Assembly: GCF_002304005.1 (NCBI RefSeq)
Contig: NZ_MRCQ01000008.1
Span: forward strand, 186,001 to 250,000
Reading direction: 5' to 3'
Origin: Flavobacterium sp. ACN6
GTDB taxonomy: Bacteria; Bacteroidota; Bacteroidia; Flavobacteriales; Flavobacteriaceae
DNA: 64,000 nucleotides
In this document: positions 1 through 64,000 of the stretch, one piece after another
Numbering within the stretch: position 1 is the first letter of the stretch
Layout of the letters: every line of letters begins with the position of its first letter
Notes under the pieces: generated by a model
Seen by the model: the letters and a program-made list of their open reading frames with translations, nothing else
What the model was told of the DNA's origin: nothing
The model's database searches: none
Program-made: the position numbers and the translations under genes

Positions 1-1
1 T

Positions 2-3000
2 GAAACTTTAGCAGTAACTATAAAATTAATTCCTGTAAGTTGTTTTAGCGAATATAATGGGTCAGCATCTATAACAGCTGTTACTGGTGGTACTGCACCT
101 TATACCTATCTATGGTCTAACGGAAACACGAATGCCTCAATTACAGGTTTAGTTGCTGGAACTTACACTTGCATTATAAAAGATGCAAAATCAGCATCAA
201 CCACACAAACCGTTACTATAACACAGCCAACACCTATGGTTTCGACAGCTGCGGTTGTCAATCCAAATTGTAATAATACAGTCAATGGAAACTTAACTAT
301 TACTGCTTCTGGAGGAACACCTCCTTACCAATACGCGATTTTACCTACTGGTGTTTATCAAAGCTCAAACGTGTTTTCTAATTTATCTCCTGGAAATTAT
401 GAAGTAATGACAAAAGACAGCAAAGGATGTTCTGCTCTAATTGTTGAAAGTATTTCGGCAAGTAACTCACCGCCACCAACGCCACTTCCAGAAACTCAAA
501 CTTTTAATAATACTGCGATCGTAGCCAATTTAAGAGCAGGCGGAATCAGTCTAAAATGGTATGACACTCCAGTAGGAGGCACTCCTCTAAATTCATCAAT
601 TCCTTTGAAAACTGGTAAATATTATGTTTCGCAAACTGAGTCTGGATGTGAAAGTCCTAGAGCAGTAATTAATGTAATTGTCGAAACAGTTTGGGCAGGT
701 AATCAAATACCAACAAATGGTTTAGTGGCTTATTATCCTTTCAATGGAAATGCAAATGATACTAGCGGAAACCGTTAAAATGCAAGTGTAGCGGCAGCAG
801 TACTAACATCTGATCGATTTGGAAATAAAAATAGTGCCTATAGCTTTAATGGTGTTGACAGTTTTATAAATGTTGTTATACCTAATATTCCTCAAAAAAA
901 TGCTTCAAGAACAATTTCAGGATGGTTTAAAACAGATAATGTTTTTGCAGATCCTAAAAAAATCGAGACCTGTATCTTCAATTATGGTGCTTTAGTAAAT
1001 TCTCAAAGACTATCTCTTTATATTTATAGTAAAGGATATCTTGAAACTATCACAGGACCAGATTTTACGAACGATGATTTTTATGTCAATAATTTTGACT
1101 ATTCAAACAATAATTGGTATTTCTTTACTCTTACTTACAACGGAAATAAACTTTCATTATACGTAAATGGTAAACTTGCAGATGCTAAATCTATAAGTTT
1201 AAATACTACAAATAATACTTTCAGATTAGGAGAAAGAATGCCTGATAATAGAAATGAATGGTTTAAAGGAACAATCGATGATGTTGGTATTTGGAATCGT
1301 GTTTTAACTCCTGAAGAAATTATGGGATTATACACTTCGCAAATGGACGATAGCTACTATACCGCTATTCCAGATCCAAATTTTGAACAAAAATTAATCA
1401 ATCTCGGAATTGACGTTGATGGTAAAAATGGAAAAGTATTGAATGAAAGCATCGCAAATATTACTTCTTTAAATGTTAATGCAAGCTCTATAAAAGACCT
1501 AACAGGAATAAGCGGTTTTACTTCTCTTAAAGGATTAAATGCCGACTACAATGAACTGACTACTTTAGATTTATCAAAAAATATTGTTCTTGATACTTTA
1601 AGATGTGAAAAAAACAAACTTAGAAGTCTAAATCTTAAAAATGGAAACAATAAAAAGTTTTACAGCTTAGGTTCTAATTTTAGCAATAATCCAGAATTAA
1701 CTTGTATTCAAGTTGATGAAGTGGCATTTGCCAATACAAATTGGGCTGTAAAAAAAGATCAAAATGCACAATATAATACAGATTGTCCAATTGCTTACAC
1801 CTTAATTCCAGATCCTAATTTTGAGAAAGAATTAATTAGGCTAGGAATTGATAAAGATGGCTTGAATGGAAAAGTCGTCACCTCGGATGTATCAGTAGTT
1901 AAAAGTCTAAATATGATTAATAAAGATATAACAGATTTAACGGGAATAGCAGATTTTACTTCTTTGGAATCTTTATCTGTAGCCAATAATTCTTTGTCTC
2001 TTCTGGATATTTCTAAAAATACGAATTTAAAATCTTTCAATTGTAATTCAAACAAACTCGAAACATTAAACGTTAGCAGCAATAATGCTTTAACTTATCT
2101 TAGTTGTTTTGATAATAAATTAAAAATTTTAGATATTTCTAATAATCCCTCTTTAGTTAGTTTAGAATGTGAAAATAATCAATTAACATTACTCGATGCA
2201 TCAAAAAATGCATCTCTAATGACACTTCGCTGTTCTTCAAATCAATTATCAAGTTTGAATGTAAAGAATGGAAATAATACAATCTTAGGCAGCTCTCCTA
2301 ATTTTGAAGTTGATTTTCGTAATAATCCAAATTTAACCTGCATTCAAGTTGACGATGCCACCTTTTCAAACCTCAAATGGGCGGGGCGAAAAGATGCAAT
2401 AGCTAGTTATAATACAAGTTGCGAATCTGGATACATTGCCTTAAAAGACCCAAATTTTGAAAAAAAATTAATTGAATTAGGAATCGATACTGATGGTTTA
2501 AACGGAAAAATCACAACCAATAATGTACTTTCTATAACTTCTTTAGACCTTTCAAATAGTAATATTAAGGACCTAACGGGCATTGAATATTTTACACAAT
2601 TAAAAACTTTAGACGTAAGTAACAATCAACTTACTCATTTAGATCTTAGTCAAAATACGTTATTAGAAGTTTTAAATGCATCTTTAAATCAAATTGCTGC
2701 ATTAGATCTATCTAAGAATATAAATCTAAAAGTAATTTACGTAGTCGCAAATCCGCTGACCGATTTAAATGTTAAAAATGGAAATAATAAAAATTTTGTC
2801 ATTGCTTCTGCAACAGGCAAACAAACAGCTTCTAATTTAACCACAACTTTTTTAGGTCTTAAAACTTTGAGCTGTATTACGGTAGACGATGCAAATTATG
2901 CTAATGCAAATTGGTCAACTATTAAAGAATCTTCAACCAGCTATTCGGCAAAATGTACATTAGGAATTGAGGATTCTGTTTTTGACAAAGCAGTTATTTA

Positions 3001-3214
3001 TCCGAATCCAACAAAAGGCGAAGTTCATATTAACAACATCGTTTTAGAAAAAGCAAACGTTTATAATTCGTTAGGACAATTAGTAAAATCCTTTGTTTTC
3101 AGCAATAGCGAAAATAGTAATACCATAAATTTATCTGGTTTACCAAGAGGTGTCTATTATGTTTACTTAGTAAATGGAAATACTGCTTCAGCAAAAAAAA
3201 TAATTGTCGAATAA
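2..3214 (+). pseudogene. T9SS-exported LRR surface protein (SprB repeats + LamG + LRR), 5'-truncated by the window and cut by an in-frame stop
   Basis: One reading frame runs from the window edge to 3214, broken only by TAA at 776-778. Before the stop lie two SprB-type repeats (GGTAPYTYLWSNG near 90; GGTPPYQYAI near 310). A LamG/concanavalin-like domain begins at GLVAYYPFNGNAND (about 720) and continues in the same frame after the stop as SAYSFNGVDSF and up to WNRVLTPEEI (about 1300), so the stop splits one domain. Three modules follow, starting near 1366, 1797 and 2430. Each opens with IPDPNFE, carries short leucine-rich repeats, and closes with a two-cysteine segment. The last about 75 residues (YPNPTKGEV to KKIIVE) are a type A T9SS sorting domain. 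Homologues are exported and attached to the cell surface. Without readthrough no full protein is made; a sequencing error is the alternative. Confidence 0.8.
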
Positions 3215-3223
3215 TTATAATTA

Positions 3224-3259
3224 AAAATCCCATTTTATGAGTATATAAAATGGGATTTT
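3224..3259 (+). terminator. Hairpin terminator after the first LRR gene
   Basis: A perfect 15-bp inverted repeat (3224-3238 with 3245-3259) with a 6-nt loop starts 10 bases after the stop codon. The right arm ends in TTTT. The same CCC/GGG core appears after the next paralogue. Confidence 0.8.
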
Positions 3260-3332
3260 CACAAATATTTTATACGATTTTTCTAATAAAAAAACCTTAT
3301 TATTGCACAACAAATTTTTGAAATATTAGCCT

Positions 3333-6300
3333 ATGAAAACAAAACTACTCTTGCTGCTGTTACTAGCAAATTTTTCTATTTATGCGCAAACCAATTTAGT
3401 CCCAAATGGGGATTTTGAGGCTTGGACTGAATTTTCACAACCAATAGATTGGTTTCGTATATCCAACGGCCTTTTGTATCAAGATACTGATGCTCAAAAA
3501 GGATCATCAAGTACAAAAATGGAGATTAACATTGGCAAAGTGCATAACATGTACAGCACCCCTTTTGCAACGCAATCAGGGAAAACTTACCGTATTACAA
3601 TGTATCATAAGTTTGTCTCAGGAAGTATTACTTCTATAGAATTAAGCTTAACAAAAACAGATTTTTTTAAAACACCCATCACAAAAAAAACAGAAACATC
3701 ATCTGTAAATTCTGAATGGCGAAAAATTGAATTGGATTATAGTGCAGCAGATAATCAAAATGTAGAAATCAGCATTTGGGTAAACGGAACAACTGGTACT
3801 CAAATTTTGGTTGATAATGTTACTGCTATAGATTTAACCGATGCTGCCCCTGTTTACACGCTTATTCCTGATGTAAATTTTGAGAATAAATTAATCGCGT
3901 TGGGAATTGATTCTGGTGTTGCTGATGGAAAAGTTTTAACAGCAGATATTGCAATTGTACCTACTTTGGATGTTTCTAGAAGTTCTATTTCGAATTTAGC
4001 TGGAATCGAAGATTTTACAGCGTTAACAAGTTTAACTGCAAACAAAAATCAAATAGTTACTATTAATCTTTCTAAAAACACTAAACTAACTTCGCTAGAC
4101 GTAAGCGAAAATCTTTTGACTAGTTTAGACATTAATGCCAATACATTATTAGAAAGTTTAAATTCTATGAAGAATAAATTAACTAATTTAGATGTTTCTA
4201 ATAATACTAAATTAACTTCTTTAGTTTGCGCAAATAATCAATTAACTACTATAGATGTATCCTCAAATACTTTGTTAACTGGTTTAAGTATCAATGCTAA
4301 TAAAATTACTTCTTTAAACATTGAAAACAATCTGCTTTTAGTAGATTTAAATTGTTCAGGAAATCAATTAACGAGTTTGAACGTTGACAAAAATACTGCA
4401 CTAAAATATTTGTGGTGTGGCGCAAATAAATTGACTTCTATAAATATTGATAAAAATCTAGAATTAGATGATTTTCGTTGTGGAAACAATCAGTTAACAA
4501 GTTTAAATGTCAAAAACAATAAAAAACTACTCAATCTAAATTTTCAAATAAACAAGATTACAAGCTTAAATATTTCAACCAATACTTTACTAGATCAATT
4601 AATTTGCTACGAAAATGAATTAACTAGTTTGGATATTTCTCATAATTTAGATTTAAGTCTGTTAGCGTGCCAAGACAATAAGATTACAAGTATTGATATA
4701 TCTAAACATCCTAAAATTTACGAAGTAGTTTGTAATAATAACAATCTAACTTATCTTAATGTAAATAATGGAAATAACAATAATTTTGATCTATTTTTCT
4801 CAAATTTTGTTGGAAATCCAGATCTAACTTGTATTATAGTAGACGATGTATCAAACGCTAATGCTGATTGGGCAGATAAAAAAGATGCTTCTGCTACATT
4901 TGCAGCTTCTTGTGAAAGATTCACATTGATTCCAGATATCAATTTCGAAAATAAATTAATTGCTTTAGGTTTTGATTCTGGAACACCAGATGGAAAAGTA
5001 TTAACTTCAAATATTGATACTGTTGAAGTTTTAGATGTTAATTCTAGAAACAGTAATGATAGAATTACCGATCTAACTGGTATACAAGATTTCAAGTCTC
5101 TTAAGTCTTTAGATTTTATGTCTAACAAAGTAACTACTGCAAACCTTTCACAAAACTTTGCATTAACATACATTGATGCTGGGTTTAATAATTTGACAAC
5201 ATTAGATATTTCAAATAATCTAGAGCTATCAAATTTAAGCATCACTGGTAATAAATTAACAGTTTTAGACATATCACAAAATAATAATTTAGAATATCTT
5301 TTTTGTAGTTTAAATGAACTGACAAATATTGATGTGTCAAATAATAAAAAATTAAGTACTCTTTGGTGTAAATCCAACTTATTGACAAGTTTGGATGTTT
5401 CTAAAAACAGTGTTCTTAGTTCATTAGATTGTTCAGATAATAAATTTCTTACGAGTGTGAATTTAAAAAACGGAAACAACTCCAGTCTTTATCCACATAT
5501 AAGTTCTATCAATTTTACTTCCAATCCGGCACTTACTTGTATTATAGTAGACAACGCTATTTATTCTAATGAAAAATGGTTTACTTTTAAAGAATCAACA
5601 GCATCATATTCGACTTTTGACTGTTCTCAAGTTACTGCAATACCAGATCCTGCTTTTGAAGATAAATTGATTGCGCTTTTAATTGATACTGATGGTAAAA
5701 ACGGATCTGTCTTAAATAGCAGTATTTCGGGCGTAACTTCATTAAATGTCTCTTATAGCTCCATAAAAGATTTATCTGGAATCCAAGGCTTTACAAACTT
5801 AAACTCTCTTGATTGCTCAGGAAATTTCTTAATAGGGTTAGATCTATCTTCAAATAAAGCATTAAATCTAGTTGACTGTCACTTTAACCCTTTAGAAAGT
5901 TTAAGCTTAAAAAACGGAAACAATGCCAATTTCAGTTTAAATTCAAATTTTACTTCAAATCCAGACCTAAGCTGTATTGAAGTCGACAACGCAAATTATT
6001 CAAACAACAATTGGACTGTATTAAAAGATGCTACGGCACACTATAGTGAGGATTGTAACATGTATACCATAATCCCAGATCCTAATTTTGAAGATCGCTT
6101 AATTGCTTTAGAAATTGATAAAGATGGTAAAAATGGTAAAGTTAAAACCAAAAGTGTTAGTAAAGTCACTTCTCTAGACCTAGGAAGTTTAAACATAAGC
6201 GATTTAAGTGGAATCGAAGATTTCACCGCTTTGACTTATCTCGATTGTAGTTATAATTCGATTAGTGCCATTAACACAAGCAACAATAAGCTTTTAACAA

Positions 6301-7226
6301 AATTAGCTTTAGATTACAACCAACTATCCAGTTTAGACGTTACTGAAAACACCGAATTATATAATTTATCATTCAGTAACAATCAAATTTCAACTTTTGA
6401 TTTATCACAAAACAAAAAACTTCATATTTTAGGCGCAAACAACAATTTATTGACAAGTTTTGATTTTTCAAATAATCCTGAATTAGAAAGCATTTATTGT
6501 GGAGAAAATAATTTAACAACTTTAAACGTATCTAATCTTCCTCATTTAAATCAATTAAATTGTATATATACTAATATTACTGAGATTGATGTTACTTCAA
6601 ATCCAGAATTGGTATGGCTATATGTTAATGACAATAAAATTAGTCACATAGATCTTAGTCAGAATCCGCTTTTAAAATATCTTAATTTAGGTAATAATCA
6701 ATTAACTACTTTGGATCTCTCTCACAATCCTCTTTTAGAACTTATTTTTGTTGAAAATAATCCTTTAACAACACTAAACGTTCAGAATGGTAATAATAAA
6801 AACTTTATTCTGCCATCAAAAACAGGAAAAAATGCTGCGGGCCCTATTGATGTTACAAGTTTCCTAAAGACTGCTAAACTAAGCTGTATTCAGGTAGATG
6901 ATGTAAACTATTCTAATGCAAATTGGTCACATATTAAAGAATCTACTGCAAGCTACTCTTCTAAATGTACCTTAGGCACTAATAATGATGTTTTCAATAA
7001 AGTTGCAATGTATCCAAATCCAACAAAAGGTGAAGTTTACATTAGTAATGTTTCATTAGATAAAGCAACAGTGTACAATTCATTAGGACAACTGGTAAAA
7101 TCGTTTATTTTGGATGCATCAAATACAGATAATACAATCAATTTATCTGGTCTTCCAAGAGGAATTTATTATGTGTATTTAATTAATGGAGACGCTGCTT
7201 CTGCAAAGAAAATAATTGTAGAATAA
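3333..7226 (+). CDS. T9SS-exported leucine-rich-repeat surface protein
   Basis: This 1297-residue protein has a signal peptide (MKTKLLLLLLLANFSIYAQ). Residues about 20-170 look like a carbohydrate-binding jelly roll (opening LVPNGDFEAW). Four modules begin near residues 173, 529, 767 and 910, each with an IPDxxFExxLIAL opening, internalin-like repeats of the LTSLDVSxN type, an NGNN turn and a closing segment with two cysteines. A T9SS type A sorting domain (YPNPTKGEVYI to KKIIVE) fills the last about 75 residues. It is paralogous to the broken gene just upstream and shares its modules and tail, so it arose by tandem duplication. It is probably a surface adhesin or glycan-binding protein; the ligand cannot be told from the sequence. 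Confidence 0.9.
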   Translation: MKTKLLLLLLLANFSIYAQTNLVPNGDFEAWTEFSQPIDWFRISNGLLYQDTDAQKGSSSTKMEINIGKVHNMYSTPFATQSGKTYRITMYHKFVSGSITSIELSLTKTDFFKTPITKKTETSSVNSEWRKIELDYSAADNQNVEISIWVNGTTGTQILVDNVTAIDLTDAAPVYTLIPDVNFENKLIALGIDSGVADGKVLTADIAIVPTLDVSRSSISNLAGIEDFTALTSLTANKNQIVTINLSKNTKLTSLDVSENLLTSLDINANTLLESLNSMKNKLTNLDVSNNTKLTSLVCANNQLTTIDVSSNTLLTGLSINANKITSLNIENNLLLVDLNCSGNQLTSLNVDKNTALKYLWCGANKLTSINIDKNLELDDFRCGNNQLTSLNVKNNKKLLNLNFQINKITSLNISTNTLLDQLICYENELTSLDISHNLDLSLLACQDNKITSIDISKHPKIYEVVCNNNNLTYLNVNNGNNNNFDLFFSNFVGNPDLTCIIVDDVSNANADWADKKDASATFAASCERFTLIPDINFENKLIALGFDSGTPDGKVLTSNIDTVEVLDVNSRNSNDRITDLTGIQDFKSLKSLDFMSNKVTTANLSQNFALTYIDAGFNNLTTLDISNNLELSNLSITGNKLTVLDISQNNNLEYLFCSLNELTNIDVSNNKKLSTLWCKSNLLTSLDVSKNSVLSSLDCSDNKFLTSVNLKNGNNSSLYPHISSINFTSNPALTCIIVDNAIYSNEKWFTFKESTASYSTFDCSQVTAIPDPAFEDKLIALLIDTDGKNGSVLNSSISGVTSLNVSYSSIKDLSGIQGFTNLNSLDCSGNFLIGLDLSSNKALNLVDCHFNPLESLSLKNGNNANFSLNSNFTSNPDLSCIEVDNANYSNNNWTVLKDATAHYSEDCNMYTIIPDPNFEDRLIALEIDKDGKNGKVKTKSVSKVTSLDLGSLNISDLSGIEDFTALTYLDCSYNSISAINTSNNKLLTKLALDYNQLSSLDVTENTELYNLSFSNNQISTFDLSQNKKLHILGANNNLLTSFDFSNNPELESIYCGENNLTTLNVSNLPHLNQLNCIYTNITEIDVTSNPELVWLYVNDNKISHIDLSQNPLLKYLNLGNNQLTTLDLSHNPLLELIFVENNPLTTLNVQNGNNKNFILPSKTGKNAAGPIDVTSFLKTAKLSCIQVDDVNYSNANWSHIKESTASYSSKCTLGTNNDVFNKVAMYPNPTKGEVYISNVSLDKATVYNSLGQLVKSFILDASNTDNTINLSGLPRGIYYVYLINGDAASAKKIIVE

Positions 7227-7242
7227 TTACATAGTAAAAATT

Positions 7243-7282
7243 AAAAATCCCGTTTTCAGAATGTTGAAAACGGGATTTTTTT
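7243..7282. terminator. Bidirectional terminator between convergent genes
   Basis: A perfect 16-bp stem (7243-7258 with 7265-7280) has a 6-nt loop and A/T runs on both sides. It lies between the LRR gene (+) and the hydrolase (-), so it can serve both. Confidence 0.85.
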
Positions 7283-7299
7283 ATCTTTAGAATTATACT

Positions 7300-8157
7300 T
7301 TAAAGAATTTCTTCGCAGGTAAAAACCTCTTTTAATCGAACTCCTTTTTCGGTATGTTCTACCGTTATAATTTGATTGTGTGCATCGTGTTCCAAAAACA
7401 AATAATGATTTTGGTCTGCTGCTAAATTCAAAAATTTTGACTTTTCCGGCATTGTCAGCAAAGGTCGCGTGTCGTAACCCATAACATACGGCAGCGGAAT
7501 ATGTCCGGCTGTGGCTAATAAATCGGCACAAAAAACTATTGTTTTATCCTTATATTGAATATGCGGAATCATTTGTTTTTCGGTATGTCCGTCAACATAA
7601 TAAATCCCAAAATTCATCTCTTCAGAAAAGCCAAAATCACTTTCAGGACGTTTTATAAAATTCAAGTGTCCGCTTTCCTGCATTGGTAAAATATTCTCTG
7701 AAAGAAAAGAAGCTTTTTCACGCGGGTTTGGTTTTGTCGCCCATTCCCAATGATTTTCGTTTGTCCAATACTTTGCATTTTTAAATGCTGGTTCATATCC
7801 TGTTTTATCCGAATTCCATTGAACACTTCCGCCGCAATGATCAAAATGAAGATGCGTCATAAAAACATCCGTAATATCGTCTCTATTAAAACCATATTTC
7901 GCAAGAGATTTATCGATAGAATGTGATCCCCAAAGTGAATAATAACCAAAGAATTTTTCTGATTGTTTATCACCCATTCCGGTATCAATTAAAATCAGCC
8001 GATTTCCGTCTTCAATCAATAAACAACGCGCAGCAATATCAATTAAATTATTAGAATCGGCAGGATTTGTTTTGTTCCATATTGTTTTCGGAACAACACC
8101 AAACATAGCACCGCCGTCTAATTTAAAATTTCCAGATTCGATTGGGTAAAGTTTCAT
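7300..8157 (-). CDS. Metallo-beta-lactamase-fold hydrolase
   Basis: A 285-residue soluble protein with the metal-binding motif HLHFDHCGG (about residue 102), a second ligand site VDGHTEKQM, an acidic ligand in FCADLL and a final histidine in LEHDAHN. This is the two-zinc MBL-fold pattern seen in lactonases and related hydrolases. The sequence resembles the group that includes N-acyl-homoserine lactonases, but substrate cannot be inferred from these motifs alone. No signal peptide is present, so it is probably cytoplasmic. The gene stands alone, convergent with the LRR gene and 72 bp from its neighbour on the same strand. Confidence 0.85.
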   Translation of the reverse strand: MKLYPIESGNFKLDGGAMFGVVPKTIWNKTNPADSNNLIDIAARCLLIEDGNRLILIDTGMGDKQSEKFFGYYSLWGSHSIDKSLAKYGFNRDDITDVFMTHLHFDHCGGSVQWNSDKTGYEPAFKNAKYWTNENHWEWATKPNPREKASFLSENILPMQESGHLNFIKRPESDFGFSEEMNFGIYYVDGHTEKQMIPHIQYKDKTIVFCADLLATAGHIPLPYVMGYDTRPLLTMPEKSKFLNLAADQNHYLFLEHDAHNQIITVEHTEKGVRLKEVFTCEEIL

Positions 8158-8229
8158 GAGTTTGATTTTCTAAAAGAACAAAGCTAGGAAATACAAACTC
8201 CTTTTGCTACAATAAACTTCTAAAAAACA

Positions 8230-9144
8230 TTATTCCAGTGTGATCGAAGTACTTCCCATTATTTCCTGTTTGTCGAAGAAATTCACAAAATAGGTTCCTT
8301 TTTTAAATTGATCATTTAGAATTCCGTACACATTTGCCGACTTACCTTGAAAATCTGTGCTTACAATAAAACTGTAAACCAGAGCTTTGTCATTTCCAAA
8401 TTCAATCAATTTATTATCACCCAAAACATTATTTTTTTGATCTAATACTTGAATATAAAAGATTCTTTTTCCTGTTTTTGCAACAGCATTTCCGTTAACA
8501 GTAAAAATAGCTTTAAGCTTTTTAGTGTTTTTTGCCTTTGTCGTTTCTAATTCTGTTCCAGAGTTTTTTTCACGAAGTGCGATTACCTTAAAATTACTCA
8601 GAGAAAGTTTTGATGCATCTTTTAAAGTAGTTTCTAATTGCTTTTGTTTCGATATAAGAGTATCATTTTGTGCCTTTTGCTGATACATTACAACATTCTG
8701 ACTTTCAATTTCTGTCAATAAATTTTTATTCTGAGATTTCAGTTTCTTAATTTCGGCCACTTTTCCCTCTAATGAAGAATTCAAATCTGAAAGTTGGTTT
8801 CTAAAAATTTTAATCTGCGCTGCAGATGGATTTTGAGAAGCCTTTATAATTTCCATCAAATTCTCAACATTCTTACGTTCCAATTCCAGTTCTTGAGAAA
8901 GTGCCGTTTTTTCTAAAATAGCAATATCGTAAGCCGCTTTTAGTGTATTTAAAGAGTCTAAAATATTTTTCTGCTCGCTGTTTTCCTTATTAACAAACGG
9001 AATTTTAGACACATTATCTTTTTTGACTTCATTTTCGTGTGTATCAGATTCACTGCTAAAAACCAAGACCGCAGCACCCACTCCAAAAACAAAGAATACC
9101 GCAAAAAAGATTTTCAGCCAATTATTATTATGTTGTTTCTTCAT
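8230..9144 (-). CDS. Membrane-anchored coiled-coil protein of unknown function
   Basis: 304 residues. An N-terminal hydrophobic segment (about 10-30) anchors the protein. A long heptad-rich, Glu/Lys-rich coiled coil spans about 55-180. The last about 120 residues look like a beta domain (FTVNGNAVAKTGKR, FYIQVLDQKNN, YSFIVSTDFQG). Similar proteins occur across Flavobacteriia without an assigned role. It is probably periplasmic-facing. No catalytic motif is visible. Confidence 0.7.
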   Translation of the reverse strand: MKKQHNNNWLKIFFAVFFVFGVGAAVLVFSSESDTHENEVKKDNVSKIPFVNKENSEQKNILDSLNTLKAAYDIAILEKTALSQELELERKNVENLMEIIKASQNPSAAQIKIFRNQLSDLNSSLEGKVAEIKKLKSQNKNLLTEIESQNVVMYQQKAQNDTLISKQKQLETTLKDASKLSLSNFKVIALREKNSGTELETTKAKNTKKLKAIFTVNGNAVAKTGKRIFYIQVLDQKNNVLGDNKLIEFGNDKALVYSFIVSTDFQGKSANVYGILNDQFKKGTYFVNFFDKQEIMGSTSITLE

Positions 9145-9485
9145 AATTACTCACAATTTTTTGCAAAAATACCAATTAAACAGCAGTTAGGATTAAGTAT
9201 AAATACTTGTTTTGAACATAACTAAGCGATATATTCAATTTAAAATCAAAAAAATGATTTATTCGGATTTTATTTTGCTTTTTTCAAGTTCATTTTATCA
9301 AAATAACTAATATCTATTTTAACATTTGTTATAATAATGTGAAGCGTTATGGAAAAAGGTTTTTAAGTCGTATCTTTGCAGACAATTTCATTTGAACATT
9401 GAAAGACAGCACTTTAAAATGTAATAATTTCATTACTATTTTAATTGTCAATTATTAATGTAAGAAGAATAAATACCATAAAACA
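9145..9485. promoter_or_regulatory. Divergent intergenic region with candidate suf promoter
   Basis: This 341-bp gap separates the minus-strand coiled-coil gene from the suf genes. The + strand carries TATCTTTG at 9371-9378, matching the Bacteroidota -7 consensus TAnnTTTG, about 107 bases before the first suf start. No clear -33 TTG sits at the expected distance. I see no ORF or RNA gene here. Confidence 0.45.
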
Positions 9486-9815
9486 ATGATAAAAGTTTCT
9501 GATACAGCCAAAAAGAAAATCATCGACTTGATGAAAGATGATGGTTTTGATGCCGCTAGCGACTACGTACGTGTGGGCGTAAAAAGCGGTGGATGCTCTG
9601 GTTTGTCATATGATTTAAAATTTGATAAAACCAAAGGCGACGACGATAAAATATTTGTAGACAACGACATAACGATTGCAGTTGAAAAAAAATCATTCCT
9701 ATATTTAGCCGGAACAATTCTGGAATTTTCAGGCGGATTAAACGGAAAAGGATTTGTATTCAATAATCCTAACGCAAGCAGAACTTGTGGTTGCGGAGAA
9801 TCATTCTCTTTATAG
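9486..9815 (+). CDS. sufA: SufA/IscA-type iron-sulfur carrier (HesB family)
   Basis: A 109-residue A-type carrier with the three conserved cysteines: C37 in SGGCSGL and C101/C103 in TCGCGES. These proteins accept Fe-S clusters from the SufBCD scaffold and pass them to apoproteins in the cytoplasm. It is the first gene of the SUF block. The length is normal for the family. The separation from sufB (86 bp) is filled by a repeat. Confidence 0.92.
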   Translation: MIKVSDTAKKKIIDLMKDDGFDAASDYVRVGVKSGGCSGLSYDLKFDKTKGDDDKIFVDNDITIAVEKKSFLYLAGTILEFSGGLNGKGFVFNNPNASRTCGCGESFSL

Positions 9816-9890
9816 TCAAAAGCCAAAAGTCATAAAGTCTTAAAGACTTGTAATTGACTTTCAAACTTTAGACTTTAATACTTTAAGACA
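9816..9890. repeat. AAAGTC-type palindromic intergenic repeat (no ORF inside)
   Basis: The gap between sufA and sufB is made almost wholly of AAAGTC-like units on the left (AAAGTCATAAAGTC) and their complements on the right (GACTTT units). This makes an imperfect hairpin. Related elements lie at 12608-12640, 12996-13121 and 19166-19234. Confidence 0.7.
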
Positions 9891-9901
9891 ACATTAAAAT
9901 A

Positions 9902-11350
9902 ATGAGCAAATACACCGAAGACGATTTAAAAATCGAACTGGAAACAAAAGAATATGAGTACGGATTTTATACCAATATAGAATCTGAGACTTTCCCTATT
10001 GGCTTAAACGAAGATATCGTAAGAGCTATTTCTCTTAAAAAGGAAGAACCAGAATGGATGACCGATTGGCGTATTGAGGCTTTTCGTGCGTGGAAAGAAA
10101 TGATTGAACCGGAATGGGCAAATGTTCATTACGAAAAACCGGACTTTCAAGCTATATCCTATTATTCTGCTCCAAAACAAGTAGATCCTACTAAAACTTT
10201 GGACGATGTTGATCCAGAACTTTTAGAGATGTACAAAAAGCTTGGAATTTCTGTTGACGAACAAAAAATGATGAACAATGTCGCTATGGATATTGTTGTC
10301 GATTCTGTTTCTGTAGCAACAACTTTCAAGAAAACTTTGGCTGAAAAAGGAATTATTTTCTGTCCAATTTCAGAAGCCATTAAAGAACATCCTGAATTAG
10401 TAAAAAAATATTTAGGAACTGTTGTACCTCAAAAAGACAACTTCTACGCAGCATTAAACTCAGCGGTTTTCTCTGACGGAAGTTTCTGTTATATTCCAAA
10501 AGGCGTTCGCTGTCCAATGGAACTTTCAACTTACTTCAGAATCAATCAAGCAGGAACCGGACAATTCGAAAGAACTTTGGTTATTGCTGATGCGGGAAGT
10601 TACGTTTCATATCTTGAAGGTTGTACTGCTCCAAGCCGTGACGAAAATCAATTACACGCTGCTGTAGTTGAACTAATCGCTTTGGATGATGCTGAAATTA
10701 AATATTCTACTGTTCAAAACTGGTTCCCAGGAAACAAAGAAGGAAAAGGTGGAGTTTATAATTTCGTAACCAAAAGAGGTTTATGCGAAACAAACGCTAA
10801 AATTTCTTGGACACAAGTAGAAACAGGTTCTGCTGTAACCTGGAAATATCCTTCTTGTATATTAAAAGGAGATAATTCGGTAGGAGAATTTTATTCGATT
10901 GCCGTTACCAATAATTACCAACAAGCTGATACGGGAACTAAAATGATCCATTTAGGTAAAAACACTAAATCGACTATTATTTCTAAAGGTATCTCGGCTG
11001 GTAAATCACAAAACAGTTACCGTGGACTAGTGCAAATTAGCCCAAGAGCTGACAATGCAAGAAACTTTTCGCAATGTGATTCATTATTAATGGGGAACAA
11101 TTGCGGGGCGCATACTTTCCCTTATATCGAAAGTAAAAATCCATCAGCAAAAATCGAGCACGAAGCAACGACAAGTAAAATTGGAGAAGATCAGGTGTTT
11201 TACTGCAACCAAAGAGGTATCCCGACTGAAAAAGCGATTGCCTTAATTGTAAACGGTTTCAGTAAAGATGTATTGAACAAATTACCAATGGAATTTGCTG
11301 TTGAAGCTCAAAAATTATTAGAGATTTCTTTAGAAGGATCTGTTGGATAA
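9902..11350 (+). CDS. sufB: Fe-S cluster scaffold subunit SufB
   Basis: 482 residues, the normal length. Recognisable SufB segments include [51 protein letters not shown] and [15 protein letters not shown]. SufB forms the SufBC2D scaffold in the cytoplasm on which clusters are built from SufSE-derived sulfur. It lies downstream of sufA and just before a small oxidoreductase gene, in one transcription direction with sufC and sufD. Confidence 0.97.
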
Positions 11351-11356
11351 TAGAAG

Positions 11357-11845
11357 ATGGAAAATAAGAAAGTCATCATTTTAGGTTCTTCCAGAAAAAA
11401 CGGAAATACAACAAAAATTGTAGACGAAATTTCCAAAGAGTACGGAATAGAAGTAATTAATTTGAGTGATTTTAATATTTCCTATTACGATTACGAAAGC
11501 AAAAACAGAGAAGATGATTTTTTTCCTTTAATAAAAGGTATCATCGAAAATTATGACACTTTAATTTTTGCAACGCCTGTATATTGGTACAATATGAGTG
11601 GAATCCTGAAGGTTTTCTTTGATCGTTTTTCGGATTTAATCCGAATTGAAAAAGAAACCGGAAGAAAGCTTAGAGGAAAGAAAATTGGCGTGATCTCAAA
11701 TTCGCACGACGATGAAATTGAAGAAAGCTTTTACATTCCGTTCAAAAAATCAGCCGATTATTTAGGCATGGAATATTTAGGACACGCGCATTTTAATGCC
11801 AACATCTTAAACCAAACAACAAAAATAGAATTGACATTTATATAA
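11357..11845 (+). CDS. Flavodoxin-like NAD(P)H-dependent FMN reductase within the suf operon
   Basis: 162 residues with the FMN phosphate loop GSSRKNGNT at the N-terminus and the ATPVYWYNMSGILKVFFDRF segment typical of the NADPH-dependent FMN reductase (flavodoxin-like fold) family. It starts 6 bases after sufB and ends 12 bases before sufC, so it is tightly packed in the operon. A role in supplying electrons or reduced flavin for cluster assembly is an inference from position only; the gene is not part of the canonical suf set. Confidence 0.85.
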   Translation: MENKKVIILGSSRKNGNTTKIVDEISKEYGIEVINLSDFNISYYDYESKNREDDFFPLIKGIIENYDTLIFATPVYWYNMSGILKVFFDRFSDLIRIEKETGRKLRGKKIGVISNSHDDEIEESFYIPFKKSADYLGMEYLGHAHFNANILNQTTKIELTFI

Positions 11846-11857
11846 AATAAAAAAACA

Positions 11858-12604
11858 ATGTTATCAATAAAAAACCTTCACGCCTCAATTGGTGATAAAG
11901 AAATCCTAAAAGGAATTAATATAGAAGTTAAAGCTGGCGAAGTACACGCTATCATGGGACCAAACGGTTCTGGAAAAAGTACACTTTCTGCAGTTATCGC
12001 AGGAAATGAAAATTATGAAGTTACAGATGGTGAAGTTATCCTTGACGGAGAAGACCTTGCTGATCTTGCTCCAGAAGAAAGAGCACATAAAGGAGTTTTC
12101 CTTTCTTTTCAATATCCTGTAGAAATTCCTGGAGTTAGCGTTACTAATTTCATGAAAACGGCTATCAACGAAACTCGTAAAGCAAACGGTCATGAAGAAA
12201 TGCCGGCTAACGAAATGCTAAAAGTAATTCGTGAGAAATCGGAATTGTTAGAAATCGATCGTAAATTTTTATCTCGTTCATTAAACGAAGGTTTTTCTGG
12301 AGGAGAGAAAAAAAGAAACGAGATTTTTCAAATGGCAATGTTAGAACCAAAACTAGCAATCCTTGATGAAACCGATTCTGGTCTTGATATCGATGCTTTA
12401 AGAATTGTGGCTAACGGAGTTAACAAATTAAAAAGCGACAAAAACGCTATTATCGTAATTACTCACTACCAACGTTTGTTAGATTATATCGTTCCGGATT
12501 TCGTTCACGTTCTTTACAACGGAAGAATCGTAAAATCTGGTGGAAAAGAATTGGCTTACGAATTGGAAGAAAAAGGATACGACTGGATTAAAGCGGAGAA
12601 TTAA
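11858..12604 (+). CDS. sufC: Fe-S assembly ATPase SufC
   Basis: 248 residues with an ABC ATPase core: Walker A GPNGSGKST, signature region FSGGEKKRNEI, Walker B LAILDETDSGLD and the H-loop in VITHYQRLL. The D-loop SGLD and the FLSFQYPVEIPGV segment are characteristic of SufC. It powers the SufBCD scaffold. It follows the oxidoreductase by 12 bp. Confidence 0.97.
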   Translation: MLSIKNLHASIGDKEILKGINIEVKAGEVHAIMGPNGSGKSTLSAVIAGNENYEVTDGEVILDGEDLADLAPEERAHKGVFLSFQYPVEIPGVSVTNFMKTAINETRKANGHEEMPANEMLKVIREKSELLEIDRKFLSRSLNEGFSGGEKKRNEIFQMAMLEPKLAILDETDSGLDIDALRIVANGVNKLKSDKNAIIVITHYQRLLDYIVPDFVHVLYNGRIVKSGGKELAYELEEKGYDWIKAEN

Positions 12605-12607
12605 TAC

Positions 12608-12640
12608 AGTCTGAAAGTCTAAAGTCATAAAGTCAAAAGT
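12608..12640 (+). repeat. Left arm of an AAAGTC-type inverted repeat enclosing the IVP ORF
   Basis: The sequence AGTCTGAAAGTCTAAAGTC and following units pair with the GACTTT units at about 13086-13121. By eye about 28 of 33 positions match when one arm is reverse-complemented. The arm ends 6 bases before the IVP start codon. Confidence 0.65.
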
Positions 12641-12645
12641 TGGGC

Positions 12646-13014
12646 ATGAGCAAATTTAGATCTTTTGAGGAAATAAATTCGTGGCAGAAATCCAGAATCT
12701 TCAATAAGAAAATATATTTAGTTACTGAAAATTCTAATTTCAAAAAAGACTTTGATTTCGTTAGACAAATAAGACGCGCATCACTTTCTATATCATCAAA
12801 TATAGCAGAAGGTTTTGAGAGAAATACAGATAAAGAGTTTGTTTATTTTTTATATGTGGCCAAAGCATCGGCAGGAGAAGTAAGATCTCAATTATATTTA
12901 GCGTTTGATTTAGAATATATTATAAAAGAAGAATTTGAAATGCTTTTAGAATCGATAACTGAAATATCGAAATTATTAAGCGGTTTCATTAAATATTTGA
13001 GTCAAAAGTCATAA
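12646..13014 (+). CDS. Four-helix-bundle protein (23S rRNA intervening-sequence protein family)
   Basis: About 122 residues from ATG 12646 (an upstream TTG at 12640 is less likely). Family marks are FEEINSWQKSR near the start, IRRASLSISSNIAEGFER in the middle, and the SAGEVRSQLYLA helix. Members were first found in intervening sequences of 23S rRNA and form a pentameric four-helix bundle of unknown function. Here the ORF sits between sufC and sufD and is enclosed by an inverted repeat; its last codons and stop are themselves part of repeat sequence (AGTCAAAAGTCATAA). This suggests it entered the operon as part of a repeat element rather than having a SUF role. Confidence 0.88.
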   Translation: MSKFRSFEEINSWQKSRIFNKKIYLVTENSNFKKDFDFVRQIRRASLSISSNIAEGFERNTDKEFVYFLYVAKASAGEVRSQLYLAFDLEYIIKEEFEMLLESITEISKLLSGFIKYLSQKS

Positions 13015-13121
13015 AGTCAAAAGTTGTAAAGTCTGTTTAGACTCAACTAAGTTTATGATTTTTTCACAAAAATAGTCGACAATCTAAAGTCTTTTGACTT
13101 TCGACTTTCGACTTTAAGACT
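12996..13121. repeat. AAAGTC-type repeat between the IVP ORF and sufD, including the right arm
   Basis: Units of the AAAGTCATAAAGTC type at 12996-13035 overlap the end of the IVP ORF. The complementary array with GACTTTCGACTTT lies at 13086-13121, 10 bases before sufD. The right array pairs with the arm at 12608-12640. Confidence 0.65.
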
Positions 13122-13131
13122 AACAAGAACA

Positions 13132-14448
13132 ATGGATTTAAAAGAAAAATTAGTATCGTCTTTTATGGCTTTTGAAGAGCGTGTCGATGTACATTCAGAT
13201 TTGCATGACATTCGCACAAATGCCTTAAAAAACTTCGAAAATAAAGGTTTCCCAACCAAAAAAGAAGAAGCTTGGAAATATACATCGTTAAACGCCATCT
13301 TAAAAAATGACTTTACGGTTTTTCCAAAAGAAGAAAATGCAATCGAATTTAATCAGGTAAAAAAATACTTTTTACACGAAATTGATACTTATAAATTAGT
13401 ATTTATTGATGGCGTTTTTAGTTCTCATTTGTCTTCTACTACACATGACGGAATCGATGTTTGTTTGATGTCTTCGGCATTGACCAAACCAAAATATAAA
13501 ATGGTTATTGATACCTACTTCAATCAAATTGCAAGTAAAGATGACAGCTTGACTTCATTAAATACTGCTTTTGCAAGTGAAGGAGCTTTTATCAATATTC
13601 CACAGAAGAAAGTTGCTGACAAACCAATTGAGATTATGTATTTCTCTACAGGAAATGAAGCTGCTTTAATGGTTCAGCCAAGAAATTTGGTTATTGTGGG
13701 CGAAAATTCACATGTTCAAATTATCGAGCGTCACCAAAGTTTGAATGAAAATCCGGTTTTAACCAATTCGGTTACTGAAATTTTTGCTCAAAAACGTGCG
13801 ATTGTCGATTATTACAAAATTCAAAATGATAATAGCGAAGCTAATTTAGTTGACAATACTTATGTTTCGCAGCAACAAGAAAGTCACGCTGCTGTACATA
13901 CTTTTTCATTTGGAGGAAATCTTACGCGTAACAACTTAAACTTTTATCACTTTGGTGAAAGATTAACAAGTACGTTAAACGGAATCACGATTCTAAGCGA
14001 TAAACAACACGTTGATCATTATACTTTGGTAAACCACGCAACGCCAAACTGCGAAAGTTTTCAGGATTATAAAGGAATTTTTTCTGATCGCTCAACAGGC
14101 GTTTTCAACGGAAAAGTTTTAGTAGAAAAAGAAGCTCAAAAAACAAATGCTTTCCAAAAAAGCAATAATATTTTATTGAGTGACAAAGCAACTATTAATG
14201 CAAAACCACAATTAGAGATTTTTGCAGATGACGTAAAATGTTCTCACGGTTGTACCGTTGGACAATTAGACGAAACTGCCATGTTCTACATGCAATCTCG
14301 TGGTATTCCTAAAAAAGAAGCTAAAGCATTATTGATGTACGCATTCTCAAATGCCGTTATCGAAAGCATTAAAATACCAGAATTAAAACAAAGAATTACT
14401 AAAATCATTGCCATGAAATTGGGTGTGAATTTAGGATTTGATTTGTAG
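13132..14448 (+). CDS. sufD: Fe-S cluster scaffold subunit SufD
   Basis: 438 residues, normal length. SufD marks are the N-terminal GFPTKKEEAWKYTSL motif, the central parallel beta-helix, and the C-terminal CSHGCTVGQLDETAMFY and RGIPKKEAKALL segments. It partners with SufB and SufC in the scaffold. It is separated from sufC by the IVP insertion, unlike the usual tight sufC-sufD spacing. A hairpin terminator follows. Confidence 0.97.
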   Translation: MDLKEKLVSSFMAFEERVDVHSDLHDIRTNALKNFENKGFPTKKEEAWKYTSLNAILKNDFTVFPKEENAIEFNQVKKYFLHEIDTYKLVFIDGVFSSHLSSTTHDGIDVCLMSSALTKPKYKMVIDTYFNQIASKDDSLTSLNTAFASEGAFINIPQKKVADKPIEIMYFSTGNEAALMVQPRNLVIVGENSHVQIIERHQSLNENPVLTNSVTEIFAQKRAIVDYYKIQNDNSEANLVDNTYVSQQQESHAAVHTFSFGGNLTRNNLNFYHFGERLTSTLNGITILSDKQHVDHYTLVNHATPNCESFQDYKGIFSDRSTGVFNGKVLVEKEAQKTNAFQKSNNILLSDKATINAKPQLEIFADDVKCSHGCTVGQLDETAMFYMQSRGIPKKEAKALLMYAFSNAVIESIKIPELKQRITKIIAMKLGVNLGFDL

Positions 14449-14464
14449 GCAGGTTTAACCTCAA

Positions 14465-14482
14465 TCCCGATAGCTATCGGGA
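14465..14482. repeat. 18-bp perfect palindrome TCCCGATAGCTATCGGGA
   Basis: A perfect 18-bp palindrome just after sufD. It has the same build as the palindrome inside the tRNA fragment at 43235-43252 and the longer imperfect one at 50808-50830. Confidence 0.8.
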
Positions 14483-14493
14483 GCAAAGAATTA

Positions 14494-14544
14494 CGCAAAG
14501 TTCGCAAAGTTTTAATATAAAGCTTTGCGAACTTTGCGCTTTTT
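14494..14544 (+). terminator. Terminator-like CGCAAAGTTCGCAAAG hairpin after sufD
   Basis: A perfect 16-bp stem (14494-14509 with 14523-14538) has a 13-nt loop and is followed by CTTTTT. The stem sequence recurs at 20850-20891, so it is also a dispersed repeat. Confidence 0.7.
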
Positions 14545-14568
14545 ACTTGGCGTCTTTGCGGTAAAATT

Positions 14569-15918
14569 TCATTTTTTTACAGAAGAAATGACATCTTTCA
14601 AAAACCCATTAAAATCAAAACTTTTATCACCTTCTCTAACTCCCATTCTCACGATAACCATATCCAAAGACGGAATAATTGCCACCATTTGACCTTGATA
14701 TCCACTGCAATAAAACATATCACGAGGCACATCAGGGAATTTTCCTCCGGCGTTAAGCCAGAACTGCGCGCCATATTTCCCTTCGGATGTATTTGTTGGA
14801 GTTGAAGTATATTTTATCCAGCTTTCGTCAAGAATTTGTTCGCCATTCCAATTTCCTTTTCTCAGATATAATAATCCAAATTTTGACCAATCTCTTGGCG
14901 TTGCCCATCCGTACGACGAACCTACAAAAGTTCCTGACATATCCTGTTCTACAATCATCGAGTTCATTCCGATTTTATCGATAATAGCGCTGTACCAAAA
15001 ATCAAGATATTCTTGCTGTGTTTTAAATTGTCTTCTTAAAATAAGAGACAATAAATTGGTTGTTCCAGAAGAATAATTCCAATGTGTGTTTGGTTTAAAT
15101 TGGGCCGGTTTATCCATTTGTACTTTTCCCATATCTTCGGCCTGAAAAAGCATTTTTGTGGCGTCGCAAATCGTGCTGTAATTTTCTTCCCATTCTAAAC
15201 CAGAATTCATATGAAGCAAATCATTTATCGTGATTATTTTACGCTCATCATTTTTCCATTCCGCAATTGGAGCTGGTTTATAAATATCAATTTTTCCTTG
15301 TTTCGCCAGAACGCCAAATGCCGAACTTGTGATACTTTTTGTCATCGACCAACCTAAAATCTTACTGTCTTTATTAAAACCTTTATCGTATTTTTCGGCT
15401 ATCAATTTGTCTTTGTATAAAACTACAACCGCCCGAGTACGTTTTGCTTTTCCATCGTTTTTATCAAAAGCATTTTCAACCGCATTCTTAAGTTTCGAAT
15501 AATCTACATTGGCAAATAAAGTATCTTTTGGTTCATTATTCCCGTAAGGAAAAGGAAGGTTATTTTCTAACTTTGTTCTCTTTGGAAGTAAATAAGGTTT
15601 TGACACATCAAAATCATCATTAATCAAAGTTGCTCCCAAACCTTCTCTATAAATCGCCTTTCTTTCCTTTAAACCATAAACTTCTGCAGTCGCAAATTTT
15701 CCAGCTTCGTCAATAGAGTTTGTAGCTAAATCTATCATTTTGATATCATTGTCTGTTTTCTGAATTAAGTCTAAAGGACGGTTATCAATAAAATGTCCAG
15801 AAGCAACACTTTTAGCCGAGAATCCAGAAATTAAATCAAGCTTGGGATAAGTTGTAAATCCGAAATATAAAAAAGCAAGAACCACTACTAGCAAAAGTAC
15901 TTTTAGAAATTTTTTCAT
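14569..15918 (-). CDS. Serine hydrolase of the class C beta-lactamase family
   Basis: About 449 residues from ATG 15918; the longer start at 15963 adds 15 residues before the hydrophobic segment MKKFLKVLLLVVVLAFLYFG and is less likely. The catalytic SxxK motif appears in WSMTKSITS. The YSSGTTN segment is the usual second motif region, and a C-terminal YGAQFWLNAGG block fits the beta-lactamase/D-aminopeptidase-like group. It is anchored or secreted by its N-terminal helix. Most Bacteroidota members act as esterases or peptidases; a resistance role cannot be inferred. It converges on sufD and diverges from sufS. Confidence 0.88.
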   Translation of the reverse strand: MKKFLKVLLLVVVLAFLYFGFTTYPKLDLISGFSAKSVASGHFIDNRPLDLIQKTDNDIKMIDLATNSIDEAGKFATAEVYGLKERKAIYREGLGATLINDDFDVSKPYLLPKRTKLENNLPFPYGNNEPKDTLFANVDYSKLKNAVENAFDKNDGKAKRTRAVVVLYKDKLIAEKYDKGFNKDSKILGWSMTKSITSSAFGVLAKQGKIDIYKPAPIAEWKNDERKIITINDLLHMNSGLEWEENYSTICDATKMLFQAEDMGKVQMDKPAQFKPNTHWNYSSGTTNLLSLILRRQFKTQQEYLDFWYSAIIDKIGMNSMIVEQDMSGTFVGSSYGWATPRDWSKFGLLYLRKGNWNGEQILDESWIKYTSTPTNTSEGKYGAQFWLNAGGKFPDVPRDMFYCSGYQGQMVAIIPSLDMVIVRMGVREGDKSFDFNGFLKDVISSVKK

Positions 15919-16104
15919 GATGATGTCAGTATTTTTAATGCAATATAAATAATTTATGTTCACGATTTTAGACTCAAATTATAAATCTGATTGGGATTAT
16001 TCAGAAAATCGAATTGATTTTTACGGAATCAGCATTTACACCTTGTAACAATGATGCCATCAAAGGAAATTATAGAATTGCTGTATAAACAAATTTAGTT
16101 TTAG

Positions 16105-16112
16105 TACTTTTG
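16105..16112 (+). promoter_or_regulatory. Candidate -7 element of the sufS promoter
   Basis: TACTTTTG fits TAnnTTTG and lies 26 bases before the sufS start. A TTG exists at 16078 but the spacing (24) is longer than usual. Confidence 0.5.
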
Positions 16113-16137
16113 TAAATAGATTTTTTCTAAATAAGAC

Positions 16138-17352
16138 ATGCTAGATATTCAAAAAATAAGAGCTGATTTTCCGATACTTTCACAAACTGTAAACGGAAAA
16201 CCATTAGTATATTTCGACAACGGAGCTACTTCGCAAAAACCACAAATTGTGATCGATGCGGAAGTGAAGTACTATCAGGAAATAAACGCCAACATTCACC
16301 GCGGCGTTCACACTTTAAGCCAGTTAGCAACTGATGCTTACGAGGTTTCTCGCGGCAAAGTCAAAGAACATATAAATGCAAAATTTGCTCACGAGGTGCT
16401 TTTTACTTCGGGAACAACATTCGGAATTAACTTAGTAACCAACGGTTTTGCTTCTATTTTAAAACCTGGTGACGAAGTAATTGTTTCTTCATTAGAACAT
16501 CATAGCAATATTGTGCCTTGGCAGATGTTATGCGAAAGAACTGGTGCCGCTTTAAAAGTTATTCCAATCAATGAAAATGGAGAATTGATCATCGAAGAAT
16601 TTGATGCTCTTCTTTCAGAAAAAACAAAAGTTGTTACGGTTAATCATATTTCAAATGCACTCGGAATAATTAATCCTATAAAATATATTATTGATAAAGC
16701 TCATGCTTTTGGCGCTGCAGTTTTAATTGACGGTGCACAGGCTGTTCCGCATTTAAAACCAGATGTTCAGGAATTAGATTGTGATTTTTATGCTTTTTCA
16801 GGGCATAAAATGTGTGGCCCAACTGGAACTGGGATTTTATACGGAAAAGAAGAATGGCTGAACAAACTTCCTCCTTATCAAGGTGGAGGCGAAATGATCA
16901 AGGAAGTTACTTTCGAGAAAACAACTTATGCTGATCTTCCTCATAAATTTGAAGCAGGAACTCCAAACATTGCCGGCGGTATTGTTTTAGGAACTTCAAT
17001 TGATTATTTAAACAGCGTTGGTTTCGAAAATATTAAAGAATACGAAAACGAACTTTTAGATTACGCTACAAAACGTTTATTAGAAATCGAGGGTTTAAGA
17101 ATCTACGGAACAGGAAAAAATAAAGCTTCTGTGGTTTCGTTTAATATTGATGGAATTCATCCGTACGATATTGGTTCGATTATAGATAAATTAGGAATTG
17201 CAGTAAGAACTGGACATCATTGTGCACAGCCAATTATGAGTTTCTTCTGTATTCCGGGAACAATTCGTGCCTCTTTCTCTTTTTATAATACTAAAGAAGA
17301 AATTGATTTAATGGTCGATGCCGTTAAAAAAGCACAAACAATGCTAAGCTAA
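16138..17352 (+). CDS. sufS: Cysteine desulfurase SufS
   Basis: 404 residues, PLP-dependent class V aminotransferase fold. The PLP lysine is K224 in SGHKMCGPTG; the catalytic cysteine is C362 in RTGHHCAQP; YFDNGATSQKP and the HRGVHTLS segment are SufS-type. It takes sulfur from cysteine and passes it to SufE for the SufBCD scaffold. It opens the second SUF block with its own likely promoter. Confidence 0.97.
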   Translation: MLDIQKIRADFPILSQTVNGKPLVYFDNGATSQKPQIVIDAEVKYYQEINANIHRGVHTLSQLATDAYEVSRGKVKEHINAKFAHEVLFTSGTTFGINLVTNGFASILKPGDEVIVSSLEHHSNIVPWQMLCERTGAALKVIPINENGELIIEEFDALLSEKTKVVTVNHISNALGIINPIKYIIDKAHAFGAAVLIDGAQAVPHLKPDVQELDCDFYAFSGHKMCGPTGTGILYGKEEWLNKLPPYQGGGEMIKEVTFEKTTYADLPHKFEAGTPNIAGGIVLGTSIDYLNSVGFENIKEYENELLDYATKRLLEIEGLRIYGTGKNKASVVSFNIDGIHPYDIGSIIDKLGIAVRTGHHCAQPIMSFFCIPGTIRASFSFYNTKEEIDLMVDAVKKAQTMLS

Positions 17353-17365
17353 AAAAGAAAAACAT

Positions 17366-17791
17366 ATGAGAATACTATCATTATTGCTCTTAACCCTTTT
17401 TATTGCAACAGGATGCTGCAGCCAAAAAAAAGTAGATATGACATCAACTCAAATTGAATATTCTGCACATTCACGAGGCTATTTCAAAAGCATTCTAGTA
17501 GAGAATAAATCGGTTTCTGTTACTAGCAAACGTGATGCTTCACCTGTGAAAAGTAATATCGACGATGCAAAATGGAATAAAATTGTTGATGCGTTTTCAA
17601 AAGTAAATTTAGACAGCCTCTCTACTTTAAAAGCACCAACAGACAAGCGTACTTATGATGGTGCCGCAATTGGAAATTTAAAAATAATACAAAATCAAAA
17701 AACATACGAAACTCAAGGTTTCGATAATGGTTTCCCTCCAAAGGAAATAGAAAAACTAGTAAATTTATTAGTTGATTTTGCTAAAGAATAA
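17366..17791 (+). CDS. Small lipoprotein of unknown function between sufS and sufE
   Basis: 141 residues with a lipoprotein signal (MRILSLLLLTLFIATGC; lipobox ending at Cys17). The mature part resembles short periplasmic domains of Flavobacteriia with no known role (VDAFSKVNLDSL, TYDGAAIGNLKI). It lies 13 bp after sufS and ends 2 bp before sufE, so it is co-transcribed, but an envelope lipoprotein has no evident part in cytosolic cluster assembly. Confidence 0.75.
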   Translation: MRILSLLLLTLFIATGCCSQKKVDMTSTQIEYSAHSRGYFKSILVENKSVSVTSKRDASPVKSNIDDAKWNKIVDAFSKVNLDSLSTLKAPTDKRTYDGAAIGNLKIIQNQKTYETQGFDNGFPPKEIEKLVNLLVDFAKE

Positions 17792-17793
17792 TT

Positions 17794-18219
17794 ATGACAA
17801 TAAAAGAAATACAAAACGAAATAATAGATGAATTCTCAATGTTCGACGACTGGATGCAGCGTTATGAATACATCATCGAATTAGGAAAAACTCTTCCTTT
17901 AATTAAGGAGGAATATAAAACCGACGAGAATTTAATCAAAGGATGCCAGTCAAAAGTTTGGTTACAAGGCGAACAGCAAGACGATAAAATTGTTTTCACG
18001 GCTGAAAGTGATGCGATTTTGACAAAAGGAATTATTGCAATTTTAATTCGTGCTTTCTCGAATCAAAAAGCAAAAGATATTCTAGAAGCTGATGTAGATT
18101 TTATTGATGAAATAGGTTTAAAAGAGCATTTATCAGCAACACGCGCCAATGGATTGGTTTCGATGATAAAGAACATCAAAATGTACGCTTTGGCCTTTGA
18201 CGCAAAGAACAAAAATTAA
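17794..18219 (+). CDS. sufE: SufE sulfur acceptor
   Basis: 141 residues. The active cysteine C51 is in LIKGCQSKVWLQ, and FDDWMQRYEYIIELG and HLSATRANGL are SufE signatures. SufE receives persulfide sulfur from SufS, stimulates it, and hands sulfur to SufB. It follows the lipoprotein gene by 2 bp, consistent with one transcript from sufS. Confidence 0.96.
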   Translation: MTIKEIQNEIIDEFSMFDDWMQRYEYIIELGKTLPLIKEEYKTDENLIKGCQSKVWLQGEQQDDKIVFTAESDAILTKGIIAILIRAFSNQKAKDILEADVDFIDEIGLKEHLSATRANGLVSMIKNIKMYALAFDAKNKN

Positions 18220-18229
18220 AAAAATTTAA

Positions 18230-18248
18230 ACCATATAAGTGATATAAG
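18230..18248 (+). repeat. Left arm of an inverted repeat flanking the GxxExxY ORF
   Basis: ACCATATAAGTGATATAAG at 18230-18248 is the near-complement of 18805-18823 (about 17 of 19 positions by eye). Confidence 0.6.
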
Positions 18249-18344
18249 AAAATTTAAGCTTTTCTTTTTATACTTATATTTTAAACAAAGAATAATAAGT
18301 TTTTTCTTTCTTTTTTTAATTGTTATTATTGCAAAAAAAGCAAT

Positions 18345-18755
18345 ATGATAACAAAGAAATATTTGACTGATTTAATTTATCAGGTTAACGGAGCGGCAAT
18401 TGAAGTTCATAAAAGTATTGGAACGGGACTTTTAGAAAGTATCTATCATCAATGTATGATTAAGGAATTATCTTTAAGAGGAATTAATTTCAAATCTGAA
18501 TTAATAATCCCTGTAGAATATAAAGGTTTGATGTTAGAGTCCGATTTAAGATGTGATTTATTTATTGAAAACTGTCTAGTTTTGGAGCTAAAATCAGTTG
18601 ATCAAATTATACCAATCCATATTGCAAAACTCATGTCTTATATGAAACTTTTAAAGTCACCGATAGGACTAATGATAAACTTTAATGTAACAAATATTTA
18701 TCACGAAGGTCAAAAAACATATGTCAACGATCTGTATCGCTGGCTAGAAGATTAA
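18345..18755 (+). CDS. GxxExxY family protein
   Basis: 136 residues. The name-giving motif is present as GTGLLESIYHQCM, with AIEVHKSIG before it and a nuclease-like core (SDLRCDLFIENCLVLELKSV). The family is small, sporadically distributed and of unknown function; a PD-(D/E)XK-like fold has been suggested by the D...ExK arrangement, which I infer here from DLFI and LELK. It lies between sufE and sufT and is enclosed by an inverted repeat, so it is probably an insertion and not a SUF component. Confidence 0.85.
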   Translation: MITKKYLTDLIYQVNGAAIEVHKSIGTGLLESIYHQCMIKELSLRGINFKSELIIPVEYKGLMLESDLRCDLFIENCLVLELKSVDQIIPIHIAKLMSYMKLLKSPIGLMINFNVTNIYHEGQKTYVNDLYRWLED

Positions 18756-18804
18756 AAACATAAAAAAAACATCTATATTATATAAGCTCTCTATTTTAAA
18801 TGAA

Positions 18805-18823
18805 CTTACATAACTTATATGGT
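18805..18823 (+). repeat. Right arm of the inverted repeat flanking the GxxExxY ORF
   Basis: CTTACATAACTTATATGGT pairs with 18230-18248 and lies 19 bases before the sufT start. Confidence 0.6.
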
Positions 18824-18841
18824 GGAAAAATAAAAATAAAA

Positions 18842-19165
18842 ATGGAACAAGAAATAGACACAAACGAATTAGGAGAATCAATCGTAAGAATTTTAAAAGG
18901 TATTTACGATCCTGAGATTCCTGTTGATATTTATGAGTTAGGATTAATTTATGACGTAATGGTAAATACTGATTACGAAGTAAAAATCTTAATGACATTA
19001 ACATCTCCAAACTGTCCAGTTGCGGAAAGTTTACCAAGAGAAGTTGAAGAGAAAGTAAAAACAATCGAACACATCAAAGATGTTGAAGTAGAAATTACTT
19101 TCGATCCGCCTTGGAGTAAAGATTTAATGAGCGAAGAAGCAAAATTAGAATTAGGAATGCTTTAA
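18842..19165 (+). CDS. sufT: SUF-associated MIP18/DUF59 protein SufT
   Basis: About 107 residues from ATG 18842 (MEQEIDTNELG). A longer frame from 18800 would read through the flanking repeat and is not chosen. The DUF59 core is clear: GIYDPEIPVDIYELGLIY and LTSPNCPVAESLPREV with the conserved cysteine. SufT proteins help mature or insert Fe-S clusters. It closes the SUF set after sufE, from which the GxxExxY insertion now separates it. Confidence 0.9.
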   Translation: MEQEIDTNELGESIVRILKGIYDPEIPVDIYELGLIYDVMVNTDYEVKILMTLTSPNCPVAESLPREVEEKVKTIEHIKDVEVEITFDPPWSKDLMSEEAKLELGML

Positions 19166-19234
19166 TAAGTCATAAAGTCCAAAGTCATAAAGTCTCAAGT
19201 ACAAGACTTTATGACTTTAGACCTTCGACTTTCA
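19166..19234. repeat. AAAGTC-type hairpin repeat (no ORF inside)
   Basis: The centre is a perfect 15-bp inverted repeat, AAAGTCATAAAGTCT at 19181-19195 with its complement at 19204-19218, loop 8 nt. Further units flank it. It is an intact version of the element that encloses the IVP ORF at 12.6-13.1 kb. Confidence 0.75.
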
Positions 19235-19244
19235 GACTAAAAAA

Positions 19245-19754
19245 ATGGAAGAAATTATCAATAAAGTTGCCAATAGTGCTTTAGAAGTTTTTGATTTAGA
19301 GGATTATTATCCAAAAGGAATGCGAGTGCAGATTGACATTTCGCAGTGGCTTTTGGAAGGATTTTTATTGAAAGAAAAAGACTTTAGAGAGCACCTAAAA
19401 AATCACGATTGGTCACAATACCAAGATCAATATGTGGCGGTAAATTGCAGTACAGATGCTATAGTTCCCGCTTGGGCATTAATTTTAGTCAGCGTTCATT
19501 TAGCTCCATTTGCAAAAAAAGTAGTCAACGGAACTATTGAGGATATGGATGCTAGTTTATACGAAGAAATCCTGAGTAAAATTGATTACTCTGTATACCA
19601 GAGTAAACCTGTAATTGTAAAAGGCTGTTCTAAGAAACCAGTTCCTATGCGTGCTTATATTTTAGCCACGAATTATTTACAGCCATTTGCCCGCAGCATT
19701 ATGTATGGCGAAGCGTGTTCTGCAGTACCTCTATACAAGGAATCTAAGAAATAA
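19245..19754 (+). CDS. DUF2480 family protein
   Basis: 169 residues, soluble, no signal peptide. Typical segments are MRVQIDISQWLLEGFLLKE, AIVPAWALILV, and VKGCSKKPVPMRAYI with a conserved cysteine. DUF2480 proteins are confined mainly to Bacteroidota and often lie beside SUF genes, as here, 79 bp after sufT. A role in Fe-S metabolism is suggested only by this neighbourhood. Confidence 0.85.
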   Translation: MEEIINKVANSALEVFDLEDYYPKGMRVQIDISQWLLEGFLLKEKDFREHLKNHDWSQYQDQYVAVNCSTDAIVPAWALILVSVHLAPFAKKVVNGTIEDMDASLYEEILSKIDYSVYQSKPVIVKGCSKKPVPMRAYILATNYLQPFARSIMYGEACSAVPLYKESKK

Positions 19755-19831
19755 CCTGCAATTGCACCTGATTATCGTCTAGTTTTAATTGGTTTTTAGT
19801 ATATTTGATAATACACTTAAACTAAACAACC

Positions 19832-20782
19832 ATGAGAAAGCTGGCGTTATTACTATGCATTTTAGCGAACTTTGCTATTGTTCAGGCACAAAATTCAGAA
19901 AAAGAATTAATTCAGAATACCGAAAAAGCGGTAAAAAAAATAAACGATACAATTGAGGGAGAAGGCTGGAAAGCAAAGGGAACTGTATCTCTTTTGCTAA
20001 ACCAATCGAGCTTCAATAATTGGATCGCAGGTGGCGAAGATAGTTTCTCCGGAACTTTAGGCATTAATTATGACTTCAATTATAAAAAAGACGATGTAAC
20101 GTGGGATAATAAAATCCTTGCTTCTTACGGGCTTCTACAAACTAAAAACACCGATTTCGGAAAAAAGACTGATGACCGTCTGGAGTTTAATTCAATTGTT
20201 GGAAAAAGAGCTTTTGGACAATGGTACTATTCTTATTTCCTAAATTTCAGAACCCAATTTACAACAGGTTATATTTACGGTCAGGATCCCAACGGAAAAG
20301 AAATTAGAACGGAACAAACCAAATTTATGTCTCCTGGATATCTTACTACTGGACCTGGTATTTATTGGACAAAAGATGATAATCTTAAAATAAATTTTGC
20401 ACCTCTTACATCAAAATTCACTTTTGTAGACAATGCCTATACAAGCGGAATTGATAGATTTACAGGCTTGCCTTATGTAGACGGCGCTTATTTTGGTGTT
20501 GACGAAGGCAAAACCATGCGTTATGAACTAGGTTTTTATGCTTCGGTTTATTATAAACTGGCAATCATGACCAATGTAACAGCAGAAAACACACTAAATT
20601 TATATTCTAATTATCTAGAAGATCCTCAAAATGTTGATATCAATTACTCTTTGAACATCATCATGAAAATAAATAAATTCTTGTCGGCAAATTTTGCTTT
20701 CCAAGCTATATATGATGACAATGCCTTTAGAGGACTTCAAACCAGACAGGTATTTGGTTTGGGAGTTAATTTTGGATTTTAA
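19832..20782 (+). CDS. DUF3078 outer-membrane protein
   Basis: 316 residues with a signal peptide (MRKLALLLCILANFAIVQAQ). The rest is rich in amphipathic beta strands with aromatic ends and finishes GLGVNFGF, a beta-barrel-type C-terminus. The GTVSLLLNQSSFNNWIAGGE segment marks the DUF3078 family. The function is unknown. It is 77 bp downstream of the DUF2480 gene and may be transcribed with it. Confidence 0.88.
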   Translation: MRKLALLLCILANFAIVQAQNSEKELIQNTEKAVKKINDTIEGEGWKAKGTVSLLLNQSSFNNWIAGGEDSFSGTLGINYDFNYKKDDVTWDNKILASYGLLQTKNTDFGKKTDDRLEFNSIVGKRAFGQWYYSYFLNFRTQFTTGYIYGQDPNGKEIRTEQTKFMSPGYLTTGPGIYWTKDDNLKINFAPLTSKFTFVDNAYTSGIDRFTGLPYVDGAYFGVDEGKTMRYELGFYASVYYKLAIMTNVTAENTLNLYSNYLEDPQNVDINYSLNIIMKINKFLSANFAFQAIYDDNAFRGLQTRQVFGLGVNFGF

Positions 20783-20798
20783 TCTATAAAACCATAAT

Positions 20799-20940
20799 AT
20801 TTTACCGCAAAGAGCGCAAAGTTTTTTCAAAGCTAAATTTTATAAAATAAAAGTTCGCAAAGCTGGATGTTAATTTAGCTTTGCGAACTTTTTCTTTTAT
20901 AATAATATAATAAAAATCTTAGCGCTCTTTGCGGTAAAAT
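20799..20940. repeat. Nested inverted-repeat element, also terminator-like
   Basis: An outer perfect 19-bp repeat (20799-20817 with 20922-20940; core TTTACCGCAAAGAGCGC) encloses an inner perfect 15-bp stem (20850-20864 with 20877-20891) followed by a T-rich run. It lies between DUF3078 (+) and hflX (-). The inner stem is shared with the hairpin at 14494-14538. Confidence 0.8.
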
Positions 20941-20946
20941 TTTCTG

Positions 20947-22188
20947 TTATTCCTCATCGTTTTCTTCTTCCTTCTCAATCGCATCCTTATAATCTGGATA
21001 CAAGAATTTATTATAAGGAAAACGAGTAATATGAATTTGTCGAACAGCTTCATAAACCGTTTCTCTAAATTCTTCAAAATTCTCTTTATTTGAAGCCGAA
21101 ATAAATAATGCTTTTCCCTCTCCAACATTACTCATCCAAGTTTGTTTCCATTCGTCGAGAGAATAATGTTTACGGGTTCTTTCCGTAATCAAATCATCTT
21201 CATCAATTGTAAGATGACGATAAGCATCGATTTTGTTGAAAACCATTATTGTTGGCTTGTCGTTGCTTTTAATTTCAAGCAAGGTCTTATTTACAGATTC
21301 AATATGATCTTCAAAATCTGGATGAGAAATATCTACAACGTGCAAAAGTAAATCTGCTTCGCGAACCTCATCTAATGTACTTTTAAAAGAATCAACCAAT
21401 TGAGTTGGCAGTTTTCGAATGAAACCAACCGTGTCAGAAAGCAAAAATGGCAGATTCTTGATCACCACTTTTCGAACTGTTGTATCTAGAGTTGCAAACA
21501 ATTTGTTCTCTACAAAAACATCACTTTTACCAATTGCATTCATCAAAGTCGATTTTCCAACATTGGTATATCCAACCAAAGCCACACGAACCATTGCACC
21601 GCGATTGCTGCGCTGAATGCTCATTTGTTTGTCAATCGTTTTGATTTTATCTTTCAATAATGAAATCCTGTCGCGTACAATACGTCTATCGGTTTCGATC
21701 TCTGTTTCTCCAGGGCCACGCATACCAATACCCCCTTTTTGACGTTCAAGGTGTGTCCATAAACCAGAAAGTCTTGGTAATAAATAAATACATTGCGCCA
21801 ATTCTACCTGGGTTCTTGCGTATGAAGTCTCAGCTCTCTGTGCAAAAATATCCAGAATTAAGTTTGTTCGATCCAAAATTTTGCAATCGATAATTCTTGA
21901 AATATTCTTTTGCTGAGATGGTGTTAATTCATCATCAAAAATTACTGTAGATATTTTATTTTCCTTTACATAGAGATTGATGTCATCAATTTTTCCCGTT
22001 CCTACGAAAGTCTTCGGATTTGGGCGCTCCATTTTCTGCGAAAAGCGTTTAATAACTTCACCTCCAGCGGTAAATGTCAAAAACTCCAATTCGTCTAAAT
22101 ATTCATTTAGTTTTTCTTCACTTTGATTTTGAGTAACAATTCCAACAATTACTGTTCTCTCAAAATTTATAACTTCTTTTTCTAACAT
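20947..22188 (-). CDS. hflX: GTPase HflX
   Basis: 413 residues. An N-terminal HflX domain (TFVGTGKIDDI, ARTQVELAQ, ERQKGGIGMRGPGETEIETDRR) precedes a TrmE-Era-EngA type G domain: G1 GYTNVGKST, G3 DTVGFIRKLP, G4 NKID. HflX binds 50S or 70S ribosomes and rescues stalled or heat-damaged ones. The C-terminus is acidic (EKEEENDEE). The gene is monocistronic on the minus strand. Confidence 0.96.
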   Translation of the reverse strand: MLEKEVINFERTVIVGIVTQNQSEEKLNEYLDELEFLTFTAGGEVIKRFSQKMERPNPKTFVGTGKIDDINLYVKENKISTVIFDDELTPSQQKNISRIIDCKILDRTNLILDIFAQRAETSYARTQVELAQCIYLLPRLSGLWTHLERQKGGIGMRGPGETEIETDRRIVRDRISLLKDKIKTIDKQMSIQRSNRGAMVRVALVGYTNVGKSTLMNAIGKSDVFVENKLFATLDTTVRKVVIKNLPFLLSDTVGFIRKLPTQLVDSFKSTLDEVREADLLLHVVDISHPDFEDHIESVNKTLLEIKSNDKPTIMVFNKIDAYRHLTIDEDDLITERTRKHYSLDEWKQTWMSNVGEGKALFISASNKENFEEFRETVYEAVRQIHITRFPYNKFLYPDYKDAIEKEEENDEE

Positions 22189-22289
22189 AGTCTTGAATAA
22201 GTTGCAAATTTAATCATTTGTAAGCTACAATCAATTACACAATTTCGATTTTAAATTTATATCTAAATCTTAATTTGCATTGAAACTAA

Positions 22290-22335
22290 AAAAATGGAAT
22301 TCTGTTAAGATTTACCTCAACAAAATTCCATTTTT
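22290..22335 (-). terminator. Terminator of the hypothetical gene 22359-23219
   Basis: A 17-bp inverted repeat with one mismatch (22290-22306 with 22319-22335) reads into a T run on the minus strand, 24 bases after the stop codon. Confidence 0.75.
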
Positions 22336-22358
22336 AAATAGTTTATAAATTTGAATGT

Positions 22359-23219
22359 TTACTCGTAAATAAACGTTTTTTCTGTTTTTACAATTCCGTT
22401 TTCTTCAATTTGAGAACAAGAAATCGGGAAGTTTAATTTGTTGTATTTATATTTTCTGCTTACCGCCACTAAAGCTGTAGACGAAGGACTGAAATTCATT
22501 TCATTATTGTATGAAATAGATTCAAAAGGAAATTCGTCTTCATGATAAGAAATCATCGGTACAATTACTTTATAATTATCTCCAAAAAGACTTTGAACAA
22601 TCAATTGATCAACCGATTTTTTATCATCGTAAGTATAGGTTTTAGAAATTTTATCTCCAACCAATCCCCTATGTTTAGAAACATTATCATTTACATAAAC
22701 ATATTCAAGTTTTCCGATAATCTGTTTATTTCTATCACGAGAAGTACGTCTTACAATGATTCCGTTTTCAACAAGATACTCTATATCATCTACTAAATTT
22801 TGATGATTCGTGCTCTTTTTTGTTGTTACTTTTACCCTTGCTCCTTCATAGACAAAAGAAACCACTTTGGTAATATAATTTGGTCCTTCCTGATATTTTT
22901 TTACAAATTTGGTAATGTTGTTATCAGCATCATAAGAGTAGTTTACCACTTCTTTCCAGTCGCTTCCTACTTTGTCTTTTACTGTCATATCCAGCAGTGC
23001 ATTTTTATTATAGAAAAAATGCTGTACAACATCTGAAGTTGTTATACTCTGGATTTTACCATCTTTAAAAACGAATGTTTTATTTACAATTTCACCGTCT
23101 TTAGAGTTTTGGTAATTTGTCTTTACAATATTAATCTGCTTTAACTTTACAGGAGCGTCCTGACTATGCATTAAACATGGAAAAACCATCATTAAGATGG
23201 CAATAAAGTAGGTTTTCAT
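22359..23219 (-). CDS. Secreted protein of unknown function
   Basis: About 286 residues from ATG 23219, chosen because it puts the signal peptide (MKTYFIAILMMVFPCLMHSQ) at the N-terminus; the frame is open 30 bases further up to 23249. The mature part has YD/RHS-like beta motifs (VNYSYDADNNITKFVKKY, YTYDDKKS, RKYKYNKLN), as found in periplasmic proteins that resemble short RHS repeats. No catalytic motif is seen. Confidence 0.75.
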   Translation of the reverse strand: MKTYFIAILMMVFPCLMHSQDAPVKLKQINIVKTNYQNSKDGEIVNKTFVFKDGKIQSITTSDVVQHFFYNKNALLDMTVKDKVGSDWKEVVNYSYDADNNITKFVKKYQEGPNYITKVVSFVYEGARVKVTTKKSTNHQNLVDDIEYLVENGIIVRRTSRDRNKQIIGKLEYVYVNDNVSKHRGLVGDKISKTYTYDDKKSVDQLIVQSLFGDNYKVIVPMISYHEDEFPFESISYNNEMNFSPSSTALVAVSRKYKYNKLNFPISCSQIEENGIVKTEKTFIYE

Positions 23220-23355
23220 GAGGTATTTGTATTGATTTGGGATGACCAAAATACAAAATTCAATTAAACTTTAAGAATTTGAAATACAAAAACTACAAAC
23301 TTTTAAACAAACTCTTAAAAACCAACACTTTAATTTCGGTTTTAAAAATTTCGTC

Positions 23356-24705
23356 TTACTTTTCTCCAAATATCTTAATATCATCGACCATAAAAGCACC
23401 GTTTAAAGTTTTATCTTTTCCTGATCCTATGTACTTAAATGCAATATGAATATTTCCAGAATACGCCGAAAGATCGATTCCTCCAGAACTTATAAACTCG
23501 CGTGAAGGTGTTGAAAGCGAAGGAACTTTAGCTTCCAATTTTGTCCATTTTGCTTTAGTAATACTAGAACCGTCAAAATTAGTTGAAACATATACTTCCA
23601 AAGTATTTAATGGCGAATCCATTTTTAAATCATGCTGCGCGCTTCTAAAAGAAAGCACTGCATTTTTATAACCCGTTAAATTTATTTTAGGAGAAACCAG
23701 CCATGCAATATTTTCTGCTGCCGTTGTACTTGTTGTATTAAATTCTGCATAGCCATTTCCAGCATACACCATACTTTTCCATAATTTGGCTGCTTTTTCA
23801 ACAATATTGCTCCAGCCCGGCAAGGCAAAATTGACGTTATTTTTAACCGTTTGAAAATCTTCTGCAAAAAACGGAACATTCCTTTTTCCATTCATGACAA
23901 TATCACTTTCAGATCGAACCATCAATTGATAATCTGTACCAAATTTGGTTAAAATTCCTCGAACTGTTCCACTTCCTTCTGGAACAAAATGATCTGCAAA
24001 TTTTGCATAACTGCTCGTTCTGAAAATAATTTGATTGCCTGTTTTATCACGCAGATTCCAATTGGTTGACCCTCCCACATTATTTGATTCTTCAAAATAA
24101 TGTCTTCCAAGAGCGGCTTCTGTAAATTCAACGTCACGAAGTTCGATTAGTGTATTTAACTTATTTTCAGCAAGTGCTTCTTCTACTGAAAGTGACTGCA
24201 CCAATTGATTTTCGTCAACAATGGTACACGATGCATTTAGAACATTTTTATATTCATTTTGAGAAATTCTCCCAATTGTAGGATCTCCAGCATTACTAAC
24301 ATACAGACTTCCTATTCGTAAACCGCCATAATACAAATCTGTAAATTGATTTTTAAGTTTTACATACACTTTGTTTCCTACTCGGTAATCGATGTAAGTA
24401 TTTGAAGCGTCGATTGGCACACTAAAACCTATTGCAGGAATCTTTTCAGAAGCTTTGGTCTGTAAAGAAATCGTTTTAAAAAAGTTACCGCCTTCATCAC
24501 TTGAAACCACATAAGCTTCTATAATGTCATCGTAAACATATTGTTTGGCGACATTTCCAGATAATTCATATACTTTTTCGACCGTTTTATTTACAGTAAA
24601 ATCTGGCTGAGTACATTCTAATTTTGGAGTTTCAGCTTCCGTACTGCAACTGCTTACACATAATAGTGAAATTCCAAAAATTGAATTTAAAAAAATGTTT
24701 TTCAT
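23356..24705 (-). CDS. DUF5689 lipoprotein with choice-of-anchor domain
   Basis: 449 residues with a lipoprotein signal (ISLLCVSSC, Cys20). The N-terminal half matches DUF5689 (an OB-fold-like domain: YVYDDIIEAYVVSSDEGGNFFKTI). The C-terminal part (FFAEDFQTV, AWLVSPKINLTGYKNAVLSFRSA, MVDDIKIFGE) is a carbohydrate-binding/choice-of-anchor J type domain. It starts 17 bp after the TonB receptor gene ends and is its likely partner lipoprotein at the outer membrane. Confidence 0.85.
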   Translation of the reverse strand: MKNIFLNSIFGISLLCVSSCSTEAETPKLECTQPDFTVNKTVEKVYELSGNVAKQYVYDDIIEAYVVSSDEGGNFFKTISLQTKASEKIPAIGFSVPIDASNTYIDYRVGNKVYVKLKNQFTDLYYGGLRIGSLYVSNAGDPTIGRISQNEYKNVLNASCTIVDENQLVQSLSVEEALAENKLNTLIELRDVEFTEAALGRHYFEESNNVGGSTNWNLRDKTGNQIIFRTSSYAKFADHFVPEGSGTVRGILTKFGTDYQLMVRSESDIVMNGKRNVPFFAEDFQTVKNNVNFALPGWSNIVEKAAKLWKSMVYAGNGYAEFNTTSTTAAENIAWLVSPKINLTGYKNAVLSFRSAQHDLKMDSPLNTLEVYVSTNFDGSSITKAKWTKLEAKVPSLSTPSREFISSGGIDLSAYSGNIHIAFKYIGSGKDKTLNGAFMVDDIKIFGEK

Positions 24706-24722
24706 GACAAATAAATTTTGAT

Positions 24723-27545
24723 TTACAAACCAATTGTGAGGTTTAAAAAATAAGTTCTTCCGTAACCGTAATAATATTTTGGTCCAAATGATGGTGTTCC
24801 GCTGGAAATATCTTGATTTAAAGCTCTAAAATTGGCATTTCGAGCTTGTTCAAAACCGCCTGTTTTATATAAAAGCCCCAAGGCATTATTCACGCTGGCA
24901 AAAAGTCCGACATATTTCTTTTTAATTCGCCAAGATTTTCCGCCACTAATATTCAATAAGGCAGCAGGATCAAATTTTTCTTGTTTTAATAATTCATTTC
25001 CTCTTTCAGATGTTGCTTCAGGAAAAGGAAATCCATTTGCAGGATTGATGTAGAATTGTGATGTTCTTGAAATAGGCGAAACATCAATATAATTATCAGT
25101 CAAATAATTGATATTAGCGCCAATCCACCAAAATTTCGGATCTCTATATTCTAATCCTAATGAAAAAGCATTTTGAGGCATTCCAGCTTGTTTGTAATTT
25201 TTAAGATAAGCCGAACCAAAATCAAATGTAGTCTGCGCACCATCTTTTGCTGCGTTTGCATCATTTGTAATTAATACATTTGGATTGCTGTTGTAGGTGT
25301 AATTGCCGTAAGCGGCAGAGAAAGTGGTTTTTAATGTTTGAGAAATTTGATATTCAAAACTTAATTCTGCTCCTGTATTTTTCTTGTCTAACTGCGTTAA
25401 AGTCTGACTCACAAAAGCGTCTGTCGCATCATAACCAGCGCCATTATCAAAAATTCCTTCGGCATAAAAAAAGGACGTTTTAGAACTATTTTTAATCAAA
25501 GTATAATAAGCTGTTAATCGCAGTTTTAGTTTAGGCGAACGAAAAACGTAGCTGGCTTCGGCACTGCTTATGTTTTCACTTTCAATTCCATTTACTACAG
25601 CATTATTTAAGCGTGAATTTGAAAATGTGTTCCGAAGCGAGGGTGCTCTTGTTAAATGGGCACCATTAAAAAACAACGATTGTTTACCCGATATTTTATA
25701 GGTAAATCCGCCTTTGAAACCGAAATTTTCAAAACTTACTTTTTCACTTTTTCCTAAAGAAGTCGTGGCGTAAATTCCGTTTTGATACAATCCTTCGCGT
25801 TGATAATTGGACATTGAGTACGATTGTGCCAAATAAAATTCGGTTTTATTATAAGAGAATCTAAACTGCGTAAAAGCATCAATTGTATTGGCTAGAAAAT
25901 TATAATTATAACCATAAATATCTCCTTCTTTTACTTGTCGATTCGGATGCTGCAAGTCAGACTGAGCGAGATTTCCTTTGTAAAACGGATCAATATCTTC
26001 GAAATATTTCCCTCCTAAAAGATCTAGCAAATATTGAAAATTATGTGATTTCAAATTCCGATATGTCACTCCTCCGTCAAAAAAAATGTTCGCAGTAATC
26101 TGTTTATTTAAATTTGAATTTACAGCAAAAGTTTTGTCATCTGTTCTGTCTTCATATACTATATAATGGCTTTGCGCTGGTTCATATCCATTTTGACTTA
26201 TTTTTTGATTGGCCATATACATCGCGTTCCAATCTAATTGCGGATTCTCCAGTAGATTTATCCTGCTGTTTTCTGCATTTTCATAATCTGGAGTAAATTC
26301 ACCTGAAAATTCACCATGATCTTTCGCATACAGTGAACTAAAATAACTTGGCATTTTTTTGTAATAAACAGGATCTGGGCTGTCTGCATTTTGATAATCG
26401 ATCGTACTGTTACCCACTTTTCCAAATTGATACATTACACTCGAATTCAGACTTGTTTTGTCATCAATTTTAAAATAATGATTCAACATCAACAATGGCT
26501 CTTCTACATTTTTTATTCTTGCATTTCGCTTTTTTCCATTCTGAAATCCCCAGTACGAATTGTATTTTTCGCCCATTAAACTGGTTACTTCATTTGTATT
26601 TGGAGAGTTTTTCCCACGAGAATTTGGCGTGTAAAATCCAGTAAAATTGAGCGAATTTTTATTGTTTAATTTCTTTTCAACACTAATAAAAAAAGAATCT
26701 GCGTTAAAATTTGTTCCTTCAAAATAACCTTGATCTGCCCACCTTTTTCCTGCTGAAACCACATAAGCCCAGCCAGAAGCATTCATTCCAGATGCATAAG
26801 TCCCGATGGCGCGCCAAGTATAGGTTGTATTACTTCCTGAAAATGTGAGTGAAGTTCCTTTTCTGTATAAAGAAGCTCGTGTAAAAATCTGCTGTGTTCC
26901 TAAAACGCCTCCAAAAGTATAATTTGAAGCAGCCGTTCCAACTGAAAATTCCTGATTACGAAGTACATTATTTAATCCGCCCCAATTGTTCCACTGCGGT
27001 CTTCCGTCGTAGATTTTGTTCATCGTCATTCCGTTAAGCATCATCGTTCCGTTTTCACTGTCTAAACCGCGAATCCTAAATCGGGCCTGACCCCAATTAA
27101 ATGCGGCCGCCTGCATAAAAGCATCTCTAGAAGATTGCAAAAGGCCAGAAGTCATTTCAGATGAACTATTATCATCTGAAAAATCATTGTCTGACAATGT
27201 GATTAACGCCGCAGGAGCCTCATCTGAATAAGTATCTTCTAGTTGGAGTACTCCTAGATTAATGTTTTCTTTTAATGAAGATTGGATTTTTAAAAGGTAA
27301 TCTTTGTATCCTTGGCTTCTCAGTAAAAGTAACTGCTCTTTTTGCGGAAATATATGAAGTTCAAATTTCCCTGCTTTTGATGTGAGCTGCATTACAGCTG
27401 TATTCTGTATGGTCGCAACAACATTTTCCAACGGATTTTGCGTTCGAGCATCAATAACAATTCCTGAAACCGTTATTTCTTGCTGCTGTGGAAACGCAAA
27501 ACCAAAAGACATTAAAATAAAAAACGTTAAGTACTTCTTTACCAT
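24723..27545 (-). CDS. TonB-dependent receptor with carboxypeptidase-like regulatory domain
   Basis: 940 residues. A signal peptide (ends FAFPQQ) precedes a CarboxypepD_reg-like domain (VSGIVIDARTQNPLENVVATI, about 24-100), a plug (FRIRGLDSENGTMMLNGMTMNKIYDG, about 155-180) and a 22-strand-type barrel ending YFLNLTIGL. Such receptors import large or scarce ligands across the outer membrane using TonB energy. The operon partner is a DUF5689 lipoprotein. No SusD-like gene or glycan enzymes lie beside it, so the substrate is unknown. Confidence 0.93.
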   Translation of the reverse strand: MVKKYLTFFILMSFGFAFPQQQEITVSGIVIDARTQNPLENVVATIQNTAVMQLTSKAGKFELHIFPQKEQLLLLRSQGYKDYLLKIQSSLKENINLGVLQLEDTYSDEAPAALITLSDNDFSDDNSSSEMTSGLLQSSRDAFMQAAAFNWGQARFRIRGLDSENGTMMLNGMTMNKIYDGRPQWNNWGGLNNVLRNQEFSVGTAASNYTFGGVLGTQQIFTRASLYRKGTSLTFSGSNTTYTWRAIGTYASGMNASGWAYVVSAGKRWADQGYFEGTNFNADSFFISVEKKLNNKNSLNFTGFYTPNSRGKNSPNTNEVTSLMGEKYNSYWGFQNGKKRNARIKNVEEPLLMLNHYFKIDDKTSLNSSVMYQFGKVGNSTIDYQNADSPDPVYYKKMPSYFSSLYAKDHGEFSGEFTPDYENAENSRINLLENPQLDWNAMYMANQKISQNGYEPAQSHYIVYEDRTDDKTFAVNSNLNKQITANIFFDGGVTYRNLKSHNFQYLLDLLGGKYFEDIDPFYKGNLAQSDLQHPNRQVKEGDIYGYNYNFLANTIDAFTQFRFSYNKTEFYLAQSYSMSNYQREGLYQNGIYATTSLGKSEKVSFENFGFKGGFTYKISGKQSLFFNGAHLTRAPSLRNTFSNSRLNNAVVNGIESENISSAEASYVFRSPKLKLRLTAYYTLIKNSSKTSFFYAEGIFDNGAGYDATDAFVSQTLTQLDKKNTGAELSFEYQISQTLKTTFSAAYGNYTYNSNPNVLITNDANAAKDGAQTTFDFGSAYLKNYKQAGMPQNAFSLGLEYRDPKFWWIGANINYLTDNYIDVSPISRTSQFYINPANGFPFPEATSERGNELLKQEKFDPAALLNISGGKSWRIKKKYVGLFASVNNALGLLYKTGGFEQARNANFRALNQDISSGTPSFGPKYYYGYGRTYFLNLTIGL

Positions 27546-27756
27546 TCAAATCCAATTTACTTTTAAAATTATTTCGGAAATCAATCCTTTATTCAAAAGA
27601 TAAAATTGGTTTTTGGAAAAAGACAATTAAATTTTAAGCGGTTAGTCTTTAAATTCAAAAATAGACAAAATATTTAAATATAAGTAAATTCTCTCAAATT
27701 TATTTTGATTTAATGAAAAGCAGACGTAAAGTAATTATTTCTAAAAGGCAGTTGAA

Positions 27757-28977
27757 TTAAATTGTTGTTCTAATTTTAGAAACCATGAAGGCAATTAAAA
27801 CACCAAAAATTCCGATGAAGGCAAAAGAAAATTGAAGTCCAAAACTCTGTGCAATGTGTCCAATTACCGGAGGCCCCATTAAGAAACCTAAGAAACTCAC
27901 ACTCGAAACAATCGTTAAGGCTTCTCCAGCTGGTACAGTTGGATTTTTCCCTGCAATACTATAAACGGTTGGAACGATAGTGGCAACGCCCAAACCAACA
28001 AACATAAAAGCAATGGTGCACGGAATTATATAAGGAAGAAAAACTGCTGTGAAAAGTCCCGCCGAGATCATTACTCCGCTAATCTGCATAACACGCTCGC
28101 GACCAAATTTATTGATTAATCCATCGCCAAGAAATCGTCCGCCGGCCATCATAATCATAAACGAAGTGTAGCCTAAAACCACCAATGCTCCAGGCGCTTT
28201 TACAATATCTTTAAAATAAACACCGCTCCAATCGAACATAACTCCTTCGCTGGCCATACTGCAAAATCCGATTACACCCAGCCAAAGTAATGCTGTATCT
28301 GGTTTTACAAACATTTTTTTACCTTCTGGTTTTGCTTTTACTTTTTCTTTGGCTCTGACCAAAAATTTAAAATTAAAAGCGACCATAAGTAAAACGATTC
28401 CGCCCACAATTAAAAAATGATGCAACGGATTTAATTTTAAGGCAAGCATTCCTAAACCAACTAATGCTCCTGTAAATCCAGCAAAACTCCACATTCCGTG
28501 AAATGCAGACATAATTGTTTTTTTGAACAAAACTTCCGTGTAAACGCCTTGTGTATTTACTGCAATATTGGCTAGATTTCCAAATAATCCAAACAAAAAT
28601 AAACCGAGGGATAATTGCAATGCTGTTGTTGCTAAGCCTAAATTAACTAAGCAGAAAACGTACATTATTAAAGAGAAAATTAAAATACGATGGCTCCCGA
28701 ATTTGGTTACCATTTTCCCCGAAAAGGGCATAATAATTAACTGCCCAACTGGAAGCGCAAAAAGTATAGAACCTAAATCGCCTTCGGTTAAATGTAAGGC
28801 CGTTTTAATATCTGGAATCCTGCTCGCCCATGTGGCAAAACTTAAACCCATTCCGAAATAAAACATTCCAACGGCAAAACGAATTCGATTTAAATAAGAC
28901 GCTTTTGCTTCTCTAAATACTTTCTTGATTTTACCTTTGGTCTGAAAAAGAGCTAATGGATTAAAATTTATCAGCAT
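27757..28977 (-). CDS. MFS transporter
   Basis: 406 residues with about 12 hydrophobic helices. The first loop motif appears as GKMVTKFGSHR and the N-terminal FGMGLSFATWASRIPDIK segment resembles the YbjJ-like sugar/drug MFS group. It is an inner-membrane carrier of unknown substrate. The start at 28977 gives about 30 residues before the first helix; a shorter start is possible. A TAnnTTTG-type element (TATTTTTG) lies on the minus strand at 29005-29012. Confidence 0.9.
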   Translation of the reverse strand: MLINFNPLALFQTKGKIKKVFREAKASYLNRIRFAVGMFYFGMGLSFATWASRIPDIKTALHLTEGDLGSILFALPVGQLIIMPFSGKMVTKFGSHRILIFSLIMYVFCLVNLGLATTALQLSLGLFLFGLFGNLANIAVNTQGVYTEVLFKKTIMSAFHGMWSFAGFTGALVGLGMLALKLNPLHHFLIVGGIVLLMVAFNFKFLVRAKEKVKAKPEGKKMFVKPDTALLWLGVIGFCSMASEGVMFDWSGVYFKDIVKAPGALVVLGYTSFMIMMAGGRFLGDGLINKFGRERVMQISGVMISAGLFTAVFLPYIIPCTIAFMFVGLGVATIVPTVYSIAGKNPTVPAGEALTIVSSVSFLGFLMGPPVIGHIAQSFGLQFSFAFIGIFGVLIAFMVSKIRTTI

Positions 28978-29353
28978 ATTTAATTTTTAATGAATGAGAT
29001 CTTTCAAAAATACTAAAAACGCGTGTTAATGTGCATATAACCTAGTGTTACACACAATTTACAACGTTATTGTTTATAAATTCGAAAGTTTTCAGTTGAA
29101 ATCTTCTTATTAAAATTACAACTTTTCAGCTTTAGTAAAAATATAATTCCCATTTTTTATATAAATGATTCCATAGGGGCAAAATGTTTATAGACTATTC
29201 CATCTTCGGATATAAAAAAAACCTCAGCGAGGCGAAATATAAATGCTACGAAATACAAAAAACATATCGCTCTTCTAGAGCTTTTTTACGTCGGAGAATT
29301 TTATTGGCTATAAATATTTCACTCCTCTGGAGCTCTAATTTTAAATTGAAAAG
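28978..29353. repeat. Intergenic region with a degenerate inverted repeat element (about 29221-29340)
   Basis: This gap has no convincing gene. At 29221-29340 GCGAGGCGAAATATAAAT on the left and ATAAATATTTCACTCCTC on the right are partly complementary (GAGG.GAAATAT against ATATTTC.CTC), and GAGCT/AGCTC boxes recur. It looks like an old dispersed repeat. A 61-codon frame at 29184-29369 crosses it and runs into the terminator; I do not call it a gene. Confidence 0.4.
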
Positions 29354-29392
29354 AAAAGGCTGCCTCTAACTTTTTGAGCCAGCCTTTTTTTT
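29354..29392. terminator. Bidirectional terminator
   Basis: AAAAGGCTG at 29354-29362 pairs with 29380-29388, with an inner CTC/GAG pairing. T runs follow on the + strand, and CCTTTTCTTTTC follows on the minus strand. It most likely ends the minus-strand oxidoreductase gene, about 128 bp upstream in transcription. Confidence 0.7.
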
Positions 29393-29519
29393 GTTTCTTG
29401 TCAGTATTAATATTTTTCATCGGTAGAAAATTATCGATGTTTTATTATTTTATGTTCCTACAGAAGGTAAATGTGTCTGGAAATTATTATCTGCCAATGA
29501 AACATTCTTACCAAATATC

Positions 29520-30563
29520 TTATCCTATACTTATCACCTTTTGCTGTGCATTACTCGCAATGGCGGCTTCTATAACCTGCATTACTTTTACACCATCATC
29601 TGCTGTAACTGGCTCTTTTTGATTGTTGGCAATCGAATCGTAAACGCCATCAAAAAAACTGAAATAATTACCTTGAAGTGTCGGGATTTTTTCTCTTACT
29701 ATTTTACCGTCAATTTCGGTATGTAATAGTCCCTGTAGGTTTTCATCTTCAGTTCCCCAAGTTTCCAGATTTGGCTTTTTACCAATTTTCAAATCGTCTT
29801 CCTGAACATCGCCTCGCGGTTTTAAAAAAGAGCCTTTTTTTCCGTGAATCGTATACGCTGGATTGGCTTCTCGCACAAAAAAACCTGCTTTTAATCTTAC
29901 TCTGAAATTAGAATAAAACAAGGTCAAATCGATCCAGTCGTCTACAACAGAATTTTCTCTGGTTACTCGAATATCGCCAAATACAGATTTTGGACAACCA
30001 AACAAACTTACTGCCTGATCTATTAAATGCGGTCCCAAATCTTTTAGAACTCCCGCGCCGTCATTTGCCGTTTCTTTATGTGCTTTTGGACTCAACAACG
30101 GATTATATCGGTCAAAATGAAATTCTGCTTCAATCAAATCGCCCAAAAGACCATCGTCAATAACTTTCTTAATGGTTTTAAAATCGCTGTCCCATCTTCT
30201 ATTTTGAAAAACGGCTAATTTTAATCCTTTTTCTTTTGCGATTGCTGCCAATTCTTTTGCCTCGGCAACTGTTGTAGTAAAAGCTTTTTCGACAACAGCA
30301 TGTTTACCTGCCAAAAGTACTTTTTTAGCATATTCGTAATGCGTTCCAACTGGTGTGTTTACGATTACGAGATCAACATCATCGCTTAATAATTCGTCTA
30401 TAGACGCATAACTTTTAACGTATGGATAGTCTTCCTGAATTAATTTTTTGCTTCTTTCCCAAGAACCCAATAATTCAAATCCTTGGTGAATATCTAAAAA
30501 CGGAGCGTGAAAAACTTTTCCCGACATTCCGTATGATAATAATGCTGTTTTTATTTTTTGCAT
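29520..30563 (-). CDS. Gfo/Idh/MocA family oxidoreductase
   Basis: About 347 residues from ATG 30563 (MQKIKTALLSYGMSGKVFHAPF); the open frame extends 8 codons further. The N-terminal Rossmann domain carries AEKAFTTTVAEAKEL-like and VNTPVGTHYEYAKKVLLAGKHAVVEK segments, with the catalytic EK pair. A C-terminal dehydrogenase domain has KDLGPHLIDQAV. It resembles the YdgJ-type group acting on sugars or inositols with NAD(P). The substrate cannot be assigned. Confidence 0.92.
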   Translation of the reverse strand: MQKIKTALLSYGMSGKVFHAPFLDIHQGFELLGSWERSKKLIQEDYPYVKSYASIDELLSDDVDLVIVNTPVGTHYEYAKKVLLAGKHAVVEKAFTTTVAEAKELAAIAKEKGLKLAVFQNRRWDSDFKTIKKVIDDGLLGDLIEAEFHFDRYNPLLSPKAHKETANDGAGVLKDLGPHLIDQAVSLFGCPKSVFGDIRVTRENSVVDDWIDLTLFYSNFRVRLKAGFFVREANPAYTIHGKKGSFLKPRGDVQEDDLKIGKKPNLETWGTEDENLQGLLHTEIDGKIVREKIPTLQGNYFSFFDGVYDSIANNQKEPVTADDGVKVMQVIEAAIASNAQQKVISIG

Positions 30564-30584
30564 GTTGCTCTGTTTTTTTTTTGT

Positions 30585-30723
30585 CACAGATTAAAAGGTT
30601 TTTTTTTGTTTGCCACGAATTGCACTAATTTCCACTAATTTATTTAAGTTTTTAAACGCATCGATTTATGAAAATTTGTGCAATTAGCGGCAATAGAAAA
30701 TCATTTTAACTTTGTAATCTGTG
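30585..30723. repeat. Nested palindromic repeat element
   Basis: An outer pair CACAGATTA / TAATCTGTG (30585-30593 with 30715-30723) encloses an inner pair (GCCACGAATTGCAC at 30612 with GTGCAATTAGCGGC at 30679). It fills the gap between the two oxidoreductase genes. Confidence 0.65.
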
Positions 30724-30732
30724 GCTAAATTT

Positions 30733-31803
30733 TTAAATCTTAGCTCTTTCGTATTGTTTTGGCCATTGAATATCGCTGTCTAATAGTTTAGCGAAATCCA
30801 AAGGTAAATTCGGGTTTCTTAATGATTCTCTGGCGAATAAAATTAAATCGGCTTGACCTTTACTTAAAATTTCTTCTGCTTGTTTAGCTTCTGTAATTAA
30901 ACCTACGGCGCCAGTTGAAATATTGGCTTCTTTTTTTACTTTTTCTGCAAAAGGAACTTGATATCCTGGACCAAGTGTAATTTTTTGATGTGAAACCAAT
31001 CCGCCTGAAGAGACATCTATTAAATCTACTCCTTTTTCTTTTAGGATTTTCGAAAGCTCTACAGATTCTTCTGGATTCCATCCGTTTTCTGCCCAGTCAG
31101 TTGCTGAGATTCTAACGAACAAAGGCAGATCTGACGGCCACTCGGTTTGAACTGCTTCTACAATTTCAAGTGTAAAACGAATTCGGTTTTCAAAACTTCC
31201 TCCGTATTCATCTGTTCTTACATTTGTTAATGGAGATAAAAACTGATGCAGCAAATATCCGTGTGCTCCATGAATTTCTAGAACCTGATATCCTGCCTCA
31301 ACCACTCTTTTTGTTGCTGCTTTAAAATCCGCAATCACTTTTTGGATTCCGTTTTTATCCAATGCTTCTGGAAGAAATGGTTCGTTATCGTGATACGGAA
31401 TCGCACTTGCAGAAACTGTCTGCCATCCGCCTTGAGCGAAATCTAACTTTTTATTTCCGAGCCAGGGAGCCGAAACACTTGCTTTTCGTCCAGCATGCGC
31501 CAGTTGAATTCCGGGAATTGAATTTTGAGAAACAATAAATTTAGTGATTTGTTTTAGCTTTTCGATATGTTCATCTTTCCAAATCCCAAGATCAGAAGGA
31601 GAAATTCTGGCTTCCGGAGAAACAGCTGTTGCTTCCTGAATAATTAATCCCGCGCCGCCTGTTGCTCTACTTCCTAGATGAACGAGATGCCAATCGTTTG
31701 CAAAACCATCTTCGGAAGAATACTGGCACATTGGAGAAATGACAATTCTATTTTTTAGAGTGATATTTTTTATAGTAAGCGGAGAAAATAATTTCGTTGC
31801 CAT
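30733..31803 (-). CDS. Old yellow enzyme family NADH:flavin oxidoreductase (YqjM-like)
   Basis: 356 residues, FMN-binding TIM barrel. Marks are RIVISPMCQYSSEDG, the LVHLGSRATGGAGLIIQEATAVSPEAR segment (residues about 41-67), the substrate-binding IHGAHGYLLHQFLSPLTN, and the phosphate-binding GAVGLI and ILFARESLRNP. It reduces activated C=C bonds using NAD(P)H and belongs to the YqjM (thermophilic-like) subgroup. It is cytoplasmic and monocistronic. Confidence 0.95.
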   Translation of the reverse strand: MATKLFSPLTIKNITLKNRIVISPMCQYSSEDGFANDWHLVHLGSRATGGAGLIIQEATAVSPEARISPSDLGIWKDEHIEKLKQITKFIVSQNSIPGIQLAHAGRKASVSAPWLGNKKLDFAQGGWQTVSASAIPYHDNEPFLPEALDKNGIQKVIADFKAATKRVVEAGYQVLEIHGAHGYLLHQFLSPLTNVRTDEYGGSFENRIRFTLEIVEAVQTEWPSDLPLFVRISATDWAENGWNPEESVELSKILKEKGVDLIDVSSGGLVSHQKITLGPGYQVPFAEKVKKEANISTGAVGLITEAKQAEEILSKGQADLILFARESLRNPNLPLDFAKLLDSDIQWPKQYERAKI

Positions 31804-31919
31804 ATACGTGTAACTTTTAGTGATTTTTTACTGCCCATTGAATAAGGCAGTGTTCAAAAAGTAAAGTTACAGTATCTTGTTAAAACGAGAAATCGAAATG
31901 TTTATTAATTAACAAACAT

Positions 31920-33164
31920 TTAATTTCGGTTTTTTATAGATAGAATAATTCCCAAATGAATTTGAAAATCTTCTAAAAGTGAAGGTGCTTCAGGAATAAA
32001 ACCATTTGTTTTATATGACATTCCCATATTAAAATAAGCTGTTGGTTTCTTTTCATCTTTAGCTTTTGAAAATCTCATAGCAAATTCAGATTTTAAACCA
32101 ACTCCAAATTCTCTTTCTTTTGTTCTAAATTCCAAATTTTTCGGTTGTTGCCAAAAATCTAGAGAAGAATTCAATATATACCTTTCATCATAAAAAGTAT
32201 AATTATGTAAGGCAAGTCCTCCTGCAAAAAAAGTATGGCTTTTGTTGAAATATTGGCGGAAATAAGGATTGAATTTGAATTTATCCTTAATTTGTAAATA
32301 TGCATTTTGTTCTGTAAAATATCCAAATGGAGCTAAAGAATAATTAATCGAAAAGTTTCCAATTACATCTTTTGACAATCTATAATTTCCTAGCTTCCAA
32401 ATATTAGGATTTAAAAAATTAATGAATGAAATATATCCGATTCTCTTCGCGTACGATTTTTCTTCAAAAGTTAAATCCTTTCTTTCAGTATAGCGGTAAA
32501 ACTCCATTGCAGGCCTATGTAAATGACGTATCATTCCATAGATATCATTTCCAACAACATCTAGATCAAGTTCTTTACAATCTGCTTCTTTAATTCTTGA
32601 AGTTGAATTATAAAAAGAAGTAAAATAATACAATTGAGTCCCTAATTTTCTCATTAAATAATCTGGATAAAGAACTTTGTAACTTTCTTCACTAAAATTA
32701 AAATACATATCAGATTTTCTTAAATAAGCATAATCCGACTCCAACCCTGCCGTATGCAATCTAATATAATTTGGTAAGGAATTATCTCTCAGGTTAATTA
32801 ACGTTTCATTACTAACTCCTGTCACTTTAGCAACGAAATTTTTGTCTAAAAAGGGTTTGTTAACACTTCCTATTCCAAGTTCTGAAAGTACTGACTGATG
32901 CCCAGCTTCATGGGTAATCGCTTGTCCGATTAAAGAAGTAAATATCAGCAAACTGGTTGAATATATTTTCTCATCTTTTTTTGTTAACGATGAATTGGTA
33001 ATCTCGTCACCAATATATCGAATAGAATTTAACATAAGATCATCACTTTGAGACATTGTGAAAAAATAGTCCTTTCCATCATAAAGATTATAATTATAAT
33101 ATTTGGATTGAGCCTTATTTACAGTCGCTATAAAAAAAATAATGATACTAAAAGTATATTTCAT
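31920..33164 (-). CDS. Envelope protein with an HEAGH (HExxH) motif next to the peptide exporter
   Basis: 414 residues with a signal peptide (ends VNKAQ). A hydrophobic segment at about 69-84 runs into HEAGH at 85-89, the zinc-ligand motif of metalloproteases. The C-terminal half (FFAGGLALHNYTFYDERYIL, AYFNMGMSYKTNGF) is beta-rich and resembles an outer-membrane barrel. I do not recognise a named family. It is the last minus-strand gene of the peptide locus, 102 bp after the last peptide gene. It could be a protease, an immunity protein or unrelated; no third metal ligand can be assigned by eye. Confidence 0.7.
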   Translation of the reverse strand: MKYTFSIIIFFIATVNKAQSKYYNYNLYDGKDYFFTMSQSDDLMLNSIRYIGDEITNSSLTKKDEKIYSTSLLIFTSLIGQAITHEAGHQSVLSELGIGSVNKPFLDKNFVAKVTGVSNETLINLRDNSLPNYIRLHTAGLESDYAYLRKSDMYFNFSEESYKVLYPDYLMRKLGTQLYYFTSFYNSTSRIKEADCKELDLDVVGNDIYGMIRHLHRPAMEFYRYTERKDLTFEEKSYAKRIGYISFINFLNPNIWKLGNYRLSKDVIGNFSINYSLAPFGYFTEQNAYLQIKDKFKFNPYFRQYFNKSHTFFAGGLALHNYTFYDERYILNSSLDFWQQPKNLEFRTKEREFGVGLKSEFAMRFSKAKDEKKPTAYFNMGMSYKTNGFIPEAPSLLEDFQIHLGIILSIKNRN

Positions 33165-33265
33165 GATGATTCTTAAATAAAAAATTTAAAACTATCCCAC
33201 ATTAATAAAATCTATCTATAAATTAAAGCTGGATAGTTTTTTTTTAAATTTGAACATTCAAAAGA

Positions 33266-33400
33266 TTAATCTAAGGCATCTAAAAGCATCCTTGTTCCTA
33301 AGGCTATTAAAAAGAATAATCCCCACATAAATCCTCCTGAAACTTCCTTTTGTTGCTTTTTTGACATTTCCACAACACCTATTTTATCAAAGTCTATCAT
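33266..33400 (-). CDS. Short GG-leader peptide (putative bacteriocin precursor, peptide 4)
   Basis: 44 codons. The leader MIDFDKIGVVEMSKKQQKEV is followed by SGG, a double-glycine cleavage site, then a 21-residue hydrophobic core starting FMWGLFFLIALGT and ending in an acidic tail (LLDALD). The leader has the usual hydrophobic spacing before GG but differs from the other three peptides. It begins 10 bases after the neighbouring peptide gene ends. C39 exporters cut such leaders on export. Peptide function (bacteriocin, signal) is inference. Confidence 0.75.
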   Translation of the reverse strand: MIDFDKIGVVEMSKKQQKEVSGGFMWGLFFLIALGTRMLLDALD

Positions 33401-33410
33401 AACACTTTTT

Positions 33411-33539
33411 TTAAGTTGTTAGTAAATACGCAATTGCTCCTACAAGAATTCCCGCGATAAGTTCTAATAAAAAACCCGCTTCAATTTCTTCCATTTCATG
33501 AGCTTTTAACTCAACCAAATTCAATTCTTCTAAATTCAT
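33411..33539 (-). CDS. Short GG-type leader peptide (putative bacteriocin precursor, peptide 3)
   Basis: 42 codons. The leader (MNLEELNLVELKAHEMEEIE) matches the NLxELxxxExxEIE pattern of the other peptide genes, but the cleavage site reads AG instead of GG. The core is 20 residues, nearly all hydrophobic with small residues (FLLELIAGILVGAIAYLLTT), like a single membrane-inserting helix with a GxxxG-like pattern. It lies under a copy of the conserved promoter element and forms a pair with peptide 4, which recalls two-peptide bacteriocins. Confidence 0.75.
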   Translation of the reverse strand: MNLEELNLVELKAHEMEEIEAGFLLELIAGILVGAIAYLLTT

Positions 33540-33611
33540 AACTTTAAAATTTAAATGGTTAATTAATAAATTCCAACAAAAAATCATTTCTCGAGAAGTA
33601 TTTTGTTATAG

Positions 33612-33652
33612 CAAACTTATTAGACTTCCGTCCAATAAACTTGGACGGAAGT
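33612..33652 (-). promoter_or_regulatory. Conserved inverted repeat plus -7 element, copy A
   Basis: On the minus strand a perfect 12-bp inverted repeat (ACTTCCGTCCAA with its complement, loop 5 nt; 33624-33635 with 33641-33652) is followed by TAAGTTTG (33612-33619), a TAnnTTTG -7 element. About 73 bp further is the peptide 3 start. Copies B and C lie at 38762-38802 and 40618-40658. Read in one frame the copy encodes FRPSLLDGSLISLL and a stop, close to the HTH protein tail. Confidence 0.7.
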
Positions 33653-33697
33653 TTTAAGCTGAATTTTATTTTAATAATCTCTTATTCAAGAACTACT

Positions 33698-35848
33698 TCA
33701 AATCAAATTCTGCTTATTCCATAAATTATAATACTCCGATTTTTGATCCAACAAATCAAAATGATTACCTGACTCCACAATAGAACCATTTTTCATTACC
33801 AATATAGTATCAGCGTTGGCTATTGTGCTTAAGCGATGTGCAATGACAATTATTGTTTTTCCTTGTAATTTAAAATTATCAATTACATCTTTCACAATTT
33901 TTTCTGAGTTTGTATCTAATGACGCCGTTGCTTCATCCATTAATAAAATTTCAGGATTTTTATACAACGCCCTAGCAATTGCTATTCTTTGCTTTTGCCC
34001 TCCAGAAAGCATTGCTCCATTTTCACCAATTTGTGTTTCAAAACCATTTGGCAGTTTTTCTACAAAATCTGTAATTCCTAATTGTTTGGACAAATCCAAA
34101 ACTCTTTGGATATTGGGAAATGAATCTCCTAAAGCAATATTTTCTATAATGTTTCCAGAAAACAAATTAAGCTGTTGGGGAATAACACCAACAATTTTCC
34201 TTAAACTCTTATAATGGACATGTCGAAGATCAAAATCTCCAATATTAATTTTACCTTCTTTTATTGGGTAAAGATTTTGCAAAAGCGAAATTAAAGTTGT
34301 TTTTCCGCTACCGCTTTCACCAACAATAGCTGTGGTTTGGTTTTTCTTGAATATGGCATTAAAATTTTTAAAAACTTCCACTCGAGACCCATACCGAAAA
34401 GAAACATTTTCAAATTTTATATCTCCCATATTTTCTTTTGTCAATTCAATCTTGTTTTCTGTTTCCTCTCTTTCTAAATCCATGATTTCAAAAAGCCTGT
34501 CTGCTGCAATTAAAGCATTTTGCGCTGTTTTATTCATATTAATCAAGGATGCAACAGGCGAAGTAAAATAACCGATCAAGGCATAAAAGGAAAACAATTC
34601 TCCAGGAGTAATTGATCTGTCGATTACATAACCTGAACCAATCCACATTAAGATTACAGTAAATACAGATGCCAAAAACTGTGTCGATGTTGTGGCAAAA
34701 ATGCCATTTAGACCAGATTTATATGTTATGAATAATAGTTTTACAAATTTGTTTTCGGTTTTTAAATTTGAAAACTCTTCAATCCCAAATTCTTTAACAG
34801 TTCTAACATGCGTAATGCTTTCAACTAATTGTGTTTGTAATTCTGCTGCATTCTCCATTATGTTTCTTTCAACCTTTTTGTTGAATTTATTTAGCAGAAA
34901 ATAAACAAAAACATAAAACGGAATAACCAGAATAATGACCAAAGCCAATTTCCAATAATAAGTAAACATTAATGAAAATGAAAAGACAACAATAAAAACA
35001 TTTACAATCATTTCGATTGCGGTTTCATTTATAAAAGATCGAATCTTTACAGCGTCATTTATTCTTGATGTGATTTCTCCAATCTGCATGGTATCAAAAA
35101 ATCGTTGAGGCAGATGAAGCAAATGTTTATAATAACCTAAGATTAATTTAGCATCAATTAACTGGCCTGTTTTCATCACAAAAACACTCTTCTTCGCCCC
35201 AATATACACTTGAAGAAGAATAATTGCGATCATAGAAACACTTAATAAATTAAGCAGATTTCTATTCCCATCGACCAAAACATAATCTGTTATTTTTTGG
35301 ATATAAATAGACATTGCCAATCCTAAAACTGTAAATAAAACAGCTCCAACTAAAGCCTGAAGTAAAATAGTTTTGTGAGGTTTAATTAAATTCCAAAACC
35401 GTTTTATAGGTGACGTTTTTTCATTTAATGTTTTAAAATCATCATTTGGTGCAAAAAGAATGAGAACACCTGACCATGTTTTTTGAAACTCCTCAATAGC
35501 ATACTTTTCCATCTTACCAAAGCCTGGATCCATAACTGTAATCGTTGATTTTTCAACTTTGTAAATAACGACATAATGAAGCAGTTGTTCTTTTGTAATA
35601 ATATGTGCAATAGCAGGAAGAGGAATTTTATCTAAAGAATCTAAACCTCCTTTCACCCCTTTAGCAGTAAATCCCATTTTGTCAGCAGCTTCAATTATTC
35701 CAAGAACATTCGTTCCTCGCTTGTCTGTGTTGGCATACTGACGTATTCTCGCTATAGGCAGATTAACTTTAAAATGGTTTCCAATAGACGCCAGACAAGC
35801 AACACCACAATCTTTAATATCATGTTGTTTTATTTTAATTGATGCCAT
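33698..35848 (-). CDS. Peptidase-containing ABC exporter (C39 family, PCAT)
   Basis: 716 residues. The N-terminal C39 peptidase (about 1-140) has catalytic C14 (KDCGVACL), H91 (LLHYVV) and D107 (MDPGFG). A six-helix membrane domain spans about 155-450. The ATPase has Walker A GESGSGKTT (about 508), signature LSGGQKQR and Walker B ILLMDEATASLD. Such transporters cut double-glycine leaders and export the peptide. It directly follows the HlyD-like gene (7 bp) and is surrounded by short GG-leader genes, which are its likely substrates. Confidence 0.96.
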   Translation of the reverse strand: MASIKIKQHDIKDCGVACLASIGNHFKVNLPIARIRQYANTDKRGTNVLGIIEAADKMGFTAKGVKGGLDSLDKIPLPAIAHIITKEQLLHYVVIYKVEKSTITVMDPGFGKMEKYAIEEFQKTWSGVLILFAPNDDFKTLNEKTSPIKRFWNLIKPHKTILLQALVGAVLFTVLGLAMSIYIQKITDYVLVDGNRNLLNLLSVSMIAIILLQVYIGAKKSVFVMKTGQLIDAKLILGYYKHLLHLPQRFFDTMQIGEITSRINDAVKIRSFINETAIEMIVNVFIVVFSFSLMFTYYWKLALVIILVIPFYVFVYFLLNKFNKKVERNIMENAAELQTQLVESITHVRTVKEFGIEEFSNLKTENKFVKLLFITYKSGLNGIFATTSTQFLASVFTVILMWIGSGYVIDRSITPGELFSFYALIGYFTSPVASLINMNKTAQNALIAADRLFEIMDLEREETENKIELTKENMGDIKFENVSFRYGSRVEVFKNFNAIFKKNQTTAIVGESGSGKTTLISLLQNLYPIKEGKINIGDFDLRHVHYKSLRKIVGVIPQQLNLFSGNIIENIALGDSFPNIQRVLDLSKQLGITDFVEKLPNGFETQIGENGAMLSGGQKQRIAIARALYKNPEILLMDEATASLDTNSEKIVKDVIDNFKLQGKTIIVIAHRLSTIANADTILVMKNGSIVESGNHFDLLDQKSEYYNLWNKQNLI

Positions 35849-35855
35849 TTATTCT

Positions 35856-36992
35856 CTAATTTGATATTTGTTTTGGGTTTAGCCAATCATCAATTTTATC
35901 AAATAACAATTCGAATAAACTTCTGCGGGTAATTATATATCTTGTGGTTAAGGTCATGCCTTTTGAAACTTTTGTTTTATAACCCGATTTTAATTGTAAG
36001 GTCTGTGAATCTAAAGAACATCGTACTTTAAAAAAAGCCTGTTCGCCCTGCATGGTTATATTGTGGTCAATATCAATTACTCTTCCTTCTAATAAACCCC
36101 ACTGATTGTAATTGAAAGCGTCTAACTGAAATTTTACTTTTTGGTTTTTCTTTATCAGACCAATATCGTTTGGCGAAACATTACTTTCTATAATAAGATG
36201 GTCTGCCGAAGAAATGGTTGCAAGAGACTGCGAAGCATTTATAAATGAACCTTTTTGAATACCCGAATAGTTTTCTATTGTACCTGAAATGGGTGCTAAG
36301 ACCACATAATTATTTGATTCCACGTTTATTTTAGCAACGGTACCATTTAAGTCTTTTAAACGATCATCTAAATCTCTCCTTTGATTTTCCCAATTTGATT
36401 TTTGCTGGCTTACAAAAGTTTGCAATTCGTGCCTTGCCAAACGTAGTTCATAATCAATTTTTTCGAAATCTGCCTTGGCAATAATATCTTTATCGTACAA
36501 AATCTTATTTCGGTCATAATTTATTTGAGCTTGTGCTATTTTACTTTGCAGTTCATTTCTTCCAGATTGAAATCTCAAAAAATCTTCTCTTGCTGTACTC
36601 GTCCTCAAATGCGATGTTTTATTTTGTAAAAGATTTGAAATATCATTCATTAATAAAGAAACAGAGTTCGACAAAGTATCATGTGTTCTTTTATCGCTTT
36701 CCAGATTTTCTTTGGAAATTTTTAAAAGTGTATCTCCTTTTTTTACAAACGCATTATTTTTTAGAACTATCTCATTTATTCTTCCACTTACAATTGTTGA
36801 AACTGGGACATTATCTGTTTTACTACGAATTATACCACGGCTCTGACTGCTTATATCTAATTTAATTACTGGCAATAATCCCAAAATATTGATAACAGCA
36901 AGAAGAATTATCAAATAAATTGAAAAGCTTTTTGTTTTGTTTTTTGCAATAAGATTTTCGAGAGTGTTTATAGGGTCTGAGCTAAACTGCAT
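35856..36992 (-). CDS. HlyD-type membrane fusion protein
   Basis: 378 residues. One N-terminal transmembrane helix (about 22-43) is followed by a split lipoyl domain (VSTIVSGRINEIVLKNNAFVKKGDTLL and VLAPISGTIENYSGIQKGSFI), a long coiled-coil hairpin (about 100-225), and a beta-barrel domain (LIESNVSPNDIGLIKKNQKV). It links the inner-membrane C39 exporter to the outer membrane. The gene is 7 bp upstream of the exporter in transcription. No TolC-like gene is in the window. Confidence 0.92.
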   Translation of the reverse strand: MQFSSDPINTLENLIAKNKTKSFSIYLIILLAVINILGLLPVIKLDISSQSRGIIRSKTDNVPVSTIVSGRINEIVLKNNAFVKKGDTLLKISKENLESDKRTHDTLSNSVSLLMNDISNLLQNKTSHLRTSTAREDFLRFQSGRNELQSKIAQAQINYDRNKILYDKDIIAKADFEKIDYELRLARHELQTFVSQQKSNWENQRRDLDDRLKDLNGTVAKINVESNNYVVLAPISGTIENYSGIQKGSFINASQSLATISSADHLIIESNVSPNDIGLIKKNQKVKFQLDAFNYNQWGLLEGRVIDIDHNITMQGEQAFFKVRCSLDSQTLQLKSGYKTKVSKGMTLTTRYIITRRSLFELLFDKIDDWLNPKQISN

Positions 36993-37022
36993 ATCAATTA
37001 ATTTGAGGTGCTTGTCAATAAA

Positions 37023-37268
37023 TTAAATATGGTATTTTCCAGAATTGTAGTTATCAATTATTGCCTTTGCTTTTTCATAATCTTCTTCGGCTACTTTTAG
37101 TTTTATAGCATTTATATCTCCAACTAAAACTCACCATGGATTAAAAACAGACATTAGTGATGCATCTTCAAAAACTTGAATTGAAAAACTTTCCAATAAC
37201 ATTTTCAAAACAATTGCTTCTTCTTTACTTCCTTGGTGAATAGATATTCTTCTTTCTTGCTCGATCAC
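37023..37268 (-). pseudogene. DUF2007-like gene with an in-frame stop
   Basis: From GTG 37268 the frame reads VIEQERRISIHQG, SIQVFEDASLMSVFNPW, then TGA at 37131-37133, then VLVGDINAIKLKVAEEDYEKA and a final stop at 37023. The two halves together match the usual about 75-80-residue DUF2007 layout (variable N-terminus, central NPW/APW, C-terminal V..EDYEKA). An ATG ten bases upstream is out of frame and followed by a stop, another sign of decay. DUF2007 proteins are small and poorly understood. Confidence 0.6.
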
Positions 37269-37279
37269 TTTATTTCATT

Positions 37280-37851
37280 TTAATCTATGATCATAAAACC
37301 AACTTTGCTGTTATGATCTAATAATTTATGATTTAAACCTACTTTGAATATTAAATAAGTATAGATAAAATCTCCAACCGCACCTAAAGTCATGGAAAAG
37401 CCTATAAATAAAAAAGTCAAATTATTATAAAGAAATCCATAGATTGAAGGCAATAATCCCAGAATAAAAATGGCGCAAGTGCAACAACTAACATCTTCTT
37501 GGATTCTAACGGTTCTATACAATTTGCAAAAGGCATTACATATTTCTTAATGAAACCAAATTTTACCGATTGCCATCCTTTTTTTGAAAAAAGCGCCATA
37601 AAAATCCCATGTATAATTTCATGCACAAGTATACCTACGCAAATAATTAAATTAGGAACCAATAAAATTAAAAGTACATTTAGTTTTTTATTATCAAAAA
37701 ACTGTAATGTTTGCTTTACTACTTTCATATTCGCTGCAAAAATCTCATTCCATGTTAAATAAAAAACAAATAGGAAAAGCAAAACAATCGGAACACTTAT
37801 TAGCATTCCCAAAATTTGAACTTTTTTAGAATCAATAGAGATTTCTTTCAT
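37280..37851 (-). pseudogene. DUF3267-type HExxH membrane protein, frameshifted
   Basis: The 5' part (37851 downwards) has two hydrophobic helices and HEIIHG at residues 77-82, then AHC-like FANCIEPLESKKM, as in DUF3267 putative zincins (M50-like). After APFLF the frame is lost; the overlapping frame ending at 37280 continues with ILGLLPSIYGFLYNN and LGAVGDFIYTYLIFKVG, the expected C-terminal helices. Adding one base to the A5/T5 run at 37466-37470 joins them into one about 190-residue protein. Either a real frameshift or a homopolymer error. Confidence 0.75.
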
Positions 37852-38053
37852 TTTCTATTATTTTACAATTTCTAATTTCTAACAACTCCTGTGAAATTTT
37901 AATTTTTTCAATTGATACTAATTCTGTTTCAACAGTCTGATTGATTTGATTAAAATTTATTTCATTTTTATTATATGCCAAAATTTCATTTTTATCAAAT
38001 GAAACACTCATTAATTGATTTTTCATAGGCTGTATTAATAAAATTAATATCAC
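37832..38053 (-). CDS. Small hypothetical protein, possibly a remnant
   Basis: Open frame of 73 codons from GTG 38053 (ATG 38026 gives 64). Its end overlaps the start of the DUF3267-like gene by 20 bp, which suggests translational coupling. Upstream in the same frame, from ATG 38092, MKIIALIVK runs into TGA at 38063-38065 and then RLFVILILLIQ, so a signal-peptide-like start seems to be cut by a stop. No known domain. The region from 38093 to 38265 holds no gene I can support. Confidence 0.35.
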   Translation of the reverse strand: MILILLIQPMKNQLMSVSFDKNEILAYNKNEINFNQINQTVETELVSIEKIKISQELLEIRNCKIIENERNLY

Positions 38054-38265
38054 AAATAGTCTTCATTTTACAATTAAAGCTATTATCTTCATTGAATAGT
38101 GGTATAAATAAGATTCAAAAATATTATCTAAATTCATACTTTGGACTATAAAAACAATTATAAACTTTTTTTTGCAAAGGAAACCGAGCACACCAGCTCT
38201 TCATATCTACAGACACCCTTAATTCGTTTGATTCTATTATTCATTCAATACTTAAATTAAAAGAT

Positions 38266-38442
38266 CTACTTCACTTTGTTAAAATATTTTTTAACATTTG
38301 GAATAATCAAATCAAAAATGATTAAGCCTGCGATCAGGATAAATAGAATTATTTTCTTTTGCTCAAAATTGACATGAAAAAAAAATACAGCTACGACATA
38401 TAATAGGGTAATCACATAAAGTATAATTCTAATTTGTTTCAT
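38266..38442 (-). CDS. 58-residue two-helix membrane protein (candidate immunity protein)
   Basis: A frame of 58 codons with two hydrophobic helices (about 5-23 and 31-47) joined by HVNFEQKK, ending in a basic tail (KKYFNKVK). It lies 82 bp downstream of peptide 2, separated by a hairpin. Small basic two-helix proteins beside peptide genes often give self-immunity; here that is inference from position and build only. There is no named family. Confidence 0.6.
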   Translation of the reverse strand: MKQIRIILYVITLLYVVAVFFFHVNFEQKKIILFILIAGLIIFDLIIPNVKKYFNKVK

Positions 38443-38481
38443 TATATAAATTTAGATTAGTTGACTTACTGAACAAGATTA

Positions 38482-38515
38482 TATCCTTGTCACAATTAGA
38501 GTTGTGGCAAGGATA
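38482..38515. terminator. Hairpin between peptide 2 and the small membrane protein
   Basis: A 14-bp inverted repeat with one mismatch (38482-38495 with 38502-38515), loop 6 nt. There is no strong T run on the minus strand, so it may be an attenuator or mRNA stabiliser after the peptide gene. Confidence 0.5.
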
Positions 38516-38524
38516 ACTTTATTA

Positions 38525-38695
38525 TTATTTATTACATTGTTCACAATTCGCATCATGATAAGCTACTGCCATGAGACCTAAATATGCCAATCCTCTTAAA
38601 ACAGGAACAATCCAACCCCCTTCTACTTCTTTAATTTCTTGAGCATTAAGCTCTGCCAAATTTAAATCGTCTAAATTCACTAATTCTAATTGCAT
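38525..38695 (-). CDS. Short GG-leader peptide (putative bacteriocin precursor, peptide 2)
   Basis: 56 codons. The leader (DLNLAELNAQEIKEVEGG) matches that of peptide 1 closely and ends in a true GG. The 29-residue core begins WIVPVLRGLAYLG and ends with a CxxC-containing polar tail (DANCEQCNK), unlike the other peptides. It lies under promoter copy B with the same spacing as peptide 1, and the stretch just before the ATG is also conserved (CCTTTAATATTTAAAATT). Confidence 0.8.
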   Translation of the reverse strand: MQLELVNLDDLNLAELNAQEIKEVEGGWIVPVLRGLAYLGLMAVAYHDANCEQCNK

Positions 38696-38761
38696 AATTT
38701 TAAATATTAAAGGTTAATAAAATTCAACAAAATCATTTTCTCGAGAACGTTTTCGTTGTAG

Positions 38762-38802
38762 CAAACTTATCAGAGTTCCGTCTAATAAAATTGGACGGAA
38801 GT
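38762..38802 (-). promoter_or_regulatory. Conserved inverted repeat plus -7 element, copy B
   Basis: Same layout as copy A: inverted repeat at 38774-38802 (12-bp arms, two mismatches) then TAAGTTTG at 38762-38769 on the minus strand, 66 bp before peptide 2. The frame through it reads FRPILLDGTLISLLQ, identical to the HTH protein tail up to its stop. Confidence 0.7.
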
Positions 38803-38825
38803 ATAAATCATCTTTTTTTTGAAAA

Positions 38826-39458
38826 TTATTTTAAGAACAGCTCCTCTTCGATCATAGAATATTGAAATTTTCCAAACTCCTGTATTTTAGAATTTTTTAT
38901 TAAAAATATACTATCACAATCTTTATAAAGAGTTTCCAGAATATGAGACGAAATAAAAACAATACTTTTTTTTGATAATTGTCTGATATAATTCATCAGT
39001 ACATAATTAGACTCTAAATCAAGTCCATTAAAAGGTTCGTCAAAAATATAGATGCTATACTCTTTCTGAAAAACAGCATTCATGTAAGCTTTCTTTTTCA
39101 TTCCTGTCGAAAAAGTTTTGATGAGTTTATCCTGAGGAACATCAAACATTTGAAAATCACTATTCTTAATATTTAATAATTCCTGGTAAAAAAAGGCAAA
39201 TTCTTTTGCCGTCAATTCATCATAAATTACGGGTTCAGTAGGACACCATGCTATTTTTCCATGAAAAGAATTTTCTGCTTCATGAGCAATAGAACCAATA
39301 AAAGAAGTTAAACCCATTATGCACCTAAATATTGTAGTTTTTCCTTCTCCATTTTTTCCTACAACTCCATAAATACCGTTTTCGGATATAGAAATCGAAA
39401 TGTTTTCTAAAACTGTTTTATTTCTATAAGATTTATTTTTTATGTCAATTTGAAACAT
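38826..39458 (-). CDS. ABC transporter ATP-binding protein
   Basis: 210 residues. Walker A GKNGEGKTT, a degenerate signature FSTGMKKKA, Walker B IYIFDEPFNGLD and an H-loop in FISSHILE. It overlaps the end of the membrane-protein gene by 14 bp, so the two are coupled. Pairs of this kind in peptide loci often export or confer self-resistance; a general export role is equally possible. Confidence 0.9.
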   Translation of the reverse strand: MFQIDIKNKSYRNKTVLENISISISENGIYGVVGKNGEGKTTIFRCIMGLTSFIGSIAHEAENSFHGKIAWCPTEPVIYDELTAKEFAFFYQELLNIKNSDFQMFDVPQDKLIKTFSTGMKKKAYMNAVFQKEYSIYIFDEPFNGLDLESNYVLMNYIRQLSKKSIVFISSHILETLYKDCDSIFLIKNSKIQEFGKFQYSMIEEELFLK

Positions 39459-40350
39459 TCTGAATCGCTTTAATAGTTTTAACTGATTTTAGATACAAAA
39501 ATGGAATAATAACAACAGATATTCCCAACGGAAGCATAACCAAAAAAACGGCAAGCATAATTTGATGTAAAAATTGATTGTTGAAATAGGAATATTTGAA
39601 TATGATATTGAGTATTGGAATAGCAAAAATTAAAGGTATAAAACAGAGAAATTCCCATTTTTGAAATACCATCAGTGCAATAATTAAGGGTACAGTTGTT
39701 ATTAGGGAATTTGTGATTGCCGTTTTGAATTGCTTATTAAGATAACCCTTCCCTGAATAATAACTCATCTTTATGTTTTCGTAAGCTTCTCTTTGAAAAG
39801 AAGGTAATGCACTCAAAAATGAAGCAACAAAAAATGAAGCTATAATAAGATTTTCGTTATTGTATAAATCTCCAACAACCACAAGAAAAATAGTTAGAGG
39901 AAGAAACAAAATTAATTTGTTTTTGCGCCAACAAATATTCCAAAAAGGATCAAACAGTTTAAACGGATATTTGATTGTTTTTCCGTAAAATTCCGGAACA
40001 GCAATAATGTAAGCCGCTATTAAAAAAAGATATATTATAATAAATAAATATTCTTTATTCATAAAAAACAAAACCAAATAAGGAAAACTATAAACAAAAT
40101 ATTCTCCATATAATACTAACTTCCATTTCTTATTTAGTTTTAATAGTTCAATATCTTTCCTGTTAACATGATAAAAAAAAATATCTAAGGAAAAGAGAAG
40201 TGAATAATTTCTTAAGACATTAAATTTTTTATTCAAACAGAAAAAAAATAATAAATAACCGCAAAGAAATAATATCAAAGTTAATTTGTCCATGGGAGGA
40301 AGAAATTTTCTTAGACGAATTAACACCAAAGTTTGAATTAGTTGTATCAT
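39445..40350 (-). CDS. Membrane permease partner of the ABC ATPase
   Basis: 301 residues with about eight hydrophobic helices and few charged loops, no known motif. It resembles ABC-2-type permeases in size and topology. It lies between peptide 1 (63 bp upstream) and its ATPase (overlapping by 14 bp), forming an ABC transporter inside the peptide locus. Self-immunity is a reasonable inference. Confidence 0.7.
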   Translation of the reverse strand: MIQLIQTLVLIRLRKFLPPMDKLTLILFLCGYLLFFFCLNKKFNVLRNYSLLFSLDIFFYHVNRKDIELLKLNKKWKLVLYGEYFVYSFPYLVLFFMNKEYLFIIIYLFLIAAYIIAVPEFYGKTIKYPFKLFDPFWNICWRKNKLILFLPLTIFLVVVGDLYNNENLIIASFFVASFLSALPSFQREAYENIKMSYYSGKGYLNKQFKTAITNSLITTVPLIIALMVFQKWEFLCFIPLIFAIPILNIIFKYSYFNNQFLHQIMLAVFLVMLPLGISVVIIPFLYLKSVKTIKAIQNVSN

Positions 40351-40413
40351 ATTTTATTATAAAAGGAGCGAGTTACTTATATAGTAAATTCGCTCCTTAA
40401 AGTTTTTAATAAA

Positions 40414-40551
40414 TTAATACGCATTATGCGTTCCCCATAATAAAGAAACTGCAATTATTAATGGAATAATTCCACCCTCAATTTCCTGTGTTTCCTGAAC
40501 ATTAAGCTCTACCAAATTTAAATCTTCTAATTTAATTAATTCTAATTCCAT
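40414..40551 (-). CDS. Short GG-leader peptide (putative bacteriocin precursor, peptide 1)
   Basis: 45 codons. The leader (LEDLNLVELNVQETQEIEGG) ends in double glycine. The core is only 18 residues (IIPLIIAVSLLWGTHNAY), strongly hydrophobic. The gene lies 60 bp after the HTH gene, under promoter copy C. Leader and upstream sequence are near-identical to those of peptide 2, so they are duplicates with different cores. Confidence 0.8.
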   Translation of the reverse strand: MELELIKLEDLNLVELNVQETQEIEGGIIPLIIAVSLLWGTHNAY

Positions 40552-40611
40552 AATTTTAAATATTAAAGGTTAATAAAATTCAACAAAATCATTTTCTGGA
40601 GAACGTTTTCG

Positions 40612-40932
40612 TTATAGCAAACTTATCAGAGTTCCGTCTAATAAAATTGGACGGAAGTGAGAACCTCCAAAAATTTCTTTAGATTCATCATCTTTAATAG
40701 TTTTTAAAGAGAAATTTAATATTAATTCAAATGAAGTTTCATAATAAAAGGTCTCCCTCTTTTTACAATATTTTACTGGCGCATCGAGTTCTTTTATAAG
40801 ATCTAGCTCGTTATAAAACTGGCTTCGGCTCAAACATAACCTTTTGGCAAATGTTAAAGGAGAGCCTGTTTTTTCTCCGCAAATTAACTTATGCATTTTT
40901 TTGATTCTTTCAATTTGTCTAATAAAATTCAT
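40612..40932 (-). CDS. Small helix-turn-helix protein, likely regulator of the peptide locus
   Basis: 106 residues. The segment TFAKRLCLSRSQFYNELDLIKEL is a helix-turn-helix of the kind in small Bacteroidota regulators that sit at the head of peptide clusters. A basic middle (KYCKKRETFYYE) follows. The C-terminal 16 residues (HFRPILLDGTLISLL) are encoded by the same DNA as the conserved promoter element, and reappear as untranslated remnants at copies A and B. It is the first minus-strand gene of the locus. It may bind the inverted repeat and regulate itself; this is inference. Confidence 0.65.
   Translation of the reverse strand: MNFIRQIERIKKMHKLICGEKTGSPLTFAKRLCLSRSQFYNELDLIKELDAPVKYCKKRETFYYETSFELILNFSLKTIKDDESKEIFGGSHFRPILLDGTLISLL
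40618..40658 (-). promoter_or_regulatory. Conserved inverted repeat plus -7 element, copy C
   Basis: Inverted repeat 40630-40658, then TAAGTTTG at 40618-40625 on the minus strand, 66 bp before peptide 1. It lies inside the 3' end of the HTH gene. Confidence 0.7.
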
Positions 40933-41269
40933 ATTCTCACTGTAAAAAATTAATAAAACAAAAAAGTCTTTAAGAAATTCAAAATAGTTTTGTTAACTAT
41001 TTAAGAATAATCTTTTAAGCTTGAAAAATGAAATTAGAATTGAAATCTTAAAAAGACCTCCTCAATAAGTTTTAAAAATATCAGAATAGGACATTTTGTA
41101 ACATTTTCACACAATGAAGCACTAATACAATAAGTGAGATTTACTTTTTGTTTAATAAAAACTAATGTAATTATTAACAAACATTTAAAACCTTAAACAC
41201 TATCTTGCACTCTTATATTAAAATAGAAAACGCTACTTTTGTGCGTTAAATACGAATTAAAAACAAAAA
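40933..41269. promoter_or_regulatory. Divergent intergenic region; -7 element of rseP
   Basis: This 337-bp AT-rich gap separates the peptide locus (-) from rseP (+). TACTTTTG at 41234-41241 fits TAnnTTTG, 28 bases before the rseP start. No gene is seen. Confidence 0.5.
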
Positions 41270-42613
41270 ATGGATATAGTTATCAAACTCTCTCAATTTC
41301 TATTGAGTTTATCTTTACTTATTATTCTTCATGAATTAGGGCATTTTATCCCTGCAAAATTGTTTAAAACAAGAGTCGAAAAGTTTTACTTATTTTTTGA
41401 TGTTAAATATTCACTTTTCAAAAAGAAAATCGGAGAAACAGAATATGGTATCGGGTGGTTGCCGCTTGGAGGTTATGTAAAAATTTCTGGAATGATTGAC
41501 GAAAGTATGGACAAAGAGCAAATGGCTCAAGCTCCTCAGCCTTGGGAATTTCGCACTAAACCAGCTTGGCAGCGTTTAATTATTATGCTTGGTGGTGTTA
41601 CCGTAAATTTTATATTGGCTTTTATTATATATATAGGGATGGCTTTCGCTTATGGAGATAAATATATTGCAAATGCTGACTTAAAAGATGGTGTTCTGAT
41701 TGAAAATCCTGCAATGATTAAAGCTGGTTTTAAAACCGGTGATAAAATTATTTCTATTGATGAAAAATTAGTCGAAAACTACAACAGCGACATGAACATG
41801 AATGTGATCATGGCAAAACACGTCTTGATAGAAAGAAATGGGCAACGACAAACAATTACTATGCCAACAGATTTTGTTGACCAACTTTCTAAAACAGAAA
41901 AAGGGCTACTTATTGATATTCGCAGACCTTTTGCAATTAGTCAAGTGGCTGAAGATTCTCCAAACCAAAATTTAAAACCAAAAGATTTAATTCTTTCTCT
42001 TAACGGACAAAAAATTAAATATTTTGATGAAGCAAAAGCGGTTTTAGAAACTAACAAAGGAAAACAAATTCCTGCTGTTGTTTTACGTGATTTGAAAGAA
42101 ACTCCAATTACTTTAAAAGTTACTAACGATGGAAAATTAGGTGTTGTTTCTGGTGGTTTAGATATGAAATCATTGGAGAAATTAGGATATTATAAGATCA
42201 GTACGAAAAAATATGGTTTCTTCGAATCTATTCCGGTTGGTCTTGAAAAAGGTAAAGATCAGTTAGTAGGTTACGGAAAACAATTGAAAATGATTTTTAA
42301 TCCAGAAACTAAAGCATACAAACAAGTTGGTGGTTTTGCAGCAATTTTCAATATTTTCCCTACTTCTTGGAGCTGGGAAGTATTCTGGTCAATCACTGCT
42401 TTGTTGTCAATTATGCTTGGAGTTATGAATTTATTGCCAATACCAGCACTTGATGGTGGACACGTAATGTTTTTATTGTACGAAATGATTAGCGGTAAAA
42501 AACCGAGCGATAAATTCCTAGAGAATGCGCAAATGGTTGGTTTTGTTTTACTTATTTCACTACTACTATTTGCTAATGGTAACGACATTTACAAAGCCAT
42601 TGTAGGCAAGTAA
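41270..42613 (+). CDS. rseP: RIP metalloprotease RseP (site-2 protease)
   Basis: 447 residues. The zinc motif HELGH lies in the first membrane helix (LLIILHELGHFIPAK), two PDZ domains occupy about 115-300, and the second active-site region NLLPIPALDGGHV lies in a C-terminal helix. RseP cuts transmembrane regulators inside the inner membrane, including anti-sigma factors. Length and motifs are normal. It is a housekeeping gene; its neighbours here are the peptide locus and tRNA genes. Confidence 0.96.
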   Translation: MDIVIKLSQFLLSLSLLIILHELGHFIPAKLFKTRVEKFYLFFDVKYSLFKKKIGETEYGIGWLPLGGYVKISGMIDESMDKEQMAQAPQPWEFRTKPAWQRLIIMLGGVTVNFILAFIIYIGMAFAYGDKYIANADLKDGVLIENPAMIKAGFKTGDKIISIDEKLVENYNSDMNMNVIMAKHVLIERNGQRQTITMPTDFVDQLSKTEKGLLIDIRRPFAISQVAEDSPNQNLKPKDLILSLNGQKIKYFDEAKAVLETNKGKQIPAVVLRDLKETPITLKVTNDGKLGVVSGGLDMKSLEKLGYYKISTKKYGFFESIPVGLEKGKDQLVGYGKQLKMIFNPETKAYKQVGGFAAIFNIFPTSWSWEVFWSITALLSIMLGVMNLLPIPALDGGHVMFLLYEMISGKKPSDKFLENAQMVGFVLLISLLLFANGNDIYKAIVGK

Positions 42614-42643
42614 AAAAAAGTCAAAAAAAGAGTGAAAATGTTT

Positions 42644-42672
42644 TTGAGAAACTAAAAATAGTTTTATATTTG
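42644..42672 (+). promoter_or_regulatory. Promoter of the tRNA-Asn genes
   Basis: TTG at 42644-42646, an 18-nt spacer, and TATATTTG at 42665-42672 match the Bacteroidota TTG-N17-20-TAnnTTTG promoter. The first tRNA starts 24 bases later. Confidence 0.75.
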
Positions 42673-42696
42673 CACTCGCTAAAAAGAGCAACAACT

Positions 42697-42770
42697 TCCT
42701 CCTTAGCTCAGTTGGTTAGAGCATCTGACTGTTAATCAGAGGGTCCTTGGTTCGAGCCCAAGAGGGGGAG
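42697..42770 (+). tRNA. tRNA-Asn (GTT), copy 1
   Basis: 74 nt. The acceptor arms TCCTCCT and AGGGGGA pair, the anticodon loop CTGTTAA has anticodon GTT (42731-42733), and the T-arm TTCGAGC is standard. It is identical to copy 2. Confidence 0.97.
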
Positions 42771-42808
42771 CAACTTTTTTTAGCAAACATATTTACCTTT
42801 AAGGTGAT

Positions 42809-42882
42809 TCCTCCTTAGCTCAGTTGGTTAGAGCATCTGACTGTTAATCAGAGGGTCCTTGGTTCGAGCCCAAGAGGGGGAG
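42809..42882 (+). tRNA. tRNA-Asn (GTT), copy 2
   Basis: 74 nt, identical to copy 1, 38 bp downstream. It is probably on the same transcript. Confidence 0.97.
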
Positions 42883-42890
42883 CTTAATAA

Positions 42891-42920
42891 ATACCACTTA
42901 CAGATGTAAGTGGTATTTTT
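42891..42920 (+). terminator. Terminator after the tRNA pair
   Basis: ATACCACTTAC (42891-42901) pairs perfectly with 42906-42916, loop 4 nt, followed by T8. Confidence 0.9.
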
Positions 42921-42934
42921 TTTGTCTCAATACC

Positions 42935-43228
42935 ATGAATAATATTGTTTATATTCTGCATTCCAAAAAACTTAATCGTTATTATATTGGCTATACGAGT
43001 GATTTTGACGTAAGGTTAGAATTCCACAAGAATTCGCCTTCAAACAAATTTACAGCAAATGCAAAGGACTGGACTTTGTTCCTTAGCTTTAAATGTGATA
43101 ATAAAACTCAGGCGCTTTCAATAGAGAAACATATTAAAAACATGAAGAGCAAAACATATATTGAAAATTTAATTAAGTATCCGGAAATAATCGATAAACT
43201 TCTGATAAAATATAAAGTCGAATGTTAA
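42935..43228 (+). CDS. GIY-YIG nuclease-domain protein
   Basis: 97 residues. The GIY-YIG motif appears as VYILHSK...YYIGYTSD, with R28 (VRLEFH) and an Asn/Lys-rich middle. The family is small (UvrC N-terminal-like) and widely scattered in Flavobacteriia. The stop codon TAA at 43226-43228 is made by tRNA-Asn anticodon-region sequence (TGTTAATCAGAG), so the ORF is fused to a broken tRNA copy. No promoter is visible apart from the tRNA one. Confidence 0.88.
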   Translation: MNNIVYILHSKKLNRYYIGYTSDFDVRLEFHKNSPSNKFTANAKDWTLFLSFKCDNKTQALSIEKHIKNMKSKTYIENLIKYPEIIDKLLIKYKVEC

Positions 43229-43279
43229 TCAGAGCCCCGAAAGCTTTCGGGGTTGGTTCGAGCCCAAGAGGGGGAGCTT
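43223..43279 (+). pseudogene. 3' fragment of tRNA-Asn carrying a palindrome
   Basis: TGTTAATCAGAG, matching the anticodon region, is followed by an 18-bp palindrome (CCCCGAAAGCTTTCGGGG, 43235-43252) in place of GGTCC in the variable region, and then the intact T-arm and acceptor end (TTGGTTCGAGCCCAAGAGGG). The 5' half is absent. It cannot fold as a tRNA. Confidence 0.9.
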
Positions 43280-43280
43280 A

Positions 43281-43313
43281 AAAAAAAGACGATCAAATTG
43301 ATCGTCTTTTTTT
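43281..43313 (+). terminator. Terminator after the tRNA fragment
   Basis: GACGATCAA and its complement form a palindrome inside A/T runs, ending in T10-11. Confidence 0.75.
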
Positions 43314-43380
43314 TTTTGGAAAAATTTCAAAGTTTAAAAAATTCCAAATTCCAATATTATTTAACCGCAAAAGCCTCCAA

Positions 43381-43500
43381 TCTTGTCATTTCGACCGAAG
43401 GGAGAAATCACACAAGAAACTCCAAAATCTAAATCACCAATCTTTGCTGACAAACAATTGTGATCTCTCGTCCCTCGAGATGATAAACAAGATCTAGAAA
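43381..43500. repeat. 120-bp dispersed repeat, copy 1
   Basis: It differs from copy 2 (43665-43784) at only a few positions (by eye about five). Its ends contain partly complementary segments (GACCGAAGGGAGAAATCA and TGATCTCTCGTCCCTCG), so it is a hairpin-forming repeat, MITE-like. No ORF. Confidence 0.85.
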
Positions 43501-43564
43501 AATGGAACTTCATTTTATATCTTTCTGTAAAACGTTATCTTTTAAATTTCAAATTCAAATATAG

Positions 43565-43584
43565 CCCGTGGTTTCAACCACGGG
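43565..43584. repeat. CCCGTGGTTTCAACCACGGG hairpin
   Basis: Perfect 9-bp arms with a 2-nt loop, lying between the two 120-bp repeats. It resembles REP-like palindromes. Confidence 0.75.
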
Positions 43585-43664
43585 AAATTGGTTTACGAAT
43601 ATATTTGCGTACAAATTAGATAAATGTTATCAGGATTTAAAAAATACACATAAAACATCTGTAT

Positions 43665-43784
43665 TCTTGTCATTTCGACCGAAGGGAGAAATCACACAAA
43701 AAACTCCAAAATCTAAATCACCAATCTTTGCTGACAAACAATTGTGATCTCTCGCCCCTCGAGATTACAAACAAGATCTAGAAA
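43665..43784. repeat. 120-bp dispersed repeat, copy 2
   Basis: Direct repeat of 43381-43500, ending at the GIY-YIG gene remnant. Confidence 0.85.
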
Positions 43785-43821
43785 TAATCGATAAACTTCT
43801 GAGAAAATACAAATTCGAGTG
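43781..43821 (+). pseudogene. Remnant of a GIY-YIG gene 3' end
   Basis: 41 bases match 43183-43223 of the GIY-YIG gene with four mismatches (frame EIIDKLLRKYKFEW). The remnant is joined directly to the end of repeat copy 2. Confidence 0.75.
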
Positions 43822-43871
43822 GTATTTATTTTGTTTTAATACTGGTTTATATTTTGAGTTTATATTTTTTG

Positions 43872-43879
43872 TAAATTTG
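43872..43879 (+). promoter_or_regulatory. -7 element before the zeta-toxin pair
   Basis: TAAATTTG fits TAnnTTTG and ends 7 bases before the ATG of the small partner gene, so the transcript would be nearly leaderless. Confidence 0.5.
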
Positions 43880-43886
43880 CTTCATT

Positions 43887-44051
43887 ATGATAGACATTTC
43901 AAACACTGCCGAAAGAATTCAGTTTGCTTTAAAGCAAATGGAAAAAGCTATGCCTGTTGTTAAAAAACAAATAGCTGTCTATGAAAAAAATGTTTCTTTA
44001 GGAAAAGATCAAAAAAAACCGCCGATAGCCCCACAGTTTAAGAATGCCTAA
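43887..44051 (+). CDS. Small partner of the zeta-like kinase (candidate antitoxin)
   Basis: 54 codons (MIDISNTAERIQFALKQME, then a helical Lys/Glu-rich part and a Pro-rich tail). Its stop overlaps the start of the zeta-like gene by 8 bp, the usual layout of an antitoxin-toxin pair. No known domain is visible. Confidence 0.65.
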   Translation: MIDISNTAERIQFALKQMEKAMPVVKKQIAVYEKNVSLGKDQKKPPIAPQFKNA

Positions 44052-44634
44052 ACCTCTTTTAGTTGTTATCGCAGGATGTAATGGATCTGGAAAGTCAACC
44101 TTTTCCAAACTCCTATCTCCTGAAAGCTTTATTCCTTTTGATTATGATATTGAATTTTTAAGATTTTACAATTCTTTAATAGATTCAGATATAAGAGACA
44201 GAATGGCTCACTCAATGGCTTTTAATGAACTGGAAAATCAGATTAAAAAAGCAATTGACAACAAGCGCAGTTTTTGTTACGAAACTAATTTCAACTCCAC
44301 TCCTCTTCATTGGCCAGAATTATTTAAAAAAAATGGATATGATTTACATTTGATTTTCTTATGCCTTGATTCAGTTGAAGAAGCTAAAAAAAGAGTTGCT
44401 ATTCGCGTAGAAAATGGAGGACATTTTGTTCCAGATAGTGAAATACAAAAACGTTATTTTGATGGATATAATAATTTAAATTCTTTTTTTAACTACTTTG
44501 ATTACGTCGATTTATATGACACTTCTAGATATTCAGAAAAACCATCTCATATTTTGTCAATTGAGTCAGGAAAGGTTTTACACATAACACATATACCAAA
44601 TTATTTAAATATTTTAATTCCAAGTATAATTTAA
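44044..44634 (+). CDS. Zeta-toxin-like P-loop kinase
   Basis: 196 residues. The P-loop GCNGSGKS is near the N-terminus, with PFDYDIE and ETNFNS segments and the VAIRVENGGHFVPDSEI segment with the substrate-binding pattern of zeta toxins (R..GGH.VP). Zeta toxins phosphorylate UDP-GlcNAc sugars; members in Bacteroidota are little studied. Toxicity is inferred from family and the overlapping small gene. Confidence 0.85.
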   Translation: MPKPLLVVIAGCNGSGKSTFSKLLSPESFIPFDYDIEFLRFYNSLIDSDIRDRMAHSMAFNELENQIKKAIDNKRSFCYETNFNSTPLHWPELFKKNGYDLHLIFLCLDSVEEAKKRVAIRVENGGHFVPDSEIQKRYFDGYNNLNSFFNYFDYVDLYDTSRYSEKPSHILSIESGKVLHITHIPNYLNILIPSII

Positions 44635-44648
44635 AGAAAATTTTTAAT

Positions 44649-45326
44649 CTACTTCGCAACCAAAGTCTCACTTTTAAATCTTTTCATTAAAATATCGGCT
44701 TTTTCTATTTGATTGATTGCTTTTAAAGACTGCGCGTATCTGTAGTAATAAATAACATCTGGGTCTTTCACCAAATCAAACAATTTCTCATAATAGCCCG
44801 CCGCGGTATTAAGGTTTCCGTCGAAGTAAAGACGGTCTGCCACTTTCTGAAGCATTTCTGGTGATTTATAGCCTTTTTCAAGCACTTTCTCATATGTTCC
44901 TGCTATATCTACTTTGACATATTTTACAGGCTCCGCAGGATCTGCTTCTTCAACAATAACTGGTTCAGAAGATGCTGTTATATTTTCCATAGAAAGCTCT
45001 GGCTGTGTTAAACTTACTTTTACTTCTTGTTTTCGCTTTACATATCTCGGAATTATAGTCCTGGTATTATTTGGTCCCAAATCGTTCGTGTAAACCATAT
45101 CTAATTTTGTAACCTCATAAGTGGTAATTCTGCCTCCAAAAAGTTTATTAATTCTTTCTTCTACATAATATGATTTTATCACATAATCGCTGTCAGAAGA
45201 AAGTTTGTCTGTCAAAAGCACCGTAGTTCCAGATGTCGAAGCAGAAAGACTTGCCATGCGCTGCGCAAAACAAACGAAAGAACATAATATTAAAAATGCA
45301 CATAAAAGCGATTTGCCGTTTTTCAT
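44649..45326 (-). CDS. Secreted TPR-like protein (partial OmpA-family resemblance)
   Basis: 225 residues with a signal peptide (ends FVCFAQ). The C-terminal part (AGTYEKVLEKGYKSPEMLQKVADRL, TAAGYYEKLFDLV) is TPR-like and resembles the N-terminal module of PorE/OmpA-family proteins of Bacteroidota, but no OmpA domain follows. It may be a truncated relative or an independent protein. It converges with the zeta-like gene. Confidence 0.6.
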   Translation of the reverse strand: MKNGKSLLCAFLILCSFVCFAQRMASLSASTSGTTVLLTDKLSSDSDYVIKSYYVEERINKLFGGRITTYEVTKLDMVYTNDLGPNNTRTIIPRYVKRKQEVKVSLTQPELSMENITASSEPVIVEEADPAEPVKYVKVDIAGTYEKVLEKGYKSPEMLQKVADRLYFDGNLNTAAGYYEKLFDLVKDPDVIYYYRYAQSLKAINQIEKADILMKRFKSETLVAK

Positions 45327-45445
45327 AATAATTCAATAAAATTATTGGTTTATCTTAAAATTTTATTAAATATATACTATTCAGACGGTTAAGGTTTAAA
45401 ATCTCTGCAAACAACTGGAAAAAACGTTTAATTACCCCTTTTATC

Positions 45446-45721
45446 TTAAGCGTTCCTGATTACGGAAAAAGCATCCTTAATTTCGTTGTCCGAAAATGGT
45501 TCGAGGGTTTTGGCGAGCTTCATACTCATTTTAATACAACTCAGCATTTTGGTTCGTAAATCGAGATTATTACCGATTTCGGTTTCAAGAATGTACTCAA
45601 AAATTTCTGTTAGATATTCGGGATGATTTTTAAATTCTCCCTCGAAACAAATATCCGAAAGGAATTGAGATACAGATTCCATTACCTTTTGATCTGTCGT
45701 GGTTTTGTTTTCTATTTTCAT
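45446..45721 (-). CDS. Small hypothetical protein divergent from the XRE regulator
   Basis: 91 residues, helical and acidic, no membrane segment and no domain I recognise (SDICFEGEFKNHPEYLTEIFE). It is transcribed divergently from the XRE gene across a region with palindromes, so it may be controlled by that regulator. Confidence 0.6.
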   Translation of the reverse strand: MKIENKTTTDQKVMESVSQFLSDICFEGEFKNHPEYLTEIFEYILETEIGNNLDLRTKMLSCIKMSMKLAKTLEPFSDNEIKDAFSVIRNA

Positions 45722-45772
45722 GGTGTTTAGTTTTAATGTACGAAAAATTGTATTTTTGTTTCTACGAATTAA

Positions 45773-45819
45773 ACAATAGATTCTATTGTAGCAAAACCCA
45801 ATAATTTGTATTATACAAA
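45773..45819. promoter_or_regulatory. Two palindromes between divergent genes (candidate operators)
   Basis: ACAATAGA-T-TCTATTGT (45773-45789) and TTTGTAT-T-ATACAAA (45805-45819) are perfect palindromes. A third related half-site (TTTGTATTTTACA) follows at about 45825. A TATCTTTG -7 element lies at 45867-45874 before the XRE gene. Confidence 0.55.
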
Positions 45820-45878
45820 AGCCGTTTGTATTTTACAGCACAAATAATTTTATCAGGAATTTTAAATATCTTTGACTT

Positions 45879-46274
45879 ATGAGCACACTAACAAAACCAA
45901 ATCATATAGGGCGAAAAATAAGCCGTATTCGTGAACTTCGTGATATGAAACAGGAAGCATTGGCACAGGCTTTAGGCACCAACCAACAAACGATTTCTGC
46001 TATTGAAAACAGCGAAACAATCGACGAAGAAAAGCTGAAGGCAATTGCCGAAGCTTTAGGTGTGTCTGTGGAAGGAATTAAGAATTTTTCTGAAGAAGCG
46101 ATTTTAAATAATATCCAAAATAATTACGAAGGCTCAGTTGTTCATAGTGGACCGACGGTAAATCATAATTGCTCTTTCAACCCGCTTGATAAAGTCGTGG
46201 AACTTTATGAGCGTTTGGTTCAGGCTGAAAAAGATAAAGTGGCGTATTTGGAGAAGTTGTTGAAAGGGAAGTAG
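45879..46274 (+). CDS. XRE-family transcriptional regulator
   Basis: 131 residues. A typical HTH_3 domain occupies about 10-65 (ISRIRELRDMKQEALAQALGTNQQTISAIEN). The C-terminus (VVELYERLVQAEKDKVAYLEKLLKG) is a coiled coil, probably for dimerisation. It likely binds the palindromes just upstream. Confidence 0.9.
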   Translation: MSTLTKPNHIGRKISRIRELRDMKQEALAQALGTNQQTISAIENSETIDEEKLKAIAEALGVSVEGIKNFSEEAILNNIQNNYEGSVVHSGPTVNHNCSFNPLDKVVELYERLVQAEKDKVAYLEKLLKGK

Positions 46275-46352
46275 TATTGTTTTTTCTTATTTTCTCAAAA
46301 ATGTTTTTTTATCAACAAAGCGCAATCTTTAACCTACAAAAAGTAATGATTA

Positions 46353-46383
46353 TTGCCTTTATAAAATAAAAGCCGTAAATTTG
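46353..46383 (+). promoter_or_regulatory. Promoter of the Panacea-domain unit
   Basis: TTG at 46353-46355, a 20-nt spacer and TAAATTTG at 46376-46383, 55 bases before the start codon. Confidence 0.6.
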
Positions 46384-46437
46384 TCACTACAAATCTTAAT
46401 TTAACATGTAAAAAAAACAGCATGTTACAACTTAAAT

Positions 46438-47019
46438 ATGCATTTTAAAAACGACATAGAAAAAATTGGAAATACAATCATTTATCTAGCAGATAAAATT
46501 GATGATTTGTCTAAAACTAAACTTTTAAAGATTCTCTATTTGTTGGATGAATTTTCTATTAAAGAGTTTGGATTACCTTTTCTAAATTTAAAATATGAAG
46601 TTTGGCAATTAGGGCCTGTATCTCAAGAAATATTTGTTGACCTATCAGACGATCCGATAATTCTAAAAGATTATATAGAAATAAATACTTTAGAAAATAA
46701 AAGATACATCAAATCTAAAAAAGCATTTAACGATGATGAATTTTCAGATAATGAATTAGATCTTTTAGAAAAATTAACACAAACAGTAAAGAATCAACCT
46801 GCTTATGTTTTAATTAATTTTACGCATAAAAAAGATTCTTTATGGTACAACACAGCATCTCGTCACAATCTTATTGAAAAATTTGAGATGGGTGTAAAAA
46901 ACAGCTCGAATGTGGAATTGAATTTTGAGGAAATTTTAAAAAACGAACCTCTTAAGCTTTCCATTTATAATCATCATAAAAAGCTTGAATCAAGTTTAAG
47001 CGGATTTAGAATTCGTTAA
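46438..47019 (+). CDS. Panacea-domain (SocA-like/DUF4065) protein, candidate antitoxin
   Basis: 193 residues. The N-terminal pattern IYLADKIDDLSKTKLLKILYLLD and KYEVWQLGPVSQEIF is the Panacea/SocA-like signature. Panacea proteins act as antitoxins in many toxin-antitoxin pairs. Its stop lies one base before the next start. It carries no toxin motif itself. Confidence 0.85.
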   Translation: MHFKNDIEKIGNTIIYLADKIDDLSKTKLLKILYLLDEFSIKEFGLPFLNLKYEVWQLGPVSQEIFVDLSDDPIILKDYIEINTLENKRYIKSKKAFNDDEFSDNELDLLEKLTQTVKNQPAYVLINFTHKKDSLWYNTASRHNLIEKFEMGVKNSSNVELNFEEILKNEPLKLSIYNHHKKLESSLSGFRIR

Positions 47020-47020
47020 T

Positions 47021-47458
47021 ATGAAGGACGGGACTTTATTACATATTCCTAATTATGTTTTCGAAAATGGTGATTCAAAAAATAAATTCTTTTTACTGTT
47101 AAAAGAAGTAGATAGTGTACAATTGATAGTTTCATTGCCATCGAGCATTCAATACTTCCCATCAGATACAACAATAAATCATGGTTGTATAGATTTAATA
47201 GATGCCCAACAAACCACATATTGTTTTAAAGCTAATTATATCTTAGATTCGAACAATAGTTTTTCTTTTTCAAAAGATACTTATTTACATGGATGCTGGT
47301 TAAAAGAAATTGACAAAACTTTATTCTTTCAAACTTATCCTATTCCAGATTTTCATTATGAAATTAAAGGCGTTTTAGATCAAACTGAACTTGAAAACAT
47401 AATAGAGTGTTTTAAAAATTCACCATCAGTTAAAAGAAGACTAAAAAAATTACTATAG
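47021..47458 (+). CDS. Partner of the Panacea protein, unknown family (candidate toxin)
   Basis: 145 residues, no membrane segment. The N-terminus (LLHIPNYVFENGDSKNKFFLLLKEVD, VSLPSSIQYFP) is beta-rich and superficially like PemK/MazF-type barrels, but I cannot confirm the family. It starts one base after the Panacea gene, so the two are co-translated. A toxin role is inference from the pair layout. Confidence 0.6.
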   Translation: MKDGTLLHIPNYVFENGDSKNKFFLLLKEVDSVQLIVSLPSSIQYFPSDTTINHGCIDLIDAQQTTYCFKANYILDSNNSFSFSKDTYLHGCWLKEIDKTLFFQTYPIPDFHYEIKGVLDQTELENIIECFKNSPSVKRRLKKLL

Positions 47459-47497
47459 ATTCTTAAACAAGATCTAAATTAGTACAAAAGCATAAAA

Positions 47498-47530
47498 AAA
47501 GCGCCGTAATCCCAATAATCACGGCGCTTT
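47498..47530 (-). terminator. Terminator of the C1 peptidase gene
   Basis: AAAGCGCCGT / ACGGCGCTTT (47498-47507 with 47521-47530), followed on the minus strand by T runs. It may also serve the convergent + gene. Confidence 0.8.
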
Positions 47531-47556
47531 CCTATTTTATTTAAAAATCAGAGCAA

Positions 47557-48753
47557 TTAAACCCCTAATTTCTTAGCAATCTCAGTTGGAATTCCTCCTT
47601 TGTTTACTAATAATGCTGTAGTTTTATATTTTACGAAGTTCTTAGTTACAAACAAGAAACCTTTGTAGTCGTTTGTTTCTCCCCAAGAATTTTTTACGAT
47701 ATAGTATTCTTTACCAGTTTGATCTTTTGCTAAACCAATAATGTGCATTCCGTGGTCGTCTGTTGTAGCGTAGTTGTCAAACGCAGCCTGACGCATTTCT
47801 GGAGTAATTTCTGGTTCTGCTTTTGGTCCGTTAAACATGTCTGCTTTTTCTTCTGCAGTCATATCATCGAATTTTTTGCTTGGAACGTAAGCTACACCAT
47901 TTTTCCAGCTGAAACTTTTCTCGCTAACATCTGTTGCCCAAGCTACAGTATATCCTTTTTTCAAAGCATTGTCGATAACATCTGTCATATCGTTTACTTT
48001 TACGTTGTAAACTTGATCCAATGACCAGTTGTCTGGCACCATCATCGTCGTTTTTTGGTAGTATGGCGTATTTGTAAAAGATGATAATTCTACATACTCA
48101 TCTGGATTAATTCCTACTACTTCTTTAGCGAAAGATTGCGGTGTATAGTTTTTTCCTTTGTAAGTAAAGTTTTCTGGTGCTTTTCCTAGATAAGAATCAA
48201 TAACTGCTGCATACGCTTTTTGCCAGTTTGGTGTCAATTCTCCGTTTGGATTTTTAACAACTGCTGTCAAAACTCCTTCGATAAGAGCGGCCATTTCGCC
48301 AAATTTATTTTTATCTGTTCCGTAGTTTAGTCCTGTGTAAACTTCTCTTGGTACAGTTCCGTATTTTTTATACATGTTAATTACATCGTGCAAAGCTCCT
48401 CCGTCTCCAAGTGTAATTGCTCCGTGCATACGAACGTAGTTAATCCCTTTCTCAACATATACATTTCTTGCAGAATAAATTTGAGATAACTCAACCGGCT
48501 GTTTTCCTAAACGAATCATTTCTGACTCTAAGAATGAATTTGTTGAGTAACTCCAGCAAGTTCCAGATGAACCTTGAGTTTTTACTGATGTTGTTCCTAA
48601 GTTAATTACTTCTGTAAATTTGAAGTTCTCTTTACTTTTGTCGCTCGCGTTTAGTTTAAGTGAGTTTACTAAAACGTCCTGCGCAAAACAGCCTGCTGTT
48701 CCAGCCAAGAATACTGATGCTGCAAACACTGATTTGAATGAAAATGTATTCAT
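47557..48753 (-). CDS. C1-family (papain-like) peptidase, bleomycin-hydrolase type
   Basis: 398 residues with a signal peptide (ends GCFAQ). Catalytic Cys is in SSGTCWSYSTNSFLE, His in DDHGMHIIG, Asn in YIVKNSWGE. The order and spacing match bleomycin hydrolase/aminopeptidase C enzymes, but it is exported. It probably trims peptides in the periplasm or outside. Confidence 0.92.
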   Translation of the reverse strand: MNTFSFKSVFAASVFLAGTAGCFAQDVLVNSLKLNASDKSKENFKFTEVINLGTTSVKTQGSSGTCWSYSTNSFLESEMIRLGKQPVELSQIYSARNVYVEKGINYVRMHGAITLGDGGALHDVINMYKKYGTVPREVYTGLNYGTDKNKFGEMAALIEGVLTAVVKNPNGELTPNWQKAYAAVIDSYLGKAPENFTYKGKNYTPQSFAKEVVGINPDEYVELSSFTNTPYYQKTTMMVPDNWSLDQVYNVKVNDMTDVIDNALKKGYTVAWATDVSEKSFSWKNGVAYVPSKKFDDMTAEEKADMFNGPKAEPEITPEMRQAAFDNYATTDDHGMHIIGLAKDQTGKEYYIVKNSWGETNDYKGFLFVTKNFVKYKTTALLVNKGGIPTEIAKKLGV

Positions 48754-48986
48754 AATTGATGTTTAAGGTTTAACAAAATTAGTCTCTAGTGTTTCTAATT
48801 TGTTACAAAACAATTAAATTTTTTGTAATTTGTTGCTATTGTGCGGTTAATTTTTTCACAATCTTTTAATTAAGGTGTATAAGATTACAAATTATGCAAA
48901 ACTAACAATCGGTTTAGAATCAAAATGCAGTTCTAATGAAATAAGTGGTAATTTGGTTTCGGAAAATTGCGAAAACCAAACTCGAA

Positions 48987-49784
48987 ATGTACGAACTGGA
49001 AAAAGAAAAATATCTGGGCAACACCAAAAACATCTTCAATACCGATCAAGGAATTGCGGTTGTAGAAACCGAGTATCAAAATAAGGTTTACGAAGGCTGG
49101 CATTCGCATAATAATGCGCATATTACACTTTTTCTAAAAGGAGGCACAACCGAAAAACGCAAGAATTCTACGGAAACGGTCGGCTCTGGTTCTTTGTTAT
49201 TTTATCACAGCGACGAATTGCATTTGAACCAAGATACGCTTTTTCCATCCCGAAATATTAATATTGAAATTGAAGAAGGACTTTTAAAAGAACTTCAAAT
49301 TGATGAAGCAATAATCGAAAAATCGATTCAGAACAGCACGTTTACCAAATTTTTGATCTTGAAAATTTTTAAAGAAACGCAGACAGCTGATACTTTTTCT
49401 AACGATACTATAAAAATGCTATTCTCGCAGCTGGCAGCAACGAATAATTATTTGGAACGCTACGAAAAGAGTCCGTTTTGGGTAAAAAGTCTAAATGAAT
49501 TATTAAATGACTGCTGGAACGAAAACCCGAATTTACAGGATTTGGCGCAGGTTTTAAATTTAAATCCCATTACCATCTCCAAGCATTTTCCGAAATATTT
49601 TGGCTGTACTTTGGGCGAATACATGCGGAGAATTAAAGTTAACCGTTCGCTTTCGCTGATACAATCTCAAGAAAGTAATTTGACCGAAATTAGTTTCCAA
49701 TGCGGTTTTGCCGACCAAAGCCACTTTATCCGAACTTTTAAAAACCAGACTGGATTTTTACCCAAACAATTTCAAAAATTATAA
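48987..49784 (+). CDS. AraC-family transcriptional regulator
   Basis: About 265 residues from ATG 48987; the frame is open from 48945, adding 14 residues. An AraC-type cupin (GWHSHNNAHITLFLKGG, LLFYHSDELH) precedes the HTH domain (LAQVLNLNPITISKHFPKYFG and SEISFQCGFADQSHFIRTFK-like LTEISFQCGFADQSHFIRT). It lies 76 bp before the CPBP protease gene in the same direction and is likely to control it. Confidence 0.9.
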   Translation: MYELEKEKYLGNTKNIFNTDQGIAVVETEYQNKVYEGWHSHNNAHITLFLKGGTTEKRKNSTETVGSGSLLFYHSDELHLNQDTLFPSRNINIEIEEGLLKELQIDEAIIEKSIQNSTFTKFLILKIFKETQTADTFSNDTIKMLFSQLAATNNYLERYEKSPFWVKSLNELLNDCWNENPNLQDLAQVLNLNPITISKHFPKYFGCTLGEYMRRIKVNRSLSLIQSQESNLTEISFQCGFADQSHFIRTFKNQTGFLPKQFQKL

Positions 49785-49860
49785 AGAAGGCAAATTTCAT
49801 TCTATTTTTTGATTTTGATGCCAATTACTTTTGCTTCATCAAATCATATAAATCAAACCA

Positions 49861-50721
49861 ATGGAAACGCTTACTTTAAAACAAAAAACTTTTAATTCTC
49901 CTATAACCAAAATTATTCTTGCCTTACTTACTTTTATGGCAGTTGTAATTATCGGACAGCAAATTGCTGCAAAATTACTGGCATTGACTTCGCTGGAAAA
50001 AGATTACAGAAATCTTTTAAAAGGACTTTTTGTTACGACTGCAGCTGTTTTGAGTTATATTGTTTTCTTCAAAAAGTACGATAAAAGATCGGTGACAGAA
50101 TTTGCTTCAAAAGGGATTTTGAAAAATCTTAGTACTGGTGTTTTATTTGGTTTTCTTCTTCAATCACTTACCATTTTAGTAATTTACCTCAACGGAAGTT
50201 ATAGTGTTGTGTCTGTAAATCCAATTTCGTTTATCTTGATTCCGCTGGCAATTATGTTTACTGTTGCTATTATTGAAGAAATATTAGTTCGCGGTATTGT
50301 ATTTAGAATTATCGAAGAAAAACTGGGAAGTTATATTTCACTGCTAATTTCTGGAGTTATATTCGGAGCTTTGCATCTTGTGAATCCTCACAGTAGTTTT
50401 CTTTCGACTTTATGTATTACGCTGGCAGGATTTTTATTGGGTGCTGCTTTTATTTACAGCCGTAATTTATGGTTTCCAATTGCAGTGCATTTTGCTTGGA
50501 ATTTTACACAATCGGGTATTTTTGGAACAATTACTTCTGGAAATGAAAAAACACCTAGTTTATTAACAGCCAAAATACAAGGCTCAGAATTAATTACCGG
50601 AGGAGAATTTGGTCCCGAAGGGAGCATTCAGGCAAGCGTAATTTGTCTTATAGGAACGATAATATTACTGGTATTGAGTAACAAAGAAAATAAGATTGTT
50701 AAACCGTATTGGAATAAATAA
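49861..50721 (+). CDS. CPBP-family intramembrane metalloprotease
   Basis: 286 residues with about eight helices. The CPBP motifs are IIEEILVRGIVFRIIE (EExxxR), FGALHL and HFAWNF. These Abi-like proteins cut or bind membrane substrates; some give self-immunity to bacteriocins in other phyla. It may be co-transcribed with the AraC gene. Confidence 0.9.
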   Translation: METLTLKQKTFNSPITKIILALLTFMAVVIIGQQIAAKLLALTSLEKDYRNLLKGLFVTTAAVLSYIVFFKKYDKRSVTEFASKGILKNLSTGVLFGFLLQSLTILVIYLNGSYSVVSVNPISFILIPLAIMFTVAIIEEILVRGIVFRIIEEKLGSYISLLISGVIFGALHLVNPHSSFLSTLCITLAGFLLGAAFIYSRNLWFPIAVHFAWNFTQSGIFGTITSGNEKTPSLLTAKIQGSELITGGEFGPEGSIQASVICLIGTIILLVLSNKENKIVKPYWNK

Positions 50722-50807
50722 AGCAAAGAACACTCAGGAAGGAAAGGGCTTCGACTTCGCTCAGCCTGACAATTAGTGGTGTTAAAAAATAAAATTTTAA
50801 GTTTGAT

Positions 50808-50830
50808 TTCCCGGTAATAATTATCGGGAA
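50808..50830. repeat. Imperfect palindrome TTCCCGGTAATAATTATCGG
   Basis: A 23-bp near-palindrome of the CCCG...CGGG type, related in layout to 14465-14482 and 43235-43252. Confidence 0.55.
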
Positions 50831-50843
50831 TTTTACTTTTCAA

Positions 50844-50885
50844 AATCAACAATCAACAATCAACAATCAACAATCAACAATTAAC
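50844..50885. repeat. Heptanucleotide tandem repeat
   Basis: AATCAAC repeated five times and then once as AATTAAC. It lies just after the stop codon of the minus-strand barrel gene. Confidence 0.9.
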
Positions 50886-50887
50886 AA

Positions 50888-52048
50888 TTATCTCAGCCAA
50901 TTACTTCCAAAAACAATATAATAAGCCCAATCTTCCGGACCTCTGGCAACATCGACTCCCATTCTGAGTTTGAATTTTCGAGCTAGTAAATATCTAAAAC
51001 CCGTTCCGTAACTGTAGACAACAGGTTTTGCAAAAGCTTTGTCCCAATCGTTAAAAGCGCTGGCAAGACCGCCATATCCCATAAGACTCCACCTTCTGTA
51101 GACATCCCAGCGTAATTCGGCTTCGGTTACAATACTTGTTTTTCCCTGATATCTTGCTGCAGGAATTCCTCTTAAATTGATTCCCGGTCTTAAATAAAAA
51201 GGCGGGTTCCCAAACGCCTGTTCCCCTTCAATCCTCAGCCCGCCAATTAATTTTTTAGTTAATGGATAATAGCCTATTGCAGATAAATTGACGCGCCAGG
51301 CATCATAATCACTTCCCAAAATATTATCTGACCAAAAGAAATCTGATTGAAGCCTGATTCCTTTATCTGGTGTAAATATATTGTCGCGTCCGTCAAATTG
51401 TAATGCTCCTCCAAGCTGGCTCACTGTACTTTTAATATCTTTTGGCTCAACAAACGGCGGCGGGAGATTTACATCGGGCAGGTTTATTTTAGAATTTAAA
51501 AAAAGAAATTGAGGTCCCGCGCTCCATTTTGGATTGTTAAATTGTTTGAGCCATTGGGTATAAAAAATAGTAGACTTAAAATTGAGTTTGAATTCCTCAT
51601 CTGCCAGATTTGGACGATTGTTGGCATAAAACGATAAATTCATATCGCCGTAACCTGCCATGACACGATATAATATTTTGGGTTTAATAAGTGTTCCCGA
51701 ACGAAAAGCGCCTACCATCCAGCTTTTGTTTCCGGTGTACATTCCGATTCCTCCAGTTATATCTGGATTTATAAACCGTTTTTTTCCGTTTTCATCTACA
51801 ACAGGTGCGTGCTTTTTTAGGAAAACGGGCACGATTGCACCTCCTATTCCTCCCAGAGCGGGTTCTGTAATTATGGTTGGCACAACAATAAAGCCGTGCG
51901 CATAAATAATGTAATCGCTTAAATCGAATGCGCCGTCGAGAGAATCTTTAACACTTATATGCGGTTTTTGTGCATTTATAACATTAAACGACAAGAGAAA
52001 CCAAAGCGAGAACAAGATAATTTTTTGTGTTGTTTTTTTGTTTTTCAT
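50888..52048 (-). CDS. BamA/TamA-family outer-membrane protein
   Basis: 386 residues with a signal peptide (ends NVINAQ) and a Bac_surface_Ag-type barrel (TPDKGIRLQSDFFWSDN, RGIPAARYQGKTSIVTEAELRW, VARGPEDWAYYIVFGSNWL). There are no POTRA domains, so it is a shortened member. It is the last gene of the 50.9-63.7 kb minus-strand run. Confidence 0.85.
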   Translation of the reverse strand: MKNKKTTQKIILFSLWFLLSFNVINAQKPHISVKDSLDGAFDLSDYIIYAHGFIVVPTIITEPALGGIGGAIVPVFLKKHAPVVDENGKKRFINPDITGGIGMYTGNKSWMVGAFRSGTLIKPKILYRVMAGYGDMNLSFYANNRPNLADEEFKLNFKSTIFYTQWLKQFNNPKWSAGPQFLFLNSKINLPDVNLPPPFVEPKDIKSTVSQLGGALQFDGRDNIFTPDKGIRLQSDFFWSDNILGSDYDAWRVNLSAIGYYPLTKKLIGGLRIEGEQAFGNPPFYLRPGINLRGIPAARYQGKTSIVTEAELRWDVYRRWSLMGYGGLASAFNDWDKAFAKPVVYSYGTGFRYLLARKFKLRMGVDVARGPEDWAYYIVFGSNWLR

Positions 52049-52103
52049 ATAAGAATCTAAATCGTTTTACATTTAAAAATCACCTTATATTCTTCGATCT
52101 CAT

Positions 52104-53069
52104 CTATTCCTTTTTCTTGAAGCTGAAAACATGTGCCAATGTGATAAAGAAAGTATTTCCTTGAAATCTGTTTATGGCATTTACTTCTCCAATCCATCTA
52201 AAACCAGCCGAAGTCATACAGCCAATATGCAGATAATTAATCTCGGCGCCAAGTCCGCCAACGTGATCTTTATCTGGTTCCAAAAGCAGGGTTCCAACTG
52301 GAATTTTATCATCGGAGACTTTGTATTGCAGGTAATAAATTAATCCTGCGTTCAATATTCCTTTTGGTGCTGTTTTTTCTGCATTCATACAATAAAAAGT
52401 CTTTCCTAAACCGCCTTCAATACTTAAAATGTCACCCGTTTTTATATCAGTATCTTTTTTCTTTCCGTTGATTTCATAAGCCGCTAATGCAGAAAAATGA
52501 AATGTTTTTTTGTCATTAAAGAACAAAGTGGTTCCTGCCGAAATCTCATTCATAAACATCCCTAAACCACTATTTTCACTGCCTCCAAATTCATATTTTC
52601 CTGTTGGAAGATACAATTGGTAGCTGAATACAAAATCGGCTCTTTTATTATGCCATCCTAACTGAATGGGTTGTACATACATATCTGTAAAAGCAAAATC
52701 GCTCTTTGAATCGACGTAACTTCCTTGAATGGTATTGGATGCTCCAGCCACTAAAATCGCCGCACCATAATTGGCTCCTAAAATTTTAAAATCGCTTATG
52801 TAAGATGCTCCAGCACCGGTTATAAACATGGTTAAATCTGGATTTCCCATTTTATCGCCATCACTATTTCGCAGAGAAGATGCGGTGTAAATGTAACCTG
52901 GAACATATACACTTAAAGTATTTTCTGGAGCCTGAGTTCCCGATTGAAGTCCCATAGCGCCCAAAATATGTCCGCCTTTTAACTGTGCATTGGTATAAAA
53001 AGAAACCAATAATAGCATTATTGCTAGAATTGATTTAATTGATTTTGAAGTATTAATTTTTGTTTTCAT
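52104..53069 (-). CDS. SphA/MetA-like outer-membrane transporter
   Basis: 321 residues with a signal peptide (ends SFYTNAQ). Beta-rich with YQLYLPTGKYEFGGSENSGLG typical of the phenol MetA-degradation (SphA) family, ending VFSFKKKE. It probably forms an outer-membrane channel for hydrophobic substrates. It shares its region with the neuromedin-U-like protein at 58.3-59.1 kb. Confidence 0.8.
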   Translation of the reverse strand: MKTKINTSKSIKSILAIMLLLVSFYTNAQLKGGHILGAMGLQSGTQAPENTLSVYVPGYIYTASSLRNSDGDKMGNPDLTMFITGAGASYISDFKILGANYGAAILVAGASNTIQGSYVDSKSDFAFTDMYVQPIQLGWHNKRADFVFSYQLYLPTGKYEFGGSENSGLGMFMNEISAGTTLFFNDKKTFHFSALAAYEINGKKKDTDIKTGDILSIEGGLGKTFYCMNAEKTAPKGILNAGLIYYLQYKVSDDKIPVGTLLLEPDKDHVGGLGAEINYLHIGCMTSAGFRWIGEVNAINRFQGNTFFITLAHVFSFKKKE

Positions 53070-53136
53070 GCTGAAACGTTTTAAAATTAATCAAGACTTT
53101 ACTGCAGCTTTTAATAACTGATTTAGAAGTAATTTT

Positions 53137-54312
53137 TTATTTAAAATAGTACGCACTTGCACGATCAGGATTTATTCTAATGGTTTTAAAATATTCTGAC
53201 GGCGATTTTCCGGTATGTTTTATAAATGCTCTAAAGCAGGTTGTTCTGGATTTAAAACCAGAGCCCCAAGCCATTCCTTCGAGCGATAAATCTTTCCACT
53301 CTGGATCGTTTATTTTGTCTTTGAAATATTCAATTCTTTTGAGATTGACATAATCCTGAAAATGAAGTCCAAATTCAGAATTAATTAAATTGGATAAATG
53401 ATGAACAGATATTCCTGTTTCTTCAGATAGGTCTCGGATAACGAAATCTTTCTTTAAAAAGAGTTTATTAGCATTTAAAACGTAATCCAGTTTTAATAGA
53501 TAATCTTCTTTTTTCTCCATTGTGAGTTCGTGCGCGATTGGCAGAGAGGTTTTAATTTCTTTAGATTTTACTGCAATACTAATGTCACTGACAAAATCGA
53601 AAGTTTCCTCTTCGTCGTGAAAAATATGAGGTTTGAAATAAAGCCAGCCAACCGTAAAAAACAAAACAGAAGAAATTAAGAAATAGCAGGAAAGATCTAC
53701 AACACCTATTTTTCCTTGTAGAAAATGATGAACAAAAAGTGCTGAAAATAAAAACAAAATCATAAGGTTGTAAACCCTGATCCAATTGATAACTTTAATT
53801 TGATGAAATTCGTTTCCTTTAAATTTTTTCAGATCATAGTTTAAAATCAACATGGTTTGAAAAAAGACATAAGAAAGCCAAATCGTCAAGGTTAAAATAG
53901 AAAATGGACTTTTGATTTTGACAGCAATATAATCTACAATTTTTAAGTTTGTAAAACTTCCAATATATACAAAAAGTGTAAGGGTAAAATAAATAACAAA
54001 AGGCACAAAATGAAGCCAGTCATACTTTCTAATTTTTTTACCCTGAGATAAAATATTTCGGACATACAAAAAAGAACATGGAGCGGCTAAAAAGATAAAC
54101 GATTTTGTAATTGTAAATAATTCTGGAAACTCTTTGAATATGTTTGCCGATAGATAAAAATTATAAATACTCACCACAGCAAGACTCAATAAAAACAGTC
54201 CCAAAAAGAAACTTTTTGAATAATTTTTTCTGGAAAAAATAACCCTAATCGAAGTAGCAAGACCTGCAATTACGGCTATAAAAAAGAATAGCGAGAGTAA
54301 AATATCGATCAT
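53137..54312 (-). CDS. Membrane-bound AraC-type regulator
   Basis: 391 residues. Seven hydrophobic helices (about 1-235) are followed by an AraC HTH domain with FVIRDLSEETGISVHHLSNLI and WKDLSLEGMAWGSGFKSRTTCFRAF. It may sense an envelope or lipid signal and control the neighbouring genes. Confidence 0.85.
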   Translation of the reverse strand: MIDILLSLFFFIAVIAGLATSIRVIFSRKNYSKSFFLGLFLLSLAVVSIYNFYLSANIFKEFPELFTITKSFIFLAAPCSFLYVRNILSQGKKIRKYDWLHFVPFVIYFTLTLFVYIGSFTNLKIVDYIAVKIKSPFSILTLTIWLSYVFFQTMLILNYDLKKFKGNEFHQIKVINWIRVYNLMILFLFSALFVHHFLQGKIGVVDLSCYFLISSVLFFTVGWLYFKPHIFHDEEETFDFVSDISIAVKSKEIKTSLPIAHELTMEKKEDYLLKLDYVLNANKLFLKKDFVIRDLSEETGISVHHLSNLINSEFGLHFQDYVNLKRIEYFKDKINDPEWKDLSLEGMAWGSGFKSRTTCFRAFIKHTGKSPSEYFKTIRINPDRASAYYFK

Positions 54313-54448
54313 TTTTTAAGTTTAAATTTGTTTGTTGGACTTCTTAAAAAAGAATTTCGAAAGAGGGGACTTTCATTTTAGGAAACAAATGTGCTTATTG
54401 GCTGATTAGACCAAGCACATTTGCTTTTTTTTTAGATCTATTTCTAGA

Positions 54449-55027
54449 TTATTTTTGCTCTGCTCCCGGAGGAAAACCAGCTAATATTTTTTTGATAGAA
54501 GCATTGATAAATTCCTCTGGATTATCTGGTTTACTGTCAATTTCAGCATTCCCAATACCCTGCCAAACCAGTTTTTGTGTTTTGGTCGATACAATATCAA
54601 TTACCAGCGAGCCATCTACATAATCATAAGTATTAAATGTAGTATTGGCACCGCCCATCATGGCACCGCCACCCCAATATCCGTAAGGGCGATACATTCC
54701 CCCATATCCATAGAAGTCCGTATTGGCACTAACAGAAGTTTTATTTTTTAAAATGGAAACGGCATTTACTTTTAAATCTGGATTGTCAGATTCTGTAAAT
54801 CCTTTGGCAAGCATTTCATTTCGAATTGCTTTTGTCACACGATCGACATTTAACTGATTAACCTGACCCTGCTGCGCTTTCAAATCGTATACCGCAAAAG
54901 TTTTATATTCGCCGAAATTGGCAGAATGGTCATAGTCTGATGTGACTTTTACAGTTGGAGAGCAGCTGTAAATTAATCCCAAAAATAATATTGGGAGTAT
55001 ACGAAGATTTGTTCTTTTAATATTCAT
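54449..55027 (-). CDS. DUF4136 lipoprotein
   Basis: 192 residues, lipobox ending at Cys22 (LIYSC). DUF4136 marks are SDYDHSANFGEYKTFAVYD and IRNEMLAKGF. A glycine/tyrosine-rich insert (GYGGMYRPYGYWGGGAMMGG) sits in the middle. Function unknown; probably in the periplasm. Confidence 0.85.
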   Translation of the reverse strand: MNIKRTNLRILPILFLGLIYSCSPTVKVTSDYDHSANFGEYKTFAVYDLKAQQGQVNQLNVDRVTKAIRNEMLAKGFTESDNPDLKVNAVSILKNKTSVSANTDFYGYGGMYRPYGYWGGGAMMGGANTTFNTYDYVDGSLVIDIVSTKTQKLVWQGIGNAEIDSKPDNPEEFINASIKKILAGFPPGAEQK

Positions 55028-55260
55028 GTTGTAGTATTTAAATTGTTAATTAAATCAGTTTAACTCGAATGTATTAAAATCTTAAAAATCTTGAATTGAA
55101 AGGCGTAGAATGAATATAGAATTATTAAAATAGCATAAGTAACTATTTAGCAATTACTTAGCTCATTCTCAAAGATAAATCATTTTATTTAATTAATATT
55201 AAAAAAATAAATAAAATCTTACTATATTTTTTTCTTCAATTACCCTGCAGATTTTCAAAA
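55028..55260. other. Intergenic region without gene
   Basis: 233 AT-rich bases between two minus-strand genes. No gene, repeat or clear hairpin is seen. Confidence 0.5.
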
Positions 55261-56040
55261 TTATTTACCTTGTACAACTACATAACTGTCTTGCCCATCT
55301 TTTGAAATTGGCTGATAATAGACATTATTGTAGATCATATATTTTTGTCCGTCGATGGTTTTTTCTTCGGCACCTTCTGGCAAGTGTGAAACTACTGCTC
55401 CAACTGGCGGCGTTACGACCTTATATTTTGAGGTATCTTTTATATAATAAGTTCCGCCATAATAATAGTATTCTACTCCAGAAACTGTAATTGTCGTATA
55501 TCCTTTAGGCAATTCAGGAATGGCTGCTCCCAATGGTGCAGGAACTACTTTGTAACCATTAGAGTCTTTTACATAATACACGCCGTCATCATAATTGTAG
55601 CTATTATTTTCTACAGAAATAACTATTGCAGCAGTTGTTAATGTGGTTAAAAAGAACCCTACAGGATACCAAGTTGGCCCCCAATAATAAGGTACAAATG
55701 GATGATAGATGTATGGAAACGGCACCGGATAAGGATGAAACGGAGGCGGCGGCGGCAATGGTCTCGGATACGGATATGGATGCGGCGGTATTGGGCGCGG
55801 TCCTGGAGGGATTGGTCTTGGTCCCGGCGGAATTGGCCTTGGTCCAGGTCCAGGAGGAATCGGTCTTGGCGCTGGATGAGGCATTGGTTCTGGATGCGGC
55901 ATTGGCATAGGCCGAGGCATTACAGCGTGAGGTCTAAAATGCCCAAAACGTTGTGCGGTAACAGATTCCGGCATTAGCATTAGTATAAATACTACTGCAA
56001 GAATTCCTGTTTTTATATTTTTAAGTATCTCTAATTTCAT
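55261..56040 (-). CDS. DUF6515 proline-rich secreted protein
   Basis: 259 residues with a signal peptide. A proline/histidine-rich tract (about 37-115, PGPRPIPPGPRPIPP units) precedes a membrane-like segment and three repeated beta modules (YYVKDSNGYKVVPAPLGAAI, YYIKDTSKYKVVTPPVGAVV). Proteins of this kind are known only as DUF6515. Binding to the cell wall or surface is possible. Confidence 0.8.
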   Translation of the reverse strand: MKLEILKNIKTGILAVVFILMLMPESVTAQRFGHFRPHAVMPRPMPMPHPEPMPHPAPRPIPPGPGPRPIPPGPRPIPPGPRPIPPHPYPYPRPLPPPPPFHPYPVPFPYIYHPFVPYYWGPTWYPVGFFLTTLTTAAIVISVENNSYNYDDGVYYVKDSNGYKVVPAPLGAAIPELPKGYTTITVSGVEYYYYGGTYYIKDTSKYKVVTPPVGAVVSHLPEGAEEKTIDGQKYMIYNNVYYQPISKDGQDSYVVVQGK

Positions 56041-56060
56041 GACAAAGAATTTATAAATGA

Positions 56061-56801
56061 TTATTTTTTATCTTCTCTAGACTGTAATTTTACTTTAGCG
56101 GCTTTTGGAGGTGCCGAAAATTCAAACATATATTCTGAAAAATCAGGATTGATGATCCAGTCTTTATAAACTGCTTCATATTGCGGTTTGTCTTGATCAT
56201 TGGTGTAAACAATTACCATTTTCATTGGGAGATAATTATCGTCGTTTGCAATCCAGAATTGAAAACTTTTGTTTTTGTCTTTTCCTGCAATGTGAAAACA
56301 TTCTTTATCGTCGATAATTGTTTTCCCTAGAAACAGTAAAGTTCCCTGCTCTGATTTTAAATCTTCTAATAATGTTTCATAAAAGAAATCTGCTGCTGGA
56401 AACTCTATTCCAAATTTTTTACTGGCTTCGTCAATAGTCTCTATAACCGATTTTGGTGCTGCTGTAACGGCATACGTATTATTGTCGAAAGAATAATAGG
56501 TTAGGTTCTTGCCATTGTATAATAAGCTACGGTTTCCTTTATCTCCTGTAGAAGTAATTTTCATTTTATCTGGAAATTTAATTGAGACTTTTTCGTGTAC
56601 AGCATGTTTCACTAAGCCGAGGCTTTCGTTAAAAATGTCGTAGGTTAAAACCGCCTTGAAACTACATGACTTTATGTATTGTAATGATTCTGTCGTTCTA
56701 TTTAAAATATAAACAGCCGAAGAATCAATTCGCTGGGTTTGAGCTTTAATTATACTGGTCATCATTACAAAGCCCATTAAAAACAAAAACTTCTTATTCA
56801 T
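56061..56801 (-). CDS. DUF2092 secreted protein
   Basis: 246 residues with a signal peptide (ends IIKAQ). The segments LTYDIFNESLGLVKHAVHEK, LLYNGKNLTYYSFDNN and WIANDDNYLPMKMVIVY match DUF2092, a LolA-like beta fold. Its position, 20 bp before the DUF6515 gene and 27 bp after DUF2252, suggests one operon. Confidence 0.85.
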   Translation of the reverse strand: MNKKFLFLMGFVMMTSIIKAQTQRIDSSAVYILNRTTESLQYIKSCSFKAVLTYDIFNESLGLVKHAVHEKVSIKFPDKMKITSTGDKGNRSLLYNGKNLTYYSFDNNTYAVTAAPKSVIETIDEASKKFGIEFPAADFFYETLLEDLKSEQGTLLFLGKTIIDDKECFHIAGKDKNKSFQFWIANDDNYLPMKMVIVYTNDQDKPQYEAVYKDWIINPDFSEYMFEFSAPPKAAKVKLQSREDKK

Positions 56802-56827
56802 ACTTATAATTATTTAATTAATAAAAA

Positions 56828-58225
56828 TTATACTTCTGCGGCTATCGGTAATCTGCCTTCTTTGACAGCTTTGATCATTTTATGATAATCAGATTCGTTT
56901 TGATCTGCATACAACATCGAAAACTTTGAAACAGCATGGGCAAATTCATCGCTGTTTCCTATATATCCCGACAATATCGAAGGATCTCCAGAACGTGCGT
57001 GTGCTCTTGCAAGCGCCCATCCGCAGGCTTTGGCATAATCTGCCATGTTGGTTTCTTTCATTATTTCCAGAACGGGTTTCACTTTTGCATCTCGAAGCTG
57101 ACGGATGTAAAAAAATCGGCCTTTGTCATCATTTGTCCATCCTAAAAACATATCTGAAGCGGACTGCATTAATTTTTGTCCCATCACAATTCGTTCGCCT
57201 TGATGACTGTATCTGCTTTGAGTTTTTACATGCTGTTCTAATACGCTTTGCCTAGCTTCTTTAAATTGTAAAAAAATAGGTTCTCCTGTAGCCGACATTA
57301 ATAAACTAATTCCGCAGAGTGTTCCCACACTTCCTACTCCTACCACCTTTATAGCAACGTCGTGCAATGAATATCTGCTTAACAAAATTTGTTTATCGTG
57401 AGACAGTGATTTCATATATCGTTTATGAATGGTCTCGGCTTCTTTTAAAATTTCTTTTTCTTCACTTTCTGTGGGATGATAGATTAGTGGAGGTTCATCT
57501 TTTATTTTGGCACGAACTCCGTCTTGATACGTCATTTTTGCAAATTCTTTTTCGTGCGCCGTATATTCTACTGCTTTTTTAATTCGTTTGTGATGAAATT
57601 CTTTTAGCTCTTTATCGTGTCCGAGTTCAATAAGTTCAGCCAGATCAATATCGGCGTACCAAATCTGCAGCGCCGATAATTTACTGTATTCCAGCATATG
57701 TCTCTTATAGCTATCTGCAACATGCCAGGCAAATTCTTTACAACTTTTATTAGAAAATTTTTTCCATTTTCCGGCAATGGCAAAACTTGCTGCCAATCGT
57801 TTTAAATCCCATTCCCACGGACCTTGAAAGGTTTCATCAAAATCATTTATATCAAAAACCAGTTTGCGTTCTGGTGTTGCAAAACCTCCAAAATTCATTA
57901 AATGGCAATCACCGCAAAGCTGTAAATCTATTCCTGTATTGGATGTTGTTTTTAAATCTGCAGCCATAATTGCCGCCGCTCCTCTAAAAAATGCAAAAGG
58001 ACTTTCCATCATTCTGCTGTATCGAATGGGCAGTAAACTTTCTATTCTTCCAAGACTGGTTTTAATCAAAATTTCGATTGGATCTTCCCGATTTTCTGCA
58101 GGCGAATATTCCTCATGAGAAGAACGCGGCACACTTTTTCTAATAGCTGTACCTTTATCGTAACGCTCTGCTTTTGATGCTAATGGATCAAATGAAATTT
58201 CGATATTTTCCAATTTTTCAGCCAT
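56828..58225 (-). CDS. DUF2252 family protein
   Basis: About 465 residues from ATG 58225 (MAEKLENIEIS); the frame is open to 58363 but that part overlaps the neighbour and has no homology sense. DUF2252 marks are FFRGAAAIMAADL, CGDCHLMNFGGFATPERKLVF and DINDFDETFQGPWEWDLKRL. The fold is related to kinases; function unknown. It is cytoplasmic. Confidence 0.88.
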   Translation of the reverse strand: MAEKLENIEISFDPLASKAERYDKGTAIRKSVPRSSHEEYSPAENREDPIEILIKTSLGRIESLLPIRYSRMMESPFAFFRGAAAIMAADLKTTSNTGIDLQLCGDCHLMNFGGFATPERKLVFDINDFDETFQGPWEWDLKRLAASFAIAGKWKKFSNKSCKEFAWHVADSYKRHMLEYSKLSALQIWYADIDLAELIELGHDKELKEFHHKRIKKAVEYTAHEKEFAKMTYQDGVRAKIKDEPPLIYHPTESEEKEILKEAETIHKRYMKSLSHDKQILLSRYSLHDVAIKVVGVGSVGTLCGISLLMSATGEPIFLQFKEARQSVLEQHVKTQSRYSHQGERIVMGQKLMQSASDMFLGWTNDDKGRFFYIRQLRDAKVKPVLEIMKETNMADYAKACGWALARAHARSGDPSILSGYIGNSDEFAHAVSKFSMLYADQNESDYHKMIKAVKEGRLPIAAEV

Positions 58226-58317
58226 GAAATCATTCTTTAACTTTACCCTACATCTGACAAAATCAATAATTAAGAAATTTTTTACCTCAGAGGTATTTAT
58301 TTTAATTATATAGAAAT

Positions 58318-59139
58318 TTAAGAACCTGGAAATACAAAAGCCACAACCGCTCTCAATCCCCAATCTGGTCTTATATCTGAATGACCTACAATTGGTATTA
58401 AAGGCATAACAGCAAACTGCATCGTTTGACCACCTAATTTTGTAATGGCTCCAACATTTGGACTAAGGGTAATTAGTGTCGTATTTCCTTCCCAGTTTTG
58501 TGTAATCTCTGAAGTAATTCCTAAACTTGCACCACTTTTGTAACTATGGGTTAAAAATATCTGGGTATAAAATTGATTGAAATCGGCTCTGTTTTCGTTT
58601 CCTGCTACGGACCATATCTGATTTGCAATGAATCCTATAGAAAGTCCCTTTCCCTGATGCATAACCAAAACACTTGGACCGACTCCAAATTTTTCTGTTC
58701 CAAGGAATTTTTCTGTGGCCGTTGGTACTAAAAAAGCAGGACCAACTCCTAAAATAATTCCCTTTGTTTTAGGGGCAAAAAATGCTGTAACGGTTGCATC
58801 GCTTAAACCAAATTCATGGCTGTTTTCTGCAATAACATCCTGCTGATCTACAACCGGAAGAATATATCGTGTAATTAAATTTAGATTTTCACTTAATTTA
58901 AAAGGAATGACCGGCTGAATATTTATTTGGTATTTTGATCCATTGTACGGACCAATTCCATACGTTAAATTATTCTGTAAAGGCACACTTATTAAACTTG
59001 CTACAGGATTTGCTAATTTATCTGCCAGTTCCTGTGCACTTGCTCCAGCTTTTTCTTCTTGAGCATATCCGTCAATACTTAAAAGAAAAAAAGGGAAAGC
59101 CAACAGCGATTTGATTAAAATTGAAAGGGATCGTTTCAT
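58318..59139 (-). CDS. Outer-membrane protein, neuromedin-U-like
   Basis: 273 residues with a signal peptide (ends DGYAQ). The ADKLANPVASLISVPLQNN opening and the beta-rich, glycine-rich rest (RYILPVVDQQDV, GLSDATVTAFFAPK) match proteins often annotated as neuromedin U or hypothetical transporter. It ends 93 bp before the DUF2252 start. Confidence 0.8.
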   Translation of the reverse strand: MKRSLSILIKSLLAFPFFLLSIDGYAQEEKAGASAQELADKLANPVASLISVPLQNNLTYGIGPYNGSKYQINIQPVIPFKLSENLNLITRYILPVVDQQDVIAENSHEFGLSDATVTAFFAPKTKGIILGVGPAFLVPTATEKFLGTEKFGVGPSVLVMHQGKGLSIGFIANQIWSVAGNENRADFNQFYTQIFLTHSYKSGASLGITSEITQNWEGNTTLITLSPNVGAITKLGGQTMQFAVMPLIPIVGHSDIRPDWGLRAVVAFVFPGS

Positions 59140-59245
59140 AATTTTCTTTTAAGGATTAAAACACTTTTTAATCAAATGAAACAGCTCCCAATTAGCAAAA
59201 GCTGTTTCATTTTTCAATTCAAAATATTATCGTAATGCTTTATTA

Positions 59246-60868
59246 TCATCCTCCACCGCTTCTTTTAGCAGTTGATATGGCTTTTAATTTCTCTTGTGCA
59301 TCTCTAAGTTTCAAATAATTATCAATAGTAATTGGACCAGGATACAGATTACTTTGTACTACATGAGGTGGATATTTTTCATAGGTTTTGGCAAATTCTC
59401 CAATAATGTTCTGAACAGTTGGCAAAAACCAAGTTTTCTCTGTAAAGTTGTTCATGAATAAATCGTAGCGCTCTTGCGGATCTGCCCATAAGTCAAATAT
59501 CTGTGGTACAGTTGCTACATAACTCGCCGCCCCTTTCCAACCTAAATTAGAATCTACCGCCAAACCTCCTGTATGTGCGCCATCATCACCTCGTAAATTA
59601 AATACTGCTTTGAATTTTCCAATTCTGATTGCTCCCGGCAATAATTCATCTTCTGTAAAATAAAACCACATTGTCCGTTTTGATTTACCTGTTCCAAATA
59701 AAACTGGCGACATATCATAACTATCAAAAATAGTTGGCTTACCGTCTCTGTCTACAGTTGGTAATTCTTGACCAGATAATGCTGCAAATGTTGCCATGAA
59801 ATCCAGTGTTCCTAAAATATCATGATTTTGTGTTCCAGGTTTAATCTTTCCAGGCCACCATGCCAATGTCGGAATACGGCTTCCGCCTTCACGATCCGTT
59901 CCTTTTGTTCCTCTAAAAGGGGTGTAACCGCAGTCTGGATAAACATCCTGCCAAGTACCATTATCTACTGTGTAAATAATTAATGTATTTTCGGCAATAC
60001 CAAGATTTCGAACTTCATCCATAATACGGCCAATTCTGGTATCCAATTCTACAATACAGTCGGCATATTTGTTTTTTCCTGCAGATTTCCCCGCAAAATC
60101 AGGATGAGGCAAGTTTGGCTGATGGTTTTTTGCAAAAGAGATTTCCATAAAAAATGGTTTGTCTTTTTTTGCATTTTCTTTCAGCCATTTAATAGATTCT
60201 TCTTCCGTGTATTGATCCAAAAACGGAATTACTTTTCCATCTATTTTTTTGACTTCTCTATATGGTTTTCCAGCTTCTCCTTCAAGAGCTCCTTTTGTTC
60301 CTTTTGCCCATTGTGCTCTAATATCGTCCGGCATATCTGCATTCCATTCTGGATCTGTATAGGTATAAGCATTTAAGTGATATAAGGTTACGTTTTTCAT
60401 CACATCAAAACCTTGTGCAATTGGCATCGAATAATCTTCTTCTCCAAGGTGCCATTTTCCGGCAAAGAAGGTGTTGTAGTTTTTACGTTTTAAGATAGAA
60501 GCCAATGTCCATTCGGCTTTTGGTAAACCTCCACCATCTCCAGGAAAGGCAACAGTTGTCATACCGCTACGATTTGGAATTCTTCCTGTAATTAAGGCTG
60601 CTCTACCTGGAGTACAGCTTGGCTGTCCATAAAAAGACCAAAACTGCATACCTTCTTTGGCCATCTTATCTATGTTAGGGGTTGCGGCACCACGGCCTTC
60701 TCCACCGCCATAAGGACCTAAATCTCCCCATCCGGTATCATCTGACAATAATATTATAATATTTGGGCTTTTTTGAGTATAACCAACATTGGCTATTAAA
60801 AAGCAAAACAGTGCGCCAAGAACTCTTGCAAAGCGGGCTGTTTTCATTGGTTTAAAATTTGTTTTCAT
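59246..60868 (-). CDS. Sulfatase (arylsulfatase family, Cys-type)
   Basis: 540 residues. The signal peptide ends NVGYTQ; an inner start at 60847 is possible. The active-site Cys85 lies in PSCTPGRAALITGR, which fits C-x-P-x-R. Metal-binding NIIILLSDDTGWGDL and the RTKWHLGEE-like FFAGKWHLGE segment are present. Formylglycine maturation by a separate enzyme is required; none is in the window. It cleaves sulfate esters in the periplasm. Confidence 0.93.
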   Translation of the reverse strand: MKTNFKPMKTARFARVLGALFCFLIANVGYTQKSPNIIILLSDDTGWGDLGPYGGGEGRGAATPNIDKMAKEGMQFWSFYGQPSCTPGRAALITGRIPNRSGMTTVAFPGDGGGLPKAEWTLASILKRKNYNTFFAGKWHLGEEDYSMPIAQGFDVMKNVTLYHLNAYTYTDPEWNADMPDDIRAQWAKGTKGALEGEAGKPYREVKKIDGKVIPFLDQYTEEESIKWLKENAKKDKPFFMEISFAKNHQPNLPHPDFAGKSAGKNKYADCIVELDTRIGRIMDEVRNLGIAENTLIIYTVDNGTWQDVYPDCGYTPFRGTKGTDREGGSRIPTLAWWPGKIKPGTQNHDILGTLDFMATFAALSGQELPTVDRDGKPTIFDSYDMSPVLFGTGKSKRTMWFYFTEDELLPGAIRIGKFKAVFNLRGDDGAHTGGLAVDSNLGWKGAASYVATVPQIFDLWADPQERYDLFMNNFTEKTWFLPTVQNIIGEFAKTYEKYPPHVVQSNLYPGPITIDNYLKLRDAQEKLKAISTAKRSGGG

Positions 60869-60962
60869 AGTTCGTATGGGATAAATTAAAACTCAATACT
60901 ATTAATCTATTTTCTGACCTGAAATTCAAATGGGGATTTTACTACTTCTTCAAAAAAATAGA

Positions 60963-61979
60963 TTATTGGGCTGGAAATATGGTTTTCCAATCGTCTTTCA
61001 TGCTGATTACATGATATTTGTATTTGGCAGCTGTACTTAGAGATAAATTATCCTTTTCCTGATAATTGTATTCTCTGATAGAATCGTTATGATTTACGAT
61101 CATTTGAAAAGAAGGATATTTACTTCCTGAAGAATATCTTAACATAGCAAGATCACCGGCCCCGCCTTCATTACCGCAGGCAAAAACGGGTCTTTGACCA
61201 ATGTGCAATTGTATACCGACTGGTTTTCCTGCTTTATCATCTAAAAGATCTAAAGCTGGCAGTCTTTTTACGCTGTTTGTTGCATCATCAAAAACATATT
61301 TAAAAGATGTTCCTACTACTTGTTCTTTTGGAATACCATAAAAATCGGATGAAATAGCACGCACCAGTTCAATCGTACCTCCAGTAACAATGAAAGTTTT
61401 GAATCCGTTTGCGCGTAGGTAATTCAAAAGCTCCAATTGAGGCTGGTATCTGATTTGTTTTAATGCTGTATTTTTTCCAGGATATTTGGCACCTGAGAAG
61501 AACTCTTTTGTAGAAGCTTCAAATTCATCTTCTGTCATGCCTGTGTGTGTTGCAGCTACTAATTCGATAAGAGCTTTATCGCCGCCCTTTTCAAAAAAAG
61601 TTTTGTCTTTTTCGACAACAGCTTTAAAAGGTTGTTTTTGTGCCAATGCCGGATTGGCTTCTACCATTTTCTTTACTCTGTAAAAAGCAAATAATTCCTG
61701 AACATAAGGTTTTTCAGCCCAAAGTGTTCCGTCATTATCAAAAGTGGCTATTCTATTTTCTATCGGAATAAAATCCGGACTTCCTTCTTTAGTAACTTTT
61801 GTAACATAATCTATAATGTCTTTTTTTAGGGCACCATCATTCCAACTTGGTAATGGATCTCCAGTTGTAACCGTGGCTGCTGTACTGTCTTTAGTACTTG
61901 TAGTGGTAACCGTATCTGATTTTTTGCACGAACCTAATAACAATAAAAATAGGGGTACAATATATAATTTTCTATACAT
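60963..61979 (-). CDS. HAD-family phosphatase, lipoprotein
   Basis: 338 residues with lipobox Cys18 (LLLLGSC). HAD motif I is FDNDGTLW (D81, D83), motif II TFIVTGG, motif III-IV GNEGGAGDLAML. It is anchored to the membrane facing the periplasm and probably removes phosphate or phosphonate groups. It sits between two sulfatase genes. Confidence 0.88.
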   Translation of the reverse strand: MYRKLYIVPLFLLLLGSCKKSDTVTTTSTKDSTAATVTTGDPLPSWNDGALKKDIIDYVTKVTKEGSPDFIPIENRIATFDNDGTLWAEKPYVQELFAFYRVKKMVEANPALAQKQPFKAVVEKDKTFFEKGGDKALIELVAATHTGMTEDEFEASTKEFFSGAKYPGKNTALKQIRYQPQLELLNYLRANGFKTFIVTGGTIELVRAISSDFYGIPKEQVVGTSFKYVFDDATNSVKRLPALDLLDDKAGKPVGIQLHIGQRPVFACGNEGGAGDLAMLRYSSGSKYPSFQMIVNHNDSIREYNYQEKDNLSLSTAAKYKYHVISMKDDWKTIFPAQ

Positions 61980-62051
61980 GATCTTGATTTTTAAGTTATT
62001 GAAAAGCTTGAGTTATGGGGTAACTCAAGCTTATTATTTTTTATTCCTATT

Positions 62052-63737
62052 TTATTTTTTCTTCTTTGTTGCTTTTGCACTTGCATCATCAACACTTTCT
62101 TTACCATCATGAGGCATTATATTTTTCTCAATAAATGCCTTAGCTTTTATACCATTAAGTGTTTGTCTAAGAACATTTGTTGGGTTAAAACTAGGTGGAA
62201 ATGAGCGTGGTGGATATTCTTTAAATGTTTCAGCGAAAGCAAAAACTTCCTGCATCATTCCGTATGCGCTCCCTACGTGATTAAGGTTCCAGTCCCAAAA
62301 AGTATTAGAAGTAATATCTGCTCTTTCAAACGGATCCTGCATAAGATTAAATATCTTTTGAAGACGAAGCTCTGTAAAAGGTTCTGCCCAAACTCCCATA
62401 GTTCCTTCTTTTCGCTGTTCAGCAAAAACATATTTGTAATCTCCTTGTCTTAAACATACTAATTGCCCGTCATCATCAGCATAGAAGAACTTATCTCTAA
62501 CACTTTTTCCAGAGCCGCGAAGCAAGGCAGATTGATCAAATCCATCTAAGTGCACTTTATAATTTTTGCCATTAGCATTATATCCTGTTAGCAATTTTTT
62601 AATTAAATCTGGCTCTCCTGCAATGGAGGCCAATGTTGGCATCCAATCGTTATGTGACATAATTTCATTGCTAACTTGTCCTGGTTTAATAACCCCAGGC
62701 CAGCGAACAATACATGGAACGCGGAAAGCACCTTCCCAGTTTGTGTTTTTTTCTGAGCGAAATGGTGTCATTGCACCATCTGGCCATGTATTCATGTGCG
62801 GGCCGTTATCTGTAGAATAAACGACAATAGTATTATCAGCAATTCCTAAATCATCTAATACTTTTAAAATGCTTCCAATAGTTTCATCATGTTCGATCAT
62901 ACCATCGATATATTCACTATCACCATGTGTATATCTTCCTCTATGTTCTGCTCTAACATGAGTGCGAAGGTGCATACGTGTAGCATTGAACCAGCAGAAA
63001 AATGGTTTACCCGCTGCATGCTGTCTTTTAATAAAATCAATAGCGGCTGCAGATGTTTCGTCATCTACAGTCTCCATTCTCTTTTTAGTAAGCGGACCTG
63101 TATCTTCGATTCTTTGTTTTCCCACTTTTCCAAAACGGACATCAGGAATACTAGTATCATCCACATTTGTTGCTGCGCATTTCAAAACTCCTCTTGGTCC
63201 AAATTTTTTGACGTAGGCTGGGTCTTTAGGATAATCTGGTAATTCTGGTTCTTCTTCTGCATTTAAGTGATACAGGTTTCCAAAGAATTCATCAAATCCA
63301 TTTACGGTTGGTAAACTTTCGTTACGGTCTCCAACGTGGTTTTTACCAAATTGTCCAGTTGCATATCCTAAGCTTTTCATAACTCCCCCTATAGAAGGAT
63401 CCAGCTGACTCATACCCATAGGAGCACCTGGAAAACCAACTTTAGTTAGTCCGCTTCGAATTCCATGTTGTCCTGTCAAAAATGCGGCACGTCCTGCAGT
63501 ACAGCTTTGCTCTCCATAATATTGTAAAAAGCGTATTCCCTCATTGGCGATTCGATCAATATTGGGAGTCGTATACCCCATCACACCGTCACTGTAAGCA
63601 CTAATATTAGTTATACCAATATCATCTCCCCACATAACTAGAATATTGGGCTTTTTATTCTGAGCATTCGCCTCAACTATTGTGAAGCATACTAATGCGA
63701 AAAGCATTATGGCATTTCTAAGTTTACTCTGTTTCAT
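62052..63737 (-). CDS. Sulfatase (arylsulfatase family, CxAxR variant)
   Basis: 561 residues. Signal peptide ends VEANAQ; active-site Cys79 lies in QSCTAGRAAFLTGQ, with Ala where the other sulfatase has Pro. Metal ligands NILVMWGDDIG, histidines in GKNHVG, and DNGPHMNTWPDG are present. Related to 59246-60868 but clearly diverged. Exported. Confidence 0.92.
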   Translation of the reverse strand: MKQSKLRNAIMLFALVCFTIVEANAQNKKPNILVMWGDDIGITNISAYSDGVMGYTTPNIDRIANEGIRFLQYYGEQSCTAGRAAFLTGQHGIRSGLTKVGFPGAPMGMSQLDPSIGGVMKSLGYATGQFGKNHVGDRNESLPTVNGFDEFFGNLYHLNAEEEPELPDYPKDPAYVKKFGPRGVLKCAATNVDDTSIPDVRFGKVGKQRIEDTGPLTKKRMETVDDETSAAAIDFIKRQHAAGKPFFCWFNATRMHLRTHVRAEHRGRYTHGDSEYIDGMIEHDETIGSILKVLDDLGIADNTIVVYSTDNGPHMNTWPDGAMTPFRSEKNTNWEGAFRVPCIVRWPGVIKPGQVSNEIMSHNDWMPTLASIAGEPDLIKKLLTGYNANGKNYKVHLDGFDQSALLRGSGKSVRDKFFYADDDGQLVCLRQGDYKYVFAEQRKEGTMGVWAEPFTELRLQKIFNLMQDPFERADITSNTFWDWNLNHVGSAYGMMQEVFAFAETFKEYPPRSFPPSFNPTNVLRQTLNGIKAKAFIEKNIMPHDGKESVDDASAKATKKKK

Positions 63738-64000
63738 GATAAAAAAATTCGTTAATGATCTTGTTATTTATATGAGTTTTGTAAATCCAAAAAAATAATA
63801 GGAGAAAAATGCAATTTCAAAAAACACTTTTGCCAGATGCGGCTGTATTCTTTTAAGATGTTTCAGATTTATTTTTTAAATGAAGAATCTGAAATGTTTT
63901 TTTAACTTTTTTTTAAGCTTCTCAAAATTAACTAATTAATAAGCCAAGAATCGCATTTATATGGCATGAGCTTGTTTCATATTATAAAATGAAACAACAA
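63738..64000. other. Upstream region of the sulfatase at the window end
   Basis: 263 AT-rich bases with no gene. A GATGTTTCAGATT / AATCTGAAATG imperfect inverted repeat lies at about 63859-63896, and GAAACA / TGTTTC near the end. The next gene lies outside. Confidence 0.4.

Follow-up and report, generated by a model that had tools for sequence, protein, structure and literature searches.

The locus at positions 31920–40932 of the window (the whole 64-kb stretch of Flavobacterium DNA analysed here) is an array of peptide cassettes, most likely bacteriocin-like, and its first gene (40612..40932) encodes a small winged-helix regulator whose C-terminus resembles the leaders of the peptides themselves. 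We think it somewhat more probable than not that the exporter handles this putative DNA-binding protein as a substrate or decoy, and that the protein would in turn control the exporter's cargo. To our knowledge, little is understood of how bacteria match the production of membrane-active precursors to export capacity, except in Gram-positive loci under pheromone control. If our reading is true, a regulator wearing the exporter's substrate tag would be a simple answer to this coupling, and its predicted operator would be a DNA handle for finding and switching on silent peptide cassettes in Flavobacterium. An earlier note on this DNA had described a PCAT-type peptide export locus of Flavobacterium, encoding bacteriocin-like or signalling peptides and amounting to more than a simple bacteriocin cluster. 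These points are upheld, the first by 14 related loci of named Flavobacterium (67–93% identity in the HTH protein). Its interpretation as a whole is nevertheless only partly supported, as it missed the 106-aa ORF with a GG tail inside its own range, and with it the leader-tagged regulator, as well as the promoter element and operator of the cassettes.

The anatomy of the locus and the structure of its cassettes can be read directly from the DNA, all features lying on the − strand. A 25-bp palindrome, the predicted operator, stands 5′ of each of three cassettes with a TAnnTTTG box 6 nt downstream, which we take to be the consensus of the Bacteroidota-type −7 box. In the first cassette, the palindrome (TTCCGTCCAATTTTATTAGACGGAA, 40632..40656) lies within the final codons of the regulator gene and is followed by the −7 box (TAAGTTTG, 40618..40625), a second short palindrome in an imperfect form (TTCTCCAGAA, 40594..40603) and the GG peptide precursor P1 (40414..40551; 45 aa, with the 18-residue core IIPLIIAVSLLWGTHNAY), and then by the membrane protein (ABCm, 39445..40350, without a Pfam or family match) and the ATPase (ABCa, 38826..39458) of an ABC pair. 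In the second, a non-coding palindrome (38776..38800), a −7 box (38762..38769) and the second short palindrome TTCTCGAGAA (38738..38747) precede the GG precursor P2 (38525..38695; 56 aa, core 29), a small hydrophobic protein of 58 aa (38266..38442; two membrane helices probable, by eye) and the frameshifted gene of a putative DUF3267 zincin membrane peptidase (37280..37851; PF11667, 51.8 bits). The HlyD-type periplasmic adaptor (35856..36992, 378 aa) and the C39-peptidase ABC exporter, or PCAT (33698..35848, 716 aa), come next. The third palindrome (TTCCGTCCAAGTTTATTGGACGGAA, 33626..33650), also non-coding, with its −7 box (33612..33619) and a further TTCTCGAGAA (33588..33597), stands before the AG precursor P3 (33411..33539; 42 aa, core 20), its GG partner P4 (33266..33400; 44 aa, core 21) and a HEAGH-motif protein of 414 aa without a Pfam family (31920..33164). 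The four short GG/AG ORFs beside exporter and adaptor are placed and sized, precursors and cores alike, as the earlier note had given them. The other genes that it listed are also present: the extra pair of ABC genes, the gene of the two-helix membrane protein, and two HExxH genes, of which one, the DUF3267 gene, is broken by the frameshift.

The identities of the exporter (PF03412, PF00664 and PF00005) and of the adaptor are supported by Pfam, and the exporter scored 519.4 bits against TIGR01193 (cut-off 523.85). Its C39 domain contains DCGVAC, LHY and MDPG, presumably carrying the catalytic Cys, His and Asp, and looks active by these motifs. ABCa had its best NCBIfam match, below cut-off, in the lantibiotic protection ABC family TIGR03740 (94.5 bits; cut-off 309.75), and in 6/7 loci having the ABC pair, the gene 3′ of which it lies encodes a peptide with a ...GTxxAY or ...STNAY ending; self-protection against the P1 type of peptide is a possible, predicted role. 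Four relatives (L173, L174, L175 and L178) have an uninterrupted 190-aa copy of the DUF3267 gene. The HEAGH-motif protein accompanies the P3/P4 pair, including in L177, where that pair recurs, and its homologues stand beside other GG peptides at L076 and L080 of one genome.

The regulator consists of a winged helix (approximately residues 1–64) and a tail with C39 leader-like spacing. Codons 1–64 had a pN/pS of 0.17 among 13 Flavobacterium sequences, showing that this is a real gene, and over codons 1–90 the ratio was 0.15–0.17 (0.15 for codons 81–90), which indicates selection at the protein level. The window protein had no Pfam match at E up to 1 and lacks a WYL domain, whereas 10 of 13 relatives matched HTH_11 at E up to 0.1. 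BrxR chains aligned with it over 64–65 columns at 2.4–2.6 Å (E 0.02–0.05; none reached 0.001), and a search of solved structures with the domain profile, by sequence, gave weak matches (the best of LysR type, E 0.0067) that included many antibody chains. The protein has a winged helix, as WYL-domain regulators do (BrxR and kin; HTH_11), but carries a GG leader-like tail in place of the WYL sensor domain. The AlphaFold model (regulator plus 13 close sequences; mean pLDDT 57.5) is useful for the winged helix only.

The tail carries ...DDESKEIFGG, a C39 leader signature, with hydrophobic residues at 76, 79 and 87, E83, and G89 and G90 in the double-glycine spacing. Consensus positions of PCAT leaders, L(−12), E(−8), L(−7), −4 and GG, are given in PMC6959990 and PMC6363468. 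We compared 47 regulator tails with 105 peptide-leader candidates, and the profiles correlated in register over −16 to −5 (r = 0.84; at most 0.34 at the other 11 shifts). Eight of the rows in this profile come from closely related Flavobacterium, and the selection rule fixes both GG and position −4. The share of strongly hydrophobic residues in tails and leaders was 0.81 and 0.84 at −15, 0.87 and 0.89 at −12, and 0.51 and 0.74 at −7, and an acid stood at −8 in 0.72 and 0.71 respectively. At the level of sequence signature only, the regulator bears the recognition signal of the export system, with Ser rather than Leu at −7 in the window, where P1 has Thr. A closer adaptation of tails to the leaders of their own loci was also considered and is unsupported: over 37 loci (10 dropped for want of a usable leader) the likeness was no better than with shuffled partners (p 0.12–0.34), and grouping by clade revealed no special likeness (p 0.47).

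The tail is also associated with C39 genes. A GG tail was present in 32/43 regulators with a C39 gene within 10 kb vs 9/31 without (p = 1.4e-4), the latter meaning that none was found with ≥9 kb visible on both sides, and tails were longer near C39 (median 40 vs 17, p = 1.5e-6). The sample comprised 101 regions (the window + 40 + 40 + 20), from which 98 regulators were kept, 9 partial domains dropped and 24 at contig ends set aside; 11 weaker matches of one search, and weak matches in G627, G788, G811 (one) and G902 (four), had been left out. A tree-corrected test, which is underpowered, had five supported pairs, of which ~2 agreed and 0.1 disagreed (74 rows, 65 columns). Profiles A1 and A2 were built mostly from GG members, which makes such members easier to find, and the domain-only profile A3, whose rows also came from earlier matches, was made to lessen this bias. 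With the tail omitted in this way, 14 new genomes were taken (most other matches, chiefly ORFs of ~200–430 aa, the length of WYL proteins, were left out), and GG/AG tails beside C39 recurred in another class of the phylum; in the f104 family, such a tail was present at 7/8 loci that have both C39 and an intact domain (L187, L189, L191–L193, L195 and L196; not L194). Since 12–14 candidates per genome were scored in the genome searches, match counts from these are to be read as 'at least'. Eleven regulators near C39 failed the GG rule, L104 (SG) and L141 (TGG) nearly passing, and nine kept a GG-like tail although their fetched regions contain no C39; among these nine, exporter fragments occur in L095, L097 and L134, and L188 is a chance match.

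The matching tags on regulator and peptides suggest that the exporter itself may set the amount of peptide made. Each cassette combines a common predicted operator, −7 box, leader RNA and similar leader with a different core and often its own accessory or self-protection gene, while a single C39 exporter with its adaptor would cut after GG and export the cores. The regulator would bind the palindrome at every cassette promoter, as position, co-occurrence and recurrence across genera point to, and its C-terminus, a leader mimic ending in GG, would be docked or cut by the C39 domain like a precursor. A free exporter would then remove (or mature) the regulator, precursors would compete with it, and either a repressor would be removed or an activator released. 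Peptide-gene expression would in this way be proportional to export capacity, and membrane-active precursors would be kept from accumulating in the cell. More tentatively, and at a little under an even chance, we extend this to regulators widespread in Bacteroidota: as substrates of neighbouring C39 exporters, they would report free capacity to promoters through capture or cutting of the tail, an ABC-exporter counterpart of FlgM/ExsE. FlgM is an exported regulator. It and ExsE (for the latter, PMC3372540) each control genes of a secretion system and bear that system's own signal. Both belong to type III/flagellar systems, in contrast with a C39 ABC exporter, for which literature searches found no export-coupled regulator.

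The tail might instead be a relic or structural feature without a role in export, on an ordinary one-component regulator of a PCAT bacteriocin array. Among 24 loci of the exporter clade (395 Flavobacteriales genomes), the regulator is present in 10, absent from the fetched stretch in 13 and cut by a contig end in one (L208 of G285, which ends 15 bases past the adaptor gene and was not counted as regulator-less; the regulator of G285, at L098, lies where a different contig ends). Export thus does not depend on the regulator. These 13 loci, the lack of a match between tails and own-locus leaders, the pLDDT below 50 at residues 81–106 and the persistence of GG in L068 and L078, whose fetched regions contain no C39, all fit a relic. 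The register-exact leader profile across 47 tails, the GG–C39 association, the low pN/pS over codons 81–90 and the recurrence of GG at varying distance from the wing in several subfamilies argue against it, and we regard a relic as rather unlikely; we continue to prefer a regulator handled by the exporter.

As to the peptides, the leader pattern that the earlier note had seen in three precursors is common to P1–P3. Applied in strict form to ORFs of 30–80 aa on both strands of the window, it matched P1, P2 and P3 only, which makes chance an unsuitable explanation; P4 has a different leader, with GG but Gln at −7, where it fails the pattern. An ORF of 58 aa begins upstream of the 42-aa P3 call, its extra 5′ part probably being untranslated leader RNA. 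The cores are hydrophobic; P2 has two Cys, and the other three have none. The leader parts of P1 and P2 match the lactobin A/cerein 7B family TIGR03949 at 21.4 and 16.0 bits, both under the cut-off of 21.5, and the NCBIfam search gave no TIGR03949 row for P3 or P4 at E up to 1. In view of the P1 score, 'undescribed' in the earlier note was too strong for the kind of peptide; the newest elements of the locus are the leader-tagged regulator and its operator. The cores of bacteroidetocins (PMC6671954) are 42 residues long and contain four cysteines, and their loci include a five-TM protein and a thiol oxidoreductase; the main text of that paper makes no use of the word 'regulator'. With cores of 18–29 residues, the present peptides differ from that type. 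The locus resembles class II bacteriocin/PCAT loci in its C39 ABC exporter, several GG peptides, swapped cores, accessory genes and shared promoter type. Colicin V and pneumococcal blp are loci of this kind, blp being controlled by a pheromone and a two-component system, whereas here there is one winged-helix protein, which has a leader-like tail and a predicted operator of its own.

The exporter is present in 14 of 15 loci (window plus 14 relatives; the fetched stretch of L182 stops before it). The earlier note had named, as fatal to its reading, an exporter conserved without the short ORFs. We found the reverse: short GG ORFs occur in the window, all 14 relatives and 13/14 exporter loci without the regulator (none in L221), and the peptides persist in L185 and L186, where the regulator gene is frameshifted. 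The 14 Flavobacterium loci retain similar leaders but exchange cores, and the common promoter–leader module suggests how. The exported peptides are probably antibacterial. That they are signals or self-acting peptides, which would leave the logic of export and control unchanged, seems to us doubtful: no immunity gene is proven, and in L220 a related exporter adjoins a tandem array of 18 genes, 12 of which hardly differ from one another, but the strong turnover of cores between species and the tie of the ABC pair to one core type (6/7 loci) fit toxins better.

The residues past GG raise a further alternative, that the regulator is itself a precursor with the DNA-binding domain as a long leader and an exported signal peptide at its end. 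GG is the C39 cut site, 11–43 residues, often with aromatics, follow it in the 32 GG regulators near C39, and Nif11-type and nitrile-hydratase-type leaders are known PCAT substrates (PMC6363468). In Flavobacterium, however, synonymous change drops beyond GG (pS 0.21, and 0.13 in the palindrome codons, vs 0.64; pN/pS 0.44), showing that this segment is constrained as DNA, shaped by operator and promoter, which makes an exported peptide less likely there. Only 0–5 residues follow GG in L068, L085 and L101, whose regions lack C39, and the same is true of L071 and L072, which lie at contig ends. We consider this alternative improbable.

The operator geometry is directly observed. The exact palindrome core has three sites in the 5.1-Mb genome, all at this locus and one per cassette. 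Over 15 loci, TAnnTTTG stands at +6 in 25/26 sites and 23/26 sites lead into a GG peptide; within one mismatch, the palindrome was found in 15/15 loci with the regulator gene vs 1/14 without (L209; L208 set aside). A reading of the palindrome as a terminator or attenuator hairpin in RNA could draw on an inverted repeat close to the stop codon and on L209, where no −7 box accompanies it, but has little to recommend it given the absence of a T-run downstream in the window, the exact spacing of the −7 box, the non-coding position 5′ of P2 and P3 and the co-occurrence with the regulator. Three other genomes have a GTCCA..TGGAC palindrome near the regulator stop (L076; L144 with L157, both of one genome; L165). 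It was found at 4/40 non-Flavobacterium GG regulators, with 0.0008 expected per stretch searched, and at 0/50 without GG. A general palindrome test on the 32 GG regulators near C39 was weak (mean score 7.3 vs 5.0; 8/32 exceeded their own background maximum) and clear only for specific motifs. A second palindrome type was TGCAA-N5-TTGCA.

The exporter locus runs from 40932 down to 31920 of the window, with all genes on the minus strand, in the order: regulator (a 106-residue winged-helix protein, 40612–40932), P1, an ABC pair, P2, a small hydrophobic protein, a broken DUF3267 gene, an HlyD adaptor, the C39 exporter, P3, P4 and an HEAGH protein whose N-terminus looked signal-like by eye. The four short precursors (P1–P4) and their core lengths agreed with the description in the earlier note, and a strict leader pattern applied to the entire window matched P1, P2 and P3 only. 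The DUF3267 membrane peptidase gene (37280–37851) is broken by a frameshift, its frame being open in four relatives. C39 was found at five places in the genome, where the two other full-length exporters detected are 32–34% identical to the locus exporter; further C39 genes lie on contig 8 (75604–80229), contig 6 (176904) and contig 17 (62689).

A genome-wide search of the 5.1-Mb assembly (44 contigs) revealed three exact copies of the 22-bp core of a 25-bp palindrome, inside 40632–40656, 38776–38800 and 33626–33650, each preceding one cassette, and one additional match with three mismatches; a reversed-pattern control in the same genome gave one match at ≤3 mismatches. The element reads TTCCGTCCAA-N5-TTRGACGGAA, followed exactly 6 nt on by TAnnTTTG (the −7 box), with TTCTC(C/G)AGAA at +28. 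A fixed pattern, which misses a variant copy in the fetched region L179, detected 26 coding-strand copies in the window and 14 relatives, with a −7 box in 25, a GG (double-glycine) peptide next in 23 and a second palindrome in 21. One copy in region L175 (12191) lacks a −7 box by the pattern and does not lead into a GG peptide; it is perhaps a decayed cassette. The −33 TTG, a consensus promoter element with a usual spacing, was not seen at that distance; its absence would fit an activator, and control of either sign is possible. The first palindrome copy sits within the end of the regulator gene. Synonymous divergence among 13 intact regulator genes was 0.64 in the DNA-binding domain, 0.35 in codons 81–90, 0.21 after the GG and 0.13 across the palindrome codons. 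Thus the conserved regulator end FRPILLDGTLISLL is largely promoter DNA read as protein.

A single scan of named genomes yielded 14 regulator-bearing loci, all from Flavobacterium and one a metagenome assembly. In each, the regulator gene is followed by one GG peptide or two; the leaders resemble one another and the cores differ. The same modules reappear across loci in varying combinations. The ABC pair is preceded by a ...GTxxAY or ...STNAY peptide in six of the seven loci bearing it; the window and region L177 both have the P3/P4 pair together with the HEAGH protein, and at two loci of a single genome (L076 and L080) HEAGH homologues are neighbours of other GG peptides. This sharing of modules in varying combinations therefore marks the locus as a cassette array, with a single exporter serving all cassettes. 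Taken jointly, the cassette-array and operator parts of this account are, in our judgement, very probably correct.

The palindrome was present within one mismatch in all 15 Flavobacterium loci having the regulator gene, two of these genes being frameshifted. In the frameshifted cases (L185 and L186, around 10190) the operator and peptide cassettes are still there. In 15 same-clade exporter loci among the fetched regions no regulator was detected, and of these L208 was set aside for a contig break; the palindrome was found in one of the 14 counted (L209). In the other 13 the best match had five or more mismatches, or there was none, which is the level of shuffled sequence (150 shuffles: best count 4 in two, 5 in 17, 6 in 75, none in 56). 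The L209 copy (6933) has one mismatch and no −7 box, with no regulator in the fetched stretch. In genome G285 the exporter and adaptor (L208, end of contig 20) and the regulator (L098, end of contig 10) each stop at a contig end, and are probably one locus divided by the assembly. The regulator was present in 23 of 149 genomes of the organism's family, in at least 27 of 395 at the level of the order and at least 42 of 395 at that of the class; a domain-only search of the phylum gave at least 79 of 395, many of the matches lying in open frames of WYL-protein length. Among 24 loci of the exporter clade in 395 genomes, 10 have the regulator, 13 do not have it in the fetched stretch and one is cut by a contig end. 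The regulator is therefore dispensable for this exporter.

The window regulator carries SLKTIKDDESKEIFGG in its tail, and the counterparts in homologues include EVTEIFGG, EMTKILGG, MREVSGG, FNEIKGG and DLTGG. The available text of PMC6363468 and PMC6959990 gives L(−12), E(−8), L(−7), position −4 and GG as the positions read by C39 domains. Compared with 105 leader candidates of their loci, 47 tails showed the same preference for hydrophobic residues at −15 and −12 and for an acidic one at −8, in register only; the tails were no more like the leaders of their own locus than shuffled pairs. Most regulators without GG end shortly past the winged helix. The median tail was 12.5 residues for non-GG regulators far from C39 (no C39, with at least 9 kb in view on both sides) and 41 for GG regulators near it. 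By a fixed rule, which 11% of letter-shuffled tails also satisfy, GG tails numbered 32 near (C39 ≤10 kb) and 9 far, and tails without GG 11 near and 22 far (p = 1.4e-4; 24 regulators at contig ends counted as unknown and outside this table). Tree correction of this association left too few supported pairs to show agreement or disagreement.

In other genera, GTCCA-N-TGGAC palindromes were found at the regulator gene end in regions L076, L165, L144 and L157 (the last two from one genome), that is, at four of 40 non-Flavobacterium GG regulators compared with none of 50 without GG (expected 0.0008 per 270-nt search window). A second type, TGCAA-N5-TTGCA, occurred at 10 of 98 regulators (expected 0.0042 per search window), always with a 5-nt spacer where 3–8 were permitted, and was followed by the exact TAnnTTTG in four and a near form in three. 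Five carriers have GG by the fixed rule and five do not; in L159, L162, L167 and L169 this palindrome lies at or after the 3′ end of a regulator without a GG tail, so an operator beside the regulator gene is independent of that tail. Both types are taken as putative binding sites of this regulator family. A general palindrome test at GG regulators near C39 gave a weak signal.

In the simplest account, the exporter's C39 domain would handle the regulator like a precursor. A functional, unloaded exporter would remove or mature it and the cassettes would fire; a build-up of precursors would have the opposite effect by competing for the C39 groove. We give such exporter–regulator contact about an even chance. 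The exporter loci that lack the regulator, the absence of a special likeness between tails and the leaders of their own locus, and the weak general palindrome test weigh against it. FlgM follows a control logic equal to that proposed for the leader-tagged regulator. The logic of ExsE, a secreted regulator coupling transcription to secretion according to the available text of PMC3372540, is likewise equal. No DNA-binding protein bearing a leader tail of the C39 type was found in the open-access literature searched, most subscription papers being outside its scope (available text of PMC8939145, PMC10986499, PMC6671954, PMC10352776, PMC6393860 and PMC3372540 included). In those portions, an HTH gene is noted for one Bacteroidales cluster in PMC10352776, and PMC10986499 poses as an open question whether peptides from PatS, HetN or HetP might be exported by the exporter HetC.

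The cores are hydrophobic and turn over quickly, as do those of bacteriocins. In another genome of the same genus (G290, contig 1, region L220), a tandem array of 18 GG peptide ORFs, of which the first 12 are near-identical, occupies 12607–16022 and adjoins a C39 exporter 55% identical to that of the window.
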